Shown here piece after piece: positions 1 through 64,000 of a stretch of 64,000 nucleotides of DNA. Origin of the DNA: [Ruminococcus] lactaris ATCC 29176 (GTDB lineage Bacteria > Bacillota > Clostridia > Lachnospirales > Lachnospiraceae). Every line of letters begins with the position of its first letter. Position 1 is the first letter of the stretch. The notes below the pieces were generated by a model. That model was not told the DNA's origin. It did no database searches and saw nothing but the letters and a program-made list of their open reading frames with translations. The translations under genes were made by a program, and so were the position numbers. The stretch is from positions 2,108,001-2,172,000 of the forward strand of contig NZ_CP102292.1 of NCBI RefSeq assembly GCF_025152405.1, written 5' to 3'.

Positions 1-60
1 CTTCTTCTCTTCACAGCCTTCTTTTATTACCTGATTATATTCGGACATTCCCATGTCCAT
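1..60 (-). CDS. 5' end of an unidentified gene running off the window
   Basis: An open frame begins 12 to 24 bases after the cutC stop, reads MDMGMSEYNQVIKEGCEEKK and stays open to the window edge. A GAGAGGA ribosome binding site precedes three closely spaced in-frame ATGs (60, 54, 48); the one at 54 has the best spacing. It would be the last visible member of the cutC transcript. Twenty codons are too few to assign a family. Confidence 0.4.
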   Translation of the reverse strand, partial: MDMGMSEYNQVIKEGCEEKK

Positions 61-72
61 TCCTCTCAGATA

Positions 73-846
73 TTAGACTATCTCATCCCTTTTGTCAAGA
101 CCGGAAATATTCTTTAAGACTTTCACAGCCTCCCGGACTGCTTCTTCGTCTGTCTGCCAGATTTCAAATTCACTTATGCCAGGCATCCCCATCGGAACTC
201 CCTGCCTTCTAAACTCCATTCTACTTTCTTTCACAGTCTTTCCCGACATATGAAATGCTTTCAGTCCGGTATATTCATGCAGCTTACTGATCACCCCCGG
301 ATTGATTCCTGCTCCTGCAAGGATTTCGATCCTGCCTTTCGCTCTTTCTTCCAGCTCTTTCAACATTTCTCTTCCATTCCATGCAGAATCTTTCTGTCCG
401 CTGGTCAGGATCGTATCGATCCCAAGGCTGACACATTGTTCCAGCGTTTCATATGGATCTTTACACACATCAAAGGCCCGGTGCATCGTCACTTTCATAT
501 CTCCTGAAATCCTGACAAGCTCTTCCATCTGCTCTACATTCATTGTCCCATCCGGTCTTAAAATTCCGATCACAACTCCGTCTGCCCCGAGTTCCCGATA
601 CATCTGAACCTCTTCTTTCAACATTTCAAACTCATATTCATCATAACAGAAATCCCCGAATCTCGGACGCAGAAGAGTCCTGATCTTCAGGTCTGTATTT
701 GCCCGTACACCTTTAAATAATGCAGGATCCGGTGACAGTCCTCCGATCACCAGTCCGGAACAAAGCTCAATCCTCTTTGCACCGCCCTTTTGTGCCGCTG
801 CCGCTGATGCTACACTGTCAGTACAGATTTCCAAAGTATATTTCAT
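73..846 (-). CDS. cutC: CutC family protein
   Basis: A 257-residue protein of the CutC TIM-barrel family, historically linked to copper homeostasis in E. coli; the biochemical role remains unclear and the protein is cytoplasmic. Family features seen are the N-terminal LEICTDS, then GAKRIELCSGL near residue 25, a LLRPRFGDFCY segment near residue 60, MHRAFD near residue 122 and ILTSGQ near residue 148. Length is normal. The frame can start at GTG 849, but ATG 846 after GAGGG is preferred. It lies about 200 bp downstream of the PTS operon behind a good terminator, so it is probably transcribed separately. Identity is firm; a copper role is by family only. Confidence 0.88.
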   Translation of the reverse strand: MKYTLEICTDSVASAAAAQKGGAKRIELCSGLVIGGLSPDPALFKGVRANTDLKIRTLLRPRFGDFCYDEYEFEMLKEEVQMYRELGADGVVIGILRPDGTMNVEQMEELVRISGDMKVTMHRAFDVCKDPYETLEQCVSLGIDTILTSGQKDSAWNGREMLKELEERAKGRIEILAGAGINPGVISKLHEYTGLKAFHMSGKTVKESRMEFRRQGVPMGMPGISEFEIWQTDEEAVREAVKVLKNISGLDKRDEIV

Positions 847-965
847 CACATTTCCCTCTTTCTGCTTTTACATTTTCAGCTTTTCTTATTCTCACTGCTT
901 TATCCACATTTTACATCAATTTCCCTTCCTTTTTCCACCCCGGTCTTTTCTTTTTCTTCCAATTA

Positions 966-1013
966 TATAGAAAAGCCGGGTGCACAGCCAAATCCTTCAG
1001 CCATGCCCCCGGT
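966..1013 (-). terminator. intrinsic terminator after the PTS operon
   Basis: On the minus strand a CCGGGGGCATGGCT arm pairs with GGCTGTGCACCCGG (13 of 14 positions, counting G-U) around a 9-base loop, followed by CTTTTCTATAT. It lies just after the IIBC stop codon, and on this strand only the RNA forms all the wobble pairs. Confidence 0.75.
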
Positions 1014-1049
1014 CATTAAAAGGGATTACTTATTCAATTTTATACGTTC

Positions 1050-2519
1050 TTATTTGCAGAGTTTCTTGAACTCATCAGCTACGAACTGTACTTTCATTCC
1101 AACGATTACCTGAACTGCAGTTTTGGAAGGACGGATAACACCTGCTACTCCGGCAGATTTAATCTTCTTCTCATCAACCTTAGTATAATCGTTGATTTCA
1201 AGACGAAGTCTTGTAATGCAGTTATCGATAGACTTAACGTTCTCTTTTCCGCCAACACCTTCAAGAATGATCTTAGCTACTTCTGTGAAGTCATCGTTAG
1301 AAAGAACTGCTGACTTCTCAGCTTCGTTGTCATCATCATCCTCACGACCAGGTGTCTTCAGGTCGAATTTCACGATTGCGAAACGGAATACTACATAGAA
1401 TACTACGAATGCTGCAATACCAAGCGGAATGATCAGCCATGTCTTAGCTGCTGCCGGAAGGGAAGCAGAGAAGACCAGGTCAGTCAGACCAGCTGAGAAA
1501 CTGAATCCGGCACGGAATCCAAGCAGAACTGTAACTACTGTAAAGATACCATAGAGTAATGCATATACAAGGTACAGTACCGGTGCAAGGAACATGAAAC
1601 CGAACTCGAATGGCTCTGTAACACCGCAGACAAATGCTGCGATTGCTGCTGAAGATACAAGACCGATTGCTGCTTTCTTCTTGTTGCTCTTAGCTGTATG
1701 TACCATTGCAAGAGCTGCTCCCGGGATACCGAACATCATACATGGGAAGAATCCTGACATGTACATTCCAAGGCTCCATGATACATCAGCAGATGTCTCT
1801 CCAGCCCAGAAGTGAGACAGGTCTCCAAGTCCGATTGTATCGAACCAGAATACGTTGTTCAGTGCGTGATGCAGACCGAATGGGATCAGCAGTCTGTTAA
1901 AGAATGCATAGATACCAGCTCCAACTGCTCCAAGTCCTTCGATACCTTTTCCAAGTGCAACCAGTGCTCCGAAAAGTACAGGCCATACAAAGAGAAGAAT
2001 TGCAGATGCAATAATGGAAACCAGTCCGGCTATGATTGCTACGCAACGCTTTCCACTGAAGAATGACAGCCAGTCAGGAAGTTTCGCACTCTTAAATTTG
2101 TTATAGCAAAGAGCTCCGATGATACCTGCAAGGATACCGATGAACGGGTTCTCGATCTTGCTGAATGCGATAAAGTTTGTAGTTCCCTCTTCCAGTGTCT
2201 TAATAACTGAAACTGTTCCTGTAGACAGAAGGTTTGTGATCATCAGCCAGGAAGCAAGAGCTGCAACACCAGCTGTACCATCATTATCATCTGCCATACC
2301 AACACCAACACCAATTGCAAAAAGAATTGCCATATGGTCAATCAGGGCACCACCTGCTTTAACAAGAAAGAACCCAATCTGCTGAACAACACCTGTGATG
2401 TCACCACCCTGCATTGTTTCCGGGCAGAGTGCATATCCGATACCCATAAGGATACCACAGATAGGAAGACAAGCAACAGGCAGCATAAGAGCTTTACCTA
2501 ATTTCTGTAAAAATTTCAT
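1050..2519 (-). CDS. PTS transporter IIBC, glucose/N-acetylglucosamine family
   Basis: A 489-residue inner-membrane permease of the Glc superfamily that imports and phosphorylates a sugar. The N-terminal EIIC domain (residues about 1-390) has about ten membrane segments and the GLHHALNNVFW motif near residue 220. The C-terminal EIIB domain carries the phosphocysteine in NCITRLRLE. There is no fused IIA; a separate IIA gene lies 112 bp upstream, and the antiterminator gene precedes it. The frame could begin at 2537, but AGGAGGAAAATT places the start at ATG 2519. Because nagB shares the same RNA switch, N-acetylglucosamine is the likely substrate (NagE-like), but glucose cannot be excluded. Confidence 0.85.
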   Translation of the reverse strand: MKFLQKLGKALMLPVACLPICGILMGIGYALCPETMQGGDITGVVQQIGFFLVKAGGALIDHMAILFAIGVGVGMADDNDGTAGVAALASWLMITNLLSTGTVSVIKTLEEGTTNFIAFSKIENPFIGILAGIIGALCYNKFKSAKLPDWLSFFSGKRCVAIIAGLVSIIASAILLFVWPVLFGALVALGKGIEGLGAVGAGIYAFFNRLLIPFGLHHALNNVFWFDTIGLGDLSHFWAGETSADVSWSLGMYMSGFFPCMMFGIPGAALAMVHTAKSNKKKAAIGLVSSAAIAAFVCGVTEPFEFGFMFLAPVLYLVYALLYGIFTVVTVLLGFRAGFSFSAGLTDLVFSASLPAAAKTWLIIPLGIAAFVVFYVVFRFAIVKFDLKTPGREDDDDNEAEKSAVLSNDDFTEVAKIILEGVGGKENVKSIDNCITRLRLEINDYTKVDEKKIKSAGVAGVIRPSKTAVQVIVGMKVQFVADEFKKLCK

Positions 2520-2631
2520 AATTTTCCTCCTTCTCAAAATCTCTCATTGCTGAATCCCTTTTATCTATTTTAACCGGTCATGATTCCGGTCAAAATCTAA
2601 GTTGTACGCTGCTTTCAGGCAACAGCCACGC

Positions 2632-3117
2632 CTATTTTTCGATAATGACTGCGTCATCTCCGGCTTCTACCTCTTTACCGGTCACGCCTTCTACTGATGC
2701 ATAATCCATTGTATTGCAGACAAGCATCGGAGTGATCGTATCATATCCTGCAGCCTTTACCTTATCAAGATCAACCTCTAAGAGAAGATCTCCCTTCTTA
2801 ACCTTGTCTCCTGCTTTTACGTGACCTGTAAATCCCTCTCCGTTCATCTTGACTGTATCAAGACCTACATGGATCAGAATCTCTGTCCCTTCTTCAGATA
2901 CAAGGCTGACTGCATGGAGTGTATCAAATACCATACCGATCTCGCCATCTGCCGGAGCATAAATCTTTCCTTCTGCCGGAATGACTGCCATTCCTTTTCC
3001 AAGCATCTCCTCTGCAAAAGTCGGATCATTGACCTCTGAAAGAGGTACTGCCTTTCCCTTTACCGGAGCTCCAAGAATCATTTTATTATCCTTTTTCTTA
3101 AAAAGTCCACCAAACAT
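2632..3117 (-). CDS. PTS glucose-family IIA component
   Basis: A 161-residue cytoplasmic phosphocarrier of the EIIA-Glc (Crr-like) family that passes phosphate from HPr to the IIB domain of the neighbouring permease. The two active-site histidines are visible: H68 in FDTLHAVSL and H83 in ILIHVGLDTV, the latter being the phosphorylation site by family precedent. Length is normal for a free-standing IIA. A strong AGGAGG lies 8 bases before the ATG. It sits between the antiterminator and IIBC genes in one minus-strand operon and probably also serves other IIBC proteins in the cell. Confidence 0.9.
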   Translation of the reverse strand: MFGGLFKKKDNKMILGAPVKGKAVPLSEVNDPTFAEEMLGKGMAVIPAEGKIYAPADGEIGMVFDTLHAVSLVSEEGTEILIHVGLDTVKMNGEGFTGHVKAGDKVKKGDLLLEVDLDKVKAAGYDTITPMLVCNTMDYASVEGVTGKEVEAGDDAVIIEK

Positions 3118-3166
3118 TTACATTTCCTCCTGCTTTTTATCTTCTATTTTTATATTGATTGCATTT

Positions 3167-4003
3167 TTATTCTTCTGCCATTGTAATCCTTCGTATGTGG
3201 ATTGCAAGATACATCACTTCTTCACCGGATAACCTGCACTCTGCGGTCTTTTCTATATAATCCGCTACTTTCTTACTGCAGGCAAATTCTTTCGGATACT
3301 TTTGGCTGATCATGTCCGCCAGATCACTTTCTTCGTCCGGCAGAAGCTCTTTCCTGTAAACTCTCTGAAGCAGAAATTTCATATGAGTAATAAACCGCTC
3401 ATAATGAAGCGTCCCTTCATCCAGCTTGATACCAAGCTCCCTCGTCACGATCTCCAGAATTTCTTTCATCTGATTCGGGAAACGCAACGCATCCCGGATA
3501 TTGGTTCCATACTCTGCATTCACAAAATGAAGTGCAATAAACCCTGCCTCATCTTCCGGCAATTCTACCTTCAGACGCTCTTTGATCTGGGTAATCGCAT
3601 ATTTTCCGAGTTCATACTCCTGAGGATAAAACCTCTTGATCTCCCACAACAGTGCATTTTCAAGGTTGATCCCCTTTGCACATCTCGCAAGTGCAAAATT
3701 AATATGATCCGTAAGCGTCACATAAATGCTCTGATTCAGCTTCAGTTTCAATGCACCTTTTGCATAAGAAATAATATCACTCGAGATCTTTGCATGCTCC
3801 AACGGGACTCCGGCAAGCAGCTCTTTAAACTGATCTGCCACGCTTCCGCTTTCGATCCTGAAAATCTTTTCTATCTTATCTTCAGGGATCTTTGCTCCCG
3901 GTCTGCTTCCAAAACCGATCCCGCGTCCCATGACTACGACTTCTCTTCCCGTCTCATCAAAAGCTGAAACAATATTATTATTGATCACTTTTTCTATCGT
4001 CAT
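3167..4003 (-). CDS. BglG/LicT-family transcriptional antiterminator
   Basis: A 278-residue RNA-binding antiterminator. The first 55 residues form the co-antiterminator domain, starting MTIEKVINNNIVSAFD with VVMGRGIGF, typical of LicT and GlcT; two PRD domains follow (about 70-165 and 170-278) with conserved histidines in DHINFA, ALHFVNAEYG, HYERFITHMKF and AIHIRRI. The frame extends to 4087, but GGAAGG at proper spacing and the family N-terminus fix ATG 4003. Phosphorylation of the PRDs by PTS proteins normally controls binding to RAT RNA. A near-consensus RAT overlapping a terminator lies in its own leader and another precedes nagB, so it should activate both transcripts when the sugar is present. 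Confidence 0.9.
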   Translation of the reverse strand: MTIEKVINNNIVSAFDETGREVVVMGRGIGFGSRPGAKIPEDKIEKIFRIESGSVADQFKELLAGVPLEHAKISSDIISYAKGALKLKLNQSIYVTLTDHINFALARCAKGINLENALLWEIKRFYPQEYELGKYAITQIKERLKVELPEDEAGFIALHFVNAEYGTNIRDALRFPNQMKEILEIVTRELGIKLDEGTLHYERFITHMKFLLQRVYRKELLPDEESDLADMISQKYPKEFACSKKVADYIEKTAECRLSGEEVMYLAIHIRRITMAEE

Positions 4004-4105
4004 ACAACCGACCTTCCAAAATAACGTACCGACTCCGACACGCTTTTCATGTCTTACTGTTCCTTCTGCTAAATGCAACTCTTTCACCAGAAAACTTCCT
4101 GTGAA

Positions 4106-4186
4106 AATAAAAACCAGACCAACTGAACATACATCATCACCGTATGCTCATTGAATCTGGTTTTGCCTGCCTTACAGTAACAATCC
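4106..4186 (-). promoter_or_regulatory. RAT antiterminator / terminator switch, PTS operon leader
   Basis: Minus-strand RNA from 4186 to 4159 begins GGATTGTTACTG and ends GGCAGGCAAAACC, matching the LicT/SacY-class ribonucleic antiterminator. Its last bases are also the 5' arm of a terminator: AAAACCAGA (4164-4156) pairs with TCTGGTTTT (4118-4110), followed by TATTTTC. The two structures are mutually exclusive, so the antiterminator protein should allow read-through into its own gene, IIA and IIBC. Confidence 0.9.
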
Positions 4187-4207
4187 GTTGACTTATTTCG
4201 TAACTTC

Positions 4208-4236
4208 AGTCTATCAAAAATCACGAGGAAAGTCAA
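4208..4236 (-). promoter_or_regulatory. sigma-A promoter of the antiterminator-PTS operon
   Basis: On the minus strand TTGACT (4236-4231) is followed after 17 bases by TAGACT (4213-4208). The predicted start lies about 15 bases before the RAT, so the switch is at the very 5' end of the transcript. Confidence 0.6.
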
Positions 4237-4336
4237 CCGATTATTTTATTTTATTTTTATACTATTTATATTTTTTTAATAAACATTCTCATTTAGTTGT
4301 CAGATTTTTACAATCTGCACCGAACTATATTGAAAA

Positions 4337-5068
4337 TTATCTAGGTATCTTTGACAGTGCAGCCTTATCAGCAACGATCGTCACATCTCTGTGGAGCTGA
4401 AGGATAGACGCCGGAACTTCCGGTGTTACCGGGCCGAAAAATGCCTTTGCAACGATATCTGCCTTTCCTTCTCCATTAACAACCAGAAGGATCTTCTTTG
4501 CTTTCATGATCGTTCCGATTCCCATTGTATATGCCTGTCTCGGTACATCATCTGCGGATTCAAAGAAACGTTTATTTGCCTCGATCGTGCTTTCTGTCAG
4601 ATCTACGCAGTGAGTTGTAACAGCAAAGTCTGCTGCAGGCTCATTGAAACCGATATGTCCATTATGTCCAAGTCCGAGAAGCTGGATATCAACTCCACCC
4701 ATGGACTCGATCAGTGCTTCATATCTTGCACACTCTTTCTCTGCATCTTCCTGAGTTCCGTCCGGTACATTTGTATTCTCTAACTTAATATTTACACGGT
4801 CAAATAAATGCTTATGCATGAAATAATAATAGCTCTGGTCATTGTCACGGGTCAGTCCTCTGTACTCGTCAAGATTTACTGTTCTTACCTGAGAGAAATC
4901 AACATCTCCTTTATTATACCAGTCTACTAACTGATCGTATGTTCCGATCGGTGTAGAACCTGTTGCCAGACCCAGTACACAATCCGGCTTTAAAATAACC
5001 TGTGCTGAAAGAATATTAGCAGCCTGTCTGCTCATCTCCTGATAGTCTTTTGTCTCATAAATCTTCAT
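4337..5068 (-). CDS. nagB: glucosamine-6-phosphate deaminase
   Basis: A 243-residue cytoplasmic enzyme that converts glucosamine 6-phosphate to fructose 6-phosphate and ammonia. Family motifs are LGLATGSTPIGTY near residue 33, VNLDEYRGL near residue 64, and LLGLGHNGHIGFNEP near residue 130, with the catalytic Asp in NLDEY and His in GHNGH. Length is normal. A GGAGG ribosome binding site precedes the ATG. No nagA is adjacent. The leader carries its own promoter and RAT switch, so it is induced with the downstream PTS operon and provides the step after uptake of amino sugar. Confidence 0.95.
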   Translation of the reverse strand: MKIYETKDYQEMSRQAANILSAQVILKPDCVLGLATGSTPIGTYDQLVDWYNKGDVDFSQVRTVNLDEYRGLTRDNDQSYYYFMHKHLFDRVNIKLENTNVPDGTQEDAEKECARYEALIESMGGVDIQLLGLGHNGHIGFNEPAADFAVTTHCVDLTESTIEANKRFFESADDVPRQAYTMGIGTIMKAKKILLVVNGEGKADIVAKAFFGPVTPEVPASILQLHRDVTIVADKAALSKIPR

Positions 5069-5185
5069 CTTTTTTCCTCCTCAGCTCTGACTTGTCTCAT
5101 CATATTAGATTCTTTGCAAATACCGGACCTGACTTCTTATATCCAATCCTTCTTATCCGGCAGATATCGTTCTGCACTGTCAGAT

Positions 5186-5264
5186 AAAGAAAACCAGACT
5201 TTCAGTCCATAAAGCAACCTTTATTTTCCGAAATCTGGTTTTGCCTTCTGATAAGTAACAATCC
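5186..5264 (-). promoter_or_regulatory. RAT antiterminator / terminator switch, nagB leader
   Basis: Minus-strand RNA from 5264 to 5237 starts GGATTGTTACTTATC and ends AGAAGGCAAAACC, a second LicT-class RAT. AAAACCAGA (5242-5234) is shared with a terminator whose 3' arm TCTGGTTTT lies at 5198-5190 and runs into CTTTATC. The arrangement matches the switch at 4106-4186, including the same terminator arm, which shows common control of nagB and the PTS operon. Confidence 0.9.
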
Positions 5265-5284
5265 AGTATTTTCAACTACTGTTA

Positions 5285-5313
5285 ATCTTAGCAGTGAAAC
5301 GTTCTATTGTCAA
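5285..5313 (-). promoter_or_regulatory. nagB promoter
   Basis: TTGACA (5313-5308), a 17-base spacer and TAAGAT (5290-5285) on the minus strand, placing the transcription start about 15 bases before the RAT. The -35 box begins about 28 bases after the stop codon of the ABC ATPase gene. Confidence 0.7.
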
Positions 5314-5340
5314 CACCTCTTTGACCTTTGTGGGAAAATG

Positions 5341-6216
5341 TTACCGCCTCTTTACTCCCTCAAATTCATACAGATATACATCCTCCAGCGTCGGGCTGAC
5401 TTTCACTGCATCATATTTAACGGGACACTTGTCCGCAATCACCCGCACGATGATCTCGCCGTCTCTGCGGAACAGATTGCTGATTTCATATTCTTTCTTC
5501 ACTTCCGCCAGTTCATCCTGGCTGATGCACAGTTCATAAACATGACCGTAAATCCTCTTTTGCAGATTTTCCGGGCTGTCCTGATCCACCAGTCTCCCGT
5601 TTTTCATTAATAAAATTTCTTTAGAAATAAATTCGATATCCGATACCACATGGGTTGCGATCAGTACAATCCTGTCTTCACTCAGATCTGAGATCAGGTT
5701 CCTGATCCTGATCCGCTCTTTCGGGTCAAGTCCGGCAGTCGGTTCATCCAGGATCAGAAATTTCGGATCATTCAGCAATGCCTGCAGCAACAGCACCCGC
5801 TGCTTCATTCCACCTGAAAGTTCTTTCAGTTTCTTCTTTCTTACCTTTTGCAGATTCAGAAGCGGGAGCAGCTCGTCCATTCTTCTCTGGATGTCCCTGC
5901 TTTTCATCCCTTTCAGCGTTCCCATATAAGAAATAAAATGTGTAACCGTAAAGGTATCATAAAGCTGTTGCTGCTGCGGCATATATCCCATAATTTCCCG
6001 ATAAGATGCCCCCAGGTTCAATATTTCCTCTCCATCATACAGGACACTCCCGGAATCCCGCAGAAGATTATCCGTCAGAATATTCAGCAGTGTACTTTTT
6101 CCGGCTCCGTTGGGACCAAGGATCCCGTAGATACCATTTTCAAATTCTGTTGTAAATTTCCACAATGCTTTTTTCTTTCCATAACTTTTACACAGATCCT
6201 GTATCTTTAATTCCAT
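5341..6216 (-). CDS. ABC transporter ATP-binding protein
   Basis: A 291-residue ABC ATPase of the CcmA/NatA exporter type. Walker A is GPNGAGKST near residue 34, the Q-loop YMPQQQ near residue 80, the signature LSGGMKQR near residue 134, Walker B FLILDEPTAGLD near residue 154 and the switch His in THVV near residue 189. The last 70 residues are the usual C-terminal extension. It overlaps the permease gene by 10 bases, so the two are translationally coupled and form one exporter. As the last gene of the lipoprotein operon, it probably exports or gives resistance to a peptide or drug; the substrate cannot be read from sequence. Confidence 0.88.
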   Translation of the reverse strand: MELKIQDLCKSYGKKKALWKFTTEFENGIYGILGPNGAGKSTLLNILTDNLLRDSGSVLYDGEEILNLGASYREIMGYMPQQQQLYDTFTVTHFISYMGTLKGMKSRDIQRRMDELLPLLNLQKVRKKKLKELSGGMKQRVLLLQALLNDPKFLILDEPTAGLDPKERIRIRNLISDLSEDRIVLIATHVVSDIEFISKEILLMKNGRLVDQDSPENLQKRIYGHVYELCISQDELAEVKKEYEISNLFRRDGEIIVRVIADKCPVKYDAVKVSPTLEDVYLYEFEGVKRR

Positions 6217-8498
6217 ATCGCCTGCCCCCTCTTCTTATAGACTCTGTGCAGAACGGTTCCTGCCGCCAATGGAAGGACTCCCCAAAAGACCAGTACCGTC
6301 AGTGCAAACTGCATTCCTCCTGACTGTAGCAGACGGTGTCCGTCCAGTAATGTATTGATGCTCCAGGAATGAATCATTCCAAGTCCGCCCCATTCCATGA
6401 CCAGCGTACCGCCAAATAACAGAACCGACAGGATCAGTGTCAGCATCGTATCTTTTAAGACTGCCGACAATGCTGTCACGCACAGGATCACCACATACAA
6501 AGTTCCCAGCTGCAACAGAAGCAAAAGCAACACATACGCCCACACCGGACAGTTAAAAACCGATGTCCCTGCAAATCGCATGGAACGGACTTTTGCCGTC
6601 CATCCTGTCAGTGGATAATTCTGAACGATCCGCATCACAACCGGTATCTTTACAAGAACGAACATGACAGTAGTGACTCCCGCTGCCACTCCAAGTTTTA
6701 CCCGCAGAAGTGTTCCCCTTCCTTTCTTCGTACTCTGCAGAAGATTCATCACCTTCAGGTCATATTCCATCCCAAGAAGTCCTGCAGCACTGTATACTGC
6801 CACAAGAACACAAAGCAACTCTCCGATCAGCCTTCCTTTCATGGAAATCTCTCCAAACAACTGCTCATATCCACCTTCATAGATCAGCTGCTGTTCGTCC
6901 GTTCCTGCTGCCCGGTTATTTTCCACCACATACTGAACCTGTTCATATGCTCTCATGAACCCACTGTACTGATACTGTATTTCCTCCTGCCGGCTGCTGA
7001 TCTCCTCACTGCTCAGTCCGCACTGCTCCGGGGTCATGGAATAAATGTCATCATAACGTTTCTTTTCATTCTCAAAAGTTTCCAGTTTCTCCTGCGTCAG
7101 TTCTCCCTGTCCTTTGGTCATATAATATTTATAGTATTCTTCTTCCACGCTGTTCCATATCATCAGACCTCTTCCGAGAAGAATTGCTCCATACAATACT
7201 GCCACGCACACCCACACTGTCCGGTTCGTCAGAAAACTTTTGAAACTCTCATGCCATACCAGGCTGTCCGAAATAAAGCCTTTTTTCTTCCGCTTCCTTC
7301 TTTTTTTACCCCGGGCAGTCTTCCGGAGTTTTCTCCATAGTTTCTCTGTACCTCCCTGTCTGCCAGATTTTGTACCATATCTGTGGCTACAAAATGTGGT
7401 CAGATTCAGCACGATAAAAAGAAGCAGCAGACACGGCAGCACAATCGGAAAAATCCTCATTGCATTGACCGGATATTCAAAAAAATCAAGATTATGATAC
7501 TTCGTAAAAAGCGGATATATTTTGATATACTCCACAAGATTGATATACTTCAGTCCGTCCGCATAAGAGACTGACGGGAGCAGCACGGTCAGCAGATATT
7601 CTGCAACTGCTCCTGTGCTGATCGCGAGAATCGCTCCTGCCGGTGTCCCTGCCTTTTGTGCGATCCATATCATCAGCAATGCAGCCGCATAGCACACCAC
7701 CAGTTTCAAAAGCAGATACATCCACAGATATTGCCCTGCTGTCAGTCTGAACGGACTTTCATAAAACGCTGTCACTGACTGAAGGGGACGTGTGAGATTT
7801 CCAAAACCATACTGATGGAAAATAAAAAGATAATTACTTCCATATAGCAGCAGAACCAAAAGTCCCGTAATCCCTGCCATCACTCCCAGTTTTGCACCGA
7901 TGACCTCTGCCCTGCCACGGCTGGCAGACCTCAATAATGGATACAATTTATTCTTTTTCTCATCAAGGATCAGGAAATAAACTGCTGCCATCAACAGGAT
8001 CGTCATGCACAGATCAGTAAAATCTGCCTTTGTTGCCTTTACAATACCATCCGACAGATCAAAGGAAAGCTTCGTTCCTTTCAGTTTCTCATAAGCCACA
8101 GGAGTCACTTTTGCGTTTCTCCAGGCAAAGGTTCCTTCATCCGAGAAAATAGAACCTGACATTTTTGCACTTCTCTCTTTGATCTCCTCCAGATATTCAT
8201 CATATTTTTCTGTCTGGATCCATTCTCTCGAAAGCTTTTTAAATAATTCTTCTTCCATATACTGGTTGCCTGTATAGTGGGCATTTTTCTTCGCTTTCTG
8301 CTCTTCCAGCCATTGTCCTTTCGATTCTTCCGGCTGCTCCTGAAAATCTGTATAAAGCTGCCGGACAGAAGATGCCGGAAATTCCATCCGGATCTGCTCC
8401 GAAAGATTCCATAAATTAAATAACAAAAATACTGCACATAAAAACCAAAAATAACGAAAAGAGAAAAACTTCTCCCATTCATATTTCAGATGCCGCAT
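6207..8498 (-). CDS. large ABC-2 type permease
   Basis: A 763-residue membrane protein that looks like two fused ABC-2 permease halves. Each half begins with a cytoplasmic segment and a first membrane helix (FFSFRYFWFLCAVFLLFNLW near the N-terminus, TNRTVWVCVAVLYGAILLG near residue 435), then a long extracellular loop and about five further helices. A very basic stretch (KTARGKKRRKRKKKG) links the halves. The frame reaches 8522, but GGAGGAGG lies so close to upstream ATGs that ATG 8498 is the better start. It partners the ATPase downstream and follows the three lipoprotein genes. Confidence 0.8.
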   Translation of the reverse strand: MRHLKYEWEKFFSFRYFWFLCAVFLLFNLWNLSEQIRMEFPASSVRQLYTDFQEQPEESKGQWLEEQKAKKNAHYTGNQYMEEELFKKLSREWIQTEKYDEYLEEIKERSAKMSGSIFSDEGTFAWRNAKVTPVAYEKLKGTKLSFDLSDGIVKATKADFTDLCMTILLMAAVYFLILDEKKNKLYPLLRSASRGRAEVIGAKLGVMAGITGLLVLLLYGSNYLFIFHQYGFGNLTRPLQSVTAFYESPFRLTAGQYLWMYLLLKLVVCYAAALLMIWIAQKAGTPAGAILAISTGAVAEYLLTVLLPSVSYADGLKYINLVEYIKIYPLFTKYHNLDFFEYPVNAMRIFPIVLPCLLLLFIVLNLTTFCSHRYGTKSGRQGGTEKLWRKLRKTARGKKRRKRKKKGFISDSLVWHESFKSFLTNRTVWVCVAVLYGAILLGRGLMIWNSVEEEYYKYYMTKGQGELTQEKLETFENEKKRYDDIYSMTPEQCGLSSEEISSRQEEIQYQYSGFMRAYEQVQYVVENNRAAGTDEQQLIYEGGYEQLFGEISMKGRLIGELLCVLVAVYSAAGLLGMEYDLKVMNLLQSTKKGRGTLLRVKLGVAAGVTTVMFVLVKIPVVMRIVQNYPLTGWTAKVRSMRFAGTSVFNCPVWAYVLLLLLLQLGTLYVVILCVTALSAVLKDTMLTLILSVLLFGGTLVMEWGGLGMIHSWSINTLLDGHRLLQSGGMQFALTVLVFWGVLPLAAGTVLHRVYKKRGQAIWN

Positions 8499-8545
8499 CC
8501 GCATCCCCTCCTCCCGAAACATCCCCTGACCCTTTTAATACTAAA

Positions 8546-8683
8546 TCATTTGCTGCCGGTCATATTGCCGTCTTCATCCACCGGATTCTTGATTCCTGTA
8601 TTCTTTTTCGAGCATCCGGTTCCTGTGATCAGCATTGCAACGATACTGCCTGTTAAAACGAAAACTTTTCCCCTTTTCCTCAT
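8546..8683 (-). CDS. 45-residue mini-lipoprotein
   Basis: A short open frame of 45 codons between the 419-residue lipoprotein gene and the permease. It encodes a basic start (MRKRGKVF), a hydrophobic stretch and a lipobox ending at C24 (TGTGC), so most of the protein is a lipoprotein signal. The mature part is only about 22 residues and ends NPVDEDGNMTGSK, which resembles the tail of the preceding lipoprotein (VDENGNPINGQ). The leader and first codons (AAAAGGGGTGCTGGAGATG, then AGGAAAAGGGGAAAA) also closely match those of that gene. It therefore looks like a paralogue reduced to signal plus tail, either a functional peptide or an internal-deletion remnant that kept its frame and stop. Confidence 0.65.
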   Translation of the reverse strand: MRKRGKVFVLTGSIVAMLITGTGCSKKNTGIKNPVDEDGNMTGSK

Positions 8684-8717
8684 CTCCAGCACCCCTTTTT
8701 TTAATATCACCAACCAG

Positions 8718-9977
8718 TTACTGTCCGTTTATCGGATTTCCATTTTCGTCAACCAGTTCACCCATAGCTGTCATATGTGGCTTTATCACATTTTTTATGA
8801 CACTTTTCTCATTGACTAAATCCTCCCACTCCGTGTATGCCTGCCAGTCGACATTGTCCTGAAAACCATTGGATTCAAAATCCTTTAAATACCAAAAGTA
8901 CATTCCTTTCTCTGTTGCACATATCACATCATAGAAATGAGTACCTGCAACCGGAAGTTGTTGTGGCATCGACAGTTCCTGTATTTTTCCATTATGATCC
9001 AGTAAGAACATCTTCTCTTCTCGCTCCTCAGTCCATGTTCTGACCCAGTACACGATTCCTTCCTGACATTTTCCACACAGGTCTGATCCTACAATATTCC
9101 CTCCGGCATTCTCCAGAATTTTCTCATTTTCAAGGCAAAGCTTATTTTTTCTACTGTCAATATCATATTGATAAAGATTTCTTTCTCCGCCCTCAATACT
9201 CAGATAATAAAAGCTGTTTTCATTTTCTTCAGGTAAAATCCGCTCATATCCGCTTTGAAATAATTCAATCTGTTCCGATTCACATGACTCATAATCCAGC
9301 TTGTAAAATAAAGTTTCATTATCATTGATCAAAGAATAAATCTGATATTCTTCAGTTCCTCCAAGTAATTGAAATCCCAAAGCGTCTTTACATTCTACAG
9401 AATCTAACTGCGTTGCCTCAAAAGTATCTAAATTTAGTTTTTTCAATACTGAAATCCACTTCATATTTTCCTGGTCATCCACTTCAGGCATTGTTGCTAC
9501 ATAAAAAAATGAATCTTTCGCAATTACGCCTTCATTAATGAACATATTAGAACTTTCCAGTTTTTTCTTCACCTTCCGGTTGCTCCCGTCTATATCAGAA
9601 CTGTAGATTTCTTCATTTCCTTTTGAATCTTCACTGATTCCGAGCAGCTTCCCCTTATATGGAAACACTCTTGCCCCGTCAATCGCTGCATCACATTCTG
9701 TATCAGCATCTTCCGCTTTTGAAAGATGCCTGCAGTCCGGTTTATTGCAGACCGGAATTGCATCCTGCGTTGTGAAATCTACATAATAAAGGATTCCGCT
9801 TGCATTTGTAAAATAGCCTGTCCTGGTTATTGTATTCCCGCCATATATTTCCATATAATCCGACCCGATCGCTGCTCTTTTTTCCTGAGGGATACGCCCC
9901 GCACACCCACATACAGACAACACGATCATTCCTGCAAGGATTCTCGATCCGAACTGCCTTTTTCCCCTTTTCTTCAT
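8718..9977 (-). CDS. secreted lipoprotein with CNKPDCRH motif (copy 2)
   Basis: A 419-residue lipoprotein: basic N-terminus, hydrophobic segment and lipobox SVCGC, then an extracellular domain. It is a paralogue of the upstream protein, sharing the Y-M-E-(I/L)-(Y/F)-G start of the mature domain, a PxCNKPDCRHLS motif near residue 78, a CDAxxDGxRxFPYK stretch, xxDxDGSN and WYAY/WQAYxEWxxL near the C-terminus. Repeated short strand-like segments suggest a beta-propeller-like surface domain, but no family is recognised. The start at 9977 is chosen over 9986 because the ribosome binding site and codons match those of the mini-lipoprotein. It is probably co-transcribed with its neighbours. Confidence 0.8.
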   Translation of the reverse strand: MKKRGKRQFGSRILAGMIVLSVCGCAGRIPQEKRAAIGSDYMEIYGGNTITRTGYFTNASGILYYVDFTTQDAIPVCNKPDCRHLSKAEDADTECDAAIDGARVFPYKGKLLGISEDSKGNEEIYSSDIDGSNRKVKKKLESSNMFINEGVIAKDSFFYVATMPEVDDQENMKWISVLKKLNLDTFEATQLDSVECKDALGFQLLGGTEEYQIYSLINDNETLFYKLDYESCESEQIELFQSGYERILPEENENSFYYLSIEGGERNLYQYDIDSRKNKLCLENEKILENAGGNIVGSDLCGKCQEGIVYWVRTWTEEREEKMFLLDHNGKIQELSMPQQLPVAGTHFYDVICATEKGMYFWYLKDFESNGFQDNVDWQAYTEWEDLVNEKSVIKNVIKPHMTAMGELVDENGNPINGQ

Positions 9978-10049
9978 CTCTAACACCCCTTTTTCTTTTA
10001 ATTTATCAAGTATGACTTAAGAGAGCCTTTGGAGAAAATGAAAGAATTT

Positions 10050-11255
10050 CTAAAGAAGATTTCCTGCGGATGAAATATGCGGACTATGTACTACTTTTAT
10101 TTTTCCCTCTTTATCGAACAGCTCCGACCAGCTAATATACGCATACCAGTTAATAAGATCTCCCTCTGTATCTGATTTTTCATTGTTCGCCTGATAAGAA
10201 AAGAAAAAGCCTTCCTTTGTGGTACTTCTAATTCCGCTCAGCCACGCTGCTTCTTCCGGCAGCCGCTCACTAAGCCCTGTTCTCAGAATTTCCGTCCCCT
10301 TCTTTACATACAGTTCATTTTCGGGTAATATCCTGAATAAAACCGTTCCCTCATGCTCTCCTTCTATCACAAGTTCTATCTCCGTAGCCGCAGTAATTTT
10401 TTTCAGTTCTCCCGCTCCCACAACAGAACTTATTTTTTCTGTCTCAGTCTCATATTTATAAATCTCTTTTCCATCATTTCCTACATAGTAAAGAGCCTTT
10501 CCGTCATCTGACATTTTTATTTTTGAATAACTTCCTGTATTCAATAGTATCGAAACCGTCTCTTCATTCAGATAATCAAATCTGTAATACTCTGCACCAC
10601 GGTCTTTTATTACCGCATAAAACTGATACTCCTCATTCCCTCCCAACAGGCAAAAACTTCGTGCATCCTTTATTTCTAAAATTAGTTTTTGATCCATGGT
10701 ATCTAAATCCAGTGAACATAACTTCCAGACAGGTGTCTCAGTCGCTTCTCCTGATCCGGTTATCTCTCCTGTTGCATCATTCATCACCATACTGACGTAA
10801 TACAGCTTATTTTTTCTCACAACTGCATCCGTCAAGAGTGATCCGGTATCAAAAGTTCCTCCACTTTTGGGATTGCTCCCATCTAAGTCTGACAGAACCA
10901 GTTCACTCTTCCCATTTTCTGCTGTCCTGATACGATAAAGCTTCTCCTTATATGGAAAAATTCTTACCCCATCACAAACTGCATTGCATTGTGTATCTTC
11001 ATCTTCATATACCGACAAATGACGACAATCCGGTTTATTACAGATGGGGGTACAAATCTGATTTTTGTAATCTGTAAAATATGCAATTCCTTCCATTACC
11101 TGAAAATCTCCTTTTTTTGTTACAGCAGGATGCGTTCCAAATAATTCCATATACCCGGATTCAAATTGATCTTTCACAGCAGAATTTTTTTCTTTCCCAC
11201 ATCCGCTCAAAAGCACAAAAATAATTCCAGTTAATAAAAATAACTTTCTTTTCAT
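10050..11255 (-). CDS. secreted lipoprotein with CNKPDCRH motif (copy 1)
   Basis: A 401-residue lipoprotein with signal MKRKLFLLTGIIFVLLSGC, the lipobox Cys being C19. The mature domain has YMELFGTHPAVT, TPICNKPDCRHLSVYEDEDTQC near residue 74 and a second half rich in short tyrosine- and glycine-containing strands. It is the first gene of the lipoprotein-ABC operon, with a GGAGGTGA ribosome binding site and a TATAAT-like box about 45 bases upstream but no clear -35, so an activator may be needed; the LytTR regulator just upstream is the obvious candidate. The paired Cys and His of the shared motif could bind metal or form a disulfide. The function is unknown. Confidence 0.8.
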   Translation of the reverse strand: MKRKLFLLTGIIFVLLSGCGKEKNSAVKDQFESGYMELFGTHPAVTKKGDFQVMEGIAYFTDYKNQICTPICNKPDCRHLSVYEDEDTQCNAVCDGVRIFPYKEKLYRIRTAENGKSELVLSDLDGSNPKSGGTFDTGSLLTDAVVRKNKLYYVSMVMNDATGEITGSGEATETPVWKLCSLDLDTMDQKLILEIKDARSFCLLGGNEEYQFYAVIKDRGAEYYRFDYLNEETVSILLNTGSYSKIKMSDDGKALYYVGNDGKEIYKYETETEKISSVVGAGELKKITAATEIELVIEGEHEGTVLFRILPENELYVKKGTEILRTGLSERLPEEAAWLSGIRSTTKEGFFFSYQANNEKSDTEGDLINWYAYISWSELFDKEGKIKVVHSPHISSAGNLL

Positions 11256-11338
11256 TTTGTCACCTCCGTCCGGTATATAAAGTCTCTTTTACTTTGTATT
11301 ATATTTGGATTTCCCCTCTCATTTCCGAAAATGTAACA

Positions 11339-11382
11339 AATACCCCCTTTTTATGTAATAATTCACACAAAAAGAGGGTATT
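11339..11382. terminator. terminator-like hairpin between kinase and lipoprotein genes
   Basis: AATACCCCCTTTTT (plus strand) and AAAAAGAGGGTATT form a 14-bp stem with one mismatch around a 16-base loop. The hairpin lies after the histidine kinase stop codon and before the promoter region of the first lipoprotein, and separates the two operons. T-rich sequence follows on the plus side (ATTTTCAATTTTAT); the minus side is less T-rich. Confidence 0.6.
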
Positions 11383-11430
11383 ATTTTCAATTTTATACCA
11401 TATCCATCTATTTTCTATATCAATATACTT

Positions 11431-12702
11431 CTATATCATTTCTCTTTCCCACAGATTTACCGTAACTTTAAATAAACCTGACTTCATCTGATATTCCCAA
11501 AAACCATCATATTTTTTTACAATCTGTGCAATACTTCCCATCCCAAATCCATGGTTTATCTTATCTTTCTTCTTTGTCTGAAGTGTCTCTGTATCTTCAT
11601 TGCATGGATTTTCGCAGTGTATCACTACTCCGCTATTCTGATATTCCATCAGAAGCCGGATCTTTTTTTCTCCCTGAAACTCCTGGCATGCCTCGATTGC
11701 ATTATCCAGTAAGTTCCCCAGCAGTACGCCTAAATCTGTTCCCTGAATTTTTAACTGTTCCGGTATGTGAATATCAAACTCATATTCTATCTGAGCCATT
11801 TCCATTTTCTGTAACTTCAGATTCAGGATTCCATTTACAACTGCATTTGCAGTAAAAATTTTCTGTTCTGCCGCAGTCATCTGCTGAAGAAGTGTCTCAA
11901 TCTCCTTTTTTCCTTCTCCCACTTCTCCATTTTCAAGATAACCATAAATGCCCGACAATTCATTTTTTATATCATGCCTGATTCTTCGGATTTCCTGCTG
12001 ATGTTGTTCTAATTCCCTGTAATGGGCTGATTCATATTCCAGTTCTTTTAACTGATTCCGGATCATTTCCTCTTCCCTGAAATAAACTTCCTGCCTGCGA
12101 AAAAGCACATATAATACTACATTGATAATCAGAATAAACAGGATCAGCATCACTTCCATCCACACATTGATCTGCTCTCTTGCAAACTGATCCTCTGTCA
12201 CAATTACAAGCAGAACCGCACTAAGTGCCGGGATGACCAGTAGTTGTCCCTGTATATCCCTTTTCTCTGTATCTCTCTTTTTTCTTGACAGCAAATAGAA
12301 GAAAATTGTTGCAATAATCCGGATTTCTCTGGAATATCTCTTTCCCAGCAGGATCACTGCCTCCTCCTGATTTCCCATGTCACTGATCCGGATATCATAT
12401 GCTCTTGACAGCCCCACAGCCACAACACCTTCAGCTAAAAATGCAAAGACTAAATAGAGCAGTCCAGCCAGAATTTTCCTCTTCACCCCACCCTCAAAAA
12501 AGGATAAAAGAATGAACAGTTCTATCACTGCAATCAATATATTTATATTCGCATCCTGAAAGTAATGATTTCCGATTGTTCCAACTTCCGAAACTCCAAT
12601 CAGAACCAACCAGTCCAGCACCTTTCCAAACCTTACTTTTCTTTTTAAAAAGCACGATACGAATAAATAGGTCTGTATCACCTCAATTATTGGTATTATC
12701 AT
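11431..12702 (-). CDS. GHKL-type sensor histidine kinase
   Basis: A 423-residue membrane kinase of the AgrC/ComD-like class. The first 200 residues hold about six hydrophobic helices, with no obvious extracellular sensor domain. A coiled-coil linker (about 205-240) leads to the phosphoacceptor box RRIRHDIKNELSG near residue 243, and the GHKL ATPase domain has LLGNLLDNAIEAC and a GFGMGSI G-box. It lies 13 bases downstream of the response regulator gene. Such kinases often sense peptides; no signal peptide gene is recognised beside it. The neighbouring lipoprotein-exporter operon is the likely target of the pair. Confidence 0.88.
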   Translation of the reverse strand: MIIPIIEVIQTYLFVSCFLKRKVRFGKVLDWLVLIGVSEVGTIGNHYFQDANINILIAVIELFILLSFFEGGVKRKILAGLLYLVFAFLAEGVVAVGLSRAYDIRISDMGNQEEAVILLGKRYSREIRIIATIFFYLLSRKKRDTEKRDIQGQLLVIPALSAVLLVIVTEDQFAREQINVWMEVMLILFILIINVVLYVLFRRQEVYFREEEMIRNQLKELEYESAHYRELEQHQQEIRRIRHDIKNELSGIYGYLENGEVGEGKKEIETLLQQMTAAEQKIFTANAVVNGILNLKLQKMEMAQIEYEFDIHIPEQLKIQGTDLGVLLGNLLDNAIEACQEFQGEKKIRLLMEYQNSGVVIHCENPCNEDTETLQTKKKDKINHGFGMGSIAQIVKKYDGFWEYQMKSGLFKVTVNLWEREMI

Positions 12703-12715
12703 ATCATTCCCACTC

Positions 12716-13423
12716 TCATCTTCGCATTTCCAGGCAATAATTCTGAAATGCCCTGTTAAACCGATCTTTATATTTCCTTGTCACCGGAATTTCTTTTCCT
12801 GACTCCATCGTGATCGTATCTTTCCGCACACTTCGTATTTTCTCAAGGTTAATGATAAAAGAAGTATGAACTCTCACAAGCAGACTGCCTTTTAACTCCT
12901 GTTCCAGGTCATTGAGCCGCACATAAAATTCACCGCTGCCTCGCCTGCTGCAGATCCGCACTTTTCTTTTTTCACTTTCTATGTACTCAATCTCTTCGTG
13001 ATAAAAGATCTCCACTCCTGACTGATTTTTTAAAGCAATCCGGTTTCTTTTTTTTGACAGATACCGGAAAGAACGCAATAATGCCTGTCTTACTTCCACC
13101 TCATCCAATGGTTTCACCAAATAATCCAGTGCCGATACCTGAAATGCCTTACGGATCATTTCTTTATAATTTGTTGCAAAAAGGATCACTGCATGGTCAT
13201 CTTTCTCCCTGATCTTTTCCGCCAGTTCCATTCCCGTCATCTGACCAAGCTGAATATCCAGCAGATAAAGATCATAAAAAGGATTTCCTTTGTCCAGTAA
13301 TTCTTCTGCCGATGAAAATACTTCGCAACTCCCATTGATCCCGGCTTCTTCCATACACTCACATACCTGCTTTTCTAAAAAAAGCTGAAGTGCCTCTTCA
13401 TCTTCGCAGACCACTGCCTTCAA
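12716..13423 (-). CDS. LytTR-family response regulator
   Basis: A receiver domain (acidic CEDEE at the start, phosphoacceptor Asp in YLLDIQLGQMTG, Lys in LVKPLDE) is followed by a C-terminal LytTR DNA-binding domain from about residue 130 (SGVEIFYHEEIEYIESEKRKV, LVRVHTSFIINLEKI, PVTRKYK). The frame opens upstream at a GTG (13474) inside truA, but those 17 residues do not fit the family. A TTG at 13423, giving MKAVVCEDEE after GGGGGAATGG, is the better start; this choice is uncertain. It pairs with the kinase encoded next and probably controls the lipoprotein-ABC operon. Confidence 0.85.
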   Translation of the reverse strand: MKAVVCEDEEALQLFLEKQVCECMEEAGINGSCEVFSSAEELLDKGNPFYDLYLLDIQLGQMTGMELAEKIREKDDHAVILFATNYKEMIRKAFQVSALDYLVKPLDEVEVRQALLRSFRYLSKKRNRIALKNQSGVEIFYHEEIEYIESEKRKVRICSRRGSGEFYVRLNDLEQELKGSLLVRVHTSFIINLEKIRSVRKDTITMESGKEIPVTRKYKDRFNRAFQNYCLEMRR

Positions 13424-13442
13424 CTTTCCATTCCCCCATCCC

Positions 13443-14261
13443 TTATAAACTCGTTCTAAATAATTGACCCTCACCAGGCTCAGCTTTCAACCGTCGGCCC
13501 TTACCGCCCGTCTGCACTCTTCCATCCAGATAATCGATCTTCATCAGTGTCAGTCCCTGCGGCGGCACGGTCATTCCCGCTGCCTGCCGGTCTTTTGCCT
13601 CCAACATCGCAGGGATCTCTTCCGGATCGATCAGTCCTCTTCCGACTCCGATCAGTGTTCCGGCAAGGATCCGCACCATATTGTAAAGAAATCCGTTTCC
13701 TCTGACCCGGAATGTGATCACATTTTCTTCCCGGATCACTTCCAGCCGGTATATGGTGCGGACTGTATCTTCTACGTGCGTATGCACATTACAGAAGCTT
13801 TTAAAGTCATGCTCCCCCTCCAGATATCCTGCTGCCTGTCTCATCCGCTCCAAATCCAGCGGAAAAGAGACGAAATAAGTATCTCTCCTCCTCATCGGAT
13901 CGGGAAGTTTCTGATTCAGCACCCGGTATTCATAGGTCTTTTCTGTATTGCAGTGTCTTGGATGCCAGTCTGCCGCCACCTCGCAGGAATCAACTACTAC
14001 GATATCTTCCGGGAGCAACGCATTCACGGCATAAAGAAACCGTTCCGGTGGAATGGAAGATTCCGTATCGAATACCGCTACATTTCCTCTCGCATGAACC
14101 CCTGCGTCTGTCCGGCTCGCCCCGATCACCTTTACTGTCTGCCCGGTCAGCTGAGTCAGTACCGTATTCAGTTCTCCTTCTATCGTTGCCACATTATTTT
14201 GGACCTGCCAGCCACAGTAATCGGTTCCGTCATAGGCAACTGTCAGTCTGATTCGTTTCAT
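13443..14261 (-). CDS. truA: tRNA pseudouridine(38-40) synthase
   Basis: A 272-residue cytoplasmic enzyme that isomerises uridines 38-40 in the anticodon arm. Key motifs are the N-terminal RIRLTVAYDGTDYCGWQ and the catalytic Asp in GASRTDAGVHARG near residue 52. The C-terminal tail after the normal family end (residues from about 250) is basic and a little longer than usual. The frame extends to 14336, but AGGACAGGAAAAGA followed by ATG 14261 gives the standard N-terminus. It lies 35 bases after ecfT and follows the ECF genes in one transcript, an arrangement common in Firmicutes. Confidence 0.95.
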   Translation of the reverse strand: MKRIRLTVAYDGTDYCGWQVQNNVATIEGELNTVLTQLTGQTVKVIGASRTDAGVHARGNVAVFDTESSIPPERFLYAVNALLPEDIVVVDSCEVAADWHPRHCNTEKTYEYRVLNQKLPDPMRRRDTYFVSFPLDLERMRQAAGYLEGEHDFKSFCNVHTHVEDTVRTIYRLEVIREENVITFRVRGNGFLYNMVRILAGTLIGVGRGLIDPEEIPAMLEAKDRQAAGMTVPPQGLTLMKIDYLDGRVQTGGKGRRLKAEPGEGQLFRTSL

Positions 14262-14295
14262 TCTTTTCCTGTCCTCTTTTTCTATTATCTGATTA

Positions 14296-15120
14296 TCAAA
14301 AAATCCATATCTTAAATGGAATATATCTTCCTGCACCTACAATCGCCACTAAATACAGCAGTGTGATCAGATAAGCAACTCTGTCGTTTCTATGATACTG
14401 CAATGGTTTCATCTTTGTTCTTCCATCCCCGCCATGGTAACATCTTGCTTCCATTGCCATTGCAAGATCATTCGCCCGTCGGAATGCAGATACGAACAGT
14501 GGCACAAGGATCGGGGTCATCGCCTTTGCCCTTTGCAGGATATTTCCCGATTCAAAATCTGCCCCTCTTGCGATCTGTGCTTTCATGATCTTATCCGTCT
14601 CTTCCAAAAGAATTGGAATAAAGCGGAGAGCGATCGACATCATCATCGCGATCTCATGCACCGGAACATGGATCCGGTTCATCGGATGAAGCAGCTTTTC
14701 GATTCCGTCTGTCAGGCTGTTCGGGGTCGTCGTAAATGTCATGATGGAAGATCCCATCACCAGAAAGATCAGTCTCACCGTCATAAAAACGCATGTCCGC
14801 AGACCGCCCTCCGTGATCGTAAGGATTCCATAATGAAAGAGGATATTTCCATTCCTCGTAAGGAACAGGTTCATCAGCACCGTAAAAAGCAGCAGGATCA
14901 CGATGGGTTTCAGTCCTCTGACAATAAATTTTACCGGTACTTTTGAAAGTCGGATCACCATTGCAAGAAATGCAAATGCAACTACATATCCTAAAATACT
15001 GTTCTGTAAAAATAAGGAAACCAGGAATGCCAGCGTGCAGACGATCTTCACCCGTGGATCTAACCTATGTACCTGACTCTGTGCCGGATAATATTGTCCT
15101 ATTGTAATATCACGGATCAT
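14296..15120 (-). CDS. ecfT: energy-coupling factor transporter transmembrane protein
   Basis: A 274-residue membrane protein that couples two ATPases to exchangeable substrate-binding S components for vitamins and metal ions. It has four to five hydrophobic helices, and the cytoplasmic coupling helices carry the characteristic IARGADFES and MEARCYHGG motifs. ATG 15120 overlaps the ecfA2 stop codon (ATGA), so translation is coupled; the longer frame to 15162 is not needed. No S-component gene lies beside it, which fits a shared group II ECF module serving several S proteins elsewhere in the genome. Confidence 0.93.
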   Translation of the reverse strand: MIRDITIGQYYPAQSQVHRLDPRVKIVCTLAFLVSLFLQNSILGYVVAFAFLAMVIRLSKVPVKFIVRGLKPIVILLLFTVLMNLFLTRNGNILFHYGILTITEGGLRTCVFMTVRLIFLVMGSSIMTFTTTPNSLTDGIEKLLHPMNRIHVPVHEIAMMMSIALRFIPILLEETDKIMKAQIARGADFESGNILQRAKAMTPILVPLFVSAFRRANDLAMAMEARCYHGGDGRTKMKPLQYHRNDRVAYLITLLYLVAIVGAGRYIPFKIWIF

Positions 15121-15995
15121 GCCTGCACCTCTCTTTCTGCCTTTCGGGTCTGCTTCAGGCATTTCATGATCTCATCTGCGGCTTCTTCTACCGTTGCCGC
15201 ATCTGCTGACACTTCAAATCCCTTTTCTTTCAGGTCATGCATCACGTAAGTTACCTGCGGTGCAGCAAGACCGACTGCCTCAAGTTCTTTATAATGCCGG
15301 AAGACTTCCTGCGGTGTTCCGTCCAGCATTTTTTCCCCCTGGTTCATCACGATCAGACGGTCTACATATTTTGCCACATCTTCCATGCTGTGGGATACCA
15401 GAACTACTGTCATCCCGGTCTTTTCGTGAAGCTGTGCCACCTGATCCAGAATCTCGTCCCTTCCCTTCGGGTCAAGTCCCGCAGTTGGCTCATCCAGTAC
15501 AAGTACCTTTGGATGCATGGCAAGAATCCCTGCGATCGCCACACGCCTTTTCTGCCCTCCTGAGAGTTCAAATGGAGACTGATGATAATATTTCTCCGGG
15601 AATCCGACTAACTGCAATGCCTCTTTTGCCTGTGCCTCGCATTCTTCTTTTGAAAGCCCCTGGTTCTTTGGACCAAAGCAGACATCACTTAATACATCCA
15701 CTTCAAATAACTGATATTCAGGATACTGGAACACCAGTCCGACCTGCGTGCGGAGCTGCTTCATATCGTATCCTTCTTCATAAATATTTTTTCCTTCATA
15801 GAGCAGCCTTCCTGAGGTCGCTTTCATCAATCCGTTCAGATGCTGGATCAGAGTAGATTTTCCTGAACCGGTATGACCAATGATCCCGACAAACTGTCCC
15901 TGTGGAATCTCAAGACTGACATCCTTCAATGCGTGCTTCTCGTAAGCGGTTCCCGGATTGTATACATAACTGAGATGTTCTAACGTAATCGACAT
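15117..15995 (-). CDS. ecfA2: energy-coupling factor ATPase 2
   Basis: A 292-residue ABC ATPase of the CbiO/EcfA type. Walker A is GHTGSGKST near residue 38, Q-loop VFQYPEYQLF near residue 88, signature LSGGQKRR near residue 143, Walker B VLVLDEPTAGLD near residue 162 and switch His in VSHS. It overlaps ecfA1 by 16 bases and ecfT by 3, forming a tight ecfA1-ecfA2-ecfT-truA unit. The two ATPases form the heterodimer that powers vitamin uptake. Confidence 0.93.
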   Translation of the reverse strand: MSITLEHLSYVYNPGTAYEKHALKDVSLEIPQGQFVGIIGHTGSGKSTLIQHLNGLMKATSGRLLYEGKNIYEEGYDMKQLRTQVGLVFQYPEYQLFEVDVLSDVCFGPKNQGLSKEECEAQAKEALQLVGFPEKYYHQSPFELSGGQKRRVAIAGILAMHPKVLVLDEPTAGLDPKGRDEILDQVAQLHEKTGMTVVLVSHSMEDVAKYVDRLIVMNQGEKMLDGTPQEVFRHYKELEAVGLAAPQVTYVMHDLKEKGFEVSADAATVEEAADEIMKCLKQTRKAEREVQA

Positions 15996-16831
15996 AATGC
16001 TTCTACCAGTTCTTCCCTTCTTAAAATTCCTTTTGGCAGATCCACTCCACGGCGGATCAGCTCATCTGCCAGCATCGTAACCTGTGGTACATCCATCCGA
16101 TATTTTTTCAGTTCATCAACCCGGCTGAAAATTTCCCGTGGTGTGCCATGCATAACGATCCGGCCATCATCCATGACAAAGACCTGATCTGCATCCACCA
16201 CTTCTTCCATATAATGAGTGATCAGGATCACAGTCACATTTTTTTCTCTCCGAAGCTTTTCCACTGCATGAATTACTTCTTTTCTTCCATTTGGATCCAG
16301 CATGGCAGTCGGCTCATCCAGTACAATACATTTTGGCTCCATTGCGATCACTCCTGCGATCGCCACTCTCTGCTTCTGACCGCCTGAAAGCTTATTGGGA
16401 GAATCTTTTCTCCGGTCCAGCATCCCGACAGCACGCAGACTGTCCTCTACTCTTTTCCATATCTCTTTTGTCGGAACTCCGAGATTTTCCGGTCCGAATC
16501 CGACATCCTCTTCTACCACCGTTCCGATGATCTGGTTGTCCGGGTTCTGAAAGACCATTCCGGCACTCTGCCGGATCTCCCACAGTTTCTCCAAATCCTT
16601 TGTATCTTTTCCGTCCACCCACATTGTCCCGTCTGTCGGAACAAGGATCGCATTCATATGCTTTGCCAGTGTGGATTTTCCTGAACCATTATGCCCCAGC
16701 ACTGCCACAAAAGACCCCTGCGGAATGTCGATGTCCACTCCGTCAATGGCTCTGCGGCTTCCGATCACATTGCCGTCTTCGTCTCGTTTATCATATTCAA
16801 ATACAAGCTTTTCAGCACGTATCATGCCCAT
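15980..16831 (-). CDS. ecfA1: energy-coupling factor ATPase 1
   Basis: A 283-residue ABC ATPase, the first gene of the ECF unit. Walker A is GHNGSGKST near residue 46, the Q-loop is VFQNPDNQI, signature KLSGGQKQR, Walker B CIVLDEPTAMLD, and the switch His is in LITHYMEE. The FQNPDNQI form is typical of EcfA1, whereas EcfA2 has FQYPEYQ. A second possible start is the ATG two codons in; AGGAGAGGCGG lies upstream of both. The YitT-family gene 135 bp upstream may share the transcript. Confidence 0.93.
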   Translation of the reverse strand: MGMIRAEKLVFEYDKRDEDGNVIGSRRAIDGVDIDIPQGSFVAVLGHNGSGKSTLAKHMNAILVPTDGTMWVDGKDTKDLEKLWEIRQSAGMVFQNPDNQIIGTVVEEDVGFGPENLGVPTKEIWKRVEDSLRAVGMLDRRKDSPNKLSGGQKQRVAIAGVIAMEPKCIVLDEPTAMLDPNGRKEVIHAVEKLRREKNVTVILITHYMEEVVDADQVFVMDDGRIVMHGTPREIFSRVDELKKYRMDVPQVTMLADELIRRGVDLPKGILRREELVEALCRLR

Positions 16832-16965
16832 GGTATACCGCCTCTCCTGAATCGTATTTCATCGAGTTTCTAATTTCATTTATCCAACGGATTTTATTGT
16901 ACGGTATGACACGGGAATTTGCAAGCCGGGAATGCTGAAAGCCTTCTCCGGATATCCCCATCTCT

Positions 16966-17808
16966 TCAGGAATGCTTAAACCCTTCCCCGAATACTTCAC
17001 TCGTCTCAGTGAACATCAGAAATGCGGTCTCATCCGTCTTTCTCACTGCCTCCTGAACCATATAGGCTTCCGACTTGGAGCAGGCACACAGCAGTACACT
17101 TTTCTGTTGTCCGGTATACCCTCCGGTAGCTTCTAAAATGGTCACACCCCGGTCTGCATTTTCCCGGATCGCTTTTGCCGTCTTTCCCCCGTCAGACGTA
17201 ATAATGATCGCAAGTGTTCCTGCCCCGATCCCGTAAAGAACTTTATCGATCACCACCACCGACACAAAGGTAGAGATCAGTCCGTACAGCACTGCATCCA
17301 CATCCCCGAATACCGGCCAGCCAAGAAGAATGACTGCAAGATCGATCATCAGGGTGATTTTCCCAAGCGAAAACGACGGATGCTTCTTTTTTATTGCCAT
17401 AGTCAGAAAATCGATTCCTCCAGAGGACGAACCCCGCAGATAGAACAACACCATTCCTCCGCCCAGCAAGACTCCTGAATAAACTGCTGCCAGCAGACGC
17501 TGTCCGCGGTACAGTGGAAAAAAGGGAAATACAAGATCCAGAAAAAAGGTTGAAATAAGCATGGTCACCGCCGTCTTCAGAAGAAACTTTTTTCCTACTA
17601 CTTTATAGCTGATCAGAACTAGCGGAACATTTAAAATCAGGGTCATGATCCCCACCGGCAGTCCCCACAGATGATTCAGGATCAGGACAAGTCCTGATAC
17701 ACCGCCCGGTGCAAATCCTGCTGCCCCGGCAAAGGTATCAATCCCTGCCGCATACAAAATACTTCCTGCTATATTATATAAGAAATCATACAGATGCGAT
17801 TTTTTCAT
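16966..17808 (-). CDS. YitT family membrane protein
   Basis: A 280-residue inner-membrane protein of the YitT family: five to six hydrophobic helices (residues about 12-190) followed by a cytoplasmic DUF2179 domain with TLAIIITSDGGKTAKAI and the ending KTDETAFLMFTETSEVFGEGF. The family is widespread in Firmicutes and its function is not established. The last codons (GGGGAAGGGTTTAAGCATTC) recur in degenerate form about 30 bases later, after the stop codon, as GGAGAAGGCTTTCAGCATTC, which suggests a small local duplication. The leader contains a hairpin with the ribosome binding site in its loop. Confidence 0.85.
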   Translation of the reverse strand: MKKSHLYDFLYNIAGSILYAAGIDTFAGAAGFAPGGVSGLVLILNHLWGLPVGIMTLILNVPLVLISYKVVGKKFLLKTAVTMLISTFFLDLVFPFFPLYRGQRLLAAVYSGVLLGGGMVLFYLRGSSSGGIDFLTMAIKKKHPSFSLGKITLMIDLAVILLGWPVFGDVDAVLYGLISTFVSVVVIDKVLYGIGAGTLAIIITSDGGKTAKAIRENADRGVTILEATGGYTGQQKSVLLCACSKSEAYMVQEAVRKTDETAFLMFTETSEVFGEGFKHS

Positions 17809-17812
17809 AATA

Positions 17813-17857
17813 AAAGAGCATACCTTTCCTTTTTATCGTACTCAGTATGCTCCGTTT
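17813..17857 (-). promoter_or_regulatory. hairpin in the yitT leader
   Basis: On the minus strand GAGCATAC pairs with GTATGCTC around a loop of about 21 bases that contains AAGGAAAGG, the best ribosome binding site for yitT, and is followed by TTTTATT up to the ATG. It could act as an attenuator or mask initiation. Based on one sequence only. Confidence 0.4.
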
Positions 17858-17878
17858 AAGCTCGAATTATTCTTTATA

Positions 17879-17924
17879 CAGATTCATAGATGTCGGGGGC
17901 AAAAGTCCCCGACTCTGCCATCTG
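17879..17924 (-). terminator. terminator-like hairpin after the B12-controlled lipoprotein
   Basis: An inner stem GTCGGGG/CCCCGAC (loop ACTTTTG on the minus strand) sits inside an outer CAGAT/ATCTG pairing. No good T run follows. The inner hairpin is almost the same as the right-hand hairpin of the 194-bp repeat family (GTCGGGG, GCTTTTG, CCCCGAC). Confidence 0.45.
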
Positions 17925-17948
17925 TACAAATCTGCTTTATAAGAAGAT

Positions 17949-18500
17949 TTATTCATCTTTCAACGGATTTTCAATACTTACCTTGTGATCATACCACACG
18001 CCTTTTTTCCCGATCAGAGCCAGATCAAACTCCTGATCGATCACTGTAACCGGAATATCAAATCCATAAACCTCTTCCGTAGTTCCATCGGAATAGGTCA
18101 CCGTATCTACGGTCGGCTGCAGAAGTTCTGCTCCATCCTTCTGGGCATCCTCTGCCTTACCAGGGAACAGATTGACAATATTCTTTGAATGAAGGGTGAC
18201 ATGAAAGACCATCTTTCCGTCTTTCACAGTCAAAGTTCCCTTTCCATCCTTTGTCTCATTTGCATGAAACATCGAACTGTCTGTATGAAATTCTGCAGTA
18301 TATACACCATCTTCCAGTCCTGCATCTTCTGCTGCATTTTTCTTTTCCGAAGATTCTTCTGCTGTTCCTTCCTCTTTTGAAGAATCCTGTTCTGTCTGTA
18401 CTTTCTTAGTATCTTTCGTATCTGCCTTACCGCCACATCCTGCAAGCATTGAGGCAGTCATCATAACAGAAAGTGTCACTGCCAACAGTCTTTTTCTCAT
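17949..18500 (-). CDS. B12-controlled lipoprotein of unknown function
   Basis: A 183-residue lipoprotein: signal MRKRLLAVTLSVMMTASMLAGC with lipobox LAGC, a charged linker rich in K, E, D and S (about 25-60), and one extracellular domain beginning LEDGVYTAEFHTDSSMFHANETKDGKGTLTV. That domain has several histidines (FHTD, MFHAN, FHVTLHS) and looks beta-rich. AGGAG before ATG 18500 favours this start over 18524; the gene begins 13 bases after the CbiK-like stop codon. Control by the cobalamin riboswitch suggests a role in corrinoid, cobalt or related metal capture at the cell surface. I do not recognise the family with certainty. Confidence 0.7.
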   Translation of the reverse strand: MRKRLLAVTLSVMMTASMLAGCGGKADTKDTKKVQTEQDSSKEEGTAEESSEKKNAAEDAGLEDGVYTAEFHTDSSMFHANETKDGKGTLTVKDGKMVFHVTLHSKNIVNLFPGKAEDAQKDGAELLQPTVDTVTYSDGTTEEVYGFDIPVTVIDQEFDLALIGKKGVWYDHKVSIENPLKDE

Positions 18501-18513
18501 GAAAAATAATCTC

Positions 18514-19710
18514 CTATTCTGCATCCATTGCTGCTTTTGTATGAGCTACATAAAGCTGCTGGATCTCTTTAATCTCACCTAAACCGGCAATCTGAGTCTC
18601 AATGTTGTCAAATGCGTCTGCCGCTTCAAACTGGCTCTTCCAGGAATCATCATCATCGCCTGCCATATCATTATTGGCATGATCTCCTGCTACAACCATC
18701 AGCGGACGAAGTACAACATTTTTGTATCCTGCTGCTTTGATCTTTTCAATCACTGACTCACAGGAAGTCTCTTCCGGTTCACCTTCTACTGTTCCGATAA
18801 ATACATTCTCATATCCAAGCTGTTCCATCTGCGTCTGCATCTGGGAATAGCTGATCTTTGCTGTATGGGATGTTCCATGTCCCATAAATACAAATGCTGT
18901 TCCTGCTTCTTTTGCAGCATCCAGGCTTTCATACTCGGTTACTTTTACTGCCTCTGCTGTGATCGCTTTTGCTACGGCTTCCTTATCTGCATTGATCACA
19001 GTTGCATCGGAACCAACTTCTCCAAGCAGTGGCTCTGCAATTTTTACTGACTCGAACTTATCTTTATAATTTTCCACTGCTTCTGTCAGCTCATCATATT
19101 CTGCACCATGCATCAGATGCGTCGGCTGCACGATCAGATTCTTGACACCGTTCTTTACAGCTCTTTCTAAAGCCTGATCCATATTATCAATCTTTTCTCC
19201 GTCACGTGCCTGAACATGGTTGATGATGATCTGAGCCGTAAATGCTCTTCTTACAGACCACTCAGGATAAGCTGCCTGAAGTGCCTTTTCAATTCCACCA
19301 ATATCCTCTGCACGGCTGTCATTAAAGGAAGTTCCGAAACTTACAACTAAAAGTTCATTTTCCCCAATCTCATCCTCATTCAGTGGATCATCTTTTGATG
19401 CGTCTCCCGTATCTCTTCCGAAATAATCCGGGTCTGCATTTTCACCTTCTACTAACTCTTTCTGTGCATCTGTCAATGCATCCCATGCCTTCTTTGCAGC
19501 TTCGCACTGCTCATCTGTCTTGTCTGTCCTCTCCTGCACATAAATATCATCAATCAGCTTTGCCACTTTATCTGCCGCCTCCTGATCTTTTTCTTTGGTT
19601 GACTGTTCAGATTTGGTTGAATTGTCGTCACTGTTCTTTCCACCACATCCACTTAACATGGATATTCCAAGTGCAGTTACCAGAAATGCTGTCAATAATT
19701 TTTTCTTCAT
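18514..19710 (-). CDS. lipoprotein form of CbiK-type cobalt chelatase
   Basis: A 398-residue protein with lipoprotein signal (MLSGC, Cys22), an acidic linker region to about residue 115, then a complete CbiK-like anaerobic cobaltochelatase domain starting ELLVVSFGTSFNDSR. Likely metal or catalytic histidines are in QPTHLMHGAEYD and FMGHGTSHTAKISY, with VVAGDHANNDMAGDD near the C-terminus. CbiK inserts cobalt into sirohydrochlorin in the anaerobic B12 pathway and is usually cytoplasmic; exported forms are known from sulfate reducers. Here no other cobalamin-biosynthesis gene is nearby, so a surface role such as cobalt or tetrapyrrole binding is possible. A cobalamin riboswitch controls it. Confidence 0.85.
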   Translation of the reverse strand: MKKKLLTAFLVTALGISMLSGCGGKNSDDNSTKSEQSTKEKDQEAADKVAKLIDDIYVQERTDKTDEQCEAAKKAWDALTDAQKELVEGENADPDYFGRDTGDASKDDPLNEDEIGENELLVVSFGTSFNDSRAEDIGGIEKALQAAYPEWSVRRAFTAQIIINHVQARDGEKIDNMDQALERAVKNGVKNLIVQPTHLMHGAEYDELTEAVENYKDKFESVKIAEPLLGEVGSDATVINADKEAVAKAITAEAVKVTEYESLDAAKEAGTAFVFMGHGTSHTAKISYSQMQTQMEQLGYENVFIGTVEGEPEETSCESVIEKIKAAGYKNVVLRPLMVVAGDHANNDMAGDDDDSWKSQFEAADAFDNIETQIAGLGEIKEIQQLYVAHTKAAMDAE

Positions 19711-19807
19711 CTTTTCCTCCCTGATCTTTGATCAATGCTTTTTGGAACAGAACGGTTCAGATATACAGATATACACCGACTCTGGCTTTTGTCTGCATAA
19801 ATAAGTA

Positions 19808-19840
19808 AATAAAACCCCCGTTAAAAAACGAGGGTTCAAA
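19808..19840 (-). terminator. terminator of the cobalamin riboswitch
   Basis: Minus-strand AACCCTCGTT pairs with AACGGGGGTT around TTTT and is followed by TTATTTACTTATTT. It lies between the aptamer and the CbiK-like gene, and is the probable off-state of the switch. Confidence 0.8.
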
Positions 19841-19944
19841 TAACATCTGCTTCGCACGAATAAACCGTCTTCTTATAAAAAACAGTCTGTCATCTTTTTC
19901 GTACCGCCAATTCCTCGTGGCCTGAACTCTTCGTTCCTGTACTG

Positions 19945-20120
19945 CGAAAGGCAGGTCTCCCGGCTGATCGTTCAGACGCATCCAGCTTACCTTCCCGGTC
20001 TCCCAGTGGTCTTACGGCTGTTGCTCACGAAATACGGTGACGAGTTCGTACAGGATTCGCACCTGTTTCCCTTTTCACCAGTCCTGACATTTTGTCCGAC
20101 TGACACCTTACGCATCTTTC
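19945..20120 (-). ncRNA. cobalamin riboswitch aptamer
   Basis: The minus-strand RNA carries the B12 box AGCCGGGAGACCTGCC (19965-19950), the core AAGGGAAACAGGTGCGAATC with CCTGT at about 20072-20048, and the ACCACTGGGA segment near 20010, in the usual order. With the downstream hairpin at 19808-19840 it should terminate transcription when adenosylcobalamin is bound. It controls the CbiK-like and following lipoprotein genes. Confidence 0.93.
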
Positions 20121-20139
20121 ATTTAATTGTAACGGGGAT

Positions 20140-20169
20140 ATTCTAACACCTTCCCTGAAGATCTGTCAA
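20140..20169 (-). promoter_or_regulatory. promoter of the B12-controlled operon
   Basis: Minus-strand TTGACA (20169-20164), an 18-base spacer and TAGAAT (20145-20140). The -35 box overlaps the stop codon of the upstream Rpn-family gene. Confidence 0.6.
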
Positions 20170-21227
20170 GAAATATCCCTCTTACCTTTTTGCTCCTCCA
20201 AAGTCCTGCGTAATCTTTCAGTCTCTTCCTCCGCTGCTTTTGCACGCTTTTCCGCTTCTTCAATTTCTTCTTTTGCCTTCCTTTTCACCTCATCAACTTC
20301 CTTTTTCGCTTTCCGCTTTGTCTCGTTCAGTTCTTCTTCCATCTCATCGATCATCAGCTTTACTGTATTTCGATCCATAATTTCCAGTTCTTTTGAAAAC
20401 ATCTCCATCATCCCTTCCATATTCAGGCACAGAGTGTAGATTTCTTCATAAATTTTCTGAAATTCAGGATTCCTGTCCAACAGTTTCATAATCATATCCG
20501 GATCATCCTGACTTAGAAATACCAACCACTCTTCCAATTTATTCTCTATCTTTTTATCTTTATTGTGGATGATGTTATTAAAAATGTCAAGACATACAAA
20601 TGTATACTCCTGTAATAGATTGATCTCCACGCCGGTATCGCTTGTCTGTCGGAATCGATGCAGGTACAGCTCTGCTGAAAATTTTCTGAATTCACTGCCA
20701 CTCTTTTCAAACAAGACGATTGTGTATACTTTTTTTATATTTTTATAGCTGAATGTTGCACCCAGTTCCTCCCTTGCTCTTTTATACTGTCTCAGTAGCA
20801 GATCCGCCGAATAGCACGCACTTCTCTCTCCCGGGAACAGATACCCGATCTTCTGCACCTCTACATTTGCAATACTTCCGTCCTCCAGCTGTACTACAAC
20901 ATCCATCACCAGCAGGGAACTTTCAGCCGCAATCCTTGCAGACTCATTTGGCAGTACCTTTAATACTTTCACTCTCTGTCCCAACATCTCTGATATAAAA
21001 TCATTAAACCGATCCGGTCTGGTATCAGGATTCATAATAGCTTTAAAATAAGTATCATATAATAATTTGATTCCCTTCACTCCCGTACATAGATCGAGAT
21101 ATTCCTGCTGACAGGTTTCTTTCCATCCACAAAAAGTTTTCCACAACTCTTTATTTTCTCTTAATTCTTCAAGCACCTCCCCTCTTGTCCTTATGATTGG
21201 AAAATAATTTTGCAGTTTGTTCTTCAT
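20166..21227 (-). CDS. Rpn/PD-(D/E)XK family nuclease (putative transposase)
   Basis: A 353-residue protein of the PD-(D/E)XK group often annotated as Rpn-family recombination-promoting nuclease or putative transposase. The nuclease core includes LLYDTYFKAIMNPDTRPDRF (about 56-75), then LVMDVVVQLEDGSIANVEVQKIG (about 107-129), in which the Asp and the ExQ pair fit the active site. The last 65 residues are a charged coiled coil (MIDEMEEELNETKRKAKKEV and onward). ATG 21227 after AAAGGA is preferred to the TTG at 21233. It stands alone between the B12 operon and the glycosidase. Members of this family act in DNA recombination in E. coli; no terminal repeats were seen around this copy. Confidence 0.75.
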   Translation of the reverse strand: MKNKLQNYFPIIRTRGEVLEELRENKELWKTFCGWKETCQQEYLDLCTGVKGIKLLYDTYFKAIMNPDTRPDRFNDFISEMLGQRVKVLKVLPNESARIAAESSLLVMDVVVQLEDGSIANVEVQKIGYLFPGERSACYSADLLLRQYKRAREELGATFSYKNIKKVYTIVLFEKSGSEFRKFSAELYLHRFRQTSDTGVEINLLQEYTFVCLDIFNNIIHNKDKKIENKLEEWLVFLSQDDPDMIMKLLDRNPEFQKIYEEIYTLCLNMEGMMEMFSKELEIMDRNTVKLMIDEMEEELNETKRKAKKEVDEVKRKAKEEIEEAEKRAKAAEEETERLRRTLEEQKGKRDIS

Positions 21228-21476
21228 AGGCAATTCCTTTCTTCTGATGATTTTTTTCTGACTGTTCTCTGCAGATTTTCATTTTGACCATTTATTTTAA
21301 TTACATTGAATCGATGCTTTGAATAAAAGCAGTTGACCTTGTTCTGAATTCAGATGCTCCATGAATCGGAGTAATTACAGAATACATGACAAATACTGGA
21401 ATTGCAATTTGTATTTTGTTCATAACTCATCTTTTTTGTCGATAAAATTGTGGATAATTTTTTTGGGGGAGGATAA

Positions 21477-21521
21477 CAAAAGAGTCCGGACATACATTTT
21501 CTGTATATCCAGACTCTTTTC
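21477..21521. terminator. bidirectional terminator after the glycosidase gene
   Basis: AAAAGAGTCCGGACATACA and TGTATATCCAGACTCTTTT form a 19-bp stem with two mismatches around TTTTC. Symmetric A and T flanks allow it to work on both strands. The rest of the 346-base gap between the Rpn-family gene and the glycosidase is AT-rich, and I see no other feature in it. Confidence 0.85.
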
Positions 21522-21573
21522 TTTTTAACAAAGCTTTTCGCAGCTCAGTTCATTTTCATCCTGTCTGCATTTC

Positions 21574-24500
21574 TTAAGCTCTGCGTTTCTTTTTAAATGC
21601 AATTACGATCACTGCACCTGCTGCAAGCAATGTCATTCCGAAGAATGGAATTACATTGGCTGCATCTCCGGTCTTCACTGTAGTAGTCTTAACGGCATCT
21701 GCCTTCTTATCAGAATCATTCTTATTTAAGTCATTCTTATTTGAATCATCTTTCTTTGAATCATTCTTCTTATCATCGTCAGCTGCCGGTTTCTTTTTCA
21801 GACCATCCAGTGCCTTCTCGATTGCTGCTGCCATTGCGTCAACTTTATCCTGTTCGGATTCTTTCAGACCCTTTTCTACCGCTGCGACTGCATCATCCAA
21901 AGCCTTCAGACTTTCTTCTGTATACTTACTTCTGTCAATCTTATCTGCTTTTGCAATTGCTGCATTCACTGCTGTATAGTCTGCATCCTCTTCTACAGCC
22001 GGTTTTTCAACCAGTGCTGCATACGCATTATTGATTGCTGCTGCCATTGCATCGACTCTGCTCTGCTCGGATTTCTTCAGTCCTTCTACTACCGCTGCAA
22101 CTGCATCATCCAGTGCTTTCAGACTCTCATCTGTATATCTGCTTCTGTCTACTCTTGCAGCTTTTTCTTTTGCTGCATTTACTGCTGTGTAGTCTGCATC
22201 TTTTTCAACCAGTGCTGCATAGGCATTGTTAATTGCTGCTGCCATTGCATCGACTCTGCTCTGCTCGGATTTCTTCAGTCCTTCTACTACCGCTGCAACT
22301 GCATCATCCAGTGCTTTCAGACTCTCATCTGTATATCTGCTTCTGTCTACTCCTGCAGCTTTTTCTTTTGCTGAATTTACTGCTGTATAATCTGCATCTT
22401 CTTCTACAACCGGTCCGTCATTTTTTGCCAGTGCTGCTACGGCTGCCTCAAGAGCTGCCTTCGCATTGGCTACTTCAGACCAGGACTTATCCGGCTGATT
22501 TCCTGCATTGATCGCTGCATCAAGTTCTGTGATCAGTGCTTCAGATGCTGTGATCTGCTCATTCAGGGCTGCTACAGATTCTGCTGTATAAATATCCTTT
22601 GCCGCCTCTGTCTTTGCTTCTTTTAATATCTTCCGGTATTCTGTCAGATCGTATGGATCTGAATCTGTTGCACTTCCATTTACCTGAATCTCTACGATAT
22701 GGTTCTCATGTCCGCTTGTAGTATTACTTCCAACTTTACCCATTGCGTACAGACGTACATATCTTCCTGTCACAGCTTCTCCGCTGTATAATGCTTTTCC
22801 TGCTGAAGTTTCTGCATATAATGTATCTGTCGGATCCACACCTAAATTATATACATCAGAATCTCCACTGTAATAGAGAACTGTCTTCTTCGCAAAATCT
22901 GCTGTATCAGATACTACCAGTGCGGTTGCCTTATAAGTTCTTCCATCAGTCCAGTAACGCCATAAGTTTACATTGTTGATCCTGCACTGCTGTCCGAGAT
23001 CAATTGTAATGTAAGAACCTTTATCTTTTCCGTCTTTTCCGTAAATTGCATAGCTGTCAGAATCATTATTAAGACCATCTACTGCCTTGGAAAGCGGACT
23101 TCTTGTATTGGTCATATCTGTTGTCTCATTTGCATCTACCCATGCAGCTGTTACATTTTTCTGATATGCCAGATTTTCTACTACTTTCGGCACAAGTGTT
23201 GCATAACCTGCTGTCAGTGCCTCTTTTGCTGCCTGGATCGCTGAAGCATCTCCACCTGAGATGGCACTCGTTGCATTGGAAAGAAGCGTATCCATATTGG
23301 CTGCTGTCCAGGACTCTGTTGTCCAGTTATTTTTTTCTGCTGTGATCTTCTTCACAGTCTCTGCCAGTCCTGATGTCGGAACTTCATCGTAACCAAGACT
23401 TCTGTCATAAACTGCTACATTTGTCACAGCTCCGTTTACACCGTTACCAACGATCTTTGCTGCCGGAACTGCGAACTCTTTGTTCTCTGCATTATATACA
23501 GACGCACTTATCTGTCCGTCTACATAAATACGAACCAGTCCGTTATTTTCTTTTACACCAACGATCATAGATTCTGTTGCATCGGAAATAACTGCATCAG
23601 CTGTTGCTGTCACACCGTTTACCGTGAAATACGGATGTCCTTCCGCATTGATTCCGAGTTCATAAGCATCTCCCTGCTTTACAAGGACAACGCTTCTGTC
23701 TGCTGTCTGAACCTGTGCTGCTACTGTGAATCCGTTGGTTCCTTCTACGCTGCGGTCTTTTCCACTGATCTCGCTGTTGCTTCCCTCTACAGTTTCTTTC
23801 TCTGCAATCTTATTCTCTGCATAGTATGGAGCTGAGATCTTTCCTGTAATCTGATTTCCGGCTGCATCTGCTCCACTCTCTGCGGATACTTCTACAACAT
23901 CGCCATCATTCAGTGCTGTAGCAAATGTCAGTTTAAATGTACGCAGGTCTGCATACTCTGAAACTGTCACATTATCAACAACTTCATTATTTACTTTGAC
24001 CTTCAGGATTGCATTTCCTTTGATCTTTTCACTTAACTGTACCCGAAGCTCTGTTCCTGAAACACTTGTCAGACTCTTGAATGTCGGTGCAGTTGTATCT
24101 GCATCCTGGCTCAGAGACCATACCTGTACTTCACCCGGCTGAAGTGTAACGGATACTTCTTCACCCTTTGTATAAGTATCTTTTGCTGTCGCAATCGTTC
24201 CATTCGGAGAATAAGTATGTACTGTACTCATGTGGTAAGTACCGGCTTTTGTAACTCCGATTGCATCATTCAGTGTAAATGTGATCGTCTTCTCTGTTGC
24301 AGACGGGTTTCTCATGGAAATGATTCCTGCATTTCCATCGAAGCATGCAAATCCATATGGATTCTGTACTTCACCGCTGCTCATTCCACCATTTCTGTAA
24401 GTGCTGAGTCTTGTTGCACTGGATGGATGGCTACCGATCATCTTCGCATTCTTCAGCTTGGAGAAATTTTCTTCCTCCCACTCAAGGAACTCTGCATTTA

Positions 24501-26904
24501 CAAGATATTTATCCTTGTCCAGCAGTGAATCAGAGTAATAAAGCTCCCAGAATGCAGTTCCTCTTGTTCCCATCATATACAGGTAATTCTTGAACTGTTC
24601 TGCTGTCATGGAGTCAGCTACGATTCCTGTTCCTTCACTTCCGTAGATCGGGTCATGGTTATAAAGATTTGCCAATGGGAACTGAAACTGGTGTACCTGA
24701 ACAAACTCATAGTAGTTCGCATCACGGTAAGTCAGCATATTGTCCATCTTATTATTCAGCGTACCATTACTGATCTCTCCACGGTCTCCTGCACACTGTA
24801 ACCATACAGAGTTTGCCCACTGTAAGAACCATGGACTTGGGTTGACATAACAGGTCAGGGAAATCCACAAGTTCTTAATATTATAATCTTTCTCAGCCTG
24901 ACGGATATTCTCCATCAGCACGATCCATTTCTCCCAAAGGTCTGTCACATGGTACATCTGATTCTGTCCACCATACATATGGCGGTGTTCCTCACTGTAT
25001 CCTACAACACCTTCTCCTGACGGGAATGCATTATACTGTGCAACATCTGCAAATCCATCCCACTTCCAGTAGTTCACTCCATAGTCGTGCATCCAGTTGA
25101 TCGCCATTTCTTCAAACTTCTGAACATAAGTTGCATCTGCAACATCAATGGAACCACCGGATTTACTTCCTGTTCCGCTCTTTGTCAGGATATCTGCCAG
25201 AGAACCGAAGAAGTTGTATCCTCCTCTTGGTCCAATCCATACACCGAAATCAGATCCCAGTTTATTTACCAGGGAACTGGATGTCGTCAGTCCATTCGGG
25301 AACTTGGAGTTAAACTCCCAGAATCCTGTTGTATTCAGGGTCGTTCCTGAACGTACGGAATCTACAACCGATGTATCATTGTAGTTGTTCCATCCATCAT
25401 CCACTACATAGGAATCCATCGGGCGAACTCCGGTCTGTGTCAGTTCCTTCTCGATTTCAATGAATGAGGAAAGGATATTATCATCATCAATTCTCATCAT
25501 GTTGTCGAACCAGGAGTTGTACTGCAGACGGAAATCTGACGGAGTTGCAATACTGTCGATATAATCATAAAAATCACTTTGGATGACTCCCTGATCACTT
25601 CCGTCACTATGGCTTGCACCAACAACGGTCTGCCAGGAAATATACTTTCCATCCTCAGTCAGCTGTCCGTCTCTCTCAAAATCTGTAAAATTCTTTCCTG
25701 TATAGTAGCGTACATGTCCCAAACCTGATTCAATCTGTGTATCAGTTTCCGGGAATTCTGATCCCACAAACATTCCATCAATATAGATCGGCTGTCCGAG
25801 ATTTGCCTTATATTCGCTCATCTCTACAACACCGCCGACTCCCTTCGGAACAGTCCATGTCTTATCGCTGTCTGTGACTGTCAGATGCTCGCCATCGATA
25901 TAATCCATGCGGACATCCTTATCTTCACTGTCAATCTCCAGGAACTTACGCATGAAATGATCCCCATCATACATGACAATCTTTTCTGTAATATTGGCTT
26001 CGCCTGTTCCCATCTGAACCGGATCAAATTCAAAAGTAATCATCTTACCGGTCTTATTGACATCATTGATCACTGCTGTTGTATCATCAATCGAAGTCGA
26101 TTTCAGTGTCAGTTCACTGGATTTGATTTCTTTTCCGGCAATCTGTGTACCTTTGTCAAGAACAGTTGTTCCGGCTGTATCCTGCACATCCAGTTCTCCG
26201 ACATTCATAAACTTATTCCGGTTTGCATCCTGCCAGTGGTAGGACTCAATACCAACCAGTTTGATCTTGGATGTCGTCACTGTTTCATCCAGCTCGATCG
26301 CATCCGGCTTTGTATTTGCATCGGTTGTCAGTGAAATTTCTGCATTTCCACCAACCGTTGCATCCTGCCATGCACTGCCATCCCAGTACTGGATCTTCAG
26401 TTTGGTCAGACGTCCGGTACAGTTATACTTCGCACTATTATCATAACGCGGTGTATAAACCACTTTTTTTACTTCTTTTTCTGATCCAAAATTTACTACC
26501 AGTTTCATATCATCCGAATTAGAACACCAGAAATTGCCTGTTGTATCGGTAATCCCGTCTAATATCTGACTGCTATTTCCCTCACTGGTCGTATATTCTT
26601 CCAATGAAACTGCCCCGTTACTTGTCTCATCCAGCGTCTTAATCACAAATTCTTCTGAATTTTCTCCCGGTGTGAACACTGAATTTCCAAGCAGGTTCTC
26701 AATTTTTGTCGTGGAAAGCCTGTCATCAGAAATACTGAACTCACGGCTGAGCTTATCATTTCCAATGGTCACAATATTTCCACTCTTCGTAGCACTGACT
26801 GCATCCTGTGCGGCTTCTACTTCAGTCACTGCAAGCGGTGAAATCTGCACACAGCTTAATGCTGTCACAAGTGCAACCGCTTTTTTTAGTTTCCCTTTCA
26901 TCAT
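21574..26904 (-). CDS. large cell-surface glycoside hydrolase, GH36-like (clan GH-D)
   Basis: A 1776-residue exported protein: signal peptide (about 1-31), a discoidin-like sugar-binding region (about 110-240), then a catalytic region with clan GH-D features. These are LQYNSWFDNMM, VVDDGWNNYND near residue 500, the probable nucleophile D616 in YWKWDGFAD and QCAGDRGEIS near residue 720. Next come a LamG-like domain (about 1060-1200), a second F5/8-type C domain (about 1240-1400), three FIVAR repeats (about 1490-1710), a K/N/D-rich wall spacer and a C-terminal anchor (VKTGD, hydrophobic helix, KKKRRA). The anchor lacks the LP of a canonical LPXTG. Alpha-galactosidase or alpha-N-acetylgalactosaminidase activity on host mucin glycans is likely but unproven. 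Confidence 0.8.
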   Translation of the reverse strand: MMKGKLKKAVALVTALSCVQISPLAVTEVEAAQDAVSATKSGNIVTIGNDKLSREFSISDDRLSTTKIENLLGNSVFTPGENSEEFVIKTLDETSNGAVSLEEYTTSEGNSSQILDGITDTTGNFWCSNSDDMKLVVNFGSEKEVKKVVYTPRYDNSAKYNCTGRLTKLKIQYWDGSAWQDATVGGNAEISLTTDANTKPDAIELDETVTTSKIKLVGIESYHWQDANRNKFMNVGELDVQDTAGTTVLDKGTQIAGKEIKSSELTLKSTSIDDTTAVINDVNKTGKMITFEFDPVQMGTGEANITEKIVMYDGDHFMRKFLEIDSEDKDVRMDYIDGEHLTVTDSDKTWTVPKGVGGVVEMSEYKANLGQPIYIDGMFVGSEFPETDTQIESGLGHVRYYTGKNFTDFERDGQLTEDGKYISWQTVVGASHSDGSDQGVIQSDFYDYIDSIATPSDFRLQYNSWFDNMMRIDDDNILSSFIEIEKELTQTGVRPMDSYVVDDGWNNYNDTSVVDSVRSGTTLNTTGFWEFNSKFPNGLTTSSSLVNKLGSDFGVWIGPRGGYNFFGSLADILTKSGTGSKSGGSIDVADATYVQKFEEMAINWMHDYGVNYWKWDGFADVAQYNAFPSGEGVVGYSEEHRHMYGGQNQMYHVTDLWEKWIVLMENIRQAEKDYNIKNLWISLTCYVNPSPWFLQWANSVWLQCAGDRGEISNGTLNNKMDNMLTYRDANYYEFVQVHQFQFPLANLYNHDPIYGSEGTGIVADSMTAEQFKNYLYMMGTRGTAFWELYYSDSLLDKDKYLVNAEFLEWEEENFSKLKNAKMIGSHPSSATRLSTYRNGGMSSGEVQNPYGFACFDGNAGIISMRNPSATEKTITFTLNDAIGVTKAGTYHMSTVHTYSPNGTIATAKDTYTKGEEVSVTLQPGEVQVWSLSQDADTTAPTFKSLTSVSGTELRVQLSEKIKGNAILKVKVNNEVVDNVTVSEYADLRTFKLTFATALNDGDVVEVSAESGADAAGNQITGKISAPYYAENKIAEKETVEGSNSEISGKDRSVEGTNGFTVAAQVQTADRSVVLVKQGDAYELGINAEGHPYFTVNGVTATADAVISDATESMIVGVKENNGLVRIYVDGQISASVYNAENKEFAVPAAKIVGNGVNGAVTNVAVYDRSLGYDEVPTSGLAETVKKITAEKNNWTTESWTAANMDTLLSNATSAISGGDASAIQAAKEALTAGYATLVPKVVENLAYQKNVTAAWVDANETTDMTNTRSPLSKAVDGLNNDSDSYAIYGKDGKDKGSYITIDLGQQCRINNVNLWRYWTDGRTYKATALVVSDTADFAKKTVLYYSGDSDVYNLGVDPTDTLYAETSAGKALYSGEAVTGRYVRLYAMGKVGSNTTSGHENHIVEIQVNGSATDSDPYDLTEYRKILKEAKTEAAKDIYTAESVAALNEQITASEALITELDAAINAGNQPDKSWSEVANAKAALEAAVAALAKNDGPVVEEDADYTAVNSAKEKAAGVDRSRYTDESLKALDDAVAAVVEGLKKSEQSRVDAMAAAINNAYAALVEKDADYTAVNAAKEKAARVDRSRYTDESLKALDDAVAAVVEGLKKSEQSRVDAMAAAINNAYAALVEKPAVEEDADYTAVNAAIAKADKIDRSKYTEESLKALDDAVAAVEKGLKESEQDKVDAMAAAIEKALDGLKKKPAADDDKKNDSKKDDSNKNDLNKNDSDKKADAVKTTTVKTGDAANVIPFFGMTLLAAGAVIVIAFKKKRRA
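22035..22430 (-). repeat. two 198-bp tandem units encoding FIVAR repeats
   Basis: Units 22035-22232 and 22233-22430 are nearly identical at DNA level, each coding a 66-residue FIVAR unit (DYTAVN, DRSRYTDESLKALDDAVAAV, VDAMAAAINNAYAALVEK). A third, more diverged unit lies at about 21800-22000. The length is a multiple of three, so copy number can change without breaking the frame. Confidence 0.9.
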
Positions 26905-27002
26905 AGAAACTTATCTCCTTCCTCCCATTTTCGTGAGTATCTTATTTATATTAAGATACATCCTACTTTATTGTATCTCTTTTTTCCTCTCAAATCTTGT
27001 CA

Positions 27003-27012
27003 CCCCCCCCCC
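27003..27012 (-). repeat. G10 homopolymer tract upstream of the glycosidase gene
   Basis: Ten consecutive C on the plus strand, read as G10 on the coding strand, about 100 bases before the glycosidase ATG. A possible promoter (TTGAGA, 17 bases, TAAAGT) begins within 15 bases downstream of it. Such tracts are prone to slipped-strand length change. Confidence 0.85.
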
Positions 27013-27103
27013 ACATTTTTTTGCTGTTTTTTGTCTGATTCGGAACTATTCGGATCTGTCTCGCATCCGTTTAGTGAAAGGGATTTGATTAGACTGGTAT
27101 ATT

Positions 27104-27175
27104 AATAAAGGTGCTTATGACCTGATATCCTATGCATCGGATTATCTGAGACAGGTCATAAACACCTTACTTTAT
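27104..27175 (-). terminator. intrinsic terminator after gatB
   Basis: On the minus strand AAGGTGTTTATGACCTG pairs with CAGGTCATAAGCACCTT (17 bp with one non-Watson-Crick position) around a 27-base loop, followed by TATTAATA. It closes the gatCAB operon. Confidence 0.85.
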
Positions 27176-27207
27176 TATTAGAAATGATGAAAAACTATTT
27201 TCAGTTA

Positions 27208-28641
27208 TTATCCAAGCATTTCCCGGAGCATTTTGTTGACCATTCCCGGATTTGCCTTTCCTTTCATGGCTTTCATCGTCTGTCCGACCAATGCACCGAG
27301 TGCTTTTTCTTTTCCACCTCTGTAATCAGCGACTGCCTGTGGATTGTCAGCAATGACTTTCTCCAGCGTCGTTCTGAGTTCATCTGCATCATTGACTGTC
27401 TTCAGTCCATGCTCTTCTACATATACATCCGGATCAATATCATTCAGGAAGATCTGTTCAAATACTTCTTTTGCCACAGAACTGTTTACGGTACCGGCAT
27501 CAGCCAGCTCGATCAGTTTCGCCAGATTCTCCGGTGAGAACTTCAGGTCTTCTGCTTCCATGCCGTGTTCTTTCATCAGACGCATCGTCTCTACCATCAG
27601 CCAGTTGGATACTTTTTTCGGCTTATTGCAGATCGCAGTCGTCGCTTCAAAAAGATCTGCCATATGCTTGGATTCTGTGATGATCTCTGCATCATATTCC
27701 GGGATGTCAAATTCTTTTTTGTAACGCTCCAGCTTCTCTGTCCGAAGTTCCGGCTGCTGTTCCCTGATCTTTTCGATCCATTCGTCACTGATCACAATCG
27801 GTACAAGATCCGGTTCAGGGAAGTAACGGTAATCCTGTGCATCTTCTTTGGAACGCATCGCATAAGAATGTTCCTTATTATCATCCCATCTTCTTGTCTC
27901 CTGGATTACCGCTTTTCCCTCTTCCAGCAGCTCAATCTGTCTCTGACGCTCTCCATCGATTGCATGAGCAATTGCTTTAAAGGAGTTCAGGTTTTTCATT
28001 TCCGTTCTTGTACCAAATGTATCCGAACCAACTTCCCGAACAGAAAGGTTTACATCCGCACGCATAGATCCCTCCTGCAGCTTGCAGTCCGATGCTCCCA
28101 GATACTGTACAATCATACGGAGTTTCTCAAGATATGCGATCACTTCCTCAGCGGAACGCATATCCGGCTCTGATACAATCTCTACCAGCGGAACTCCGCT
28201 TCGGTTATAATCAACCAGTGATGTATCATCCCATTCATCGTGAACGAGCTTTCCTGCATCTTCCTCCATATGCATTTCATGGATCCGCACTTTTTTCTTT
28301 CCGTTTCCGCTTTCAATCTCTACGTATCCATCTCGTGCGATTGGAAGATAAAGCTGGGAAATCTGATAGTTCTGCGGATTATCAGGATAAAAATAGTTCT
28401 TGCGGTCAAATTTACATACCTGCGTGATCTTACAGTTTGTTGCAAGTCCGATCGCCATCGCATATTCTACAACCTGCTTATTCAATACCGGAAGCGACCC
28501 AGGCATACCGGTGCAGACCGGGCAGGTATGCGTATTCGGTGCCCCACCAAATTCAGTACTGCATCCACAGAAAATCTTTGTCTTTGTTGCCAGTTCGATA
28601 TGCACTTCCAGCCCGATCACTGTCTCATACTGCTTTGCCAT
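27208..28641 (-). CDS. gatB: Asp-tRNA(Asn)/Glu-tRNA(Gln) amidotransferase subunit B
   Basis: A 477-residue subunit of the GatCAB amidotransferase, which converts misacylated Asp-tRNA(Asn) and Glu-tRNA(Gln) to the amide forms. GatB binds the tRNA and activates the side chain with ATP. Features are the N-terminal TVIGLEVHIEL, zinc-site cysteines in FCGCSTEFG and CPVCTG, the motif SIRADVN-like SMRADVNLSV, and the C-terminal YqeY-like tail ending ANPGMVNKMLREMLG. GGAGG ribosome binding site; 2 bases separate it from gatA. Confidence 0.97.
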   Translation of the reverse strand: MAKQYETVIGLEVHIELATKTKIFCGCSTEFGGAPNTHTCPVCTGMPGSLPVLNKQVVEYAMAIGLATNCKITQVCKFDRKNYFYPDNPQNYQISQLYLPIARDGYVEIESGNGKKKVRIHEMHMEEDAGKLVHDEWDDTSLVDYNRSGVPLVEIVSEPDMRSAEEVIAYLEKLRMIVQYLGASDCKLQEGSMRADVNLSVREVGSDTFGTRTEMKNLNSFKAIAHAIDGERQRQIELLEEGKAVIQETRRWDDNKEHSYAMRSKEDAQDYRYFPEPDLVPIVISDEWIEKIREQQPELRTEKLERYKKEFDIPEYDAEIITESKHMADLFEATTAICNKPKKVSNWLMVETMRLMKEHGMEAEDLKFSPENLAKLIELADAGTVNSSVAKEVFEQIFLNDIDPDVYVEEHGLKTVNDADELRTTLEKVIADNPQAVADYRGGKEKALGALVGQTMKAMKGKANPGMVNKMLREMLG

Positions 28642-28643
28642 GA

Positions 28644-30134
28644 TTACTGTACCTCCTTTTCCGTTGTCCGTCCGATCTGTGCAGGAACTTCATGCACTTT
28701 CTTTGTCGCACATTCATAAGTATATGCGGTACGGATCAGCGTCTTTTCGTCGAATACATTTCCAATGAGCTGCATTCCCACCGGCAGCCCTTTGCTGTCT
28801 TTTCCTACCGGGATACTCATGCCCGGAAGTCCGGCAAGATTGACAGAGATCGTATAAATATCTCCTAAATACATTTTCATCGGGTCATCCAGACTCTTTC
28901 CAAGCTCCGGTGCTGTTGTCGGGGCAGCAGGTCCTAAGATCAGATCGTATTTTTCAAATACACGGTCAAACTCCCTCTTGATCAGGGCTTTTGTTCTCAA
29001 TGCTTTCAGATAATAGGCATCATAATATCCTGAACTTAATACGAAAGATCCCAGCATGATCCTTCTCTTTACCTCTGCTCCGAATCCTTCGGAACGGGTC
29101 TTTTTATACATATTGTGAAGTCCCTCATACTCTTTGGTACGATATCCATATTTTACTCCGTCGAAACGTTCCAGGTTGGAACTTGCCTCTGCTGCTGCGA
29201 TCGTATAGTATGCCGGAATCGCATATTTTACGAGTCCCAGGTCAAACGCCTCTACCACTGCACCTTTTTCCTCAAGCACTTTCGCTGCCTGCATGACTGC
29301 CTGATTTACTTCGGGATCCAGTCCTTCGCCCATATAATCTCTCGGGATTCCGATCCTGAGTCCTTTTACATCTTCCACCAGTGCTTCTGTAAAATCACAG
29401 TCATCCCGTTCGATCGACGTACTGTCTTTCTCATCGTGGGATGCGATCACTTCCAGGATTGCTGCACAGTCTGCCACATCCTTTGCCACCGGTCCGATCT
29501 GATCCAGTGAAGAACCATATGCCACCAGTCCATAACGGGAAACTGTACCGTACGTCGGTTTCAGTCCCACTACTCCGCAAAAGGAACTTGGCTGACGGAT
29601 CGATCCACCGGTATCAGAACCAAGTGCATAATAACATTCGCACGCAGCCACTGCCGCACAGGATCCACCGGAAGAACCTCCCGGAACATGAGCTGTATTA
29701 TGAGGGTTTTTCGTTGGTCCATAATAAGAAGTCTCCGTCGTACTTCCCATGGCAAACTCATCCATATTCGTCTTTCCGAGAATGACGGCTCCTGCATTCT
29801 TCAGGTTTTCAACCGCCTGTGCTGTATAAGTCGGCTTAAAACCGGAAAGAATTTTGGAACTGCATGTTGTAAGCTGTCCTTCAATACACATATTATCTTT
29901 GATCGCCACAGGAACTCCTGCCAGCGGGCCGGTCAGTTCTCCTGCATCAATCTTTTTCTGAATTTCATCTGCCTGTGCATAGGCCACTTCTTCATCCAGT
30001 GTCACATAACTGTTGATTGTTGGCTCTACTTCTTTTGCCTGCTCGATTACTGCCCGGACTGCTTCTCTGACTGTCACCTCACCGGCTTTTATTTTTCTGC
30101 CCAGTTCAAGGGCTGTAAGTTTTAATAAATCCAT
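28644..30134 (-). CDS. gatA: Asp-tRNA(Asn)/Glu-tRNA(Gln) amidotransferase subunit A
   Basis: A 496-residue amidase-signature subunit that releases ammonia from glutamine for GatB. The Ser-cisSer-Lys triad is visible: Lys in VAIKDNMC near residue 78, Ser residues in GGSSGGSCAAVAA near residue 152 and DTGGSIRQPSSF near residue 175. Length is typical. The frame can start at ATG 30140, but GGGAG spacing and the usual MDLLKLTALEL opening favour ATG 30134. Part of gatC-gatA-gatB. Confidence 0.96.
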   Translation of the reverse strand: MDLLKLTALELGRKIKAGEVTVREAVRAVIEQAKEVEPTINSYVTLDEEVAYAQADEIQKKIDAGELTGPLAGVPVAIKDNMCIEGQLTTCSSKILSGFKPTYTAQAVENLKNAGAVILGKTNMDEFAMGSTTETSYYGPTKNPHNTAHVPGGSSGGSCAAVAACECYYALGSDTGGSIRQPSSFCGVVGLKPTYGTVSRYGLVAYGSSLDQIGPVAKDVADCAAILEVIASHDEKDSTSIERDDCDFTEALVEDVKGLRIGIPRDYMGEGLDPEVNQAVMQAAKVLEEKGAVVEAFDLGLVKYAIPAYYTIAAAEASSNLERFDGVKYGYRTKEYEGLHNMYKKTRSEGFGAEVKRRIMLGSFVLSSGYYDAYYLKALRTKALIKREFDRVFEKYDLILGPAAPTTAPELGKSLDDPMKMYLGDIYTISVNLAGLPGMSIPVGKDSKGLPVGMQLIGNVFDEKTLIRTAYTYECATKKVHEVPAQIGRTTEKEVQ

Positions 30135-30150
30135 CTTCATCTCACTCCCT

Positions 30151-30444
30151 TTAACCTATCGTCTTCGGCACTTCAAAGCTGTCTTCTTTCCGAAGCGGTG
30201 CATTTGCCAGCGTCTTCTCTTTATTATCACCATTTGTTACAACATCTTCCCTGAATACATTCTGCACCGGAAATACATGAGACATCGGTTCAATCCCGGT
30301 AGTATCCAGTTCATTTAAAGTATCTATATAATCCAGCATCTGCTCCATATCGCTTTTGGCGGCTTCTTTTTCTTCCTCCGAAAGTTCCAGTTTTGCAAGG
30401 ATTCCAACATATTCTATCGTTTCGTCTGAGATTTTATTTGCCAA
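30151..30444 (-). CDS. gatC: Asp-tRNA(Asn)/Glu-tRNA(Gln) amidotransferase subunit C
   Basis: A 97-residue subunit that holds GatA and GatB together. The sequence [21 protein letters not shown], with [13 protein letters not shown] and VFREDVVT later, is typical. There is no ATG at the front: a GTG at 30453 or a TTG at 30444 must be used. The TTG gives the family N-terminus and has AAAGGGTGA upstream, so it is preferred. Before the repeat element inserted at 30474-30667, its start would have lain about 20 to 30 bases behind the stop of the zinc-ribbon gene. Confidence 0.93.
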
Positions 30445-30473
30445 TTCTGTCACCCTTTCTCACTTCATTTTTT

Positions 30474-30667
30474 GATACCAGGGTCAAAAGGTCTGACACC
30501 ACGTGTGCTCGCACACGAGTGGTAGAATGACCTTGTGACCCGCCCCAATATGAGCATAAAAGTGGGGCGTAAGCACCACGATATGCGAATGTTGGGTAGG
30601 ATTGTGGGAGCACGTAGTGCGTAACAATCCGTAGGTATCATAGTCGGGGGCTTTTGACCCCGACATC
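30474..30667 (+). mobile_element. 194-bp structured MITE-like repeat, copy 1
   Basis: One of three 194-bp copies. Ends are related inverted repeats (GATACCAGGGTCAAAAG against GATGTCGGGGTCAAAAG). Flanking ATTTTTT and ATTTTCT resemble a 7-bp target duplication with one mismatch. Internal stems: GGGTC/GACCC, AAGGTC/GACCTT, ACCAC/GTGGT, TGTGC/GCACA, then GTGG..CCAC, GGATTG/CAATCC holding GCAC-GTA-GTGC, and a final GTCGGGG/CCCCGAC. It lies between the zinc-ribbon gene and gatC on the opposite strand, and its first two bases complete the TGA stop of the zinc-ribbon gene. No convincing coding sequence. Confidence 0.85.
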
Positions 30668-31850
30668 ATTTTCTGTAAATATCATAAAATGCTTCATAGT
30701 CCTGACTTCCGATCTTTTTGGATGGTGTCAGGATCATTTTTCCTGTCACGGTGATTTCCGTTCCCTCCGTCAGTACTGCATTTTTATAGATTGCATTTTC
30801 ACTTCCCGATTCTACCATGATCGAATAATTCTGATAATTCAGGCTGTCATATTCCTCATCATACAGTTCTCCGAGATAGATCTCATACTCCATCACAGCC
30901 CAGTCTTTTGTTCCCGAGACATCATACACCCCTGCCGGAATCTCTTTTCCGACAGTATACTTCTTTTCCGGCTGGAGAGTATACGTCACACTCAACGGAT
31001 TATCTTCTGACTGCATTTGTCCGGTCTGACCATTCTCCGTATGGAAGGCGAGTACCACATCTTCTCCGATCATGACATGGGCCCCCTCATACAATCTTAC
31101 ATCTTCCATTTCAGTAATATCTTCATCCTCATCAGATGCATTTTCAGAGAAATATCCATACAGATAAATGGAATTGTCCGGATCATCGGTCTGAAACGAA
31201 CCGTATCCTGACTGAAGTGTTACTTCATAAGTTCCTTCCGGAATATCTGTTCCCACAACATATTCACCATATCCAAGCTCTGTATCGTAAACCTCTCCAC
31301 TGTCGGATAACTCTCTCGTTACAAACTCATACGGATCATTCTCGTCCACACTTGTATCGATTTCTGAACCACTCCACCAGTTATCATCACCAGAGTTATT
31401 GATCTGATCAATCTTATTTTTTATCTCTGTCGTCACAAAACTGATCGCCGGTCCGCCAATACTGATCAGAATCATCAGCAATACAATGATTGTTGAAATC
31501 CATCCCTTTTTCTGCTTTCCGGACTTTTTCTTTTTCCTGCCCGTCTGCGTCCAGTTCTGTCCGCTCTGCCAGGAACTCTGTCCCTGCTGATTTTGTCCAT
31601 TCTGCCAGGAACTCTGTCCCTGCTGGTTTCGTCCGCTCTGCCAGGAAGCCTGCCCCTGGCGGTTCAGCCCACCGGACGGCTTTCCGTTATGGGATTCACA
31701 TAAATGCTTTGCCTCAATCCCTTTTCCGTCAAAGCTGCTTTCATTCAGGCGGTAATTTTTCCGCTCAATTTTTGTATTATCAAGACCGCAAAGTGTACAT
31801 CTTCCATTTACAAGTTTTCCACCACAAAGATAACATCTTCTCTTTTTCAT
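30666..31850 (-). CDS. zinc-ribbon, single-pass membrane protein with QQGQSSWQ repeats
   Basis: A 394-residue protein of unknown function. An N-terminal zinc ribbon has C6, C9, C18 and C21 (CYLC..CTLC). A low-complexity stretch (about 64-100) has near-repeats of NQQGQSSWQSG. One membrane helix (GWISTIIVLLMILISIGGPAISF, about 117-139) leads to an extracellular acidic part with two similar beta-rich modules, each beginning like EYVVGTDIPEGTYEVTL and KYTVGKEIPAGVYDVSG. The plan resembles zinc-ribbon sensor or anchor proteins of Firmicutes. It sits between aspS and gatC. The repeat element at 30474-30667 supplies the last two bases of its stop codon. Confidence 0.8.
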   Translation of the reverse strand: MKKRRCYLCGGKLVNGRCTLCGLDNTKIERKNYRLNESSFDGKGIEAKHLCESHNGKPSGGLNRQGQASWQSGRNQQGQSSWQNGQNQQGQSSWQSGQNWTQTGRKKKKSGKQKKGWISTIIVLLMILISIGGPAISFVTTEIKNKIDQINNSGDDNWWSGSEIDTSVDENDPYEFVTRELSDSGEVYDTELGYGEYVVGTDIPEGTYEVTLQSGYGSFQTDDPDNSIYLYGYFSENASDEDEDITEMEDVRLYEGAHVMIGEDVVLAFHTENGQTGQMQSEDNPLSVTYTLQPEKKYTVGKEIPAGVYDVSGTKDWAVMEYEIYLGELYDEEYDSLNYQNYSIMVESGSENAIYKNAVLTEGTEITVTGKMILTPSKKIGSQDYEAFYDIYRK

Positions 31851-31976
31851 CTGAACTCCTCCGCTTTTCTGTCCACAACGGTCTCTTGCTTTCCATCACA
31901 TTCCTTATAACTATCGGTCTGCTATGCTCTCTGTCACCATCTATGTGTCGCTGTCGGTCTGCCACACTCTCTGCTA

Positions 31977-33308
31977 CTATGGCTCCAGTCTGCTCAAATC
32001 TCTCGGGAACAAGGTTGTCTCACGCACATTATCTTCGTTCATCATCTTCATTGTCAGACGTTCCATACCGATTCCAAGTCCACCATGTGGCGGCATTCCA
32101 TGCTTAAATGCACTTAAATACTGCTCCATTCCCTCGTCCGTCATGCCACGCTTTTCCATTTTCGCAAGCAGCTCATGATAATCATGAATACGCTGTCCGC
32201 CCGTTGTGATCTCCATTCCTCTGAAAAGCAGGTCAAAGCTGAGCGTATAAGTCGGATCTGCCGGATCATCCATTGCATAGAACGGACGCTTCTTTGACGG
32301 ATAATGCGTTACAAATACGAAATCCGCATCCCATTCTTCTTTTGCATATCTGCTGATCAGCATTTCCTCTTCCGGTTCGAGATCAAATGGATTCTTAATC
32401 TTTCGATCATACTTTTCTGCCACAAGTTTCTTGATCTCATCAAATCGTACAGCCGGGATCTCTTTCGTCTTCGGTACTTGAATATTCAGGATCTTCAGCT
32501 CTCTTGCATACTCTTTTTCAAGCAGGGTCATCGTATACTGAAGAAATCCGGTCTCCATTGCCATGATATCTTCAAATCCGTCGATATATCCCATTTCAAA
32601 ATCCAGGCTGGTGTATTCGTTGAGGTGTCTCTTGGTATTATGCTTTTCTGCACGGAATACCGGAGCAGTCTCAAATACACGGTCAAAAACGCCAACCATC
32701 ATCTGCTTATAGAACTGCGGGCTTTGCTGAAGGATCGCCGGTCTGTGGAAATATTCCAGCCGGAAGAGGTTTGCTCCTCCCTCAGCACTTTTCGCACCGA
32801 TCTTCGGAGTATGGATCTCTGTAAATCCTTCCTGATAAAGGAAATCCCTGAACCCTCTTACAATACCTTCCTGAATCCTGAATTTTGCACGCTCTCTGAT
32901 ATTTCTCAGAGAAATTGGTCTGTAATTTAATTTTGCTTCCAGAGATGTATTCAATTTCCATTTTGAAATCGGAAGCGGCATTGGCTCTGCAGGCTCACTT
33001 AAAATCTTCAGTTCTCCTAACCGGATCTCAATCCCGTTCGGAGCTTTTTCCGATCGCTCCAGCATCCCTGATACTTCTACTGTATCTGCTTCTTTCACAT
33101 CTTTCAAGTTAAATTTTGAAACTCCTTCTTCATAAACGCACTGCACAAGGCCTTCTCTTTTTCTCAGAATGATAAAAGCAACGGTTCCCATATCTCTGAT
33201 CGTATGGATCGCACCATTCACTCTGACTTCAGTTCCGATTCTGCCTGCTTCAAGCAGTTCTCTTAATTCCAGCGTCTCTTTCTTTTTTACTCCTGTTACA
33301 AGCTCCAT
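31977..33308 (-). CDS. aspS: archaeal-type aspartyl-tRNA synthetase, probably non-discriminating
   Basis: A 443-residue class II synthetase. The N-terminal OB-fold anticodon domain (about 1-100) is followed by the catalytic domain with motif 2 (FRAEKHNTKRHLNEYTSLDFEM) and motif 3 (GGLGIGMERLTMKM). It lacks the GAD insertion of bacterial AspRS and is close to the archaeal/eukaryal AspRS and AsnRS type. AAAGGAG places the start at ATG 33308, not 33335. With gatCAB downstream and a T-box whose specifier reads as Asn, it likely charges tRNA(Asn) with Asp for amidation by GatCAB. A true AsnRS is less likely but cannot be excluded by eye. Confidence 0.88.
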   Translation of the reverse strand: MELVTGVKKKETLELRELLEAGRIGTEVRVNGAIHTIRDMGTVAFIILRKREGLVQCVYEEGVSKFNLKDVKEADTVEVSGMLERSEKAPNGIEIRLGELKILSEPAEPMPLPISKWKLNTSLEAKLNYRPISLRNIRERAKFRIQEGIVRGFRDFLYQEGFTEIHTPKIGAKSAEGGANLFRLEYFHRPAILQQSPQFYKQMMVGVFDRVFETAPVFRAEKHNTKRHLNEYTSLDFEMGYIDGFEDIMAMETGFLQYTMTLLEKEYARELKILNIQVPKTKEIPAVRFDEIKKLVAEKYDRKIKNPFDLEPEEEMLISRYAKEEWDADFVFVTHYPSKKRPFYAMDDPADPTYTLSFDLLFRGMEITTGGQRIHDYHELLAKMEKRGMTDEGMEQYLSAFKHGMPPHGGLGIGMERLTMKMMNEDNVRETTLFPRDLSRLEP

Positions 33309-33360
33309 TTTACTTCTCCTTTCAGATTCCAGCATCCCGGTGAAGCTTTTTTCTAAATAG

Positions 33361-33393
33361 AAAAAGTCCCGGGATACAACAGTATCCCGGGAC
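33361..33393 (-). terminator. T-box terminator hairpin
   Basis: Minus-strand GTCCCGGGATAC pairs perfectly with GTATCCCGGGAC around TGTT and is followed by TTTTTC. The 5' arm overlaps the region that would pair with the T-box sequence in the antiterminator. Confidence 0.95.
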
Positions 33394-33633
33394 GGAAATT
33401 ATCAAATATAATATCCGCGGTACCACCCGCATTGAATCCTCTGTCTGCTCTTTCGTCAGTTCTTTCGAATTCCCCTCTTTGCAGATAACGCCTGCTAAAC
33501 GTGCTGCCCTACTGATCTTTCAGACAGCCGGCTCCCAAGTGTTCCCTTGATCTGCTCCGCTGTCCGGCACTCTCAGTCGGTGATGCCTGCTTCCTGTCAG
33601 TTTCTGAAGATCAGAGTCTTGCTCCTCGCTTTT
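33361..33633 (-). ncRNA. T-box riboswitch upstream of aspS
   Basis: The minus-strand leader contains the conserved T-box GCGGGTGGTACCGCGG (33430-33415) followed by the terminator. In stem I, TGATCT and AGATCA pair, and CAAG and CTTG close the base; the intervening 3' loop strand is AGGGAACA, giving an AAC (Asn) specifier at 33543-33541 followed by the usual A. An Asn T-box in front of an AspRS with gatCAB downstream fits tRNA(Asn)-dependent control of the indirect Asn-tRNA pathway, as reported for related clostridial operons. The specifier assignment is by eye. Confidence 0.92.
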
Positions 33634-33638
33634 ATCTA

Positions 33639-33662
33639 TTTTAACACGTTAGCCTGTTAAAA
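33639..33662. promoter_or_regulatory. palindrome at the aspS leader promoter
   Basis: TTTTAACA and TGTTAAAA, a perfect 8-bp inverted repeat with 8-base spacer, overlaps a TAAAAT -10-like box just upstream of the T-box. It could be an operator. No clear -35 is seen. Confidence 0.4.
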
Positions 33663-33737
33663 CTTGGTTTAAATATTAGCACACTGCTTTTTTAATTGCA
33701 AGTTCTTTTTTTAATTTTTAATCTTCACTTTTCTGCT

Positions 33738-34952
33738 CTATTTTAATTCTTCGCTGACTGTTTCCAATGCCTTATCCAACTGGTTATCCTTCTTCGGATC
33801 GGCTTCGTCATACTGATATTCCACTTCTATATCAGGCTCAACACCTTTTTTATTGATGCTTTTTCCACTTGGAGTATAATATTCTGCGATCGTTACTTTA
33901 AAGCACGTTCCGTCTCCCAGATCCAGTAATTGCTGCACAACTCCTTTTCCATAGGTCGTTACTCCGACAATCTTTCCTGTGCCATAATCCTGGATCGCAC
34001 CGCTGAAGATCTCCGATGCACTTGCACTGTATTGATTCACAAGAACTGCCAGCGGCTTTTTAAATTCATTCGTGCCATCACACGTGATCTTATCCGTCTT
34101 ACCATTTTTATCTTTCGTGGAAACGATCGTTCCTTCCGGCAAAAGAAGCTTCAACATATTGCAGACAACATCCAGATTTCCTCCCGGATTATTTCTCAGA
34201 TCGATCACAAGACCTTCCATTCCCTGATTTTCCAGATCATCCAGTGCTGCTTTAAACTGATCGTATGTCACCAGATCGAATTCTGATACCCGGATATAAC
34301 CAACCCTGCCATCCTTCATCTCATACTCAACTGTCTGTGCCTCGATCGTATCTCTTGTGGCAGTCAGCGTCTCTTCCTTCCCGTCTCTCAGGACATATAA
34401 CGTTACTTCCGTACCTTTTTCCCCTTTGATCCAGGATACGATCGTATCCAGTTCTTCATCACCAACTTCATGGTCATCTACCTTTTCCAGAATATCCCCT
34501 GCCTTCAGACCTGCCTTTTCAGCCGGAGAATCCTGATAGACATTCACAATCGTCACTGCTTTCGTATCTGCATCTCTTGTCAGCGTTGCTCCGACACCGG
34601 AAAATGTGCCGCTGGTAGATTCCATCAATGCTTTCGTCTCATCTTTATTGTAATAAACTGTATAGGGATCTCCCAGTGCTGCTGCATAACCTGAATAGAT
34701 TCCCTCTACCAGTGCATCCTGATCCACTTCATCCTGATACAGATAATATTTGTCGATCAGCTTATTTAACTTATCCAGCTTCTTTGACACATCTCCCTCT
34801 GTTACATTTTCTGATGTATAAGAACCGCTGCTGTTCCGGTTCACGATATACCATCCTCCAAATCCAAGGATCGAGATCACCGCCATGATCACAATTCCGG
34901 TCAGCAGTCCTGCCGCAAAACCACTTTTCTTTCTGCCTGTATTTTCTTCCAT
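33738..34952 (-). CDS. C-terminal processing peptidase (S41 family)
   Basis: A 404-residue exported serine protease of the CtpA/CtpB type. An N-terminal membrane anchor (SGFAAGLLTGIVIMAVISILGFGGWYIV) is followed by a PDZ domain (about 100-185, VGATLTRDADTKAV..AGDILEKVDDHEV) and the S41 domain with the catalytic Ser in NQYSASASEIF near residue 310 and Lys in TTYGKGVVQ about 25 residues later. It is the last gene of the cdaR-ftsE-ftsX-M23-ctp group. A role in processing envelope or sporulation substrates, or in regulating the neighbouring hydrolase, is inferred. Confidence 0.93.
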   Translation of the reverse strand: MEENTGRKKSGFAAGLLTGIVIMAVISILGFGGWYIVNRNSSGSYTSENVTEGDVSKKLDKLNKLIDKYYLYQDEVDQDALVEGIYSGYAAALGDPYTVYYNKDETKALMESTSGTFSGVGATLTRDADTKAVTIVNVYQDSPAEKAGLKAGDILEKVDDHEVGDEELDTIVSWIKGEKGTEVTLYVLRDGKEETLTATRDTIEAQTVEYEMKDGRVGYIRVSEFDLVTYDQFKAALDDLENQGMEGLVIDLRNNPGGNLDVVCNMLKLLLPEGTIVSTKDKNGKTDKITCDGTNEFKKPLAVLVNQYSASASEIFSGAIQDYGTGKIVGVTTYGKGVVQQLLDLGDGTCFKVTIAEYYTPSGKSINKKGVEPDIEVEYQYDEADPKKDNQLDKALETVSEELK

Positions 34953-35078
34953 TCCTGACTCCTTTCATCCTTTTATATTCTATGCACAAAGAGGACAAAG
35001 CAGACATTTATCCGCTCTGTCCTCCCTCAGTTCTTCCTTTGATGACGTATCTGTCATCTTCTGCTTCTGGTCAGCATA

Positions 35079-36200
35079 CTACAAATATGTATTTGGATTT
35101 ACTGCTGTTCCATTTAATTCTACCTGGAAATGCAGATGTGCACCACTCGAATATCCCGTTGATCCAACATATCCGATCTGCTGTCCTTTTGCAACTTTCT
35201 GCCCTGCTGCCACGCAGATTGCACTATGATGCATATATTTCGTTACGAGACCATTTCCATGATTGATCACGACCCAGTTCCCGGCACTGTTGCTCCATCC
35301 CGCGATCACCACAGTTCCTGCTGCTGCCGCATAAGTCGGTGTTCCTGCCGGAGCTGCATAATCATTTCCCTTGTGAGGTCTTGGATCAAATGCCCTGACT
35401 TCACCGAAATAGCTGGACTGATAGGTCATACCCGGACACGGATGCGTAAAATATCCATTTCCACTGACCACATTCCCACTGGCCGACGGCTTAAAAGAAC
35501 TTCCTCCACTATTCAACTTTGCCTGCTCCTCCTGCAGCCGTCTTGCCTGCTCTGCTTTCTCCTTCAGTTCTTTGAGCGTATCAGCATTCTGCTGGATCTG
35601 CGTCTGGATACTTGCGATCTGTGCCTCTTTACTGCTGATCATCTCCTGAGCCTGCGTCTGCTGCTCTACGAGCTGACTTTGCAGCGTATTCAGATTTTTA
35701 TATTCTTCCTGAAGCTTTGCCTCTTTGTCCTGTACAGTTTTCACCGTATCCTGAAACTCAACCAGCATATCCCGGTCATAAGAAGACAGCTTTGCCACAT
35801 ACTCGGCTTTATTCAGCAGATCTGTGATCGAACTGCTCGTCATCATCATTTCCAGAAACTGTGTATTACCGCCTTCATAAAGATAACGGATCCTCTTTTT
35901 CATGCTGTCGTACTGATCATCTTCCGCGATCTGAGCCTGAATCAATTCATTTTCCGCATCGGAGATTTCATCCTCTTTGGCGGTCAGATGCTCCTGCGTC
36001 TCATTCATTTTCTTAATGATCTCATCCAGTTTCTCCGACAGCGTCTTCTTTTCTTCTTCTGCTTTCTTTTTATCCGATTCAAGCTGATCTGCTTTTTTCT
36101 CAGCTTCATCAATCGTAACCGCACCGGACTGCGATGCTGTTCCGATACAAAGGACGAACACCAGCAAAATTCCTGTAATTTTCCTCATCCGGCCTTTCAT
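35079..36200 (-). CDS. M23 family peptidoglycan hydrolase with coiled coil (EnvC/PcsB-like)
   Basis: A 373-residue exported protein: signal peptide (about 1-27), a long coiled coil (about 30-225) of the type that contacts FtsX, a short serine/glycine linker, and an M23 LytM domain with Zn ligands in RPHKGNDYA and GAHLHFQV and the general-base His in YMHHS. All metal-binding residues are present, so it may be catalytic rather than only an activator. It follows ftsX by 10 bases. In Firmicutes, FtsEX controls such hydrolases during cell separation, or sporulation and elongation. Confidence 0.92.
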   Translation of the reverse strand: MKGRMRKITGILLVFVLCIGTASQSGAVTIDEAEKKADQLESDKKKAEEEKKTLSEKLDEIIKKMNETQEHLTAKEDEISDAENELIQAQIAEDDQYDSMKKRIRYLYEGGNTQFLEMMMTSSSITDLLNKAEYVAKLSSYDRDMLVEFQDTVKTVQDKEAKLQEEYKNLNTLQSQLVEQQTQAQEMISSKEAQIASIQTQIQQNADTLKELKEKAEQARRLQEEQAKLNSGGSSFKPSASGNVVSGNGYFTHPCPGMTYQSSYFGEVRAFDPRPHKGNDYAAPAGTPTYAAAAGTVVIAGWSNSAGNWVVINHGNGLVTKYMHHSAICVAAGQKVAKGQQIGYVGSTGYSSGAHLHFQVELNGTAVNPNTYL

Positions 36201-36210
36201 AGGCTTCCTC

Positions 36211-37161
36211 CTATACTCTCAGATGCTTGCGTACTGTAAAGAAGCTTCCAAGGAAACCAATTCCGATCCCCATGATAAGTCCGATTGGCAATAAGTATGT
36301 ATATACTACATTTACCGGAAGGAAATCAATAATATTCTTCAGAATACTGAACCGTTCCATGACATAGGAAACTGCCTTATCATAAAGTACATATAAAAGT
36401 CCCAGTGGGATCGCTGCGCCAAAGATACCGATGATCAGACCCTCGATCACGAACGGTGATCTTACAACAAAGTCTTTCGCACCAATATATTTCATAATAG
36501 CGATCTCTTCTTTTCTGACTGTAATACCCATTGTAACCGTATTGCTGATCAGGAAGATTGACACTCCCAACAGGATCGCAATGATCGCAATGGAAATATA
36601 CGCAACCAGCATATTAACGCTGGAGAGTGTATTCGCTACAACATCTGATTTATTTACTTTCGACACTCCATCCAGACTCTGTGCAAACTTAACCAGATCC
36701 TGCTGCGTAGAAGAAAGAGATTTACTTCTCGCGATCAGATCCTGGTTGTTGTCTGTCGTCTTCATATAAACTTCATAGTTATCTGAATTGGCCAGCGGAT
36801 TGTCATCTTTAAATCCTTCTGCAAGCTCTGGGTTATCCCCAAAATAATCCTTCTGGAAATCCTCCCATGCCTGCTCTGCTGAAATATATTTTACTTCTGA
36901 AACGTCGTCTCTTGCTTTCAGTTCCTTCCCAATCTTCTGAATCTGTTCATCTGTAGCTTCTTCATCAAAGAAGACCGTGATTGCCACACCTTCCTCAGCA
37001 CTTCGAATAATATACTGAAAGTTTACAAGAATCGAGAAAAATAATCCGAACAGGAAGATACAGGCTGACATCGTTGCAATGGATGCCAGAGAGAACATCT
37101 TATTTCTCCAAATACTCTTAACTCCCTGCTTTCCAACGTATCCAATCGTACTAATCCTCAT
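36211..37161 (-). CDS. ftsX: cell division protein FtsX
   Basis: A 316-residue membrane protein with four helices (residues about 20-45, 190-215, 240-265 and 285-310) and a large extracellular domain (about 45-180) between the first two. It pairs with FtsE to transmit ATPase cycling to a peptidoglycan hydrolase outside the membrane. AGGTGGG before ATG 37161 gives the usual MRISTIGYVGKQGVKSIWRNK opening; the listed upstream start (37188) is inside ftsE. The gene overlaps ftsE by 11 bases. Confidence 0.95.
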   Translation of the reverse strand: MRISTIGYVGKQGVKSIWRNKMFSLASIATMSACIFLFGLFFSILVNFQYIIRSAEEGVAITVFFDEEATDEQIQKIGKELKARDDVSEVKYISAEQAWEDFQKDYFGDNPELAEGFKDDNPLANSDNYEVYMKTTDNNQDLIARSKSLSSTQQDLVKFAQSLDGVSKVNKSDVVANTLSSVNMLVAYISIAIIAILLGVSIFLISNTVTMGITVRKEEIAIMKYIGAKDFVVRSPFVIEGLIIGIFGAAIPLGLLYVLYDKAVSYVMERFSILKNIIDFLPVNVVYTYLLPIGLIMGIGIGFLGSFFTVRKHLRV

Positions 37162-37837
37162 CTGTATACCCACCTTTTCGTTCATCACTGACGATGACCC
37201 CCTGCTTCATAGTAATGACGCGTTCGTTCATCTCATTTACGATCTCCTGATTATGCGTGACAACAAGCACGGTTGTTCCACGCTCATTCGCCTCTTTCAG
37301 AAGGCTCATGATCTCCCAGGAGTTCGTTGGATCCAAGTTACCTGTCGGCTCATCCGCCAGCAGGATGGCAGGCTCATTTACGATCGCCCTTGCGATCGCA
37401 ACTCTCTGCTGCTCTCCTCCGGAAAGTTCCTTCGGGAACGACTTGTACTTCTGTGCAAGTCCTACCAGTGACAAAGCAGCCGGTACTTTTTTCTTGATCA
37501 CTTTGCTCGGTGTCTCTGTCACCCGCAATGCAAATGCAATATTCTCATAAATATTCCGATCTTTCAGAAGCCGGAAATCCTGAAATACAACTCCCAGTCC
37601 TCTTCTGTACTTTGCAATATTCCGGTGTCTCATACGGTTTAAGTTTTGTCCGTTCACGATGATCGTACCATCGGTCGGATTCAGTTCTTTCATAATCAGA
37701 CGGATAAGGGTTGACTTTCCCGATCCACTGTCACCAACGATGAAGACGAACTCTCCCCGCTCGATCTTTACGGATACCCCGTTCAGAGCCGCATTGCCCT
37801 TGGAGTATTCCTTCTTCACGTTTCTTAATTCAATCAT
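37151..37837 (-). CDS. ftsE: cell division ATP-binding protein FtsE
   Basis: A 228-residue ABC ATPase. Walker A is GDSGSGKST near residue 36, Q-loop VVFQDFRLL near residue 84, signature LSGGEQQR near residue 138, Walker B ILLADEPTGNLD near residue 158 and switch His in VVTHN. The VFQDFRLL and ADEPTGNLDP motifs are typical of FtsE. Strong AGGAGG ribosome binding site. It partners FtsX and lies 36 bases after the CdaR-type regulator gene. Confidence 0.96.
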   Translation of the reverse strand: MIELRNVKKEYSKGNAALNGVSVKIERGEFVFIVGDSGSGKSTLIRLIMKELNPTDGTIIVNGQNLNRMRHRNIAKYRRGLGVVFQDFRLLKDRNIYENIAFALRVTETPSKVIKKKVPAALSLVGLAQKYKSFPKELSGGEQQRVAIARAIVNEPAILLADEPTGNLDPTNSWEIMSLLKEANERGTTVLVVTHNQEIVNEMNERVITMKQGVIVSDERKGGYTDED

Positions 37838-37872
37838 ATGTTCCTCCTAATTATCCATACTCCGCAAAATTC

Positions 37873-38964
37873 CTAGTATTCTAATGACTCCATGTACTTC
37901 ATGTACTTCACTACCATCAGAGCGATCTTGAACGTGATCGCATCCTCAAAGACACGCAGATCAAGTCCTGTACTCTTCTGCAGTTTATCCAGTCTGTATA
38001 CCAGAGTATTTCTGTGGATGTAAAGCTGTCTGGATGTCTCTGATACATTGAGACTGTTCTCGAAGAACTTATTGATGGTAGTCAATGTCTCTTCATCAAA
38101 GTCATCCGGAGATTTTGCTTCAAAAATCTCCTTAATAAACATCTTGCACAACGGAAGCGGAAGCTGATAGATCAGTCTGCCGATTCCAAGAGTTGTATAG
38201 GCAACGATATCTTTCTCGCTAAAGAAGATCTTGCCCACATCCAACGCCAGCTTGGCTTCTTTATAAGACTTGGAAACTTCCTTGATGTCGTTGACCATCG
38301 TTCCATATGCTATATGCACCTGCTCGTCGCCTCCCTCTGACCGGAGCAGATCCAGCATATCCTTCGCCATTTTTTCAAGTTCTTTATTTCCATCTTTCTC
38401 TGAAAGTTCTTTTACAACAATGATATTCTTCTCATCTACCGCAGTTACAAAATCGCGGGATTTGCTTCCGAGAAGATTCCGCACATTGTCAAGAGCCGCA
38501 CTGTCTTTTTCGTGGGATGTCTCAATAATAAAGATAACACGTTTCACTTCCGTGTCAATATGTAATTTTTTGGCACGATTATAAATATCCACCAGCAAAA
38601 GGTTATCCAAAAGCAGGTTTTTGATAAAATTATCCTTGTCAAATCTCTCTTTATATGCAACCAGAAGACTCTGGATCTGGAATGCTGCGATCTTTCCCAG
38701 CATATATTCTCCCTCGCTGTCTCCATTGGCAACAAGCACATATTCCAGACGCTGCTCATCAAAAATCTTGAAGAACTGTCTTCCCTGGATTACCTGACTG
38801 TCTGCAGGGGACTCTACAAATGCAAGCACTGCATCCGAACAGTTCTTATCTACCTCGCCTGTAGCTGCCAGTTCCTTCCCCTCTGTATCTAACACACAAA
38901 AATCAACCTTGGAAATCCCCTTCAATCCTTCAATCGTATTCTGAAGTATCTGATTAGAAATCAT
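37873..38964 (-). CDS. CdaR/PucR-type transcriptional regulator
   Basis: A 363-residue regulator with an N-terminal domain of about 130 residues resembling a sugar-diacid-recognition-type sensor (ISKVDFCVLDTEGKELAATG), a GGDEF-like central region, and a C-terminal PucR/CdaR helix-turn-helix (SLNVSETSRQLYIHRNTLVYRLDKL). GGAGG before ATG 38964 fixes the start; the longer frame to 39042 adds an unlikely N-terminus. The position upstream of ftsEX suggests co-transcription and possible control of cell-envelope genes. The effector is unknown. Confidence 0.8.
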   Translation of the reverse strand: MISNQILQNTIEGLKGISKVDFCVLDTEGKELAATGEVDKNCSDAVLAFVESPADSQVIQGRQFFKIFDEQRLEYVLVANGDSEGEYMLGKIAAFQIQSLLVAYKERFDKDNFIKNLLLDNLLLVDIYNRAKKLHIDTEVKRVIFIIETSHEKDSAALDNVRNLLGSKSRDFVTAVDEKNIIVVKELSEKDGNKELEKMAKDMLDLLRSEGGDEQVHIAYGTMVNDIKEVSKSYKEAKLALDVGKIFFSEKDIVAYTTLGIGRLIYQLPLPLCKMFIKEIFEAKSPDDFDEETLTTINKFFENSLNVSETSRQLYIHRNTLVYRLDKLQKSTGLDLRVFEDAITFKIALMVVKYMKYMESLEY

Positions 38965-39199
38965 CCTTTTTCCTCCATTCCATCCGTTCTTCGATATGTG
39001 CAATTTACACATACCTTTCGTGTCGATTTTTTTTACGTACACATTTCCACTTAGTATATTAAGTCAAAACTGCAAAAAAATAAAGAGTAAATCCTTTTAT
39101 TTTAGTCATTTTTTTGAATTTTTTACAAAAAATTCATATTTTCAGACTTAGCATAGTTCACAATTTTCCGAATATAGATCTTATTTCCAGGCAAATCCG

Positions 39200-39868
39200 T
39201 TATTCTTTTTCCTGTTCTACATGATATCTGAAAATTTTCTTCTGAATAAAAAAACGGATCCGGTTCCTCAATTTTATCTCATCCAGATGCCCTGTGAACG
39301 CACAGCCGCCTCCCAGCCAGACCCGTACATTCAGAAGGGCTTTATTTGCCGTAATAAACCGTTCCTGAAACGGGGACGGCAGCACCGACAGGATACAGTC
39401 CGTCTCCGTTCCGTTGATGGCATTGATCGCATCCTGGATCTGCTCTTCATTCTCCGAAATCACCATCTGCCCGGTAACGCGGATTCCCCGGTTGTGCCTG
39501 GACAGAACCGCCTCTACTTTTCCCAGATTTTCCTCACTGTCTGCAAGCAGGAATATTTTTTTATGATTTTTTTGCATATACTTCATGAACATCTTAAGGA
39601 AAACGTTCTCTTCAGTTTCCCGGAACAGCTTTTCATTTTCTATCTCTGCCGCTTTCAGGATCTCTGTATTCTCCGGCAGCAGCATCGTCAGTGCATTGAT
39701 CTGCTCTTTCCATTGTGCATTTTCTCTTTCTTTCATCAGCATATCCATGGAAACCAGCTCGATCGTATCCACTGACTCACTCTCAAGATACTGCATCGCC
39801 CGGATCATCGCTTCTTTTGCTGTCAGGATTGGAATCTCCACATCAAATATATTCATCTTTTCTATCAT
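39200..39868 (-). CDS. WecG/TagA/CpsF-family glycosyltransferase-like protein
   Basis: A 222-residue protein resembling the WecG/TagA family of glycosyltransferases that act on lipid-linked sugars in teichoic acid or polysaccharide synthesis. The C-terminal half has the family pattern IFLLADSEENLGKVEAVLSR, then ILSVLPSPFQERFI and VWLGGGCAFTGHLDEIKLRNRI. The N-terminal half is unusual: the conserved catalytic segment of canonical members (T-x-N, D-x-D/N region) is not obvious, so it may be a diverged or non-catalytic member. ATG 39868 or the ATG four codons on is the start. It stands between the SASP gene and the CdaR-type gene. Confidence 0.65.
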   Translation of the reverse strand: MIEKMNIFDVEIPILTAKEAMIRAMQYLESESVDTIELVSMDMLMKERENAQWKEQINALTMLLPENTEILKAAEIENEKLFRETEENVFLKMFMKYMQKNHKKIFLLADSEENLGKVEAVLSRHNRGIRVTGQMVISENEEQIQDAINAINGTETDCILSVLPSPFQERFITANKALLNVRVWLGGGCAFTGHLDEIKLRNRIRFFIQKKIFRYHVEQEKE

Positions 39869-39957
39869 AATAAATCACCCAACCATGCTCCCCATTCTGA
39901 GCATTTTATCAAAAATGAGTGGTTTTGTCAAAATAAGACCTTTCTGCTTCCGGTTTT

Positions 39958-40176
39958 CTATCTTTTTTCCTCCGTCTGTGCTGTCCCGTTCTCCTGCGTC
40001 CGTCTTCTTTTTGTCACCAGTCCGCCGATCCTCCCGGTCTCTTTGGAAGTAAGTGATTTCCAGCCCTGTGCAAGTACCCGGTCTAACAGTCCCAGTTCTT
40101 CCGCAATCTCATACTTCATTTTTTCTTCCTCTTCCAGTTCGTTTAAATTGATCGGTTTTTCTTTTTTCTTTCCCAT
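39958..40176 (-). CDS. small acid-soluble spore protein, alpha/beta type
   Basis: A 72-residue DNA-binding spore protein. KYEIAEELGLL, DRVLAQGWKSLTSKETGRIGGLVTKR matches the two conserved segments of alpha/beta SASP, which coat and protect spore DNA. The Glu-Ile region in the first segment is where the GPR protease usually cuts. The N-terminus is lysine- and glutamate-rich. GAAGG precedes the ATG. It would normally be a sigma-G gene; a clear sigma-G promoter is not visible by eye. It shows that the organism sporulates or recently did. Confidence 0.85.
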   Translation of the reverse strand: MGKKKEKPINLNELEEEEKMKYEIAEELGLLDRVLAQGWKSLTSKETGRIGGLVTKRRRTQENGTAQTEEKR

Positions 40177-40265
40177 ATTCTGCCTTCTTTCTTTTTTTAG
40201 AAGTATTTCCCGATCAGATCAGATTATACTGAAAAACTGATTCCTGTCATCTGCCCGTAAAACGA

Positions 40266-40305
40266 ACAGGACGGAGCAGATACCGGTCAAGTATCTGCTC
40301 CGTCC
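40266..40305 (-). terminator. intrinsic terminator after the YhgE-like gene
   Basis: Minus-strand GGACGGAGCAGATAC pairs perfectly with GTATCTGCTCCGTCC around TTGACCG, followed by TGTTCGTTTT. Confidence 0.9.
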
Positions 40306-40343
40306 CTCTTTATAAGATGATACAAATATAAGTGAATCGTCAA

Positions 40344-42839
40344 TTATTCGATTGCTTCTGTCTCGATCACAAATTTTACACTTCCATCCATCTTGCTGTC
40401 CTTACCACTGAATGTATTGTAGGTGCAGTCATCAGAGGTCAGTGCTTTGAGTCTGTCAAGTACATCTCCGAATTCGTCTTCTACTGTACTCTTTAATTTA
40501 CTTGTTCCTTCTTTATCGAACTGATCCATACCATCTGCCAGCTTCTTTGCTCCTTCTGAAAGTGAGGAAGCTCCTTCACGAAGTGCATTGCTGTTGGCTG
40601 AAAGTTTCGCTGCACCGGCTGACATCTGTGAACCAAGTGTATTCAGACCGGATGCAAGCTGGTTCGTTCCGCTCTGCAGCGTTCCTGCTCCGGCTGCCAG
40701 TGTTGAACTGCTTCCTTTCAGTTTCTCTGCACCTGAAAGAAGAGAAGTATTATAAGATCCGAGCTGCATAAATCCGCCATTCAATTCAGTAATTCCCTGG
40801 ATTGCTGTCGGGAACTGTGCCTGAACAGATGTATTCAACTGTCCAAGTCCGCCTGAAAGAGTTCCAAGTCCGGTATTCAGTCCCTGCATTCCCTGATTCA
40901 ACTGAGTCACAGATGCTGTAAGCTGGCTGATTGAATCTGACGGAAGACTGTCCTTTGCTGCTGCAATAGCATCCAGTTTCTTCTGCATTTCCGGAAGCTG
41001 CTGCTGTAATGCTGCTGCAGTCTCTTTAAATGTCTTCAGATTTGTCTGAAGCGTTGCTGCCCCGCTTGTGATGGCTGACAGGTCAAAGGTCGGTACACTG
41101 ACCGTGATCGCAGATGCTTTCTGCACATTGTTCAGTCCGTCTGCAGCAGTCTGTGCATTCTGAAGTGCCGTAATTGCTGTACTGATCTGATCTCTTACTG
41201 ACTCATCTGTTGTCGCATTTAACTGAACCTGCAATGCACTGATCGCATTTGCAATCTGCGTCTTGCTTGTATTGGCTGCTGCCTGTGCTGCATCCACTTT
41301 TGTATTGTAATCTGTAATCTTCGCATTGACATCTGCAACCGCTGTCTCACAGTCACTTTGCAGTGTTCCGAGCTGGGTATTGATTGCATTGAGCTGTGTT
41401 TCCATTCCGGTCAGTGCTGCTGCAATATTGGCTACCGGTGTGGCAATTCCTGTCTGAAGACTTGCAGAAAGAGATTCCGTTGCAGAAATCAGTTCATTTC
41501 CGGTTGTCACCATACCATTCACCTGCGTCAGAAGTGCTGTCACTTCCTCTGAGCCAAGTACTGCCTGTAACTGCTTTGTACCTGCTGCAAGCTGGTTGGC
41601 TGCGATCACCAGATCGTCTGTTGCCTCTCCTTTTCCGTCAGCCGCTTTGCTCAATGTATCTACGGCTGTCTGCACCTGCTCCAGACCTTTGCTTAACTGA
41701 GATAACTGTGCGGCACCTGCTGCAATCTTCTGCTCGCCTACCACATAGGAAGTCACTCCATTTGCCAGTGCATTAGTTCCACTTGTATAGTCTTTAACGC
41801 CTTTGACAACTTTGCCTACTCCATTGACATACTCTGTCACGCTGCCGTTCAGTTCTCCGTTGCTGCCAAGATATTTCTGAATGCCCGCATTCAGTTCATC
41901 TGCACCTGCTGTATAGCTGCTCACTCCGTCTGCCAGTGTGGAAGCACCATCTGCCAGTGTTCCTGATCCGCTGACCAGTTCCAGTGCAGCATCTTCCAGC
42001 TCATTCAGTGAATCTTTCAGTGAATCAACATCTATGATATTATCCATATCCATATCATCCAGCAGATCTGTCAGGGCAACTGTAAAGGTGGAAGACATTG
42101 TGAAATCAGTTACATCTGCCTCCATCTCAAAATTCTCTGGAATCGTTACGCCTTTATCCTCAGCTTCTTTTGTTGTCTCTTCATCCAGATCAAGGCTGTC
42201 TTTCAGTCCCGGCATACCAAATCCGACTACAATATTACGGCTTCCGTCTGAAATAACTTTTCCATTGTCGATCGTTACATTGCTGAAAGTTTCATTCGGA
42301 AGGATCATTCCGGTCATCATGATAAATGGTGTATAAACTTCCTCTTCTTTTCCATCCACTGTGACGGTCTTCTTTTCGTTATTTGTATACTGTACCTGGA
42401 TCTTGAGATGTCCGCTCTTTCCCTTCAGCTCATCCGGTTTTACTTCCTTGCCGTCCAAAAAATAGGTCAGTTTTACGGATACCGGAAGTTCCTTATCTGT
42501 CGTACCCTGATAATAAATATCTTCTCCTGCAGTATTCCAGGTCAGTTGATCTCCATTCTCCGTAAATGTCTCATCACCTTTGACATTCTTAATCTCTTTC
42601 AAAATACTTTCATCAGTCAGGTTTCCCGATACACTTCCAGAATTTTTCAGCCAGTCAGATACCGTCACCTCGTCACTATTTCCTGTCGCATCTGCATTGA
42701 CATAAACCGTTTCTTCCTTATATACATCCTGCGTATCTGTGCTTCCTGCCGCATAAACCGGAACCGCTCCCATCATGACTGACATTCCAACAGCAAGCGA
42801 AGTTGTAAGGCTATGTTTGATTTTTCTGTTCTTGTTCAT
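40344..42839 (-). CDS. YhgE/Pip-like exported coiled-coil protein
   Basis: An 831-residue exported protein with a signal peptide (about 1-31, ending VYAAG). The first 290 residues are a beta-rich domain; the rest is a long helical region with tandem heptad-like units (SGTLADGASTLADGVSSYTAGADELNAG, NALRE GASSLSEGAKKLADG) as in YhgE/Pip proteins. The usual C-terminal membrane helices of YhgE are missing: it ends DGSVKFVIETEAIE without a hydrophobic segment, so it is probably soluble outside the cell or associated with its MMPL neighbour. The MMPL gene begins 14 bases upstream, so the two are co-transcribed and likely form one complex. Confidence 0.72.
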   Translation of the reverse strand: MNKNRKIKHSLTTSLAVGMSVMMGAVPVYAAGSTDTQDVYKEETVYVNADATGNSDEVTVSDWLKNSGSVSGNLTDESILKEIKNVKGDETFTENGDQLTWNTAGEDIYYQGTTDKELPVSVKLTYFLDGKEVKPDELKGKSGHLKIQVQYTNNEKKTVTVDGKEEEVYTPFIMMTGMILPNETFSNVTIDNGKVISDGSRNIVVGFGMPGLKDSLDLDEETTKEAEDKGVTIPENFEMEADVTDFTMSSTFTVALTDLLDDMDMDNIIDVDSLKDSLNELEDAALELVSGSGTLADGASTLADGVSSYTAGADELNAGIQKYLGSNGELNGSVTEYVNGVGKVVKGVKDYTSGTNALANGVTSYVVGEQKIAAGAAQLSQLSKGLEQVQTAVDTLSKAADGKGEATDDLVIAANQLAAGTKQLQAVLGSEEVTALLTQVNGMVTTGNELISATESLSASLQTGIATPVANIAAALTGMETQLNAINTQLGTLQSDCETAVADVNAKITDYNTKVDAAQAAANTSKTQIANAISALQVQLNATTDESVRDQISTAITALQNAQTAADGLNNVQKASAITVSVPTFDLSAITSGAATLQTNLKTFKETAAALQQQLPEMQKKLDAIAAAKDSLPSDSISQLTASVTQLNQGMQGLNTGLGTLSGGLGQLNTSVQAQFPTAIQGITELNGGFMQLGSYNTSLLSGAEKLKGSSSTLAAGAGTLQSGTNQLASGLNTLGSQMSAGAAKLSANSNALREGASSLSEGAKKLADGMDQFDKEGTSKLKSTVEDEFGDVLDRLKALTSDDCTYNTFSGKDSKMDGSVKFVIETEAIE

Positions 42840-42853
42840 AATTTAACTCCCTT

Positions 42854-44944
42854 CTATTTCACCTCTGCGGGTTTCTTTTTTGACCCGAGGAAACCAATCG
42901 AGGTCTTGCATATTACCTTGTCAAATATCATAAACATTGCAGGCAGGATCATGATAACTACGATCATACTGATGATCGCTCCCCTTGCAAGGAGGGTACA
43001 GATCGAACCGATCATCTCTACCTGTGAGTAGCAGGCTACTCCGAATGTTGCTGCGAAAAAGCTCAGTCCACTGCTGATAATAGACGGCATACTGGTCTTA
43101 TGTGCAATACTGATTGCTTCCATCTTCTCTCTTCCACGCTGACGTTCTTTCTGATAACGGGTTGTCATCAGGATCGCATAATCTACCGTTGCTCCCAACT
43201 GGATTGCTCCGATTACAATGCTTGCCACAAACGGAAGGCTGGTTCCCTGATAGAACGGGATTGCCATATTAACCATGATTGCAAACTCAATTACCGCTAC
43301 CAGAATAATCGGCAGGGAGATCGACTTGAATATGATCATGATAATAAGGAAAATCGCTGCAATGGAAATAGCATTTACATTCACTAAGTCCACATCCGTT
43401 ACATCCTGCAGATCCTTCATCAGTGGAGCTTCTCCAATGACCATTCCACTCTTGTCATAAGACTTCACGATCTTATCAATGGCTGAAATCTGCGTATTGA
43501 CCTCGTCTGTTGCCGACTCATACTCTGAGCATACAAAGGCAAGTTCACAATCATCGCTCTGAAGCATCTCTTTCATGTCATCCGGGATCATGGAATCCGG
43601 TACGGTCGGACCGATCAGAGAATTCATGCTGATTGTCCATTTGACACCCTTTACTTCATCAATCTCTTCAAGCATCTTCTTTTTCTGCTTTGCATCCATG
43701 TTCTTATCCATCATGACCATGTGCAGATTGCTCATATTGAAATCTTTCTTCAGTTCTGCATTCGCCACATTACTGTCCAATGTCTCCGGAAGAGACTCTG
43801 CAATATTATAGTAAATCTTAGTATGATTATTTCCGTAAATCGCAGGGAACAGAAGGAGCAGAAAAATAAGGATCCATGCCTTATAATGCTTTGTAATAAA
43901 TGCAGAAGGCTTATCCATGTTGCTTAAAAGCAGTTTATGCTGCGTCTTTTCAATCGGTTTGTCAAAAACCAGTACCAGTGACGGAAGAACTGTTACACAG
44001 CAGACCACTCCGATCAGTACACCTTTCGCCATAACGATTCCGAGATCCCGTCCAAGTGCGAAAGTCATCACGCACAGGGCAACAAATCCGGCAACCGTCG
44101 TCACAGAACTTCCTGCAACAGACTTAAATGTATTGGCGATCGCATGCCCCATGGCACGCTCCTTCTCTCCCGGAAACCGCTTTTTATTCTCCTCATAACT
44201 GTTCAACAGGAAAATGGAATAGTCCATCGTAACTCCTAATTGCAGAACCGCTGTCAGTGCTTTCGTAATATAGGAAGTCTCTCCCAGAAAAACATTACTT
44301 CCCAGATTATAGAGAATCGCCAGTCCGATACTCAGAAGGAACAGGATCGGAACAACGAAAGAACCCGAAGTCAGTTCCAGAACAATCAGACTTAAAAGTG
44401 CTGCGATCACAACATAGATCGGAAGTTCTTTCAGTGCCAGATTCTTGATATCTGCTACAACACCTGTCATTCCACTGATAAAGCACTGCTCATTTGCGAT
44501 CTTTCTCATCTCACCGACTGCATCCATGGAGTCATCTGAAGATGTCGTATTATCAAATAATACAAGCATCATCGTTGCATCACCCTTGAAAAAGGCTTCT
44601 CGCAGGTTGCTTGGGATCATCTCTACCGGAAGGCTGATGTCCGCAACATCATCATACCACAAAACATCCTTTACATGAGAAACATTCTCAAATTTTTCTT
44701 CCAGTTTTTGAACATCTTTCAGATCCATGTTCTCGACCACGACCATGGAAAATGCTCCCATCCCGTATTCATCCACCAGAATATCCTGACCTTTTACTGT
44801 CTCCAGATGTTCTGGAAGATAACTGAGCAAATCATAATTTACTCTCGTCTTTGCCATTCCGATCACTGACGGAATAATCAGCAGGAATCCGACGATCAGC
44901 ATCAGAACCCTGTGCCTGGCAATCCATTTGCCAACTTTGACCAT
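42854..44944 (-). CDS. MMPL/RND-superfamily transporter
   Basis: A 696-residue membrane protein of the MMPL family: one N-terminal helix, an extracellular domain, a bundle of five to six helices (about 190-340), then a repeat of the same plan (helix near 360, extracellular domain, helices from about 530). Family motifs are GVTMDYSIFLL near residue 240 and GATVDYAILMTTRY near residue 600, which provide the Asp-Tyr pairs of the proton path. The start is ATG 44944, because AGGAG abuts the ATG at 44953. Substrate is unknown; lipid, peptide or drug efflux is possible. It is controlled by the divergent TetR gene. Confidence 0.88.
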   Translation of the reverse strand: MVKVGKWIARHRVLMLIVGFLLIIPSVIGMAKTRVNYDLLSYLPEHLETVKGQDILVDEYGMGAFSMVVVENMDLKDVQKLEEKFENVSHVKDVLWYDDVADISLPVEMIPSNLREAFFKGDATMMLVLFDNTTSSDDSMDAVGEMRKIANEQCFISGMTGVVADIKNLALKELPIYVVIAALLSLIVLELTSGSFVVPILFLLSIGLAILYNLGSNVFLGETSYITKALTAVLQLGVTMDYSIFLLNSYEENKKRFPGEKERAMGHAIANTFKSVAGSSVTTVAGFVALCVMTFALGRDLGIVMAKGVLIGVVCCVTVLPSLVLVFDKPIEKTQHKLLLSNMDKPSAFITKHYKAWILIFLLLLFPAIYGNNHTKIYYNIAESLPETLDSNVANAELKKDFNMSNLHMVMMDKNMDAKQKKKMLEEIDEVKGVKWTISMNSLIGPTVPDSMIPDDMKEMLQSDDCELAFVCSEYESATDEVNTQISAIDKIVKSYDKSGMVIGEAPLMKDLQDVTDVDLVNVNAISIAAIFLIIMIIFKSISLPIILVAVIEFAIMVNMAIPFYQGTSLPFVASIVIGAIQLGATVDYAILMTTRYQKERQRGREKMEAISIAHKTSMPSIISSGLSFFAATFGVACYSQVEMIGSICTLLARGAIISMIVVIMILPAMFMIFDKVICKTSIGFLGSKKKPAEVK

Positions 44945-44987
44945 TTGTATCATCTCCTAAACTGTCTCATATATTTTAGCCTCTTCT

Positions 44988-45015
44988 AGTATAGCTCAAA
45001 ATGACTAATAGTCAA
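44988..45015 (-). promoter_or_regulatory. MMPL-operon promoter with TetR-type operator
   Basis: Minus-strand TTGACT (45015-45010), 16-base spacer, TATACT (44993-44988). The palindrome TGACTAATAGTCA (45002-45014) covers the -35 box, as expected for a repressor operator. Confidence 0.7.
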
Positions 45016-45042
45016 TATTAGAAGATCAAAAAAATGAATTTT

Positions 45043-45082
45043 AGTCATTTTTTATTGACTTTCACGAAAAATGTGCCATACT
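45043..45082 (+). promoter_or_regulatory. tetR promoter with second operator-like repeat
   Basis: Plus-strand TTGACT (45055-45060), 16-base spacer, CATACT (45077-45082). AGTCA (45043-45047) and TGACT (45056-45060) form an inverted repeat that overlaps the -35 box and resembles the half-sites at 45002-45014. This suggests autoregulation. The tetR start codon lies 340 bases downstream because of the 194-bp element. Confidence 0.5.
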
Positions 45083-45196
45083 AGAAAGAGAAATCAGTAA
45101 AAAATCTGCTTGAATTTCTGCAGAATCTGGTAGTAAAATACTCTGGTGTGCAGGCAGATATTTTAATTTGATAAAATTTATCGTCATGAATTTTTA

Positions 45197-45390
45197 GATG
45201 CCAGGGTCAAAAGGTCTAAGCCCACATGAGCTTGCTCACAGGTGGGTGAAAGACCTTAGGACCCGCCCCGATATGAGCATAAAAGTGGAATGATAATCCC
45301 ACGATATGCGAATATTGAGTAGGATTGTGGGAGTGCGTAGCACGGAGCAATCCGTAGGCATCAAAGTCGGGGGATTTTGACCCCGACATC
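45197..45390 (+). mobile_element. 194-bp structured MITE-like repeat, copy 2
   Basis: The ends GATGCCAGGGTCAAAAG and CTTTTGA-like right end (GATTTTGACCCCGACATC) form related inverted repeats, with an exact 7-bp flanking duplication ATTTTTA on both sides. Stems: GGGTC 45204-45208 with GACCC 45260-45264, AAGGTCT 45211-45217 with AGACCTT 45251-45257, CCCAC 45221-45225 with GTGGG 45242-45246, TGAGC 45227-45231 with GCTCA 45234-45238. Then a GTGG..CCCAC hairpin, a GGATTG/CAATCC stem containing GTGC-GTA-GCAC, and GTCGGGG/CCCCGAC. It lies in the 5' leader of tetR. Confidence 0.85.
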
Positions 45391-45421
45391 ATTTTTATTA
45401 TCATAAAGGAGGCAACTGGAT

Positions 45422-46030
45422 ATGGGAAAAGTAGAAGATAATAAAAAATTGAAAATGAATACACTACTTCAGACAGCATTTGACCTTTTTACAGGAAAAG
45501 GCTTTGCAAAGACAACCGTATCCGACATTGTAAATCAGGCCGGACTGGCAAAGGGAACTTTTTATTTGTATTTTAAAGATAAATATGACTTGCGGGATAA
45601 GCTGATCGCATTTAAAGCCAGCCAGCTTTTTGACGATGCACATAAGGCACTGGATGCTGCCGTTATCCCTGACTTCGAGGAAGAAATTCTTTTTGTAACG
45701 GACTATATCATTGAACGCTTTCAAAATCAGCAGGGACTGATGAAATTTCTTTCCAAGAACCTTTCGTGGGGAGTATTTCAGGATGCGGTCGGAACCGGAT
45801 CGCTGGTTTCCCAGAAGTTTTACAACCACTATCTCGATTCCTTACAGCGGTATCACGTAGAATGTTCTTCTCCAAAACTTTTACTCTTCACCCTGATCGA
45901 ATTTATCAGTTCTACCAGCTATAATTGTATTCTTCATAACGAGCCGGTGTCGATGGAAGAATATATGCCTTATATGCACGCCGCACTCAGGCAGATCTGC
46001 AAAGTATATATTACAGAAACTCCGGTTTAA
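45422..46030 (+). CDS. TetR/AcrR-family transcriptional regulator
   Basis: A 202-residue repressor. The N-terminal helix-turn-helix reads TAFDLFTGKGFAKTTVSDIVNQAGLAKGTFYLYFKDKYDL (about 16-54), followed by an all-helical ligand domain with no strong family signature. AAAGGAGG lies 10 bases before the ATG. It is divergent from the MMPL operon, and palindromes with TGACT half-sites overlap both promoters, so it probably represses the transporter and itself until a ligand binds. Confidence 0.93.
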   Translation: MGKVEDNKKLKMNTLLQTAFDLFTGKGFAKTTVSDIVNQAGLAKGTFYLYFKDKYDLRDKLIAFKASQLFDDAHKALDAAVIPDFEEEILFVTDYIIERFQNQQGLMKFLSKNLSWGVFQDAVGTGSLVSQKFYNHYLDSLQRYHVECSSPKLLLFTLIEFISSTSYNCILHNEPVSMEEYMPYMHAALRQICKVYITETPV

Positions 46031-46071
46031 AAAAAGAATGTTGGGAGCAAAAGCCCTCAACATTCTTTTTT
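46029..46071. terminator. bidirectional terminator between tetR and dapL
   Basis: AAAAGAATGTTGGG and CCTCAACATTCTTTT pair around AGCAAAAGC, with A and T runs on the two sides. It serves the convergent tetR and dapL genes. Confidence 0.88.
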
Positions 46072-46162
46072 CAGTTTTTCTCACGTAGATCATTTCGTTA
46101 AGACATTGCCTGATACGGAGAACCTTTTTACCGATAACCTGAAACAATTTCTGAAACAATTC

Positions 46163-47365
46163 CTAAAATAATTCGTCAAAACGCTTCATTGCCTCGGCTG
46201 TCTTCTCATGCTTTCCAAAGGAAGTCAGTCTGAAATAATTCTTTCCATTCTCACCAAACCCTGCTCCCGGTGTTCCCACGATCTGTGCATTCTCAAGCAG
46301 ATAATCAAAGAACTCCCAGGATTCCATCTCTTTCGGGCATTTAAACCAGATGTATGGAGAATTTACCCCACCTGTAAACCAGATATTTTTCTTCTTCAGA
46401 GTTTCTGCGATCATACGTGCATTCTCTCTATAGTATTCAATATTCTGCTGGCACTCTGCCATGCCCTCTTCTGTGAAGACCCTTGCTGCCGCATACTGAA
46501 TGATATATGGCGTACCGTTAAATTTTGTAGACTGCCTTCTGTTCCACATGTCATGAAGACTTAATGTTGCTCCATTAGAAGCCGTAAACACCAGCTCTGT
46601 CGGAACAACCGTATAGGAGAAACGAGTTCCTGTAAATCCTGCTGTCTTGGACAGAGAGCAAAATTCAATCGCACATTCTTTTGCACCCTCAATAGCATAA
46701 ATACTCCGTGGAAGATCCTGATCGGTAATAAATGCCTCATAGGCAGAGTCATAAAGGATTACCGAATCATTCTTCAGGGCATAATCAACCCATGCTTTCA
46801 ACTGCTCTTTATTGTAGCTTGCTCCGGTCGGATTATTCGGAGAACAAAGATAAATGATATCTGCCTTTACTTTATCATCCGGCATCGGAAGGAAGTCATT
46901 TTCCTCCGTTCCGTTCATATAGATGATCTTCTTTCCATCCATCGTATTTGTATCCACATAAACCGGGTAAACCGGATCAGGGACAAGAACTACATTATCA
47001 TTTGAAAAAAGTTCTGTGATATTTCCTGTATCGCTCTTAGCTCCGTCTGAAATAAAAATTGCTGCAGGATCAACCTCAATGCCATTCCTTGCATAATAAT
47101 CTGCAATCGCCTTGCGTGCAAACTCATATCCCTGCTCTGGGCCATATCCCATAAATGTCTCAGACACCGCCTGGGAATCAACTGCCTCATGAAGTGCCTC
47201 GATCACGCTCTTCGTAAGTGGAAGAGTTACATCGCCGATTCCAAGACGAATGATCTGATCTGCTTTGTCCGGATGCGTTTCCTCATATACTTTTACTCTT
47301 CTGGCAATTTCTGCAAAAAGGTAGCTGTCTTTTACATTCTGATAATTTTCATTTAACTTTGGCAT
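46163..47365 (-). CDS. dapL: LL-diaminopimelate aminotransferase
   Basis: A 400-residue PLP-dependent class I/II aminotransferase that converts tetrahydrodipicolinate directly to LL-diaminopimelate in the lysine and peptidoglycan pathway. Seen are LGIGDVTLPL near residue 43, SDGAKSDTGNI near residue 107, CSPNNPTGA near residue 175, and the PLP lysine in SLSKTAGFTGTRFSY near residue 240. Length and motifs match DapL rather than aspartate aminotransferases. Monocistronic by context: a terminator lies downstream, and 142 bp separate it from the DUF1294 gene. Confidence 0.95.
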   Translation of the reverse strand: MPKLNENYQNVKDSYLFAEIARRVKVYEETHPDKADQIIRLGIGDVTLPLTKSVIEALHEAVDSQAVSETFMGYGPEQGYEFARKAIADYYARNGIEVDPAAIFISDGAKSDTGNITELFSNDNVVLVPDPVYPVYVDTNTMDGKKIIYMNGTEENDFLPMPDDKVKADIIYLCSPNNPTGASYNKEQLKAWVDYALKNDSVILYDSAYEAFITDQDLPRSIYAIEGAKECAIEFCSLSKTAGFTGTRFSYTVVPTELVFTASNGATLSLHDMWNRRQSTKFNGTPYIIQYAAARVFTEEGMAECQQNIEYYRENARMIAETLKKKNIWFTGGVNSPYIWFKCPKEMESWEFFDYLLENAQIVGTPGAGFGENGKNYFRLTSFGKHEKTAEAMKRFDELF

Positions 47366-47506
47366 TTTTCTCTCCCTTTCTTTAACCGACTAAAGTACTC
47401 TGTAAGTAATATTAGCAGAATTTCTCCAATTAGAAAAGAAGCTGACTGCAATTTCTAAAAATCCATTCTCTGGACCGCTTTTTCTGACTATTCTATGTGC
47501 AATTTG

Positions 47507-47773
47507 TCACAATTTCAGAAAAATATATACAAAGAAAATACTTTCCACTACAAAAATAACCGGTACTCCAATCATGAATTTCAGTTTTCTTGTCTTGTGC
47601 CGGAACATCAGCATCCCTGCCAATGCCCCTGTGCAGCCACCGGCAGCCGCCAAAAGCAACAGTGTTCTCTCCGGTATTCTCCACGCACGTCGCTTTGCCT
47701 TCCACTTATCAATTCCGTAGATGATCCAGGTCAACAAATTCACCACGATCAGATAATACATAAGCCATTTCAT
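47507..47773 (-). CDS. DUF1294 family membrane protein
   Basis: An 88-residue membrane protein. It has a first helix (MYYLIVVNLLTWIIYGIDKWKAKR), the conserved IPERTLLLLAAAGGCTGALAGMLMFRHKTRK block and a last helix. The IPE-TL-LLA--GG--GA--GM--FRHKT-K pattern is diagnostic of DUF1294, whose function is unknown. It begins inside the last codons of addA (4-base overlap), with GGAG upstream, so it is translationally coupled to addA. Confidence 0.85.
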   Translation of the reverse strand: MKWLMYYLIVVNLLTWIIYGIDKWKAKRRAWRIPERTLLLLAAAGGCTGALAGMLMFRHKTRKLKFMIGVPVIFVVESIFFVYIFLKL

Positions 47774-50700
47774 AACCTGATCTCCTCTCTTAGCGTAAAT
47801 GAATAGATAATCTTTTCTTTCACCGGTTTTTCAAGAAGCCCCTCCAATGCCTGTGCATAATATTCCAACTGTGCATGATAACGTTCTTTCAACTGCTCTG
47901 CACTCTTCACCTTGTCCGTCTTATAATCCAGTACTACAATCCCGTCTTCCTCTTCAAAGTAAGCATCTATAATTCCCTGAACAAGAATCACTTCCTTTTC
48001 CTGACTTCCTGGCTCACCGGAAAATCCCGGATAGACCTGATCTGCATCCACCCCCAGTACAAAAGGCTGCTCTCTCCATAACTTCCCTTTTCCGGCTGCC
48101 GCTGACATTCTTTTTCCACTGCTGCTTTCCAGGAATAATAAAATATCAGATATGCGGATACAGGCTGCCATCTCCAAAGTCATCTTTTTCTTCTTTTCAA
48201 AATCATGCACTGCATTTTTCAAAGCAGCTTCCGTATATTGCCTGGTAAAATCTAATAATTCCATAAGCTTATGATAAGCAGTTCCTCTGGACGCCCCGGT
48301 CAGGCCTTCTTTTTGATCCTGCATAAATCCCGGTACTAACGGAACAATTTCCGGTTCCTGATACAGTTCCTCGCCACCGTCTTCCTGCATTTCACGCATC
48401 TGTTCTCCTGCGTAAATTCTCTTTTTCAGTTCTGAGACTGTAAATTTCAATTTCATCTGCTCTTCCTGTAAATAAGGATAAGTATAATTCATCTGTTCTG
48501 ACAGAAGCTCTTTCCATTCCGGCATATACGACTTTTCTGTATCCCAGTGTTCCAGCACTTCTCTCGCCAGTACTTCTGCCTGACCTGCTGTTGCTGCCCC
48601 ATAGGATAATTCTTCTCTTGTAACAAGCCGCACCTGTATCCATTTTTCTGCCTTTTTCCAATCTCTCATCAGTGCCGGTAAGATCCAGTCAAAGCAGGTC
48701 TTTGCCCCTTCCATCTGATACAGTGCAAGCGAATCTTTTTCATCTGCTTTCCAGCTATTCTGCTTTTCTTCTCTTTTTATTATATCTTCCATCATTTCCA
48801 ATGCCAGAAGTTCTTCTTCCCCAAGCTTCGCTGTACCGGTCAGGATCATCTTCTCTTTTGCCCTGGTCATGCCAACATAAAGAACTCTCAGTTCTTCCGA
48901 AAGATTCTCCAGCTTTGTTTTTTCCTGTATCATTCTTTTCAGAAAAGTTGGATTTTTCGTTCTCTGTTCCAGATCAACTGCATCAATTCCAATTCCCCAG
49001 TCCGGATGGATCACAATACTTCCCCTCTGATCCTGCATATTAAAACTTTTTCCCATTCCCGCTACAAATACAATTGGAAATTCCAGTCCTTTACTTTTAT
49101 GGATACTCATCAGGCGTACCGTATCTGCCTGTTCATCCATAATTCCGGCTTCTCCATAATCAACATTATATTTTTTCAACTGCTCAATATATCTGACAAA
49201 ATTAAAAAGTCCTTTATAACTTGTCCCCTCAAATGCACACGCCTTTTCAATCAGCATCTCCACATTTGCAATCCGCTGCTCTCCTCCCGGCATCGCAGCA
49301 ATAAAAGTCCGGTATCCTGTCTCTTCAAGGATCTTTGCCAGCAGATCATGGATCGGAGTATAGGAAAGTATGCTTCTGAAGTATCTGACCTGCCTCGTAA
49401 ACTCTGCCAGCTTTTCTCTGACCGCTTCTGAAATCTCTCCGCTGCGGTTTTCCGCTTCTGCATCTGATTTTTTCTTTTCTTTCTTTTCTTTTTCTCCGGT
49501 TTCTCCACTCCCGTCTGCTCCGGTTTCTTCCGTTTTTTCTTCCCCACACAGCCAGACAGACTCGTAAAATGGCAGATTCGGATATGCCAGCCGGATCTGT
49601 GCCAGTTCTTCCGCATCCAGCCCGACAAATGGTGAAGTCAACACTGCTGTCAGTGGAAGATCCTGCCTCGCATTATCCAGAATCCGCAGATAGTCTAAAA
49701 GGACGCTGATCTCATACGTTTCAAAATACCCCTCTCTGCTCACTGAATATGCCGGGATTCCTTCTTCTGCCAGCACTGCTGAAAAACTCTCTGCCCATCC
49801 CTGGATACTCCGCGTTAAGATTACAATATCCTTATACTGTATCTTTCGAAAAGAATCACTGCCTTTATCATAAATATATCCCGATCCCATCATTTCCCTG
49901 ATCCTTCGTGCGATCATTCTTGCCTCAGCCTCTTTGGCATCTCTTGCCTTCATATCCTGCTGATTAAAGATCAGAACTTCTGTCTTATCCGTAAAGACGG
50001 CATCTTCCGGTATCGGTGGAAACTCTGCTCCCGCATACAGAGCCGCATTTTCATCATATTCGATCCCTCCAAATTCCCGGAACATCAGCTTTTCAAAAAG
50101 ATAGTTTGTACTGTCCAGTACTTCCTTCCTGCTTCGGAAATTTTTATGAAGATCAATTCTCTGACAGGGACTGCTTTCCACACTGTAAGTATCATACTTC
50201 TCCATAAAAAGTTCCGGTCTTGAGAGACGGAATCTGTATATGCTCTGCTTTACATCCCCTACCATGAACATATTATTTCTGCCTTTACTCATCCCTGACA
50301 CACTCGTCAGGATCGTTTCCTGCACCAGATTACTGTCCTGATACTCATCCACCATCACTTCGGCAAACCGCTCCTGATATTCTTCAGCAACCGCAGATGG
50401 CACGATTTTCCCCTCTGTATTTCTCGTCAGGATTGCCAGTGCAAACTGCTCCATATCACTGAAATCAATCATATTTCTCCGCCGCTTTTTTTCATCAAAC
50501 CGGTCAGCAAACTCCTGTACCAGTCCGGTCAGCGTCCTCATTGCCTGAGCGGAATCCTGCATATCTGCAACCCATTCATCTGCCGTTGCATAGAAATAAG
50601 ATTTCTGAATCCCATCAATCAGAGCTTTCAACTGCTTCCGGACAGCCTGGACGGATTTCCGCAGCTCCGCATCGACAGTCTCATCTTTTTTACCCGAAAG

Positions 50701-51540
50701 CTTTTTCCAGTTGAAATCCATCAGAACCTCACTCATTTTCTCATAAGAGTCTGCCCTTTCCAGCTTTTTCAGTTCTTTTTCATCTGATTCCAATGCCTCT
50801 GCATACATATACGGACCTGCCGGGAGCTGACAGATTTCCATCGCCTGTCTGACCAGTCCATACAGATCGCCCAGTTGCTGTCTGACACGTTCTTCCACTG
50901 TATGCACCATTCTTGAATCTTCCAAATGCTCTCTGTCAATTTCATAATCTTCTGCACAGGAGATCAGCCACTGACGTGGATCAGGATAACTTCTTGAGTA
51001 TTCATACAACTGAAGAATCAGTTCCTCAATCTTTTTATCCGTTCTGCCTGTTCCATATTTTTCCACAAATTCCCGGAACTCTTCCTCATCTTTTGCATAA
51101 TGTTCTTCCAGCATTTCATCCAGTACATCCTGTTTAAGCAGACGTAGCTCCCCTTCTTCTCCCACACGGAATGACGGATCGATTCCGATCACATGGAAAT
51201 GATCCCGGATTACCGACAGACAGAATTTATGCACCGTAGTGATCATCGCACTATGTATTAACGATGCCTGCTGCTCTAGATTCAGATTTCCCGGAAATTC
51301 TTCCAGTTTTTTTTCAATCGCTGCCGCGATCCTTTCTTTCATTTCGGCTGCCGCTGCCTCTGTATATGTGACAACAAGCAGCTTATCCACATCCACAGGA
51401 TTCTTTTCATCCGTGATCCTTGAGATGATCCTCTCAACGAGTACTGCTGTCTTTCCTGAACCGGCAGCAGCCGAAACCAGAATATTTCTGTCACGCAGAT
51501 CAATAACCTGCCGCTGTTCTTTTGTCCATTTCACTGCCAT
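47770..51540 (-). CDS. addA: ATP-dependent helicase/nuclease subunit A
   Basis: A 1256-residue UvrD-like helicase-nuclease that with AddB resects double-strand breaks for RecA, pausing at Chi. Features are the Walker A SAAAGSGKTAVLVERI near residue 22, motif II VMVDEYQDSN near residue 400, QRIDLHKNFRS near residue 455, and helicase motifs toward RLMSIHKSKGLEFPIVF and RVLYVGMTRAKEKM. The C-terminal nuclease has GTAYHKLMELLDF and VLDYKTDKV. Length is typical. A lysine- and glutamate-rich insertion (EKKEKKKSDAEAENRSGE) lies near residue 690. The start is preceded by AAGGAG about 12 bases away. Confidence 0.96.
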   Translation of the reverse strand: MAVKWTKEQRQVIDLRDRNILVSAAAGSGKTAVLVERIISRITDEKNPVDVDKLLVVTYTEAAAAEMKERIAAAIEKKLEEFPGNLNLEQQASLIHSAMITTVHKFCLSVIRDHFHVIGIDPSFRVGEEGELRLLKQDVLDEMLEEHYAKDEEEFREFVEKYGTGRTDKKIEELILQLYEYSRSYPDPRQWLISCAEDYEIDREHLEDSRMVHTVEERVRQQLGDLYGLVRQAMEICQLPAGPYMYAEALESDEKELKKLERADSYEKMSEVLMDFNWKKLSGKKDETVDAELRKSVQAVRKQLKALIDGIQKSYFYATADEWVADMQDSAQAMRTLTGLVQEFADRFDEKKRRRNMIDFSDMEQFALAILTRNTEGKIVPSAVAEEYQERFAEVMVDEYQDSNLVQETILTSVSGMSKGRNNMFMVGDVKQSIYRFRLSRPELFMEKYDTYSVESSPCQRIDLHKNFRSRKEVLDSTNYLFEKLMFREFGGIEYDENAALYAGAEFPPIPEDAVFTDKTEVLIFNQQDMKARDAKEAEARMIARRIREMMGSGYIYDKGSDSFRKIQYKDIVILTRSIQGWAESFSAVLAEEGIPAYSVSREGYFETYEISVLLDYLRILDNARQDLPLTAVLTSPFVGLDAEELAQIRLAYPNLPFYESVWLCGEEKTEETGADGSGETGEKEKKEKKKSDAEAENRSGEISEAVREKLAEFTRQVRYFRSILSYTPIHDLLAKILEETGYRTFIAAMPGGEQRIANVEMLIEKACAFEGTSYKGLFNFVRYIEQLKKYNVDYGEAGIMDEQADTVRLMSIHKSKGLEFPIVFVAGMGKSFNMQDQRGSIVIHPDWGIGIDAVDLEQRTKNPTFLKRMIQEKTKLENLSEELRVLYVGMTRAKEKMILTGTAKLGEEELLALEMMEDIIKREEKQNSWKADEKDSLALYQMEGAKTCFDWILPALMRDWKKAEKWIQVRLVTREELSYGAATAGQAEVLAREVLEHWDTEKSYMPEWKELLSEQMNYTYPYLQEEQMKLKFTVSELKKRIYAGEQMREMQEDGGEELYQEPEIVPLVPGFMQDQKEGLTGASRGTAYHKLMELLDFTRQYTEAALKNAVHDFEKKKKMTLEMAACIRISDILLFLESSSGKRMSAAAGKGKLWREQPFVLGVDADQVYPGFSGEPGSQEKEVILVQGIIDAYFEEEDGIVVLDYKTDKVKSAEQLKERYHAQLEYYAQALEGLLEKPVKEKIIYSFTLREEIRL

Positions 51541-51565
51541 ACTGCCTATGTCTCCTTCTCTATTT

Positions 51566-51665
51566 CCGGCTTTTTTACTCCCGACTTTTCTTTATCCCTG
51601 GCTTTTCTTTATCCCTGGCTTTTCTTTATTTCTGACTTTTCTTTATTCCCAGCTTTTCCTTCATA
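51566..51665 (-). repeat. 17-bp tandem repeat at the addB-addA junction
   Basis: At least four good units (51581-51597, 51598-51614, 51615-51631, 51632-51648) share CTGGCTTTTCTTTATCC with one to three changes; partial units lie on either side. On the coding strand the unit reads about GGGATAAAGAAAAGCCA. The array starts inside the last codons of addB, supplies its stop codon and fills most of the space before addA. Because 17 is not a multiple of three, copy-number change inside the coding part would alter the AddB tail. Confidence 0.88.
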
Positions 51666-54600
51666 CATTCGACTGCTTCTTCCAGTGAATATTTCTGCAA
51701 CTGACGGTATTCACACCCTTCAATCCGCTGGTCAAATCCGCAGATATCTTTGCAGGCACAGAAATCACATCCTGTATCCTCACCAAGCAGATACGGCAAT
51801 GCACTTACCTCTCCCTCATACATCTCCGCTTTCAGTTCCTTTTGCTTCGACCTGGTATAAGCAAGTACCGTCTCAAACTTCTCCTGTGGAAGAGCTTTTG
51901 ATGCACTCCCAAGTAATCCATTCTGATTCCTGCGGAGCGGATAATATAACGAACTTCCTGTCAGATTCGCCTCCAGATGTTCAATTACTTCCTCTTCACC
52001 ATTCACAAGCCCATCCAGTTTCAGTTCTTTTAAAATACTTTCTTCCGTCTTCTCGTCTGTCTTTTCTCTTGCCACGATCGGATCCTGTATCCTGTAATAA
52101 AAAATTCCTGCAGGAACTATCTCCTTTCCCGGATATCTCTTTCCCTCTGCTTCCAATGCTGCATTCAGATACACCGGCAACTGAAGCTGAAGACCATGAT
52201 AGAAAGAAGTAATATCAAAGACCTTTCTTCCCGTCTTATAATCTGTCACCTTGACATAAACCCGGTTCTCATCTTCGCACGTATCAATCCTGTCGATCTT
52301 ACCACTTCCGAATTTAAATTCGTATCCTGCCGGTTTAAAATCTCCCTGCTCCATCTGTCGGGTCAATGCCCATACAGACCGGCGGATCAGACGCTTGATC
52401 CGATAGATCATATATTCATTTCTTGCACTTGAAAACAGGACTGTATTTCCATAATCCAGAACGCTGCTTTCCACACTTTCATCTATCAGCTCTGTCCTGC
52501 GTTCCTCCGGCATTGTTACCCAGTCCAGTTTCTCTTCCTCTGCTTTTCTTGCAAAACGTTCTAATGCCTGATGTGCAATATTTCCCAGATCCATCGCCTC
52601 AAATCCGTAGGTTTCCCGGTCAGAAAGCCGTAAACCATAACTCAGGAAATGAGCATAGGCACAGGAAGCAAACTTTTCCAGCCTCGTCACACTCACGCGT
52701 TCAGGATCAAGATACAGCTTTTCAGCCATCTGACTTCCCAGCATACCGGCTTCTTTTTTATAAAATCCTGCTCTCAACAGCTTTTCAACCACGGATCTGC
52801 TTTTTTCATCGCCTGCAAACCATGTATAAAGTTCTTTCCATTGTGCATCCAGTCCCTGTTCTTTTTCTCTCAGCCCTTCCGCCAGTCTGAGAATCCCGGT
52901 CCTTCTTGTCATCTCACACTGCTGCCATGACTTTTCTTCCTCATCCACCGGTTTTAAATCCGGGAACAACCGCATCAACTCCTGGATCAGATACGACGGT
53001 CGGAGAGATTTTCCCTCTCCTGACGCTTTTGCCCAGGATAAAAAGAGAAATTTTGTCGGCTTGGTAAGATTTAAATACAAATAAAATTTCTGAATATAAA
53101 TCTTTTCTTTTGCTCCCGGAGAAAGTGAGATTTCTTTCTTCTGAAACTGCTCCCGGTCACATTCAGACAACAATCCGCCCACTCCTGTATTTCCCGGTAA
53201 AAGTGTATCATTTGCCCCTACAAAGAATAAAGCTTTGATATTCTTGATCCTTGTACGTTCTACATCTCCGATCATAACCTGATCAAGACTTGGCGGAATG
53301 ACTCCTACCTTCGCCTCTTCCAGTCCTGCATCCAGTAATTCACAGTAATCTTTCAGAGCGATTTCTTCTTCACCCAGCAGACTTACAAATTTATCAAATA
53401 ATTCCATAACGATCCTGTATACCTGTGCATACTCTTTCGCCAGTGCCAGTTCTCCCCGGTCCTGAAATTTTTTCTCCAACTGTGTAATTTTCTGTTGCAG
53501 CTTTTCCTGAACAAGATATTCATATACTGCCTGCGTCACATCTCTGACAGTCTTTTTCTTCTGCTTCAGAACCTGTATCAGTCCCATCGTCTTTTCTACA
53601 AAGATCACTCTCAGATGATTCAGTTCTTCCAGTTCTTTTTCTCCGGTTGACGGAGTTCTTCTGACCCACGCCTGCTGCCATTTTTTATACCCTTTAATAT
53701 CCAGTGCCAGACAATAATTTTCCAATCGGTCAATCTCTTCATCCGTAAAACCGCACAATCCGGTCCTCAAATGCCTGAATACACTTTCGTAGGTAAAATT
53801 CTGTTCTGCCATCGCCAGCAGGCTCCGCAGATATTCTACAAATGAATTGAGCAAAATACTTTTTTTATGATCCATAAAAACCGGAATTTCAAATAATTCA
53901 CACGCTTTCTCCAATGCATCCGCATACAGGTTCAGATCCGCAGCTATAACCGCAATATCCCGATATCTGTAGTCTTTTTCACGCACCAGCTTTCGGATTG
54001 ATTCTGCCACATACCTGGCTTCTTCTCTCGGATTTTTCGTCTCATGAAGCGAAATTGCTCCGCTGCAGGTTTCCGATTCTTCTTTTTTCTTTTTATACTG
54101 TCTCCTTGAATAACGGAAAAGTTCCGATTCTAAAAATGCCATCTCAGGATTTTCTCTGAACCGGTATGGCACTTTTTCATACAGGCAGACCGATTCTTCA
54201 ACCTCTGCCCCTGCATCCTGTGCAGTCTTTACAAGAGATGTAACCATCTGCTTGCTCAACGCAAAAAGCTGGTAAGGATGCCGATAAATAAAAGGATCTT
54301 CCCTGCGGTCAATTTCAACCGTAACTATCACCTTTTCACTGACTTTTAAAAGTTCTGAGATCAGCCGGATCTGAACCGGAGTAAATCCCGTAAATCCATC
54401 CAGTGCGATCACGCTCCCCTTAAGAAGTTCTGAGTCACATACCGCTCTCGCCAGTACATCCAACATCTCTTCTTTGGTAATATAACGATCCCGCAGATAC
54501 TCTTCAAATCCTTCATATACTTTACGGATATCCTGCAATTTATAATAAAGATAACTTTCCTGACTGAGTCCCTCCATAAAGTCATCCAGCTTGTCAAAAT

Positions 54601-55003
54601 CAACACCATACTGTACAAATTCTGAGATAACAGACTTTACTTCACTAATATATCCCTGCTTTTTCAGATTTCCTTTCAATACTTTCAGGTCATCCTCGAG
54701 CTTCCCCGCAATCCTCCGGATCACAAGATTCTTCCCCTCATCATCAAGAACCGGCTGTTCTTCCCTGCCGACTTCTTCAAATACGCGATATGCCAGTCTC
54801 ATAAAGCTTAATGCATCAATATTCATGATGCCGCCTCTCGGATGTGCCGCACATAAATCTCTCTGCGTCTGCATGGTAAACTGCTCCGGTACAAGAACCA
54901 GATAATTCTTTTCCGGGTGTTCCATTGATTCATTCACGATCTGCTGATAAAGATAATGAGATTTTCCACTTCCTGAATTTCCCAAAATAAACTGTAGTGA
55001 CAT
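51626..55003 (-). CDS. addB: ATP-dependent helicase/nuclease subunit B
   Basis: An 1125-residue partner of AddA. The N-terminal helicase-like domain has Walker A LGNSGSGKSHYLYQ, and the C-terminal nuclease has VTDYKTGRKVFD near residue 875. The four-cysteine iron-sulfur site is formed by an upstream Cys (FASCAYAHFL) and the C-terminal CDFCACKDICGF with a further Cys in IEGC. It precedes addA by about 85 bp. The C-terminus runs into the 17-bp tandem array, and its last residues GIKKSQK are encoded by one unit. Confidence 0.96.
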   Translation of the reverse strand: MSLQFILGNSGSGKSHYLYQQIVNESMEHPEKNYLVLVPEQFTMQTQRDLCAAHPRGGIMNIDALSFMRLAYRVFEEVGREEQPVLDDEGKNLVIRRIAGKLEDDLKVLKGNLKKQGYISEVKSVISEFVQYGVDFDKLDDFMEGLSQESYLYYKLQDIRKVYEGFEEYLRDRYITKEEMLDVLARAVCDSELLKGSVIALDGFTGFTPVQIRLISELLKVSEKVIVTVEIDRREDPFIYRHPYQLFALSKQMVTSLVKTAQDAGAEVEESVCLYEKVPYRFRENPEMAFLESELFRYSRRQYKKKKEESETCSGAISLHETKNPREEARYVAESIRKLVREKDYRYRDIAVIAADLNLYADALEKACELFEIPVFMDHKKSILLNSFVEYLRSLLAMAEQNFTYESVFRHLRTGLCGFTDEEIDRLENYCLALDIKGYKKWQQAWVRRTPSTGEKELEELNHLRVIFVEKTMGLIQVLKQKKKTVRDVTQAVYEYLVQEKLQQKITQLEKKFQDRGELALAKEYAQVYRIVMELFDKFVSLLGEEEIALKDYCELLDAGLEEAKVGVIPPSLDQVMIGDVERTRIKNIKALFFVGANDTLLPGNTGVGGLLSECDREQFQKKEISLSPGAKEKIYIQKFYLYLNLTKPTKFLFLSWAKASGEGKSLRPSYLIQELMRLFPDLKPVDEEEKSWQQCEMTRRTGILRLAEGLREKEQGLDAQWKELYTWFAGDEKSRSVVEKLLRAGFYKKEAGMLGSQMAEKLYLDPERVSVTRLEKFASCAYAHFLSYGLRLSDRETYGFEAMDLGNIAHQALERFARKAEEEKLDWVTMPEERRTELIDESVESSVLDYGNTVLFSSARNEYMIYRIKRLIRRSVWALTRQMEQGDFKPAGYEFKFGSGKIDRIDTCEDENRVYVKVTDYKTGRKVFDITSFYHGLQLQLPVYLNAALEAEGKRYPGKEIVPAGIFYYRIQDPIVAREKTDEKTEESILKELKLDGLVNGEEEVIEHLEANLTGSSLYYPLRRNQNGLLGSASKALPQEKFETVLAYTRSKQKELKAEMYEGEVSALPYLLGEDTGCDFCACKDICGFDQRIEGCEYRQLQKYSLEEAVECMKEKLGIKKSQK

Positions 55004-55070
55004 TCATTTCCTCCAAATGCTATGGTATACAGAGCATCTGCCACCGGCAGTTTCTTCTGCATACTTTGGT

Positions 55071-55131
55071 ATAAAAAGCAGATACAGACCGGTCACTCTT
55101 CCCACACCGTTCCTGCATCTGCCCGTTGTCC
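55071..55131 (-). terminator. terminator after trxA
   Basis: Minus-strand GCAGATGCAG pairs with CTGTATCTGC, with an inner GGT/ACC, followed by TTTTTAT. It separates trxA from addB. Confidence 0.7.
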
Positions 55132-55169
55132 GCAATCACTTTGTATCGTTCCTGTATCGATGAACTGCT

Positions 55170-55478
55170 TTACTTTATAAGACTTAACAACTCACCTTTT
55201 GATACTGCACCGATCTGTCGGCCTGCTTCCTCACCGTTCTTAAACGCAATAAAGGTCGGGATACTCATTACTCGGTATTTCTGTGCAATCTCCATCGCCT
55301 GATCAATATTGATATTGCACACTTTGATTTCCGATTCCTCCTCAGCAATCTCATCCACGATCGGACTCATCATCTTACAAGGTCCACACCAGTCTGCATA
55401 AAAATCTACCAGTACCAGCTTTTCCGCCTGAAGAACTTCCTGCTCAAAATTTTCTACCGTTAACTTAACAACTGACAT
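55170..55478 (-). CDS. trxA: thioredoxin
   Basis: A 102-residue cytoplasmic disulfide reductase. It has the active site FYADWCGPCKMMSP near residue 29 and the cis-Pro in VMSIPTFIAFKNG near residue 73. The usual length and GGAGG ribosome binding site are present. No thioredoxin reductase gene is adjacent. It is followed by a terminator and probably transcribed alone or with the aldo/keto reductase upstream, 110 bp away. Confidence 0.95.
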   Translation of the reverse strand: MSVVKLTVENFEQEVLQAEKLVLVDFYADWCGPCKMMSPIVDEIAEEESEIKVCNINIDQAMEIAQKYRVMSIPTFIAFKNGEEAGRQIGAVSKGELLSLIK

Positions 55479-55588
55479 CTTTCTTTCCTCCTATAAACGA
55501 ATCACTAAGTTACTTTCCTGCATTTTTCTGCATTTTAACTTTTCTTTTTTATTAATCTCCAGTTTCACCTGAAAATAAGCACTTTTTT

Positions 55589-56401
55589 CTAAAAATCAAA
55601 TACCATCGGATCATAACTTGTTCTTTTATTTTGATTCATTGCATTCATCCTTTTCATATCTTCTTCCGTAATCTCAAAATCGGATATCGAAATATTCTGC
55701 AATAACCGTTCTTTATTTTTCGACTTTGGAATTGGGATAATCCCCTGCTGGACATTCCAACGCAACAATAACTGAGCAGACGTCTTATTATATCCCGCAG
55801 CCATCCTGCCAATCTCATCCTCGTCCAGATTTCCCCGCAATAAAGGTCCCCATGCCATGACCTGAATCTCATTTTCTCTGCAAAATCCGAGTAATTTCTC
55901 ATCATGCATAAACGGCGTATGCTCAATCTGATCGATCATCGGTCTGACTTTACAATTTGCCAGCAGATACTCCAACTGGCAGACTTCAAAATTGCATACA
56001 CCTATGCTCCTGACCTTTCCATCAGTATACAGCTTTTCCATTGCTTTCCATGTATCAAGCATTCTTTCCCGGTTCTGTCCCGGCCAGTGTACAAGAAACG
56101 AATCCAGATAATCCGTCTTCAGGCGTTCTAAAGACTCTCCAAAGCTTTCAATCGTCCGCCCATACCCCTGGTTACAATTATCTACCTTGCTGATCAGGAA
56201 AATATCCTGCCTGGGAATCCGGTTCTTCTCTAACGCTTCACCCAGTCCGCTTTCATTTTTATACATCTGAGCCGTATCAAATAAGCGATAACCCTGTTCA
56301 TATGCATATCTTACTGCATCGTCCATTTCTTTTCCCGCATTCATCTTATAGACACCAAGACCCATCTCTGGAATTTCAACACCATTATTTAATCGAAACA
56401 T
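55589..56401 (-). CDS. aldo/keto reductase
   Basis: A 270-residue NADPH-dependent oxidoreductase. The catalytic tetrad is visible: Asp and Tyr in RLFDTAQMYKNE near residue 44, Lys in FLISKVDN near residue 72, and His in FLVHWPGQ near residue 106. The C-terminal cofactor motif is IPIPKSKNKERLLQN. GGGAGG before ATG 56401 is preferred to 56419. The substrate cannot be told from sequence; family members reduce 2,5-diketogluconate, glyoxal-type and other aldehydes. Confidence 0.92.
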   Translation of the reverse strand: MFRLNNGVEIPEMGLGVYKMNAGKEMDDAVRYAYEQGYRLFDTAQMYKNESGLGEALEKNRIPRQDIFLISKVDNCNQGYGRTIESFGESLERLKTDYLDSFLVHWPGQNRERMLDTWKAMEKLYTDGKVRSIGVCNFEVCQLEYLLANCKVRPMIDQIEHTPFMHDEKLLGFCRENEIQVMAWGPLLRGNLDEDEIGRMAAGYNKTSAQLLLRWNVQQGIIPIPKSKNKERLLQNISISDFEITEEDMKRMNAMNQNKRTSYDPMVFDF

Positions 56402-56520
56402 AATAAGCCTCCCTTTCATTTTGCGATACGACTACAGTATAACATACTTTTTCTTGCGGTTAAATCTTTTCTGTATCTTACCATATCCGCATTGCGTTAT
56501 CAATACAGATATTATTTTAT

Positions 56521-56714
56521 GATGCCAGGGTCAAAAGGTCTAAGCCCACATGAGCTTGCTCATAGGTGGGTGAAAGACCTTAGGACCCGCCCCGATATGA
56601 GCATAAAAGTGGGATGTTAATCCCACGATATGCGAATATTGGGTAGGATTGTGGGAGTGCGTAGCACGGAGCAATCCGTAGGCATCAAAGTCGGGGGCTT
56701 TTGACCCCGACATA
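56521..56714 (+). mobile_element. 194-bp structured MITE-like repeat, copy 3
   Basis: Almost identical to copy 2, apart from a few changes. ATTTTAT flanks it on both sides as a 7-bp target duplication. The hairpin GTGGGAT-GTTA-ATCCCAC is perfect here, where copy 2 has one mismatch and copy 1 has GC pairs instead. It lies between the divergent aldo/keto reductase and small alarmone synthetase genes, oriented toward the latter. Confidence 0.88.
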
Positions 56715-56824
56715 ATTTTATAATTTCATAATATTTCCAGCACTTTTTTATCACATTTTCATCCTAAAATAACATCTGACATTAAGGGGAGTCTGTCAAT
56801 CGAATTGAAGGGAGTATAAATTCT

Positions 56825-57421
56825 ATGACAAATGAACAATATCATACTTTGATCCATCCTTATACAGATGCCATGAACCTGATCCTTACCCGACTGGAGA
56901 TTTTAAATCACTGTGCCGCTGACAATGAGGATGTCCGGCCAATCCATGGAATCACCCACCGGATCAAGGAAAAAATAAGTATGGAAAATAAATTAAAAAA
57001 GAAACATTCTAACGGAAGTGTGCAGGATGCACGCACATTACTGAAAGATATTGCCGGTATCCGCGTTATCTGCTTTTTTGAACGCGATATTTATCAGCTT
57101 GCTGAATCATTAAAAAAGCAGACTGACCTGATCCTCGTCTGCGAAAAAGATTATATCCGACATCCAAAACCGAACGGTTACCGGAGCTATCATCTTGTAC
57201 TGGGAGTTCCTATTTATTCACTGGATGGCATGGAATACTATCCGGTGGAAATTCAGTTTCGCACCATTTCCATGGATTTCTGGGCTGCCATGGAACACCG
57301 GATCTGCTATAAATCCCAGCCCTTTGATGAACTCGAAATGAAAAGTGCTTTCCGGCAGTATGCAGAAATACTTGATGGGATTGAGAAATCCTTTGAAGTG
57401 TATAGTGAGAATTGTGGGTGA
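56825..57421 (+). CDS. small alarmone synthetase (RelA/SpoT domain)
   Basis: A 198-residue single-domain (p)ppGpp synthetase of the YjbM/YwaC type, without hydrolase or TGS/ACT domains. RelA/SpoT motifs are DIAGIRVICFF near residue 75, HPKPNGYRSYHLVLGVP near residue 117, and VEIQFRTISMDFWAAMEHRI near residue 140. AAGGGAG precedes the ATG. The last base of its stop codon TGA is the first base of the 310-bp element A. Why this gene sits next to an Rpn-family gene and two repeat families is unclear. Confidence 0.92.
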   Translation: MTNEQYHTLIHPYTDAMNLILTRLEILNHCAADNEDVRPIHGITHRIKEKISMENKLKKKHSNGSVQDARTLLKDIAGIRVICFFERDIYQLAESLKKQTDLILVCEKDYIRHPKPNGYRSYHLVLGVPIYSLDGMEYYPVEIQFRTISMDFWAAMEHRICYKSQPFDELEMKSAFRQYAEILDGIEKSFEVYSENCG

Positions 57422-57728
57422 AATTTGTATTTGTTGGGGTGATACGCTTAGAAGACATACAAATTCTTGGTGGCGAAGCGGACGCGGAAAGCAGGGATAT
57501 TCCTTCGCAGTGCAGGACCCGCTTTACCTCAGCCCGTTGACCGTTTGTAACTCGAAAGTGGAAATCTTCGTGCAATGGCACTCGATTTACTTTCTCTAAC
57601 AAACGCTGCAAAGTGTCTTCGGAACGCTCCCTGCTAATGCACCTGCTCAGGAACATCCTGCTTTCCGCTGACCATCTCGATAAGAAGTTTTTAGCTCCAC
57701 AGCGTATTCACTCAACAATACAAATTTC
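57421..57728 (-). mobile_element. 310-bp structured TIR element, copy A
   Basis: Bounded by inverted repeats AAATTTGTATTTGTTGGGG (left) and AAATTTGTATTGTTGAGTG (right, reversed). About 90% identical to copy C but in the opposite orientation, so A and C face each other across the Rpn-family gene. The minus-strand RNA contains the conserved core GCGTTCCGAAGACACTTTGC and the second core ACGGGCTGAGGTAAAGCG, and the outer arms GCGGAAAGCAG/CTGCTTTCCGC. The left end overlaps the stop codon of the alarmone synthetase. No coding sequence is credible. Confidence 0.8.
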
Positions 57729-57767
57729 AAAAGGGTTGATAGCCTTTCGGCTCTTTATTTCTTATTG

Positions 57768-58084
57768 AAATTTCGTATTTGTTGAAAGAAAATATCCTGA
57801 TGCGAGGAAAGTTTTCTGACTTGAAAAGCCTAATATCCACACTTGTTGTTGCGTGAGCAGTGCATTGACAAGGAGCGTTCCGAAGACACTTTGCCCAACT
57901 TGTTAAGGAACGTAAACAGGAGTGCCTCTGCACGAGTGTTTCCACATTCCTGTTACAAGTTGTCAACGGGCTGAGGTAAAGCGGATCCTGCACTGCGATG
58001 CAACAACAAGGGCGGATATGAACGCTCTTCTGTCAGAAACACTTCCTGCTGTCGCGATATTTTCACCCCAACAAATACAAATTT
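57768..58084 (+). mobile_element. 310-bp structured TIR element, copy B (diverged)
   Basis: Same orientation as copy C. TIRs are AAATTTCGTATTTGTTG and the reverse of CAACAAATACAAATTT. The two cores (57871-57893 and 57962-57983) are identical to those of A and C, but the outer arms are different: CTTGTTGTTGC (57842-57852) pairs perfectly with GCAACAACAAG (58000-58010). The inner pair is AACTTGT (57897-57903) with ACAAGTT (57955-57961), where C has CGTTTGT with ACAAACG. Confidence 0.8.
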
Positions 58085-58119
58085 TATACTTATTTCATAC
58101 AAACTTTAAACTCTTTTAA

Positions 58120-58148
58120 TTGATTTTTTTCTTACACTATCTTATACT
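58120..58148 (+). promoter_or_regulatory. promoter of the Rpn-family gene
   Basis: TTGATT (58120-58125), 17-base spacer, TATACT (58143-58148), about 150 bases before the likely start codon and just outside copy B. Confidence 0.6.
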
Positions 58149-58297
58149 CATCTCACATCAAAATCTCAGACAGATCCAATTCCCATTTTCTACGTCTGAT
58201 GTCCAGTATGGAGAGCATTTCATATTTCAAGACCATTTCGGTCAGAGATTTTCATTTTGATGATAACGATTATATTTTTATTAAGGAGGACTTGCCT

Positions 58298-59254
58298 ATG
58301 GGACAAGCAGATGTAAATGTTAATCTTTGGCTTAAGGATACGAAACGGTTCGCAGACCTGTTCAATGCCATTTTATTTCAGGGAAAAGCCGTGATCCTGC
58401 CGGAGAATCTTCACCCCAGCCCGGAGACAACCGCAGTCAGTCTTCAGGACGCTCAGGGGAAAAATATTGTAAAAAAGCAATACCGCGATATCATCATGAA
58501 CTGGCAGGATCAGGCTGTGCTGATGCTGCTGGCGGTGGAATCACAGACTGCCATTCATTACGCTGCACCGTTGAAAGTAATGCTCTATGACAGCATGGAA
58601 TATGCGGAACAGGTGCGGGTCAAATGGAAAGAACATCCACCCCGTCTTTCTTCGGCTGAATTTCTTTCCCGCTTTCAAAAAAATGATAAACTCATCCCGG
58701 TGATTACTTTGATCTTCTATTATGGGACAGAGGAATGGGATGGACCTTTGGAACTGCATCAGATGTTCGATCTTGGTACAGAAAAGAGCCATGCGGAACT
58801 GATGAAAAAGTATCTTCCCAATTATCACATTAACCTCGTCGATGTCAGAAGACTGAAAAATTTAGAATCTTTTCAAAGTGATTTACAAATCATCTTCGGT
58901 ATGCTACAATGTAGTCAGGATAAATACGCATTGCGTACATATTTGGCAAATCATAAAGACTATTTCCAAAAGCTGGATCTGGAGACTTATCATGCACTTG
59001 GAGCATTCTTAAATTCCCGGCAGCTTATGGAGATAAACGTAGAGAAGGAAGAAAAGGAGGAACTGGATATGTGTAAAGCACTGGAAGATATTTATAATGA
59101 TGGCGTTCAGGATGGTATGGAACGGGGAGAAGCAGCCCATAAAAAAGATGTCGCCTTTCAAATGCAAAAACTTGGTTATTCTTTAGATGCGATTGCAGCA
59201 GTACTGAGAGAACCTGTTGATGGAATTAGCAGGATACTGGCTGTAGTTGGATAA
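58298..59254 (+). CDS. Rpn family nuclease / putative transposase within the repeat island
   Basis: A 318-residue protein of the Rpn (YhgA-like) PD-(D/E)XK group. The pattern FADLFNAILFQGKAVILPE (about 15-33), DIIMNWQD, LLAVESQTAIHYAAPLKVMLYD (about 77-98) fits the family: an early acidic region, an ESQ (ExQ) active-site pair and Tyr-Asp. IPVITLIFYYGTEEWDGPLELHQM follows, as in other Rpn proteins. The C-terminal quarter is helical with a predicted small HTH-like end (YSLDAIAAVLREPVDGISRILAVV). GGAGG before ATG 58298 is preferred to the ATG at 58199. It lies between copies A/B and D/C of the 310-bp element. Confidence 0.8.
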   Translation: MGQADVNVNLWLKDTKRFADLFNAILFQGKAVILPENLHPSPETTAVSLQDAQGKNIVKKQYRDIIMNWQDQAVLMLLAVESQTAIHYAAPLKVMLYDSMEYAEQVRVKWKEHPPRLSSAEFLSRFQKNDKLIPVITLIFYYGTEEWDGPLELHQMFDLGTEKSHAELMKKYLPNYHINLVDVRRLKNLESFQSDLQIIFGMLQCSQDKYALRTYLANHKDYFQKLDLETYHALGAFLNSRQLMEINVEKEEKEELDMCKALEDIYNDGVQDGMERGEAAHKKDVAFQMQKLGYSLDAIAAVLREPVDGISRILAVVG

Positions 59255-59299
59255 ATTTTATGTTTGTTGGGGGAAAATATCCCAACAAACACGAAATTT
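59253..59299. mobile_element. 47-bp ends-only derivative of the 310-bp element (copy D)
   Basis: AAATTTTATGTTTGTTGGG and CCCAACAAACACGAAATTT face each other around GGAAAATAT, so it is essentially the two terminal repeats joined with no interior. It matches the ends of copy B (GTTG, AAAATATC). Its first base lies within the TAA stop codon of the Rpn-family gene. It may also work as a strong hairpin at the gene's 3' end. Confidence 0.7.
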
Positions 59300-59335
59300 C
59301 AAGAAGAAATAGAAAACCGGCTTTTTTTATCTTTT

Positions 59336-59643
59336 AAATTTTGTATTGTTGAGTGGATACGCTGTGGAGTCAGAAAAACTTCTTACTGCGACTGCCAGCG
59401 GAAAGCAGGGTGTTCCTAAGCAGGTGCATTAGCAGGAGCGTTCCGAAGACACTTTGCAGCGTTTGTTAGAGAAAGTAAATCGAGTGCCTTTGCACGAAGA
59501 TTTCCACTTTCGAGTTACAAACGGTCAACGGGCTGAGGTAAAGCGAGCCTGCACTGCGAAGGAATATCTCTGCTTTCCGCGTCCGATTCGCCACAAAGAA
59601 GCTTTCTGATTTACAAGCATCTCACCTCAACAACTACAAATTT
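59336..59643 (+). mobile_element. 310-bp structured TIR element, copy C
   Basis: TIRs AAATTTTGTATTGTTGAG and, reversed, AAATTTGTAGTTGTTGAGG. Outer arms GCGGAAAGCAG (59398-59408) and CTGCTTTCCGC (59570-59580) pair perfectly; inner arms CGTTTGT (59460-59466) and ACAAACG (59517-59523) pair; a GTGC/GCAC hairpin lies inside (about 59484-59495). Cores at 59435-59457 and 59524-59545 are unchanged among copies. Its right end overlaps the stop codon of purD. Confidence 0.82.
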
Positions 59644-60916
59644 ACGCCTCATCAATCGCCTTTCCGATATCATGCCGCATATATTTATTCTCAAACTTCA
59701 CCCACTCTGTTGCTGCATAGGCATTTGCACGGGCTTCTTTTAAGTCTTTTCCTTTTGCAGTTACTCCGAGGACACGGCCACCATTTGTCACGATCTTTCC
59801 ATCCTCGTTGAACTTTGTTCCAGCATGGAAGCAGTAATATCCGTCATGCTTTTTGAACTCATCCAGTCCTTCAATCGGGAATCCCTTTTCATATTTAACC
59901 GGATAGCCGTCCGATGCCAGTACCACACATACTGCTGCATTATCTTCAAACTGAAGATCGATCTGATCCAACGTTCCATCGATACAGGCCTCAGCTACCT
60001 CAATGAGATCATTTTTCATACGTGGTAATACAACCTGTGCCTCCGGATCACCAAAACGGGCATTATATTCCAGTACTTTCGGACCATCTTCCGTAAGCAT
60101 CAGTCCAAAGAAGATGATTCCCTTGAACGGGCGTCCCTCTGCTGCCATCGCATCTACGGTTGCCTGGTAAATATATTTGTTGCAGAAGTCCTCCACTTCT
60201 TTCGTATAGAACGGACTTGGCGAAAACGTTCCCATACCGCCTGTATTCAGTCCGGTATCTCCATCACCGGCTCTCTTATGATCCTGGGCACTGGTCATAG
60301 TCTTAATGGTCTTTCCGTCAACAAAGGAAAGAACTGAAACTTCACGTCCCGTCATAAATTCTTCAATGACCATCTCATTTCCTGCAGAACCAAATTTCTT
60401 ATCCAGCATGATCTCTTTTACACCGGCTTTTGCCTCTTCTAAATCCTGACAGATCAGTACACCTTTTCCAAGTGCAAGTCCGTCCGCCTTAAGAACGATC
60501 GGGAATTTCGCATTTTCCAGATAAGCGATTGCAGCATCCGGGTCTGTGAAATTCTCATAAGCTGCTGTCGGGATATGATATTTCTTCATCAGATCTTTTG
60601 AAAATGCCTTAGATCCCTCCAGGATCGCTGCATTTTTCTTTGGTCCGAATGTGCGAATCCCTGCCTCTTCCAGTGTGTCAACCAGTCCTCCAACTAATGG
60701 ATCATCCATTCCGACAATACAAAGATCAATCTCTTTTTCTTTTGCAAATGCTGCCAGCTTTTCAAATTCCATCGCACCGATCGCTACGCATTCTGCATAC
60801 TCTGCAATTCCTGCGTTTCCCGGTGCACAGTAAATTTTCTCTGCCTTTGGACTTTTCGCAACGCTTGCTGCAATCGCATGTTCTCTTCCGCCGCTTCCTA
60901 CGATTAATATTTTCAT
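59642..60916 (-). CDS. purD: phosphoribosylamine-glycine ligase
   Basis: A 424-residue ATP-grasp enzyme of purine synthesis that joins 5-phosphoribosylamine and glycine to give GAR. It begins MKILIVGSGGREHAIA; ATP-grasp features are PIVLKADGLALGKGVLI near residue 138, GREVSVLSFVDG, and the phosphate/Mg site KVLEYNARFGDPEAQVVLP near residue 280. AGGAGGAG precedes the ATG. A terminator-like hairpin lies between purN and purD. The TAA stop is also part of element C. Confidence 0.97.
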   Translation of the reverse strand: MKILIVGSGGREHAIAASVAKSPKAEKIYCAPGNAGIAEYAECVAIGAMEFEKLAAFAKEKEIDLCIVGMDDPLVGGLVDTLEEAGIRTFGPKKNAAILEGSKAFSKDLMKKYHIPTAAYENFTDPDAAIAYLENAKFPIVLKADGLALGKGVLICQDLEEAKAGVKEIMLDKKFGSAGNEMVIEEFMTGREVSVLSFVDGKTIKTMTSAQDHKRAGDGDTGLNTGGMGTFSPSPFYTKEVEDFCNKYIYQATVDAMAAEGRPFKGIIFFGLMLTEDGPKVLEYNARFGDPEAQVVLPRMKNDLIEVAEACIDGTLDQIDLQFEDNAAVCVVLASDGYPVKYEKGFPIEGLDEFKKHDGYYCFHAGTKFNEDGKIVTNGGRVLGVTAKGKDLKEARANAYAATEWVKFENKYMRHDIGKAIDEA

Positions 60917-61003
60917 GGTCTTCTCCTCCTGAACTCGCCACGCAACTGCTGCGTGATCATCCTGTTATTTAAAGTTGTAAAATATCTGTTGCAATCTGTT
61001 AAA

Positions 61004-61034
61004 ATGAAAAACACGCCTGCTCTTAGCAGACGCA
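61004..61034 (-). terminator. terminator-like hairpin between purN and purD
   Basis: Minus-strand GCGTCTGC pairs with GCAGGCGT (two G-U pairs, so only in this orientation) and is followed by TTTTTCATTTT. It could end the purE-purM-purN transcript or attenuate purD, which has its own space of about 100 bases after it. Confidence 0.75.
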
Positions 61035-61068
61035 TTTTCCTGTGCATTGCTTCTGCACGTGATATTCT

Positions 61069-61695
61069 TTAATCTTCGATCACGGTTCTGCGACCTTCTA
61101 CTTTCACCCTGCCATTTGCGATCAGGTCGATCGCTTTTGGAAGGATCTTCCATTCAGCCTGCTCCATCACTCTGTGCTGAAGGATCTCCGGTGTATCTCC
61201 GTTCTCTACTTCTACTGCTTTCTGTAAAATGATCGGACCTGTATCTGTCCCTTCATCTACAAAATGCACGGTAGCACCAACTACTTTTACGCCACGTTCC
61301 AGTGCTGCCTCATGCACTTTCAGTCCGTAAAATCCTGTTCCGCAAAAAGCCGGGATCAGGGAAGGATGAATATTGATCATCCGGTTTCTGTATTTTGCGA
61401 TCATTTCCGGAGGGATCACCACCAGGTAGCCTGCCAGTACGACCAGATCCGGCTGATAGGAATCTACGCCCCCGATCAATGCCTCATTAAATTCTGCTCT
61501 GGACTCATAATCCTTCGGCGAAATACATTCTGCCTTGATCCCATGTTCCGCAGCCCGCGTCAGTGCATATGCATTTTTATTATTGCTGATAACTCCGACG
61601 ATCTCTGTATTCGTAATCCTGCCTGCATCCACCGCATCCAGGATCGCCTGCAGATTTGTTCCGCCGCCGGAAACCATCACTACAACTCTTAGCAT
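61069..61695 (-). CDS. purN: phosphoribosylglycinamide formyltransferase
   Basis: A 208-residue enzyme that formylates GAR with 10-formyl-tetrahydrofolate. Motifs are VMVSGGGTNLQAI near residue 7 (phosphate binding), LAGYLVVIPPEM near residue 86, INIHPSLIPAF near residue 105 with catalytic Asn and His, and EGTDTGPII near residue 140 with the catalytic Asp. The start codon overlaps the purM stop region (7-base overlap), so the two are coupled. Confidence 0.97.
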   Translation of the reverse strand: MLRVVVMVSGGGTNLQAILDAVDAGRITNTEIVGVISNNKNAYALTRAAEHGIKAECISPKDYESRAEFNEALIGGVDSYQPDLVVLAGYLVVIPPEMIAKYRNRMINIHPSLIPAFCGTGFYGLKVHEAALERGVKVVGATVHFVDEGTDTGPIILQKAVEVENGDTPEILQHRVMEQAEWKILPKAIDLIANGRVKVEGRRTVIED

Positions 61696-62714
61696 AAGGT
61701 CACTCCCTTTTCGCCCTCTTCGATCTTGCCTACTACATACGGTGCATTTCCGGCTACACGGATCGCATCCATGGTTTTCTCTACATCTTCCGGAGCAACA
61801 GCAAGAATCATTCCGAGTCCCATGTTGAACGTATTATACATCATCTGCTCTTCAATCTCTCCGTCTTTCGCAAGCTTTGCAAAAATCGGTGGTACCGGAT
61901 AGCTGTCCTTTTCCACTACTGCGTGCGTACCGTCCTTGAGCATACGCGGAATATTCTCGTAGAATCCGCCGCCTGTGATATGGCTGCATGCCTTTACAGT
62001 AACTCCCGCATTTTTAATACTCTTCAGTGCCTTTACATAGATTCTTGTCGGAGCAAGAAGAGCCTCGCCTAAAGTAGTTCCAAGTTCTTCATAATATGTA
62101 TCCAGTGACTCTTTCGTAATATCAAACACTTTTCTTACAAGAGAGAATCCATTACTATGCACACCGGAGGATGCCATACCGATCAGGACATCTCCCGCTT
62201 TCAGATTTTCTCCCGTGATCATCTCTTTTTTGTCGCATACACCTACCGCAAATCCGGCAAGATCATACTCATCTTCCGGCATCAGTCCCGGATGCTCTGC
62301 CGTCTCTCCACCGATCAGTGCTGCATCCGACTGCTTACATCCCTCTGCCACACCTTTCACGATGGATGCGATCTTCTCAGGATAATTCTTTCCGCATGCA
62401 ATATAATCCAGGAAGAACAGTGGCTCACCGCCTGCACATGCAATATCGTTCACGCACATGGCAACCGCATCAATACCGATCGTATCATGCTTGTCCATCA
62501 CCATTGCAAGCTTTACCTTGGTTCCACAACCGTCTGTTCCTGAGAGCAGAACCGGCTCTTCCATCTCCTTGATCTTTGCAAGTGAAAATGCACCTGAAAA
62601 TCCGCCGAGTCCTCCGAGAACTTCCGGTCTCATCGTCTCTTTTACATATTTTTTCATCAGTTCCACTGATCTGTATCCTGCCTCGATATCAACACCTGAT
62701 GTCTTATAATCCAT
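61689..62714 (-). CDS. purM: phosphoribosylformylglycinamidine cyclo-ligase
   Basis: A 341-residue AIR synthetase that closes the imidazole ring with ATP. It has the family start MDYKTSGVDIEAGY, LLSGTDGCGTKVKLA near residue 56, IGIDAVAMCVNDIACAGGEPLFFLDY near residue 79 and KACSHITGGGFYENIPRML near residue 245. AAGGAGAT precedes the ATG. It lies 12 bases after purE. Confidence 0.97.
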   Translation of the reverse strand: MDYKTSGVDIEAGYRSVELMKKYVKETMRPEVLGGLGGFSGAFSLAKIKEMEEPVLLSGTDGCGTKVKLAMVMDKHDTIGIDAVAMCVNDIACAGGEPLFFLDYIACGKNYPEKIASIVKGVAEGCKQSDAALIGGETAEHPGLMPEDEYDLAGFAVGVCDKKEMITGENLKAGDVLIGMASSGVHSNGFSLVRKVFDITKESLDTYYEELGTTLGEALLAPTRIYVKALKSIKNAGVTVKACSHITGGGFYENIPRMLKDGTHAVVEKDSYPVPPIFAKLAKDGEIEEQMMYNTFNMGLGMILAVAPEDVEKTMDAIRVAGNAPYVVGKIEEGEKGVTLC

Positions 62715-62726
62715 AATTTTATCTCC

Positions 62727-63239
62727 TTATTTCTCTTTCAGATATTCTTCATAACCTACTTCTGCAAGCCGGTCTGCCTTCGCCTGAACCGTCTCTTTCA
62801 TCTCGGCAGAGTACGCTTTTAATTTCTCAAGAAGTTCCGGATCGGACATTGCAAGCATCTTTGCTGCAAGAATTGCCGCATTCATTCCTCCGTCGATGGC
62901 AACTGTTGCAACCGGGATTCCAGGTGGCATCTGAACGATAGAATAAAGTGCATCCATCCCCTCAAGATTTTTTCCTGACATCGGGATTCCGATGACCGGC
63001 ATCGGGAACAACGCCGCACACATTCCCGGCAGATGAGCTGCCATTCCTGCACCTGCGATGATCACTTTGATTCCTTTTCCTTCGGCTGCCTTTGCCCAGT
63101 CAAAAAATACATCCGGCATACGGTGTGCTGAAATAATCGTCATCTCATAATCAATGCCGAACTTTTCCAACGTTGCCGCTGCCTTGCTCATTACTTTCAG
63201 ATCTGAGTCGCTGCCCATGACAATTCCTACTTTTGGCAT
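62727..63239 (-). CDS. purE: 5-(carboxyamino)imidazole ribonucleotide mutase
   Basis: A 170-residue class I PurE. It begins MPKVGIVMGSDSDLKVM with the phosphate-binding SDSD, has SAHRMPD near residue 41 with the catalytic His, and GAGMAAHLPGMCAA near residue 63. Class I enzymes usually need PurK; no purK is in the window. GGAGG precedes the ATG. It follows the M29 aminopeptidase gene by 13 bases, so it may be co-transcribed with it. Confidence 0.96.
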   Translation of the reverse strand: MPKVGIVMGSDSDLKVMSKAAATLEKFGIDYEMTIISAHRMPDVFFDWAKAAEGKGIKVIIAGAGMAAHLPGMCAALFPMPVIGIPMSGKNLEGMDALYSIVQMPPGIPVATVAIDGGMNAAILAAKMLAMSDPELLEKLKAYSAEMKETVQAKADRLAEVGYEEYLKEK

Positions 63240-63252
63240 TTCATTTCCTCCT

Positions 63253-64000
63253 TCAGTGGTCTGTATCCTTTTCTAATGGTTCATTCAGCACTTCCGTGCC
63301 AGGTAATACAAATCTTCCGTCTCTTAATAGTATAATGTCTGTGCCGTCTTTTGTCACTACACTTATTTCTTCTAACTCTTCATAAGGTATGGTTATATCT
63401 GTATGACAGTTGAAGTATGCTTTGGATACATCTTCCTTTCGCAGAAGCGAGCAGGAATTGTCTTTCGCAACGATTTCCTTTCCATTTGGATTGTATACAC
63501 GGATTTCCTCACTCCAGGAATAGCACGTATCTCCCACCGCAAAATGAGGTCCTGTCTTCTCTGCGATCAGGATCGGCATCTTATCTTCAATGCCATATTT
63601 TCTTGCCACCACATAGGCAGTCGTATTCGTTCCGATGGCGAACTCTCCCAGAGGAAGAGTCTCATGATTTTTCAGTACATTATCATAAATATATTTCCGG
63701 TTCTCGGCTTCGTCTGAGAAGTTGTCACACGTATAATCTGTGATTTTTCCATCCTTGAACGTAAGTTTCAGATTGCGGTACTGTAAACCATCTAAATAAA
63801 CTTTGCTGACATTCAGGACTCCGTTTGTCCCGTCCAGTACCGGTGATGTGAATACCTCCCCTACCGGAATGTTGACATCTGCCACGCAATTTTCAAAGAT
63901 CGTCTCTTTTGCCGGGTCTTTCAGCCGGTACAGTTCTACATGCATATCGGTCTGATTCTCTCCTTTTCCTTTGACCCTGACATAGACTCCCTGATCCAGG
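63253..64000 (-). CDS. M29 family aminopeptidase, C-terminal part (partial)
   Basis: The frame is open from 63945 through the window edge, reading LDQGVYVRVKGKGENQTDMHVELYRL into the visible sequence, so about 248 C-terminal residues of a longer protein are present. FENCVADVNIPVGEVFTSPVL is the M29 metallopeptidase motif with the metal-binding Glu residues, and EKTGPHFAVGDTCYSW and ILLRDGRFVLPGTEVLN also fit. It would be a dinuclear zinc or cobalt aminopeptidase in the cytoplasm. The N-terminus lies outside the window. Confidence 0.85.
   Translation of the reverse strand, partial: LDQGVYVRVKGKGENQTDMHVELYRLKDPAKETIFENCVADVNIPVGEVFTSPVLDGTNGVLNVSKVYLDGLQYRNLKLTFKDGKITDYTCDNFSDEAENRKYIYDNVLKNHETLPLGEFAIGTNTTAYVVARKYGIEDKMPILIAEKTGPHFAVGDTCYSWSEEIRVYNPNGKEIVAKDNSCSLLRKEDVSKAYFNCHTDITIPYEELEEISVVTKDGTDIILLRDGRFVLPGTEVLNEPLEKDTDH

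Follow-up and report, generated by a model that had tools for sequence, protein, structure and literature searches.

The window, a 64,000-nt stretch of the genome of the host, [Ruminococcus] lactaris ATCC 29176, contains between a RelA/SpoT-type gene and purD a 351-aa Rpn-family gene (PF04754; 58199–59254, forward strand), which is flanked by two units built of long hairpins. Unit 1 consists of hairpin A (class I, A-type; 57421–57728, reverse strand), a spacer (57729–57767) and hairpin B (class I, B-type; 57768–58084, forward strand), with matches to a covariance model of the class I core at 57497–57653 (reverse) and 57850–58006 (forward). It is bounded by 22-bp outer repeats that are perfect inverses of each other, AAATTTGTATTTGTTGGGGTGA at 57421–57442 (forward) and its counterpart at 58063–58084 (reverse). 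The spacer is shortened relative to the approximately 137 nt of most units, in which it contains the palindrome GCCGGATGGCTAT...ATAGCCATCCGGC, and the unit measures 664 bp, where approximately 760 bp is usual. The outer end of hairpin A provides the last base of the RelA/SpoT-type gene's stop codon (TG/A, the slash marking the joint), and that of hairpin C (class I, A-type; 59336–59643, forward strand; core match 59413–59567, forward) adjoins the purD stop codon (T/AA). Overlapping the Rpn stop codon is a palindrome of approximately 48 bp, identified by eye (59253–59299, reverse strand), probably a B-type hairpin remnant of which only the two ends are left; a spacer (59300–59335) joins it to C. 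Because this spacer matches that between A and B, we read C as the A-type half of a second unit whose B half has shrunk to the palindrome. The initial annotation had placed A, B and C at these positions and singled out two invariant cores, GGAGCGTTCCGAAGACACTTTGC and GTCAACGGGCTGAGGTAAAGCG, both of which are real. Its unit, a solo 310-bp element with terminal inverted repeats, was too small: A and B, rather than being separate copies, each form one half of a single element, and C does not mirror A as the other end of a composite. Both proposals are replaced by a twin-hairpin unit, in which two hairpins of approximately 310 nt each point outward from a spacer, in the dispersed order A(reverse)–spacer–B(forward), and the ends read AAATTTG...

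In the 2.73-Mb host genome, 34 A-type and 32 B-type hairpins are full or nearly full, 30 of each are paired, and the copies share exact, nearly identical ends, as expected of the dispersed element that had been proposed. The 34 host units counted here include four with one damaged half and exclude remnants near 468, 1,933 and 2,426 kb. Among 58 genomes of the genus (Mediterraneibacter, judged from the relatives; host included), the class I core model finds copies in 44, at 0 to at least 52 matches per genome, and a second hairpin class (class II) is present in 48; these scans scored the best 50–52 candidates per genome, so that high counts are lower bounds. At least one class occurs in 53 of the 58 species genomes, with hundreds of matches, and neither in G011, G017, G023, G034 and G068, of which G011, G017 and G068 are only 79–83% complete. 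Elsewhere in the order, the class I core model gave no match in 294 other genomes, leaving the host alone among 295, in a scan of the best 9–10 candidates per genome that makes the zeros outside the genus less firm. Scans of IMG/VR and of plasmids for the element also returned no matches. Four faecal 'Bacteriophage sp.' records carry pieces of it at the record ends; these records are most probably bacterial contigs that break off at the repeat. Repeats of this kind may also account for some of the contig breaks seen in draft assemblies of the genus.

Next, we used the core pattern to retrieve at least 120 stretches from relatives; 114 of them contain a class I hairpin. Six (L204, L205, L210, L218, L251 and L281) give no class I profile match at E 1e-6 and look like chance matches or very distant ones; Pacificimonas, Crocinitomicaceae and Microbacterium are among them. 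Partners no more than 600 nt away were found for 93 of the 126 class I hairpins with 700 nt of room (both members of each pair counted); the partner is always divergent, and it is class I in 68 cases and class II in 25. The halves are modular: class I is joined to class I or to class II, and a common plan for two dissimilar classes suggests a putative shared recogniser. No partner was found for the other 33, nine of which lie at loci whose two hairpins enclose a longer stretch containing a gene or other DNA (L240, L262, L292 and L306 twice each, and L203; by eye).

Compared with 100 dinucleotide shuffles, every window hairpin has the best folding energy (z: C, −9.2; B, −11.1; A, −7.4), and the arm pairs highlighted in the initial annotation for C (GCGGAAAGCAG/CTGCTTTCCGC) and for B (CTTGTTGTTGC/GCAACAACAAG) are paired in the computed folds. 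Covariation survived the addition of copies. In 123 distinct class I sequences fitted to the covariance model (alignment A4), both-sided change occurs at 41 of 47 pairs and 97.5% of pair cells are paired versus 74.4% after shuffling; in a MAFFT alignment of 27 class I sequences (A3), it occurs at 34 of 47. For class II, the values are 39 of 43 pairs and 92.3% versus 66.7% in a MAFFT alignment (A5) from which the structure itself was derived. Compensatory changes exceed both shuffled and slid controls, none of 500 shuffles reaching any of five measures. Profile matches below 36 bits and two duplicate loci had been excluded before alignment A2 (32 rows), from which A3 was obtained by removing L074, L112, L129 and L131 as near-duplicates or own sequences, leaving out L118, where a duplicate of one arm stands in place of the second, and recutting L088; L222, with an internal deletion, was excluded before A5. 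The G-U pairs are kept on the outward (forward) strand: on pairs predicted from both strands, G-U to A-C ratios are 32:11 (A3), 40:17 (A5) and 129:23 (A4), dropping pairs predicted from one strand alone having shrunk the excess from 63:12 in A3 and from 100:25 in A5. The forward strand folds better in 31 of 31 host A hairpins, but in 21 of 31 host B hairpins, and the hairpin contains a conserved internal loop with tandem G-A. Together, the compensatory changes and the G-U strand bias support selection on a folded single strand.

No Rfam family reaches its gathering score at the window hairpins, and neither class reaches an Rfam threshold. At gathering score, the window has three RF01699 matches and one cobalamin riboswitch, all of them outside the hairpins. 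In E-value mode, far below gathering, RF03476 scored 31.2 of 47 bits at 57705–57790 and RF00256 18.7 of 55.4 at 59254–59298; over nine loci, RF03935 scored 29.3 of 100, again below gathering, across a class II hairpin in L378. In the literature searched, we came across no previous account of these elements, and both hairpin classes are candidates for Rfam.

In the host, 44 of the 68 ends of the 34 units coincide, within −12 to +10 nt, with a long reading frame's stop codon, 28 of them at +1 or +2, compared with 16 of 1,836 (0.9%) positions displaced 60–600 nt outward, which often lie inside genes and control for chance, not for intergenic placement. The remaining 24 ends fail this test, and some unit ends face promoter regions (by eye). 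A facing open reading frame (ORF) of at least 90 codons ends 20–180 nt beyond the core at 124 of 158 class I hairpins (153 distinct), and a facing ORF ends 10–190 nt beyond it at 36 of 43 class II hairpins. Eleven of 53 genes flanking host units also adjoin a hairpin in relatives, where we estimate approximately 1.6 to be expected at random from approximately 2,600 genes, the comparison being with 124 abutting genes from 158 hairpins. Gene ends are common to several species, some with 97% identical hairpins (identity compared among the named species L203–L282 and the host), and in several relatives that lack the element at DegV, a short hairpin occupies this position (by eye). In the L086 unit, one of 13 folded, palindromic flanks would form a single hairpin around AAATTT.

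It is possible, if rather doubtful, that the twin hairpins serve the host as 3′-end or terminator/insulator RNAs of convergent genes. Read-through of the spacer would then end in the forward hairpin just before the facing gene's stop codon, and this hairpin would block antisense read-through or protect the 3′ end. Such a role would suit the exact stop-to-stop placement, the many facing ORF ends in both classes, the gene ends common to several species and the short DegV hairpins, as well as the forward-strand G-U bias and the tandem G-A loop; yet it sits uneasily with match numbers that run from 0 to at least 50 among species of one genus, and with spacers that tolerate nested Clostridiales-1 and IS630-type insertions. 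The unit ends that face promoter regions also speak against it, and consensus scans of two elements found no promoter or terminator beyond chance, no intrinsic terminator (a GC-rich stem followed by a T-tract) being called inside either.

No transposase and no clear empty site was found for the element, and no autonomous copy with the same ends was seen in the host genome. The end motif (at most 2 mismatches) has 84 host matches, of which 10 lie away from units (8 with the reversed control); among these 10, no two face inward toward each other at a distance of a few kb. A search of the host by eye revealed no target duplication beyond the AAATTT ends; because AAATTT is itself palindromic, a 6-bp duplication would be indistinguishable from the element ends. 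The nearest relatives are only approximately 93% identical in PurD. In 800 kb of G073, the ends of 12 orthologous or similar genes were located, and no pair is adjacent there; at the DegV loci of 29 relatives, the ABC-F neighbour is kept within 1,500 nt in only one, and the DegV–ABC-F gap of that relative holds a class II hairpin and other palindromes. Two kinds of possible cargo were set aside. IS630-type transposases in two spacers (L071 and L072), beside a nested Clostridiales-1 element, seem to be part of that nest, and a CPBP-type protein (by eye; 269–291 aa), which some relatives have between two hairpins, does not belong to the transposases and occurs repeatedly at a single shared locus.

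That the unit is a conventional MITE belonging to a standard DDE insertion sequence (IS) since lost from the host would explain the inverted outer repeats and the dispersed non-coding copies, but appears distinctly improbable: the host search turned up no IS with such ends, the same architecture is built from two dissimilar hairpin classes, and DDE transposition should not need hairpins conserved down to internal-loop motifs. Less likely still are two inverted hairpins moved as single-stranded DNA (ssDNA) by a tyrosine (Y1/RAYT) transposase in the manner of REPINs, whose plan of two inverted structured repeats and a spacer in extragenic space, as described in the available text of PMC3116915, the units have in common, and to which the compensatory changes and single-strand asymmetry would also correspond. 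Among the 58 genomes searched with PF01797 (Y1), the host has one match, a 159-aa protein followed by an apparent TnpB (IS605 type, by eye), and no Y1 protein of the approximately 275-aa kind; Y1 is unmatched in G078, where class I has 3 matches and class II 38, whereas G011, G023, G034 and G068 do match Y1 but show neither hairpin class. Y1/RAYT was rejected as the mover, as its presence across genomes does not track the hairpins, which are moreover roughly ten times REP length. Finally, it is scarcely credible that the Rpn protein moves or uses the element, as the initial annotation had inferred: although the six Rpn loci found in the host all lie beside units, each with a unit edge exactly at the stop codon, and a part in gene acquisition has been proposed for Rpn/YhgA-like nucleases (PMC5350276, available text), 23 of the 34 host units have no Rpn gene within 500 nt, tblastn with the window's Rpn gave no match in at least 120 stretches from relatives (more distant Rpn proteins could be missed), the available text of PMC5350276 reports RpnA without evidence of sequence specificity, and that of PMC10327210 describes Rpn proteins as anti-phage toxin–antitoxins and rpn genes as not encoding conventional transposases. 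Because most units lack an Rpn gene and the window's own is unmatched in those stretches, the latter is probably a passenger between two units. From the earlier interpretation, folded-strand selection, the lack of an Rfam family and the dispersed copies are thus retained, and the Rpn role and the solo or composite element are dropped.

The host genome thus contains scattered copies whose ends coincide exactly; compensatory changes preserve the fold, most unit ends are located at the stop codons of genes, and the family extends across the genus. On balance, and with modest confidence, we favour a non-autonomous, structure-dependent mobile repeat of an old lineage settled at gene 3′ ends, with a putative mover and function; the units probably spread as small mobile elements, substituting for transcript-ending signals. 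We suggest that a putative trans-acting enzyme would recognise the hairpins single-stranded, as RNA or ssDNA, and place copies of the unit at the 3′ ends of genes, where an insertion would be least harmful. The element might then replace the intrinsic terminator, with loss of unneeded DNA between stop codon and element. Old copies would stay at the same gene ends and could be homogenised within each genome through recombination or renewed insertion, and Rpn genes and Clostridiales-1/IS630 insertions would be passengers. Several observations weigh against a mobile repeat: gene ends shared across species are as compatible with old residents as with movement, plain insertion would predict a looser stop-to-stop fit, no transposase, clear empty site or target duplication was found, 24 of 68 ends fail the stop-codon test, and for 33 of 126 hairpins no partner was found. 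A fuller proposal, rather unlikely to hold as a whole, is that RNA-read twin outward hairpins of several unalike classes are copied by RNA- or ssDNA-recognising machinery into stop-codon junctions, replacing terminators at many convergent pairs. If the units are indeed elements of gene ends, the T/AA and TG/A joints would mean that they write the last bases of host stop codons. The family offers a large natural data set, from a gut genus, on a dispersed element with a long fold under clear selection, and raises the question of how a repeat comes to sit exactly at stop codons.

ERIC, Correia/NEMIS, RUP, BOX, bcr1 and the enterobacterial RU repeats are structured MITE-like repeats that are, as here, dispersed, palindromic, intergenic and non-coding, with inverted ends; the present units are much longer and bipartite, and show genus-wide covariation and conserved internal loops, and the host search revealed no IS that could be their parent. 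Where convergent genes end in bidirectional intrinsic terminators, these occupy the same location, as does the short DegV hairpin of relatives lacking the element at that site (by eye), but the units are usually approximately 760 nt long, with exact repeated ends and strong internal-loop motifs, and no such terminator was called inside the two elements scanned. Clostridiales-1 RNA (RF01699) is a structured repeat of the same genome found near and inside units; no sequence relation to them was seen, and it is nested in spacers with 7–8-bp target duplications of its own (by eye). Among 3,161 structured-RNA candidates from the human microbiome, 250 are palindromic and found on both strands (PMC8040213); the main text, on which alone the comparison was made and which leaves overlap possible, does not contain Ruminococcus, Lachnospir- or mobile. 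REPINs/BIMEs resemble the units in that two inverted structured repeats with a spacer form the copied unit, extragenic, in many copies, with compensatory changes and no gene of its own (PMC3116915, available text), and REPINs persist long in genomes, as described in the available text of PMC8049555. REPs carry a GTAG- or CGTC-type tag at one end (PMC3733652, available text). They are 20–40 bp in size (PMC3733652, available text), whereas the hairpins here are approximately 310 nt, have AAATTTG ends, are placed at stop codons, come in two unalike classes that can be combined, and do not track the presence of a Y1 transposase.

The hairpins that the initial annotation had placed at 57421–57728 (A, reversed), 57768–58084 (B) and 59336–59643 (C) of the window are all found there; their cores are common to all three and each folds far better than shuffled sequence. 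With C and B as queries, the genome of [Ruminococcus] lactaris ATCC 29176 yields 34 copies of A-type and 32 of B-type that are full or nearly so; ordered by position, they form 30 pairs: A reversed, spacer and B forward, or the mirror image. Both outer ends of these units are AAATTTGTA(T/G)TTGTTG or a near variant, and the spacer, about 137 nt in most host units, has a palindrome of its own. The window holds unit 1 (57421–58084) and unit 2 (about 59253–59643). The latter contains C, whose B partner is, by our reading, reduced to a 48-bp palindrome and which is one of four A-type host copies without a full B; of the others, one adjoins an Rpn gene and has a shortened B, one retains the spacer alone, and one (locus L082, 400–701) is cut by an insertion. 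Two B-type copies are without a full A. The DNA inserted in L082 lies at the outer end of the hairpin, and its first open reading frame (ORF) resembles UPF0236/ISLre2 by eye. At L118:1398–1553, the core of one hairpin arm recurs, by eye, reverse-complemented as the other arm, so that the palindrome is nearly perfect.

A covariance model of this class I core (R1; 156 positions, 27 sequences from the host and its genus) detected copies in 44 of the 58 genomes of the genus. Of 295 genomes sampled across the order, the host alone has any; in a scan of named contigs, the relatives carrying matches were Mediterraneibacter, among the matches listed. A class II hairpin came to light past the stop codon of DegV in relatives, then proved to be the partner that many class I hairpins had seemed to lack, and was modelled as R2. 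Its copies occur in 48 of the 58 genus genomes and, outside the genus, in 12 of the 295 order genomes (9 other genera; E-values 1.6e-15 to 9.9e-4); the R2 scan of the host genome found none. By our count, at least one class is present in 53 of the 58. Against Rfam, both classes score below every gathering score. In the fetched named stretches, among the matches listed, 126 class I hairpins leave 700 nt of sequence in which to look; 93 of them are paired within 600 nt, always divergently (68 with class I, 25 with class II), and for 33 the search within 600 nt found no partner. Past the DegV stop in L368, L387 and L388 there may be a third long-hairpin class, whose common stretch ends GCGTTGTTTTCC... 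(by eye). Four faecal 'Bacteriophage sp.' records (MT838801, MT839318, MT839411 and MT838007) end in fragments of the unit; they may be contigs of bacterial origin.

Most unit ends adjoin the end of a gene. An ORF of 150 codons or more stops between −12 and +10 nt of 44 of the 68 ends of the 34 host units, as against 16 of 1,836 displaced positions, a control that gauges chance, not intergenic placement as such. The match falls at +1 or +2 for 28 of the 68, where the element's A or AA completes the stop, and 16 of the 34 units match at both ends. Among the matches listed, a facing ORF ends 20–180 nt past the core of 124 of 158 class I hairpins and within 10–190 nt of 36 of 43 class II hairpins. 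The end of DegV bears class I in 3 of 30 genus genomes, host included, class II directly past the stop in 8 of 30 (positions by eye), and either a short hairpin or long palindromes of other kinds in several more (by eye). In other cases, among them L088, L098 and L100, the unit end faces a promoter region (by eye). On balance, we lean towards a putative non-autonomous mobile repeat, which would be recognised through its hairpins in single-stranded form, tolerated at sites where genes end, and able to serve there in place of the terminator.

Selection on a folded strand, proposed earlier from three copies, held when more were aligned. In the alignment of 142 matches, 123 of them distinct, fitted to R1, the two bases of a class I pair cell are complementary in 97.5% of cells, versus 74.4% in shuffled and at most 45.1% in slid alignments; both partners vary at 41 of 47 pairs (34 of 47 in the MAFFT alignment of 27 sequences). 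For class II, 92.3% of cells pair and 39 of 43 pairs change on both sides. On the outward strand, G-U outnumbers A-C by 258 to 43 in the fitted alignment and by 51 to 4 in 31 sequences below 85% identity. When only pairs predicted from both strands are counted, the excess shrinks yet stays clear (32:11 and 40:17 in the class I and class II MAFFT alignments, 129:23 in the fitted one). Because a cruciform would weigh both strands equally, this asymmetry disfavours a cruciform and favours RNA or one DNA strand. We read the conserved unpaired bases beside CC/GG in the 27-sequence alignment as tandem G-A, a motif usual in RNA. The main rival, that the hairpins are a 3′-end RNA serving the host, is in our estimate unlikely, though to be taken seriously.

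The suggestion that the Rpn-family protein moves or uses the element was not borne out: 23 of the 34 host units have no Rpn gene within 500 nt, and tblastn with the window's Rpn gave no match in the 120 fetched stretches, among the matches listed. At all six host Rpn loci, the stop codon meets a unit edge and a common upstream sequence runs on from a unit edge; the host carries a unit–Rpn–unit block with fixed joints, its downstream unit truncated in one copy. RpnA is reported to be a nuclease that shows no sign of sequence specificity (PMC5350276), and Rpn proteins to be anti-phage toxin–antitoxins (PMC10327210).

As to the age of the putative mobile repeat, 11 of 53 host genes flanking units have a hairpin directly adjoining them in the sampled relatives too, and at one gene the hairpins of two species are 97% identical (both among the matches listed); judged by sequence, some hairpins at common gene ends look like true orthologues. 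Host copies share a mean identity of 89% with one another (A and B cores) and 52–67% with same-gene counterparts in relatives, which resemble the host copy at that gene no more than they do the rest. By eye, A-like and B-like halves have traded positions between species at one gene. These data fit both re-insertion at favoured gene ends and recombinational homogenisation. In five loci (L240, L262, L292, L302 and L306), the same pair of neighbouring genes is enclosed by two class I hairpins, whose variants switch sides between species; a CPBP-type gene lies between the hairpins in L240 and L262.

Clostridiales-1 RNA (RF01699) lies at 30473–30640, 45196–45363 and 56520–56687 of the window, and is nested in the spacer at 10 of 20 loci scanned (L071, L072, L075, L076, L078, L084, L086, L092, L096 and L100), 2 of them barely above threshold. 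Inside the spacers it ends GATGYC...GRCATC, flanked by target duplications of 7–8 bp such as TTTACTA, TCGTAAA and TTTAATAT (by eye), and itself looks like a mobile element. Two different IS630-type transposase genes (L071:884–2074, 396 aa; L072:912–2183, 423 aa; both DDE_3) occupy the same joint directly beside a nested copy.

A single Y1_Tnp match, within a reading frame of roughly 245–310 aa, occurs in many genus members, and across the 58 genus genomes searched its presence does not track that of the hairpins. These Y1_Tnp proteins are RAYT-like in size and copy number. The twin-hairpin unit stands apart from REPINs on the counts of transposase and size, but is laid out on a REPIN-like plan.
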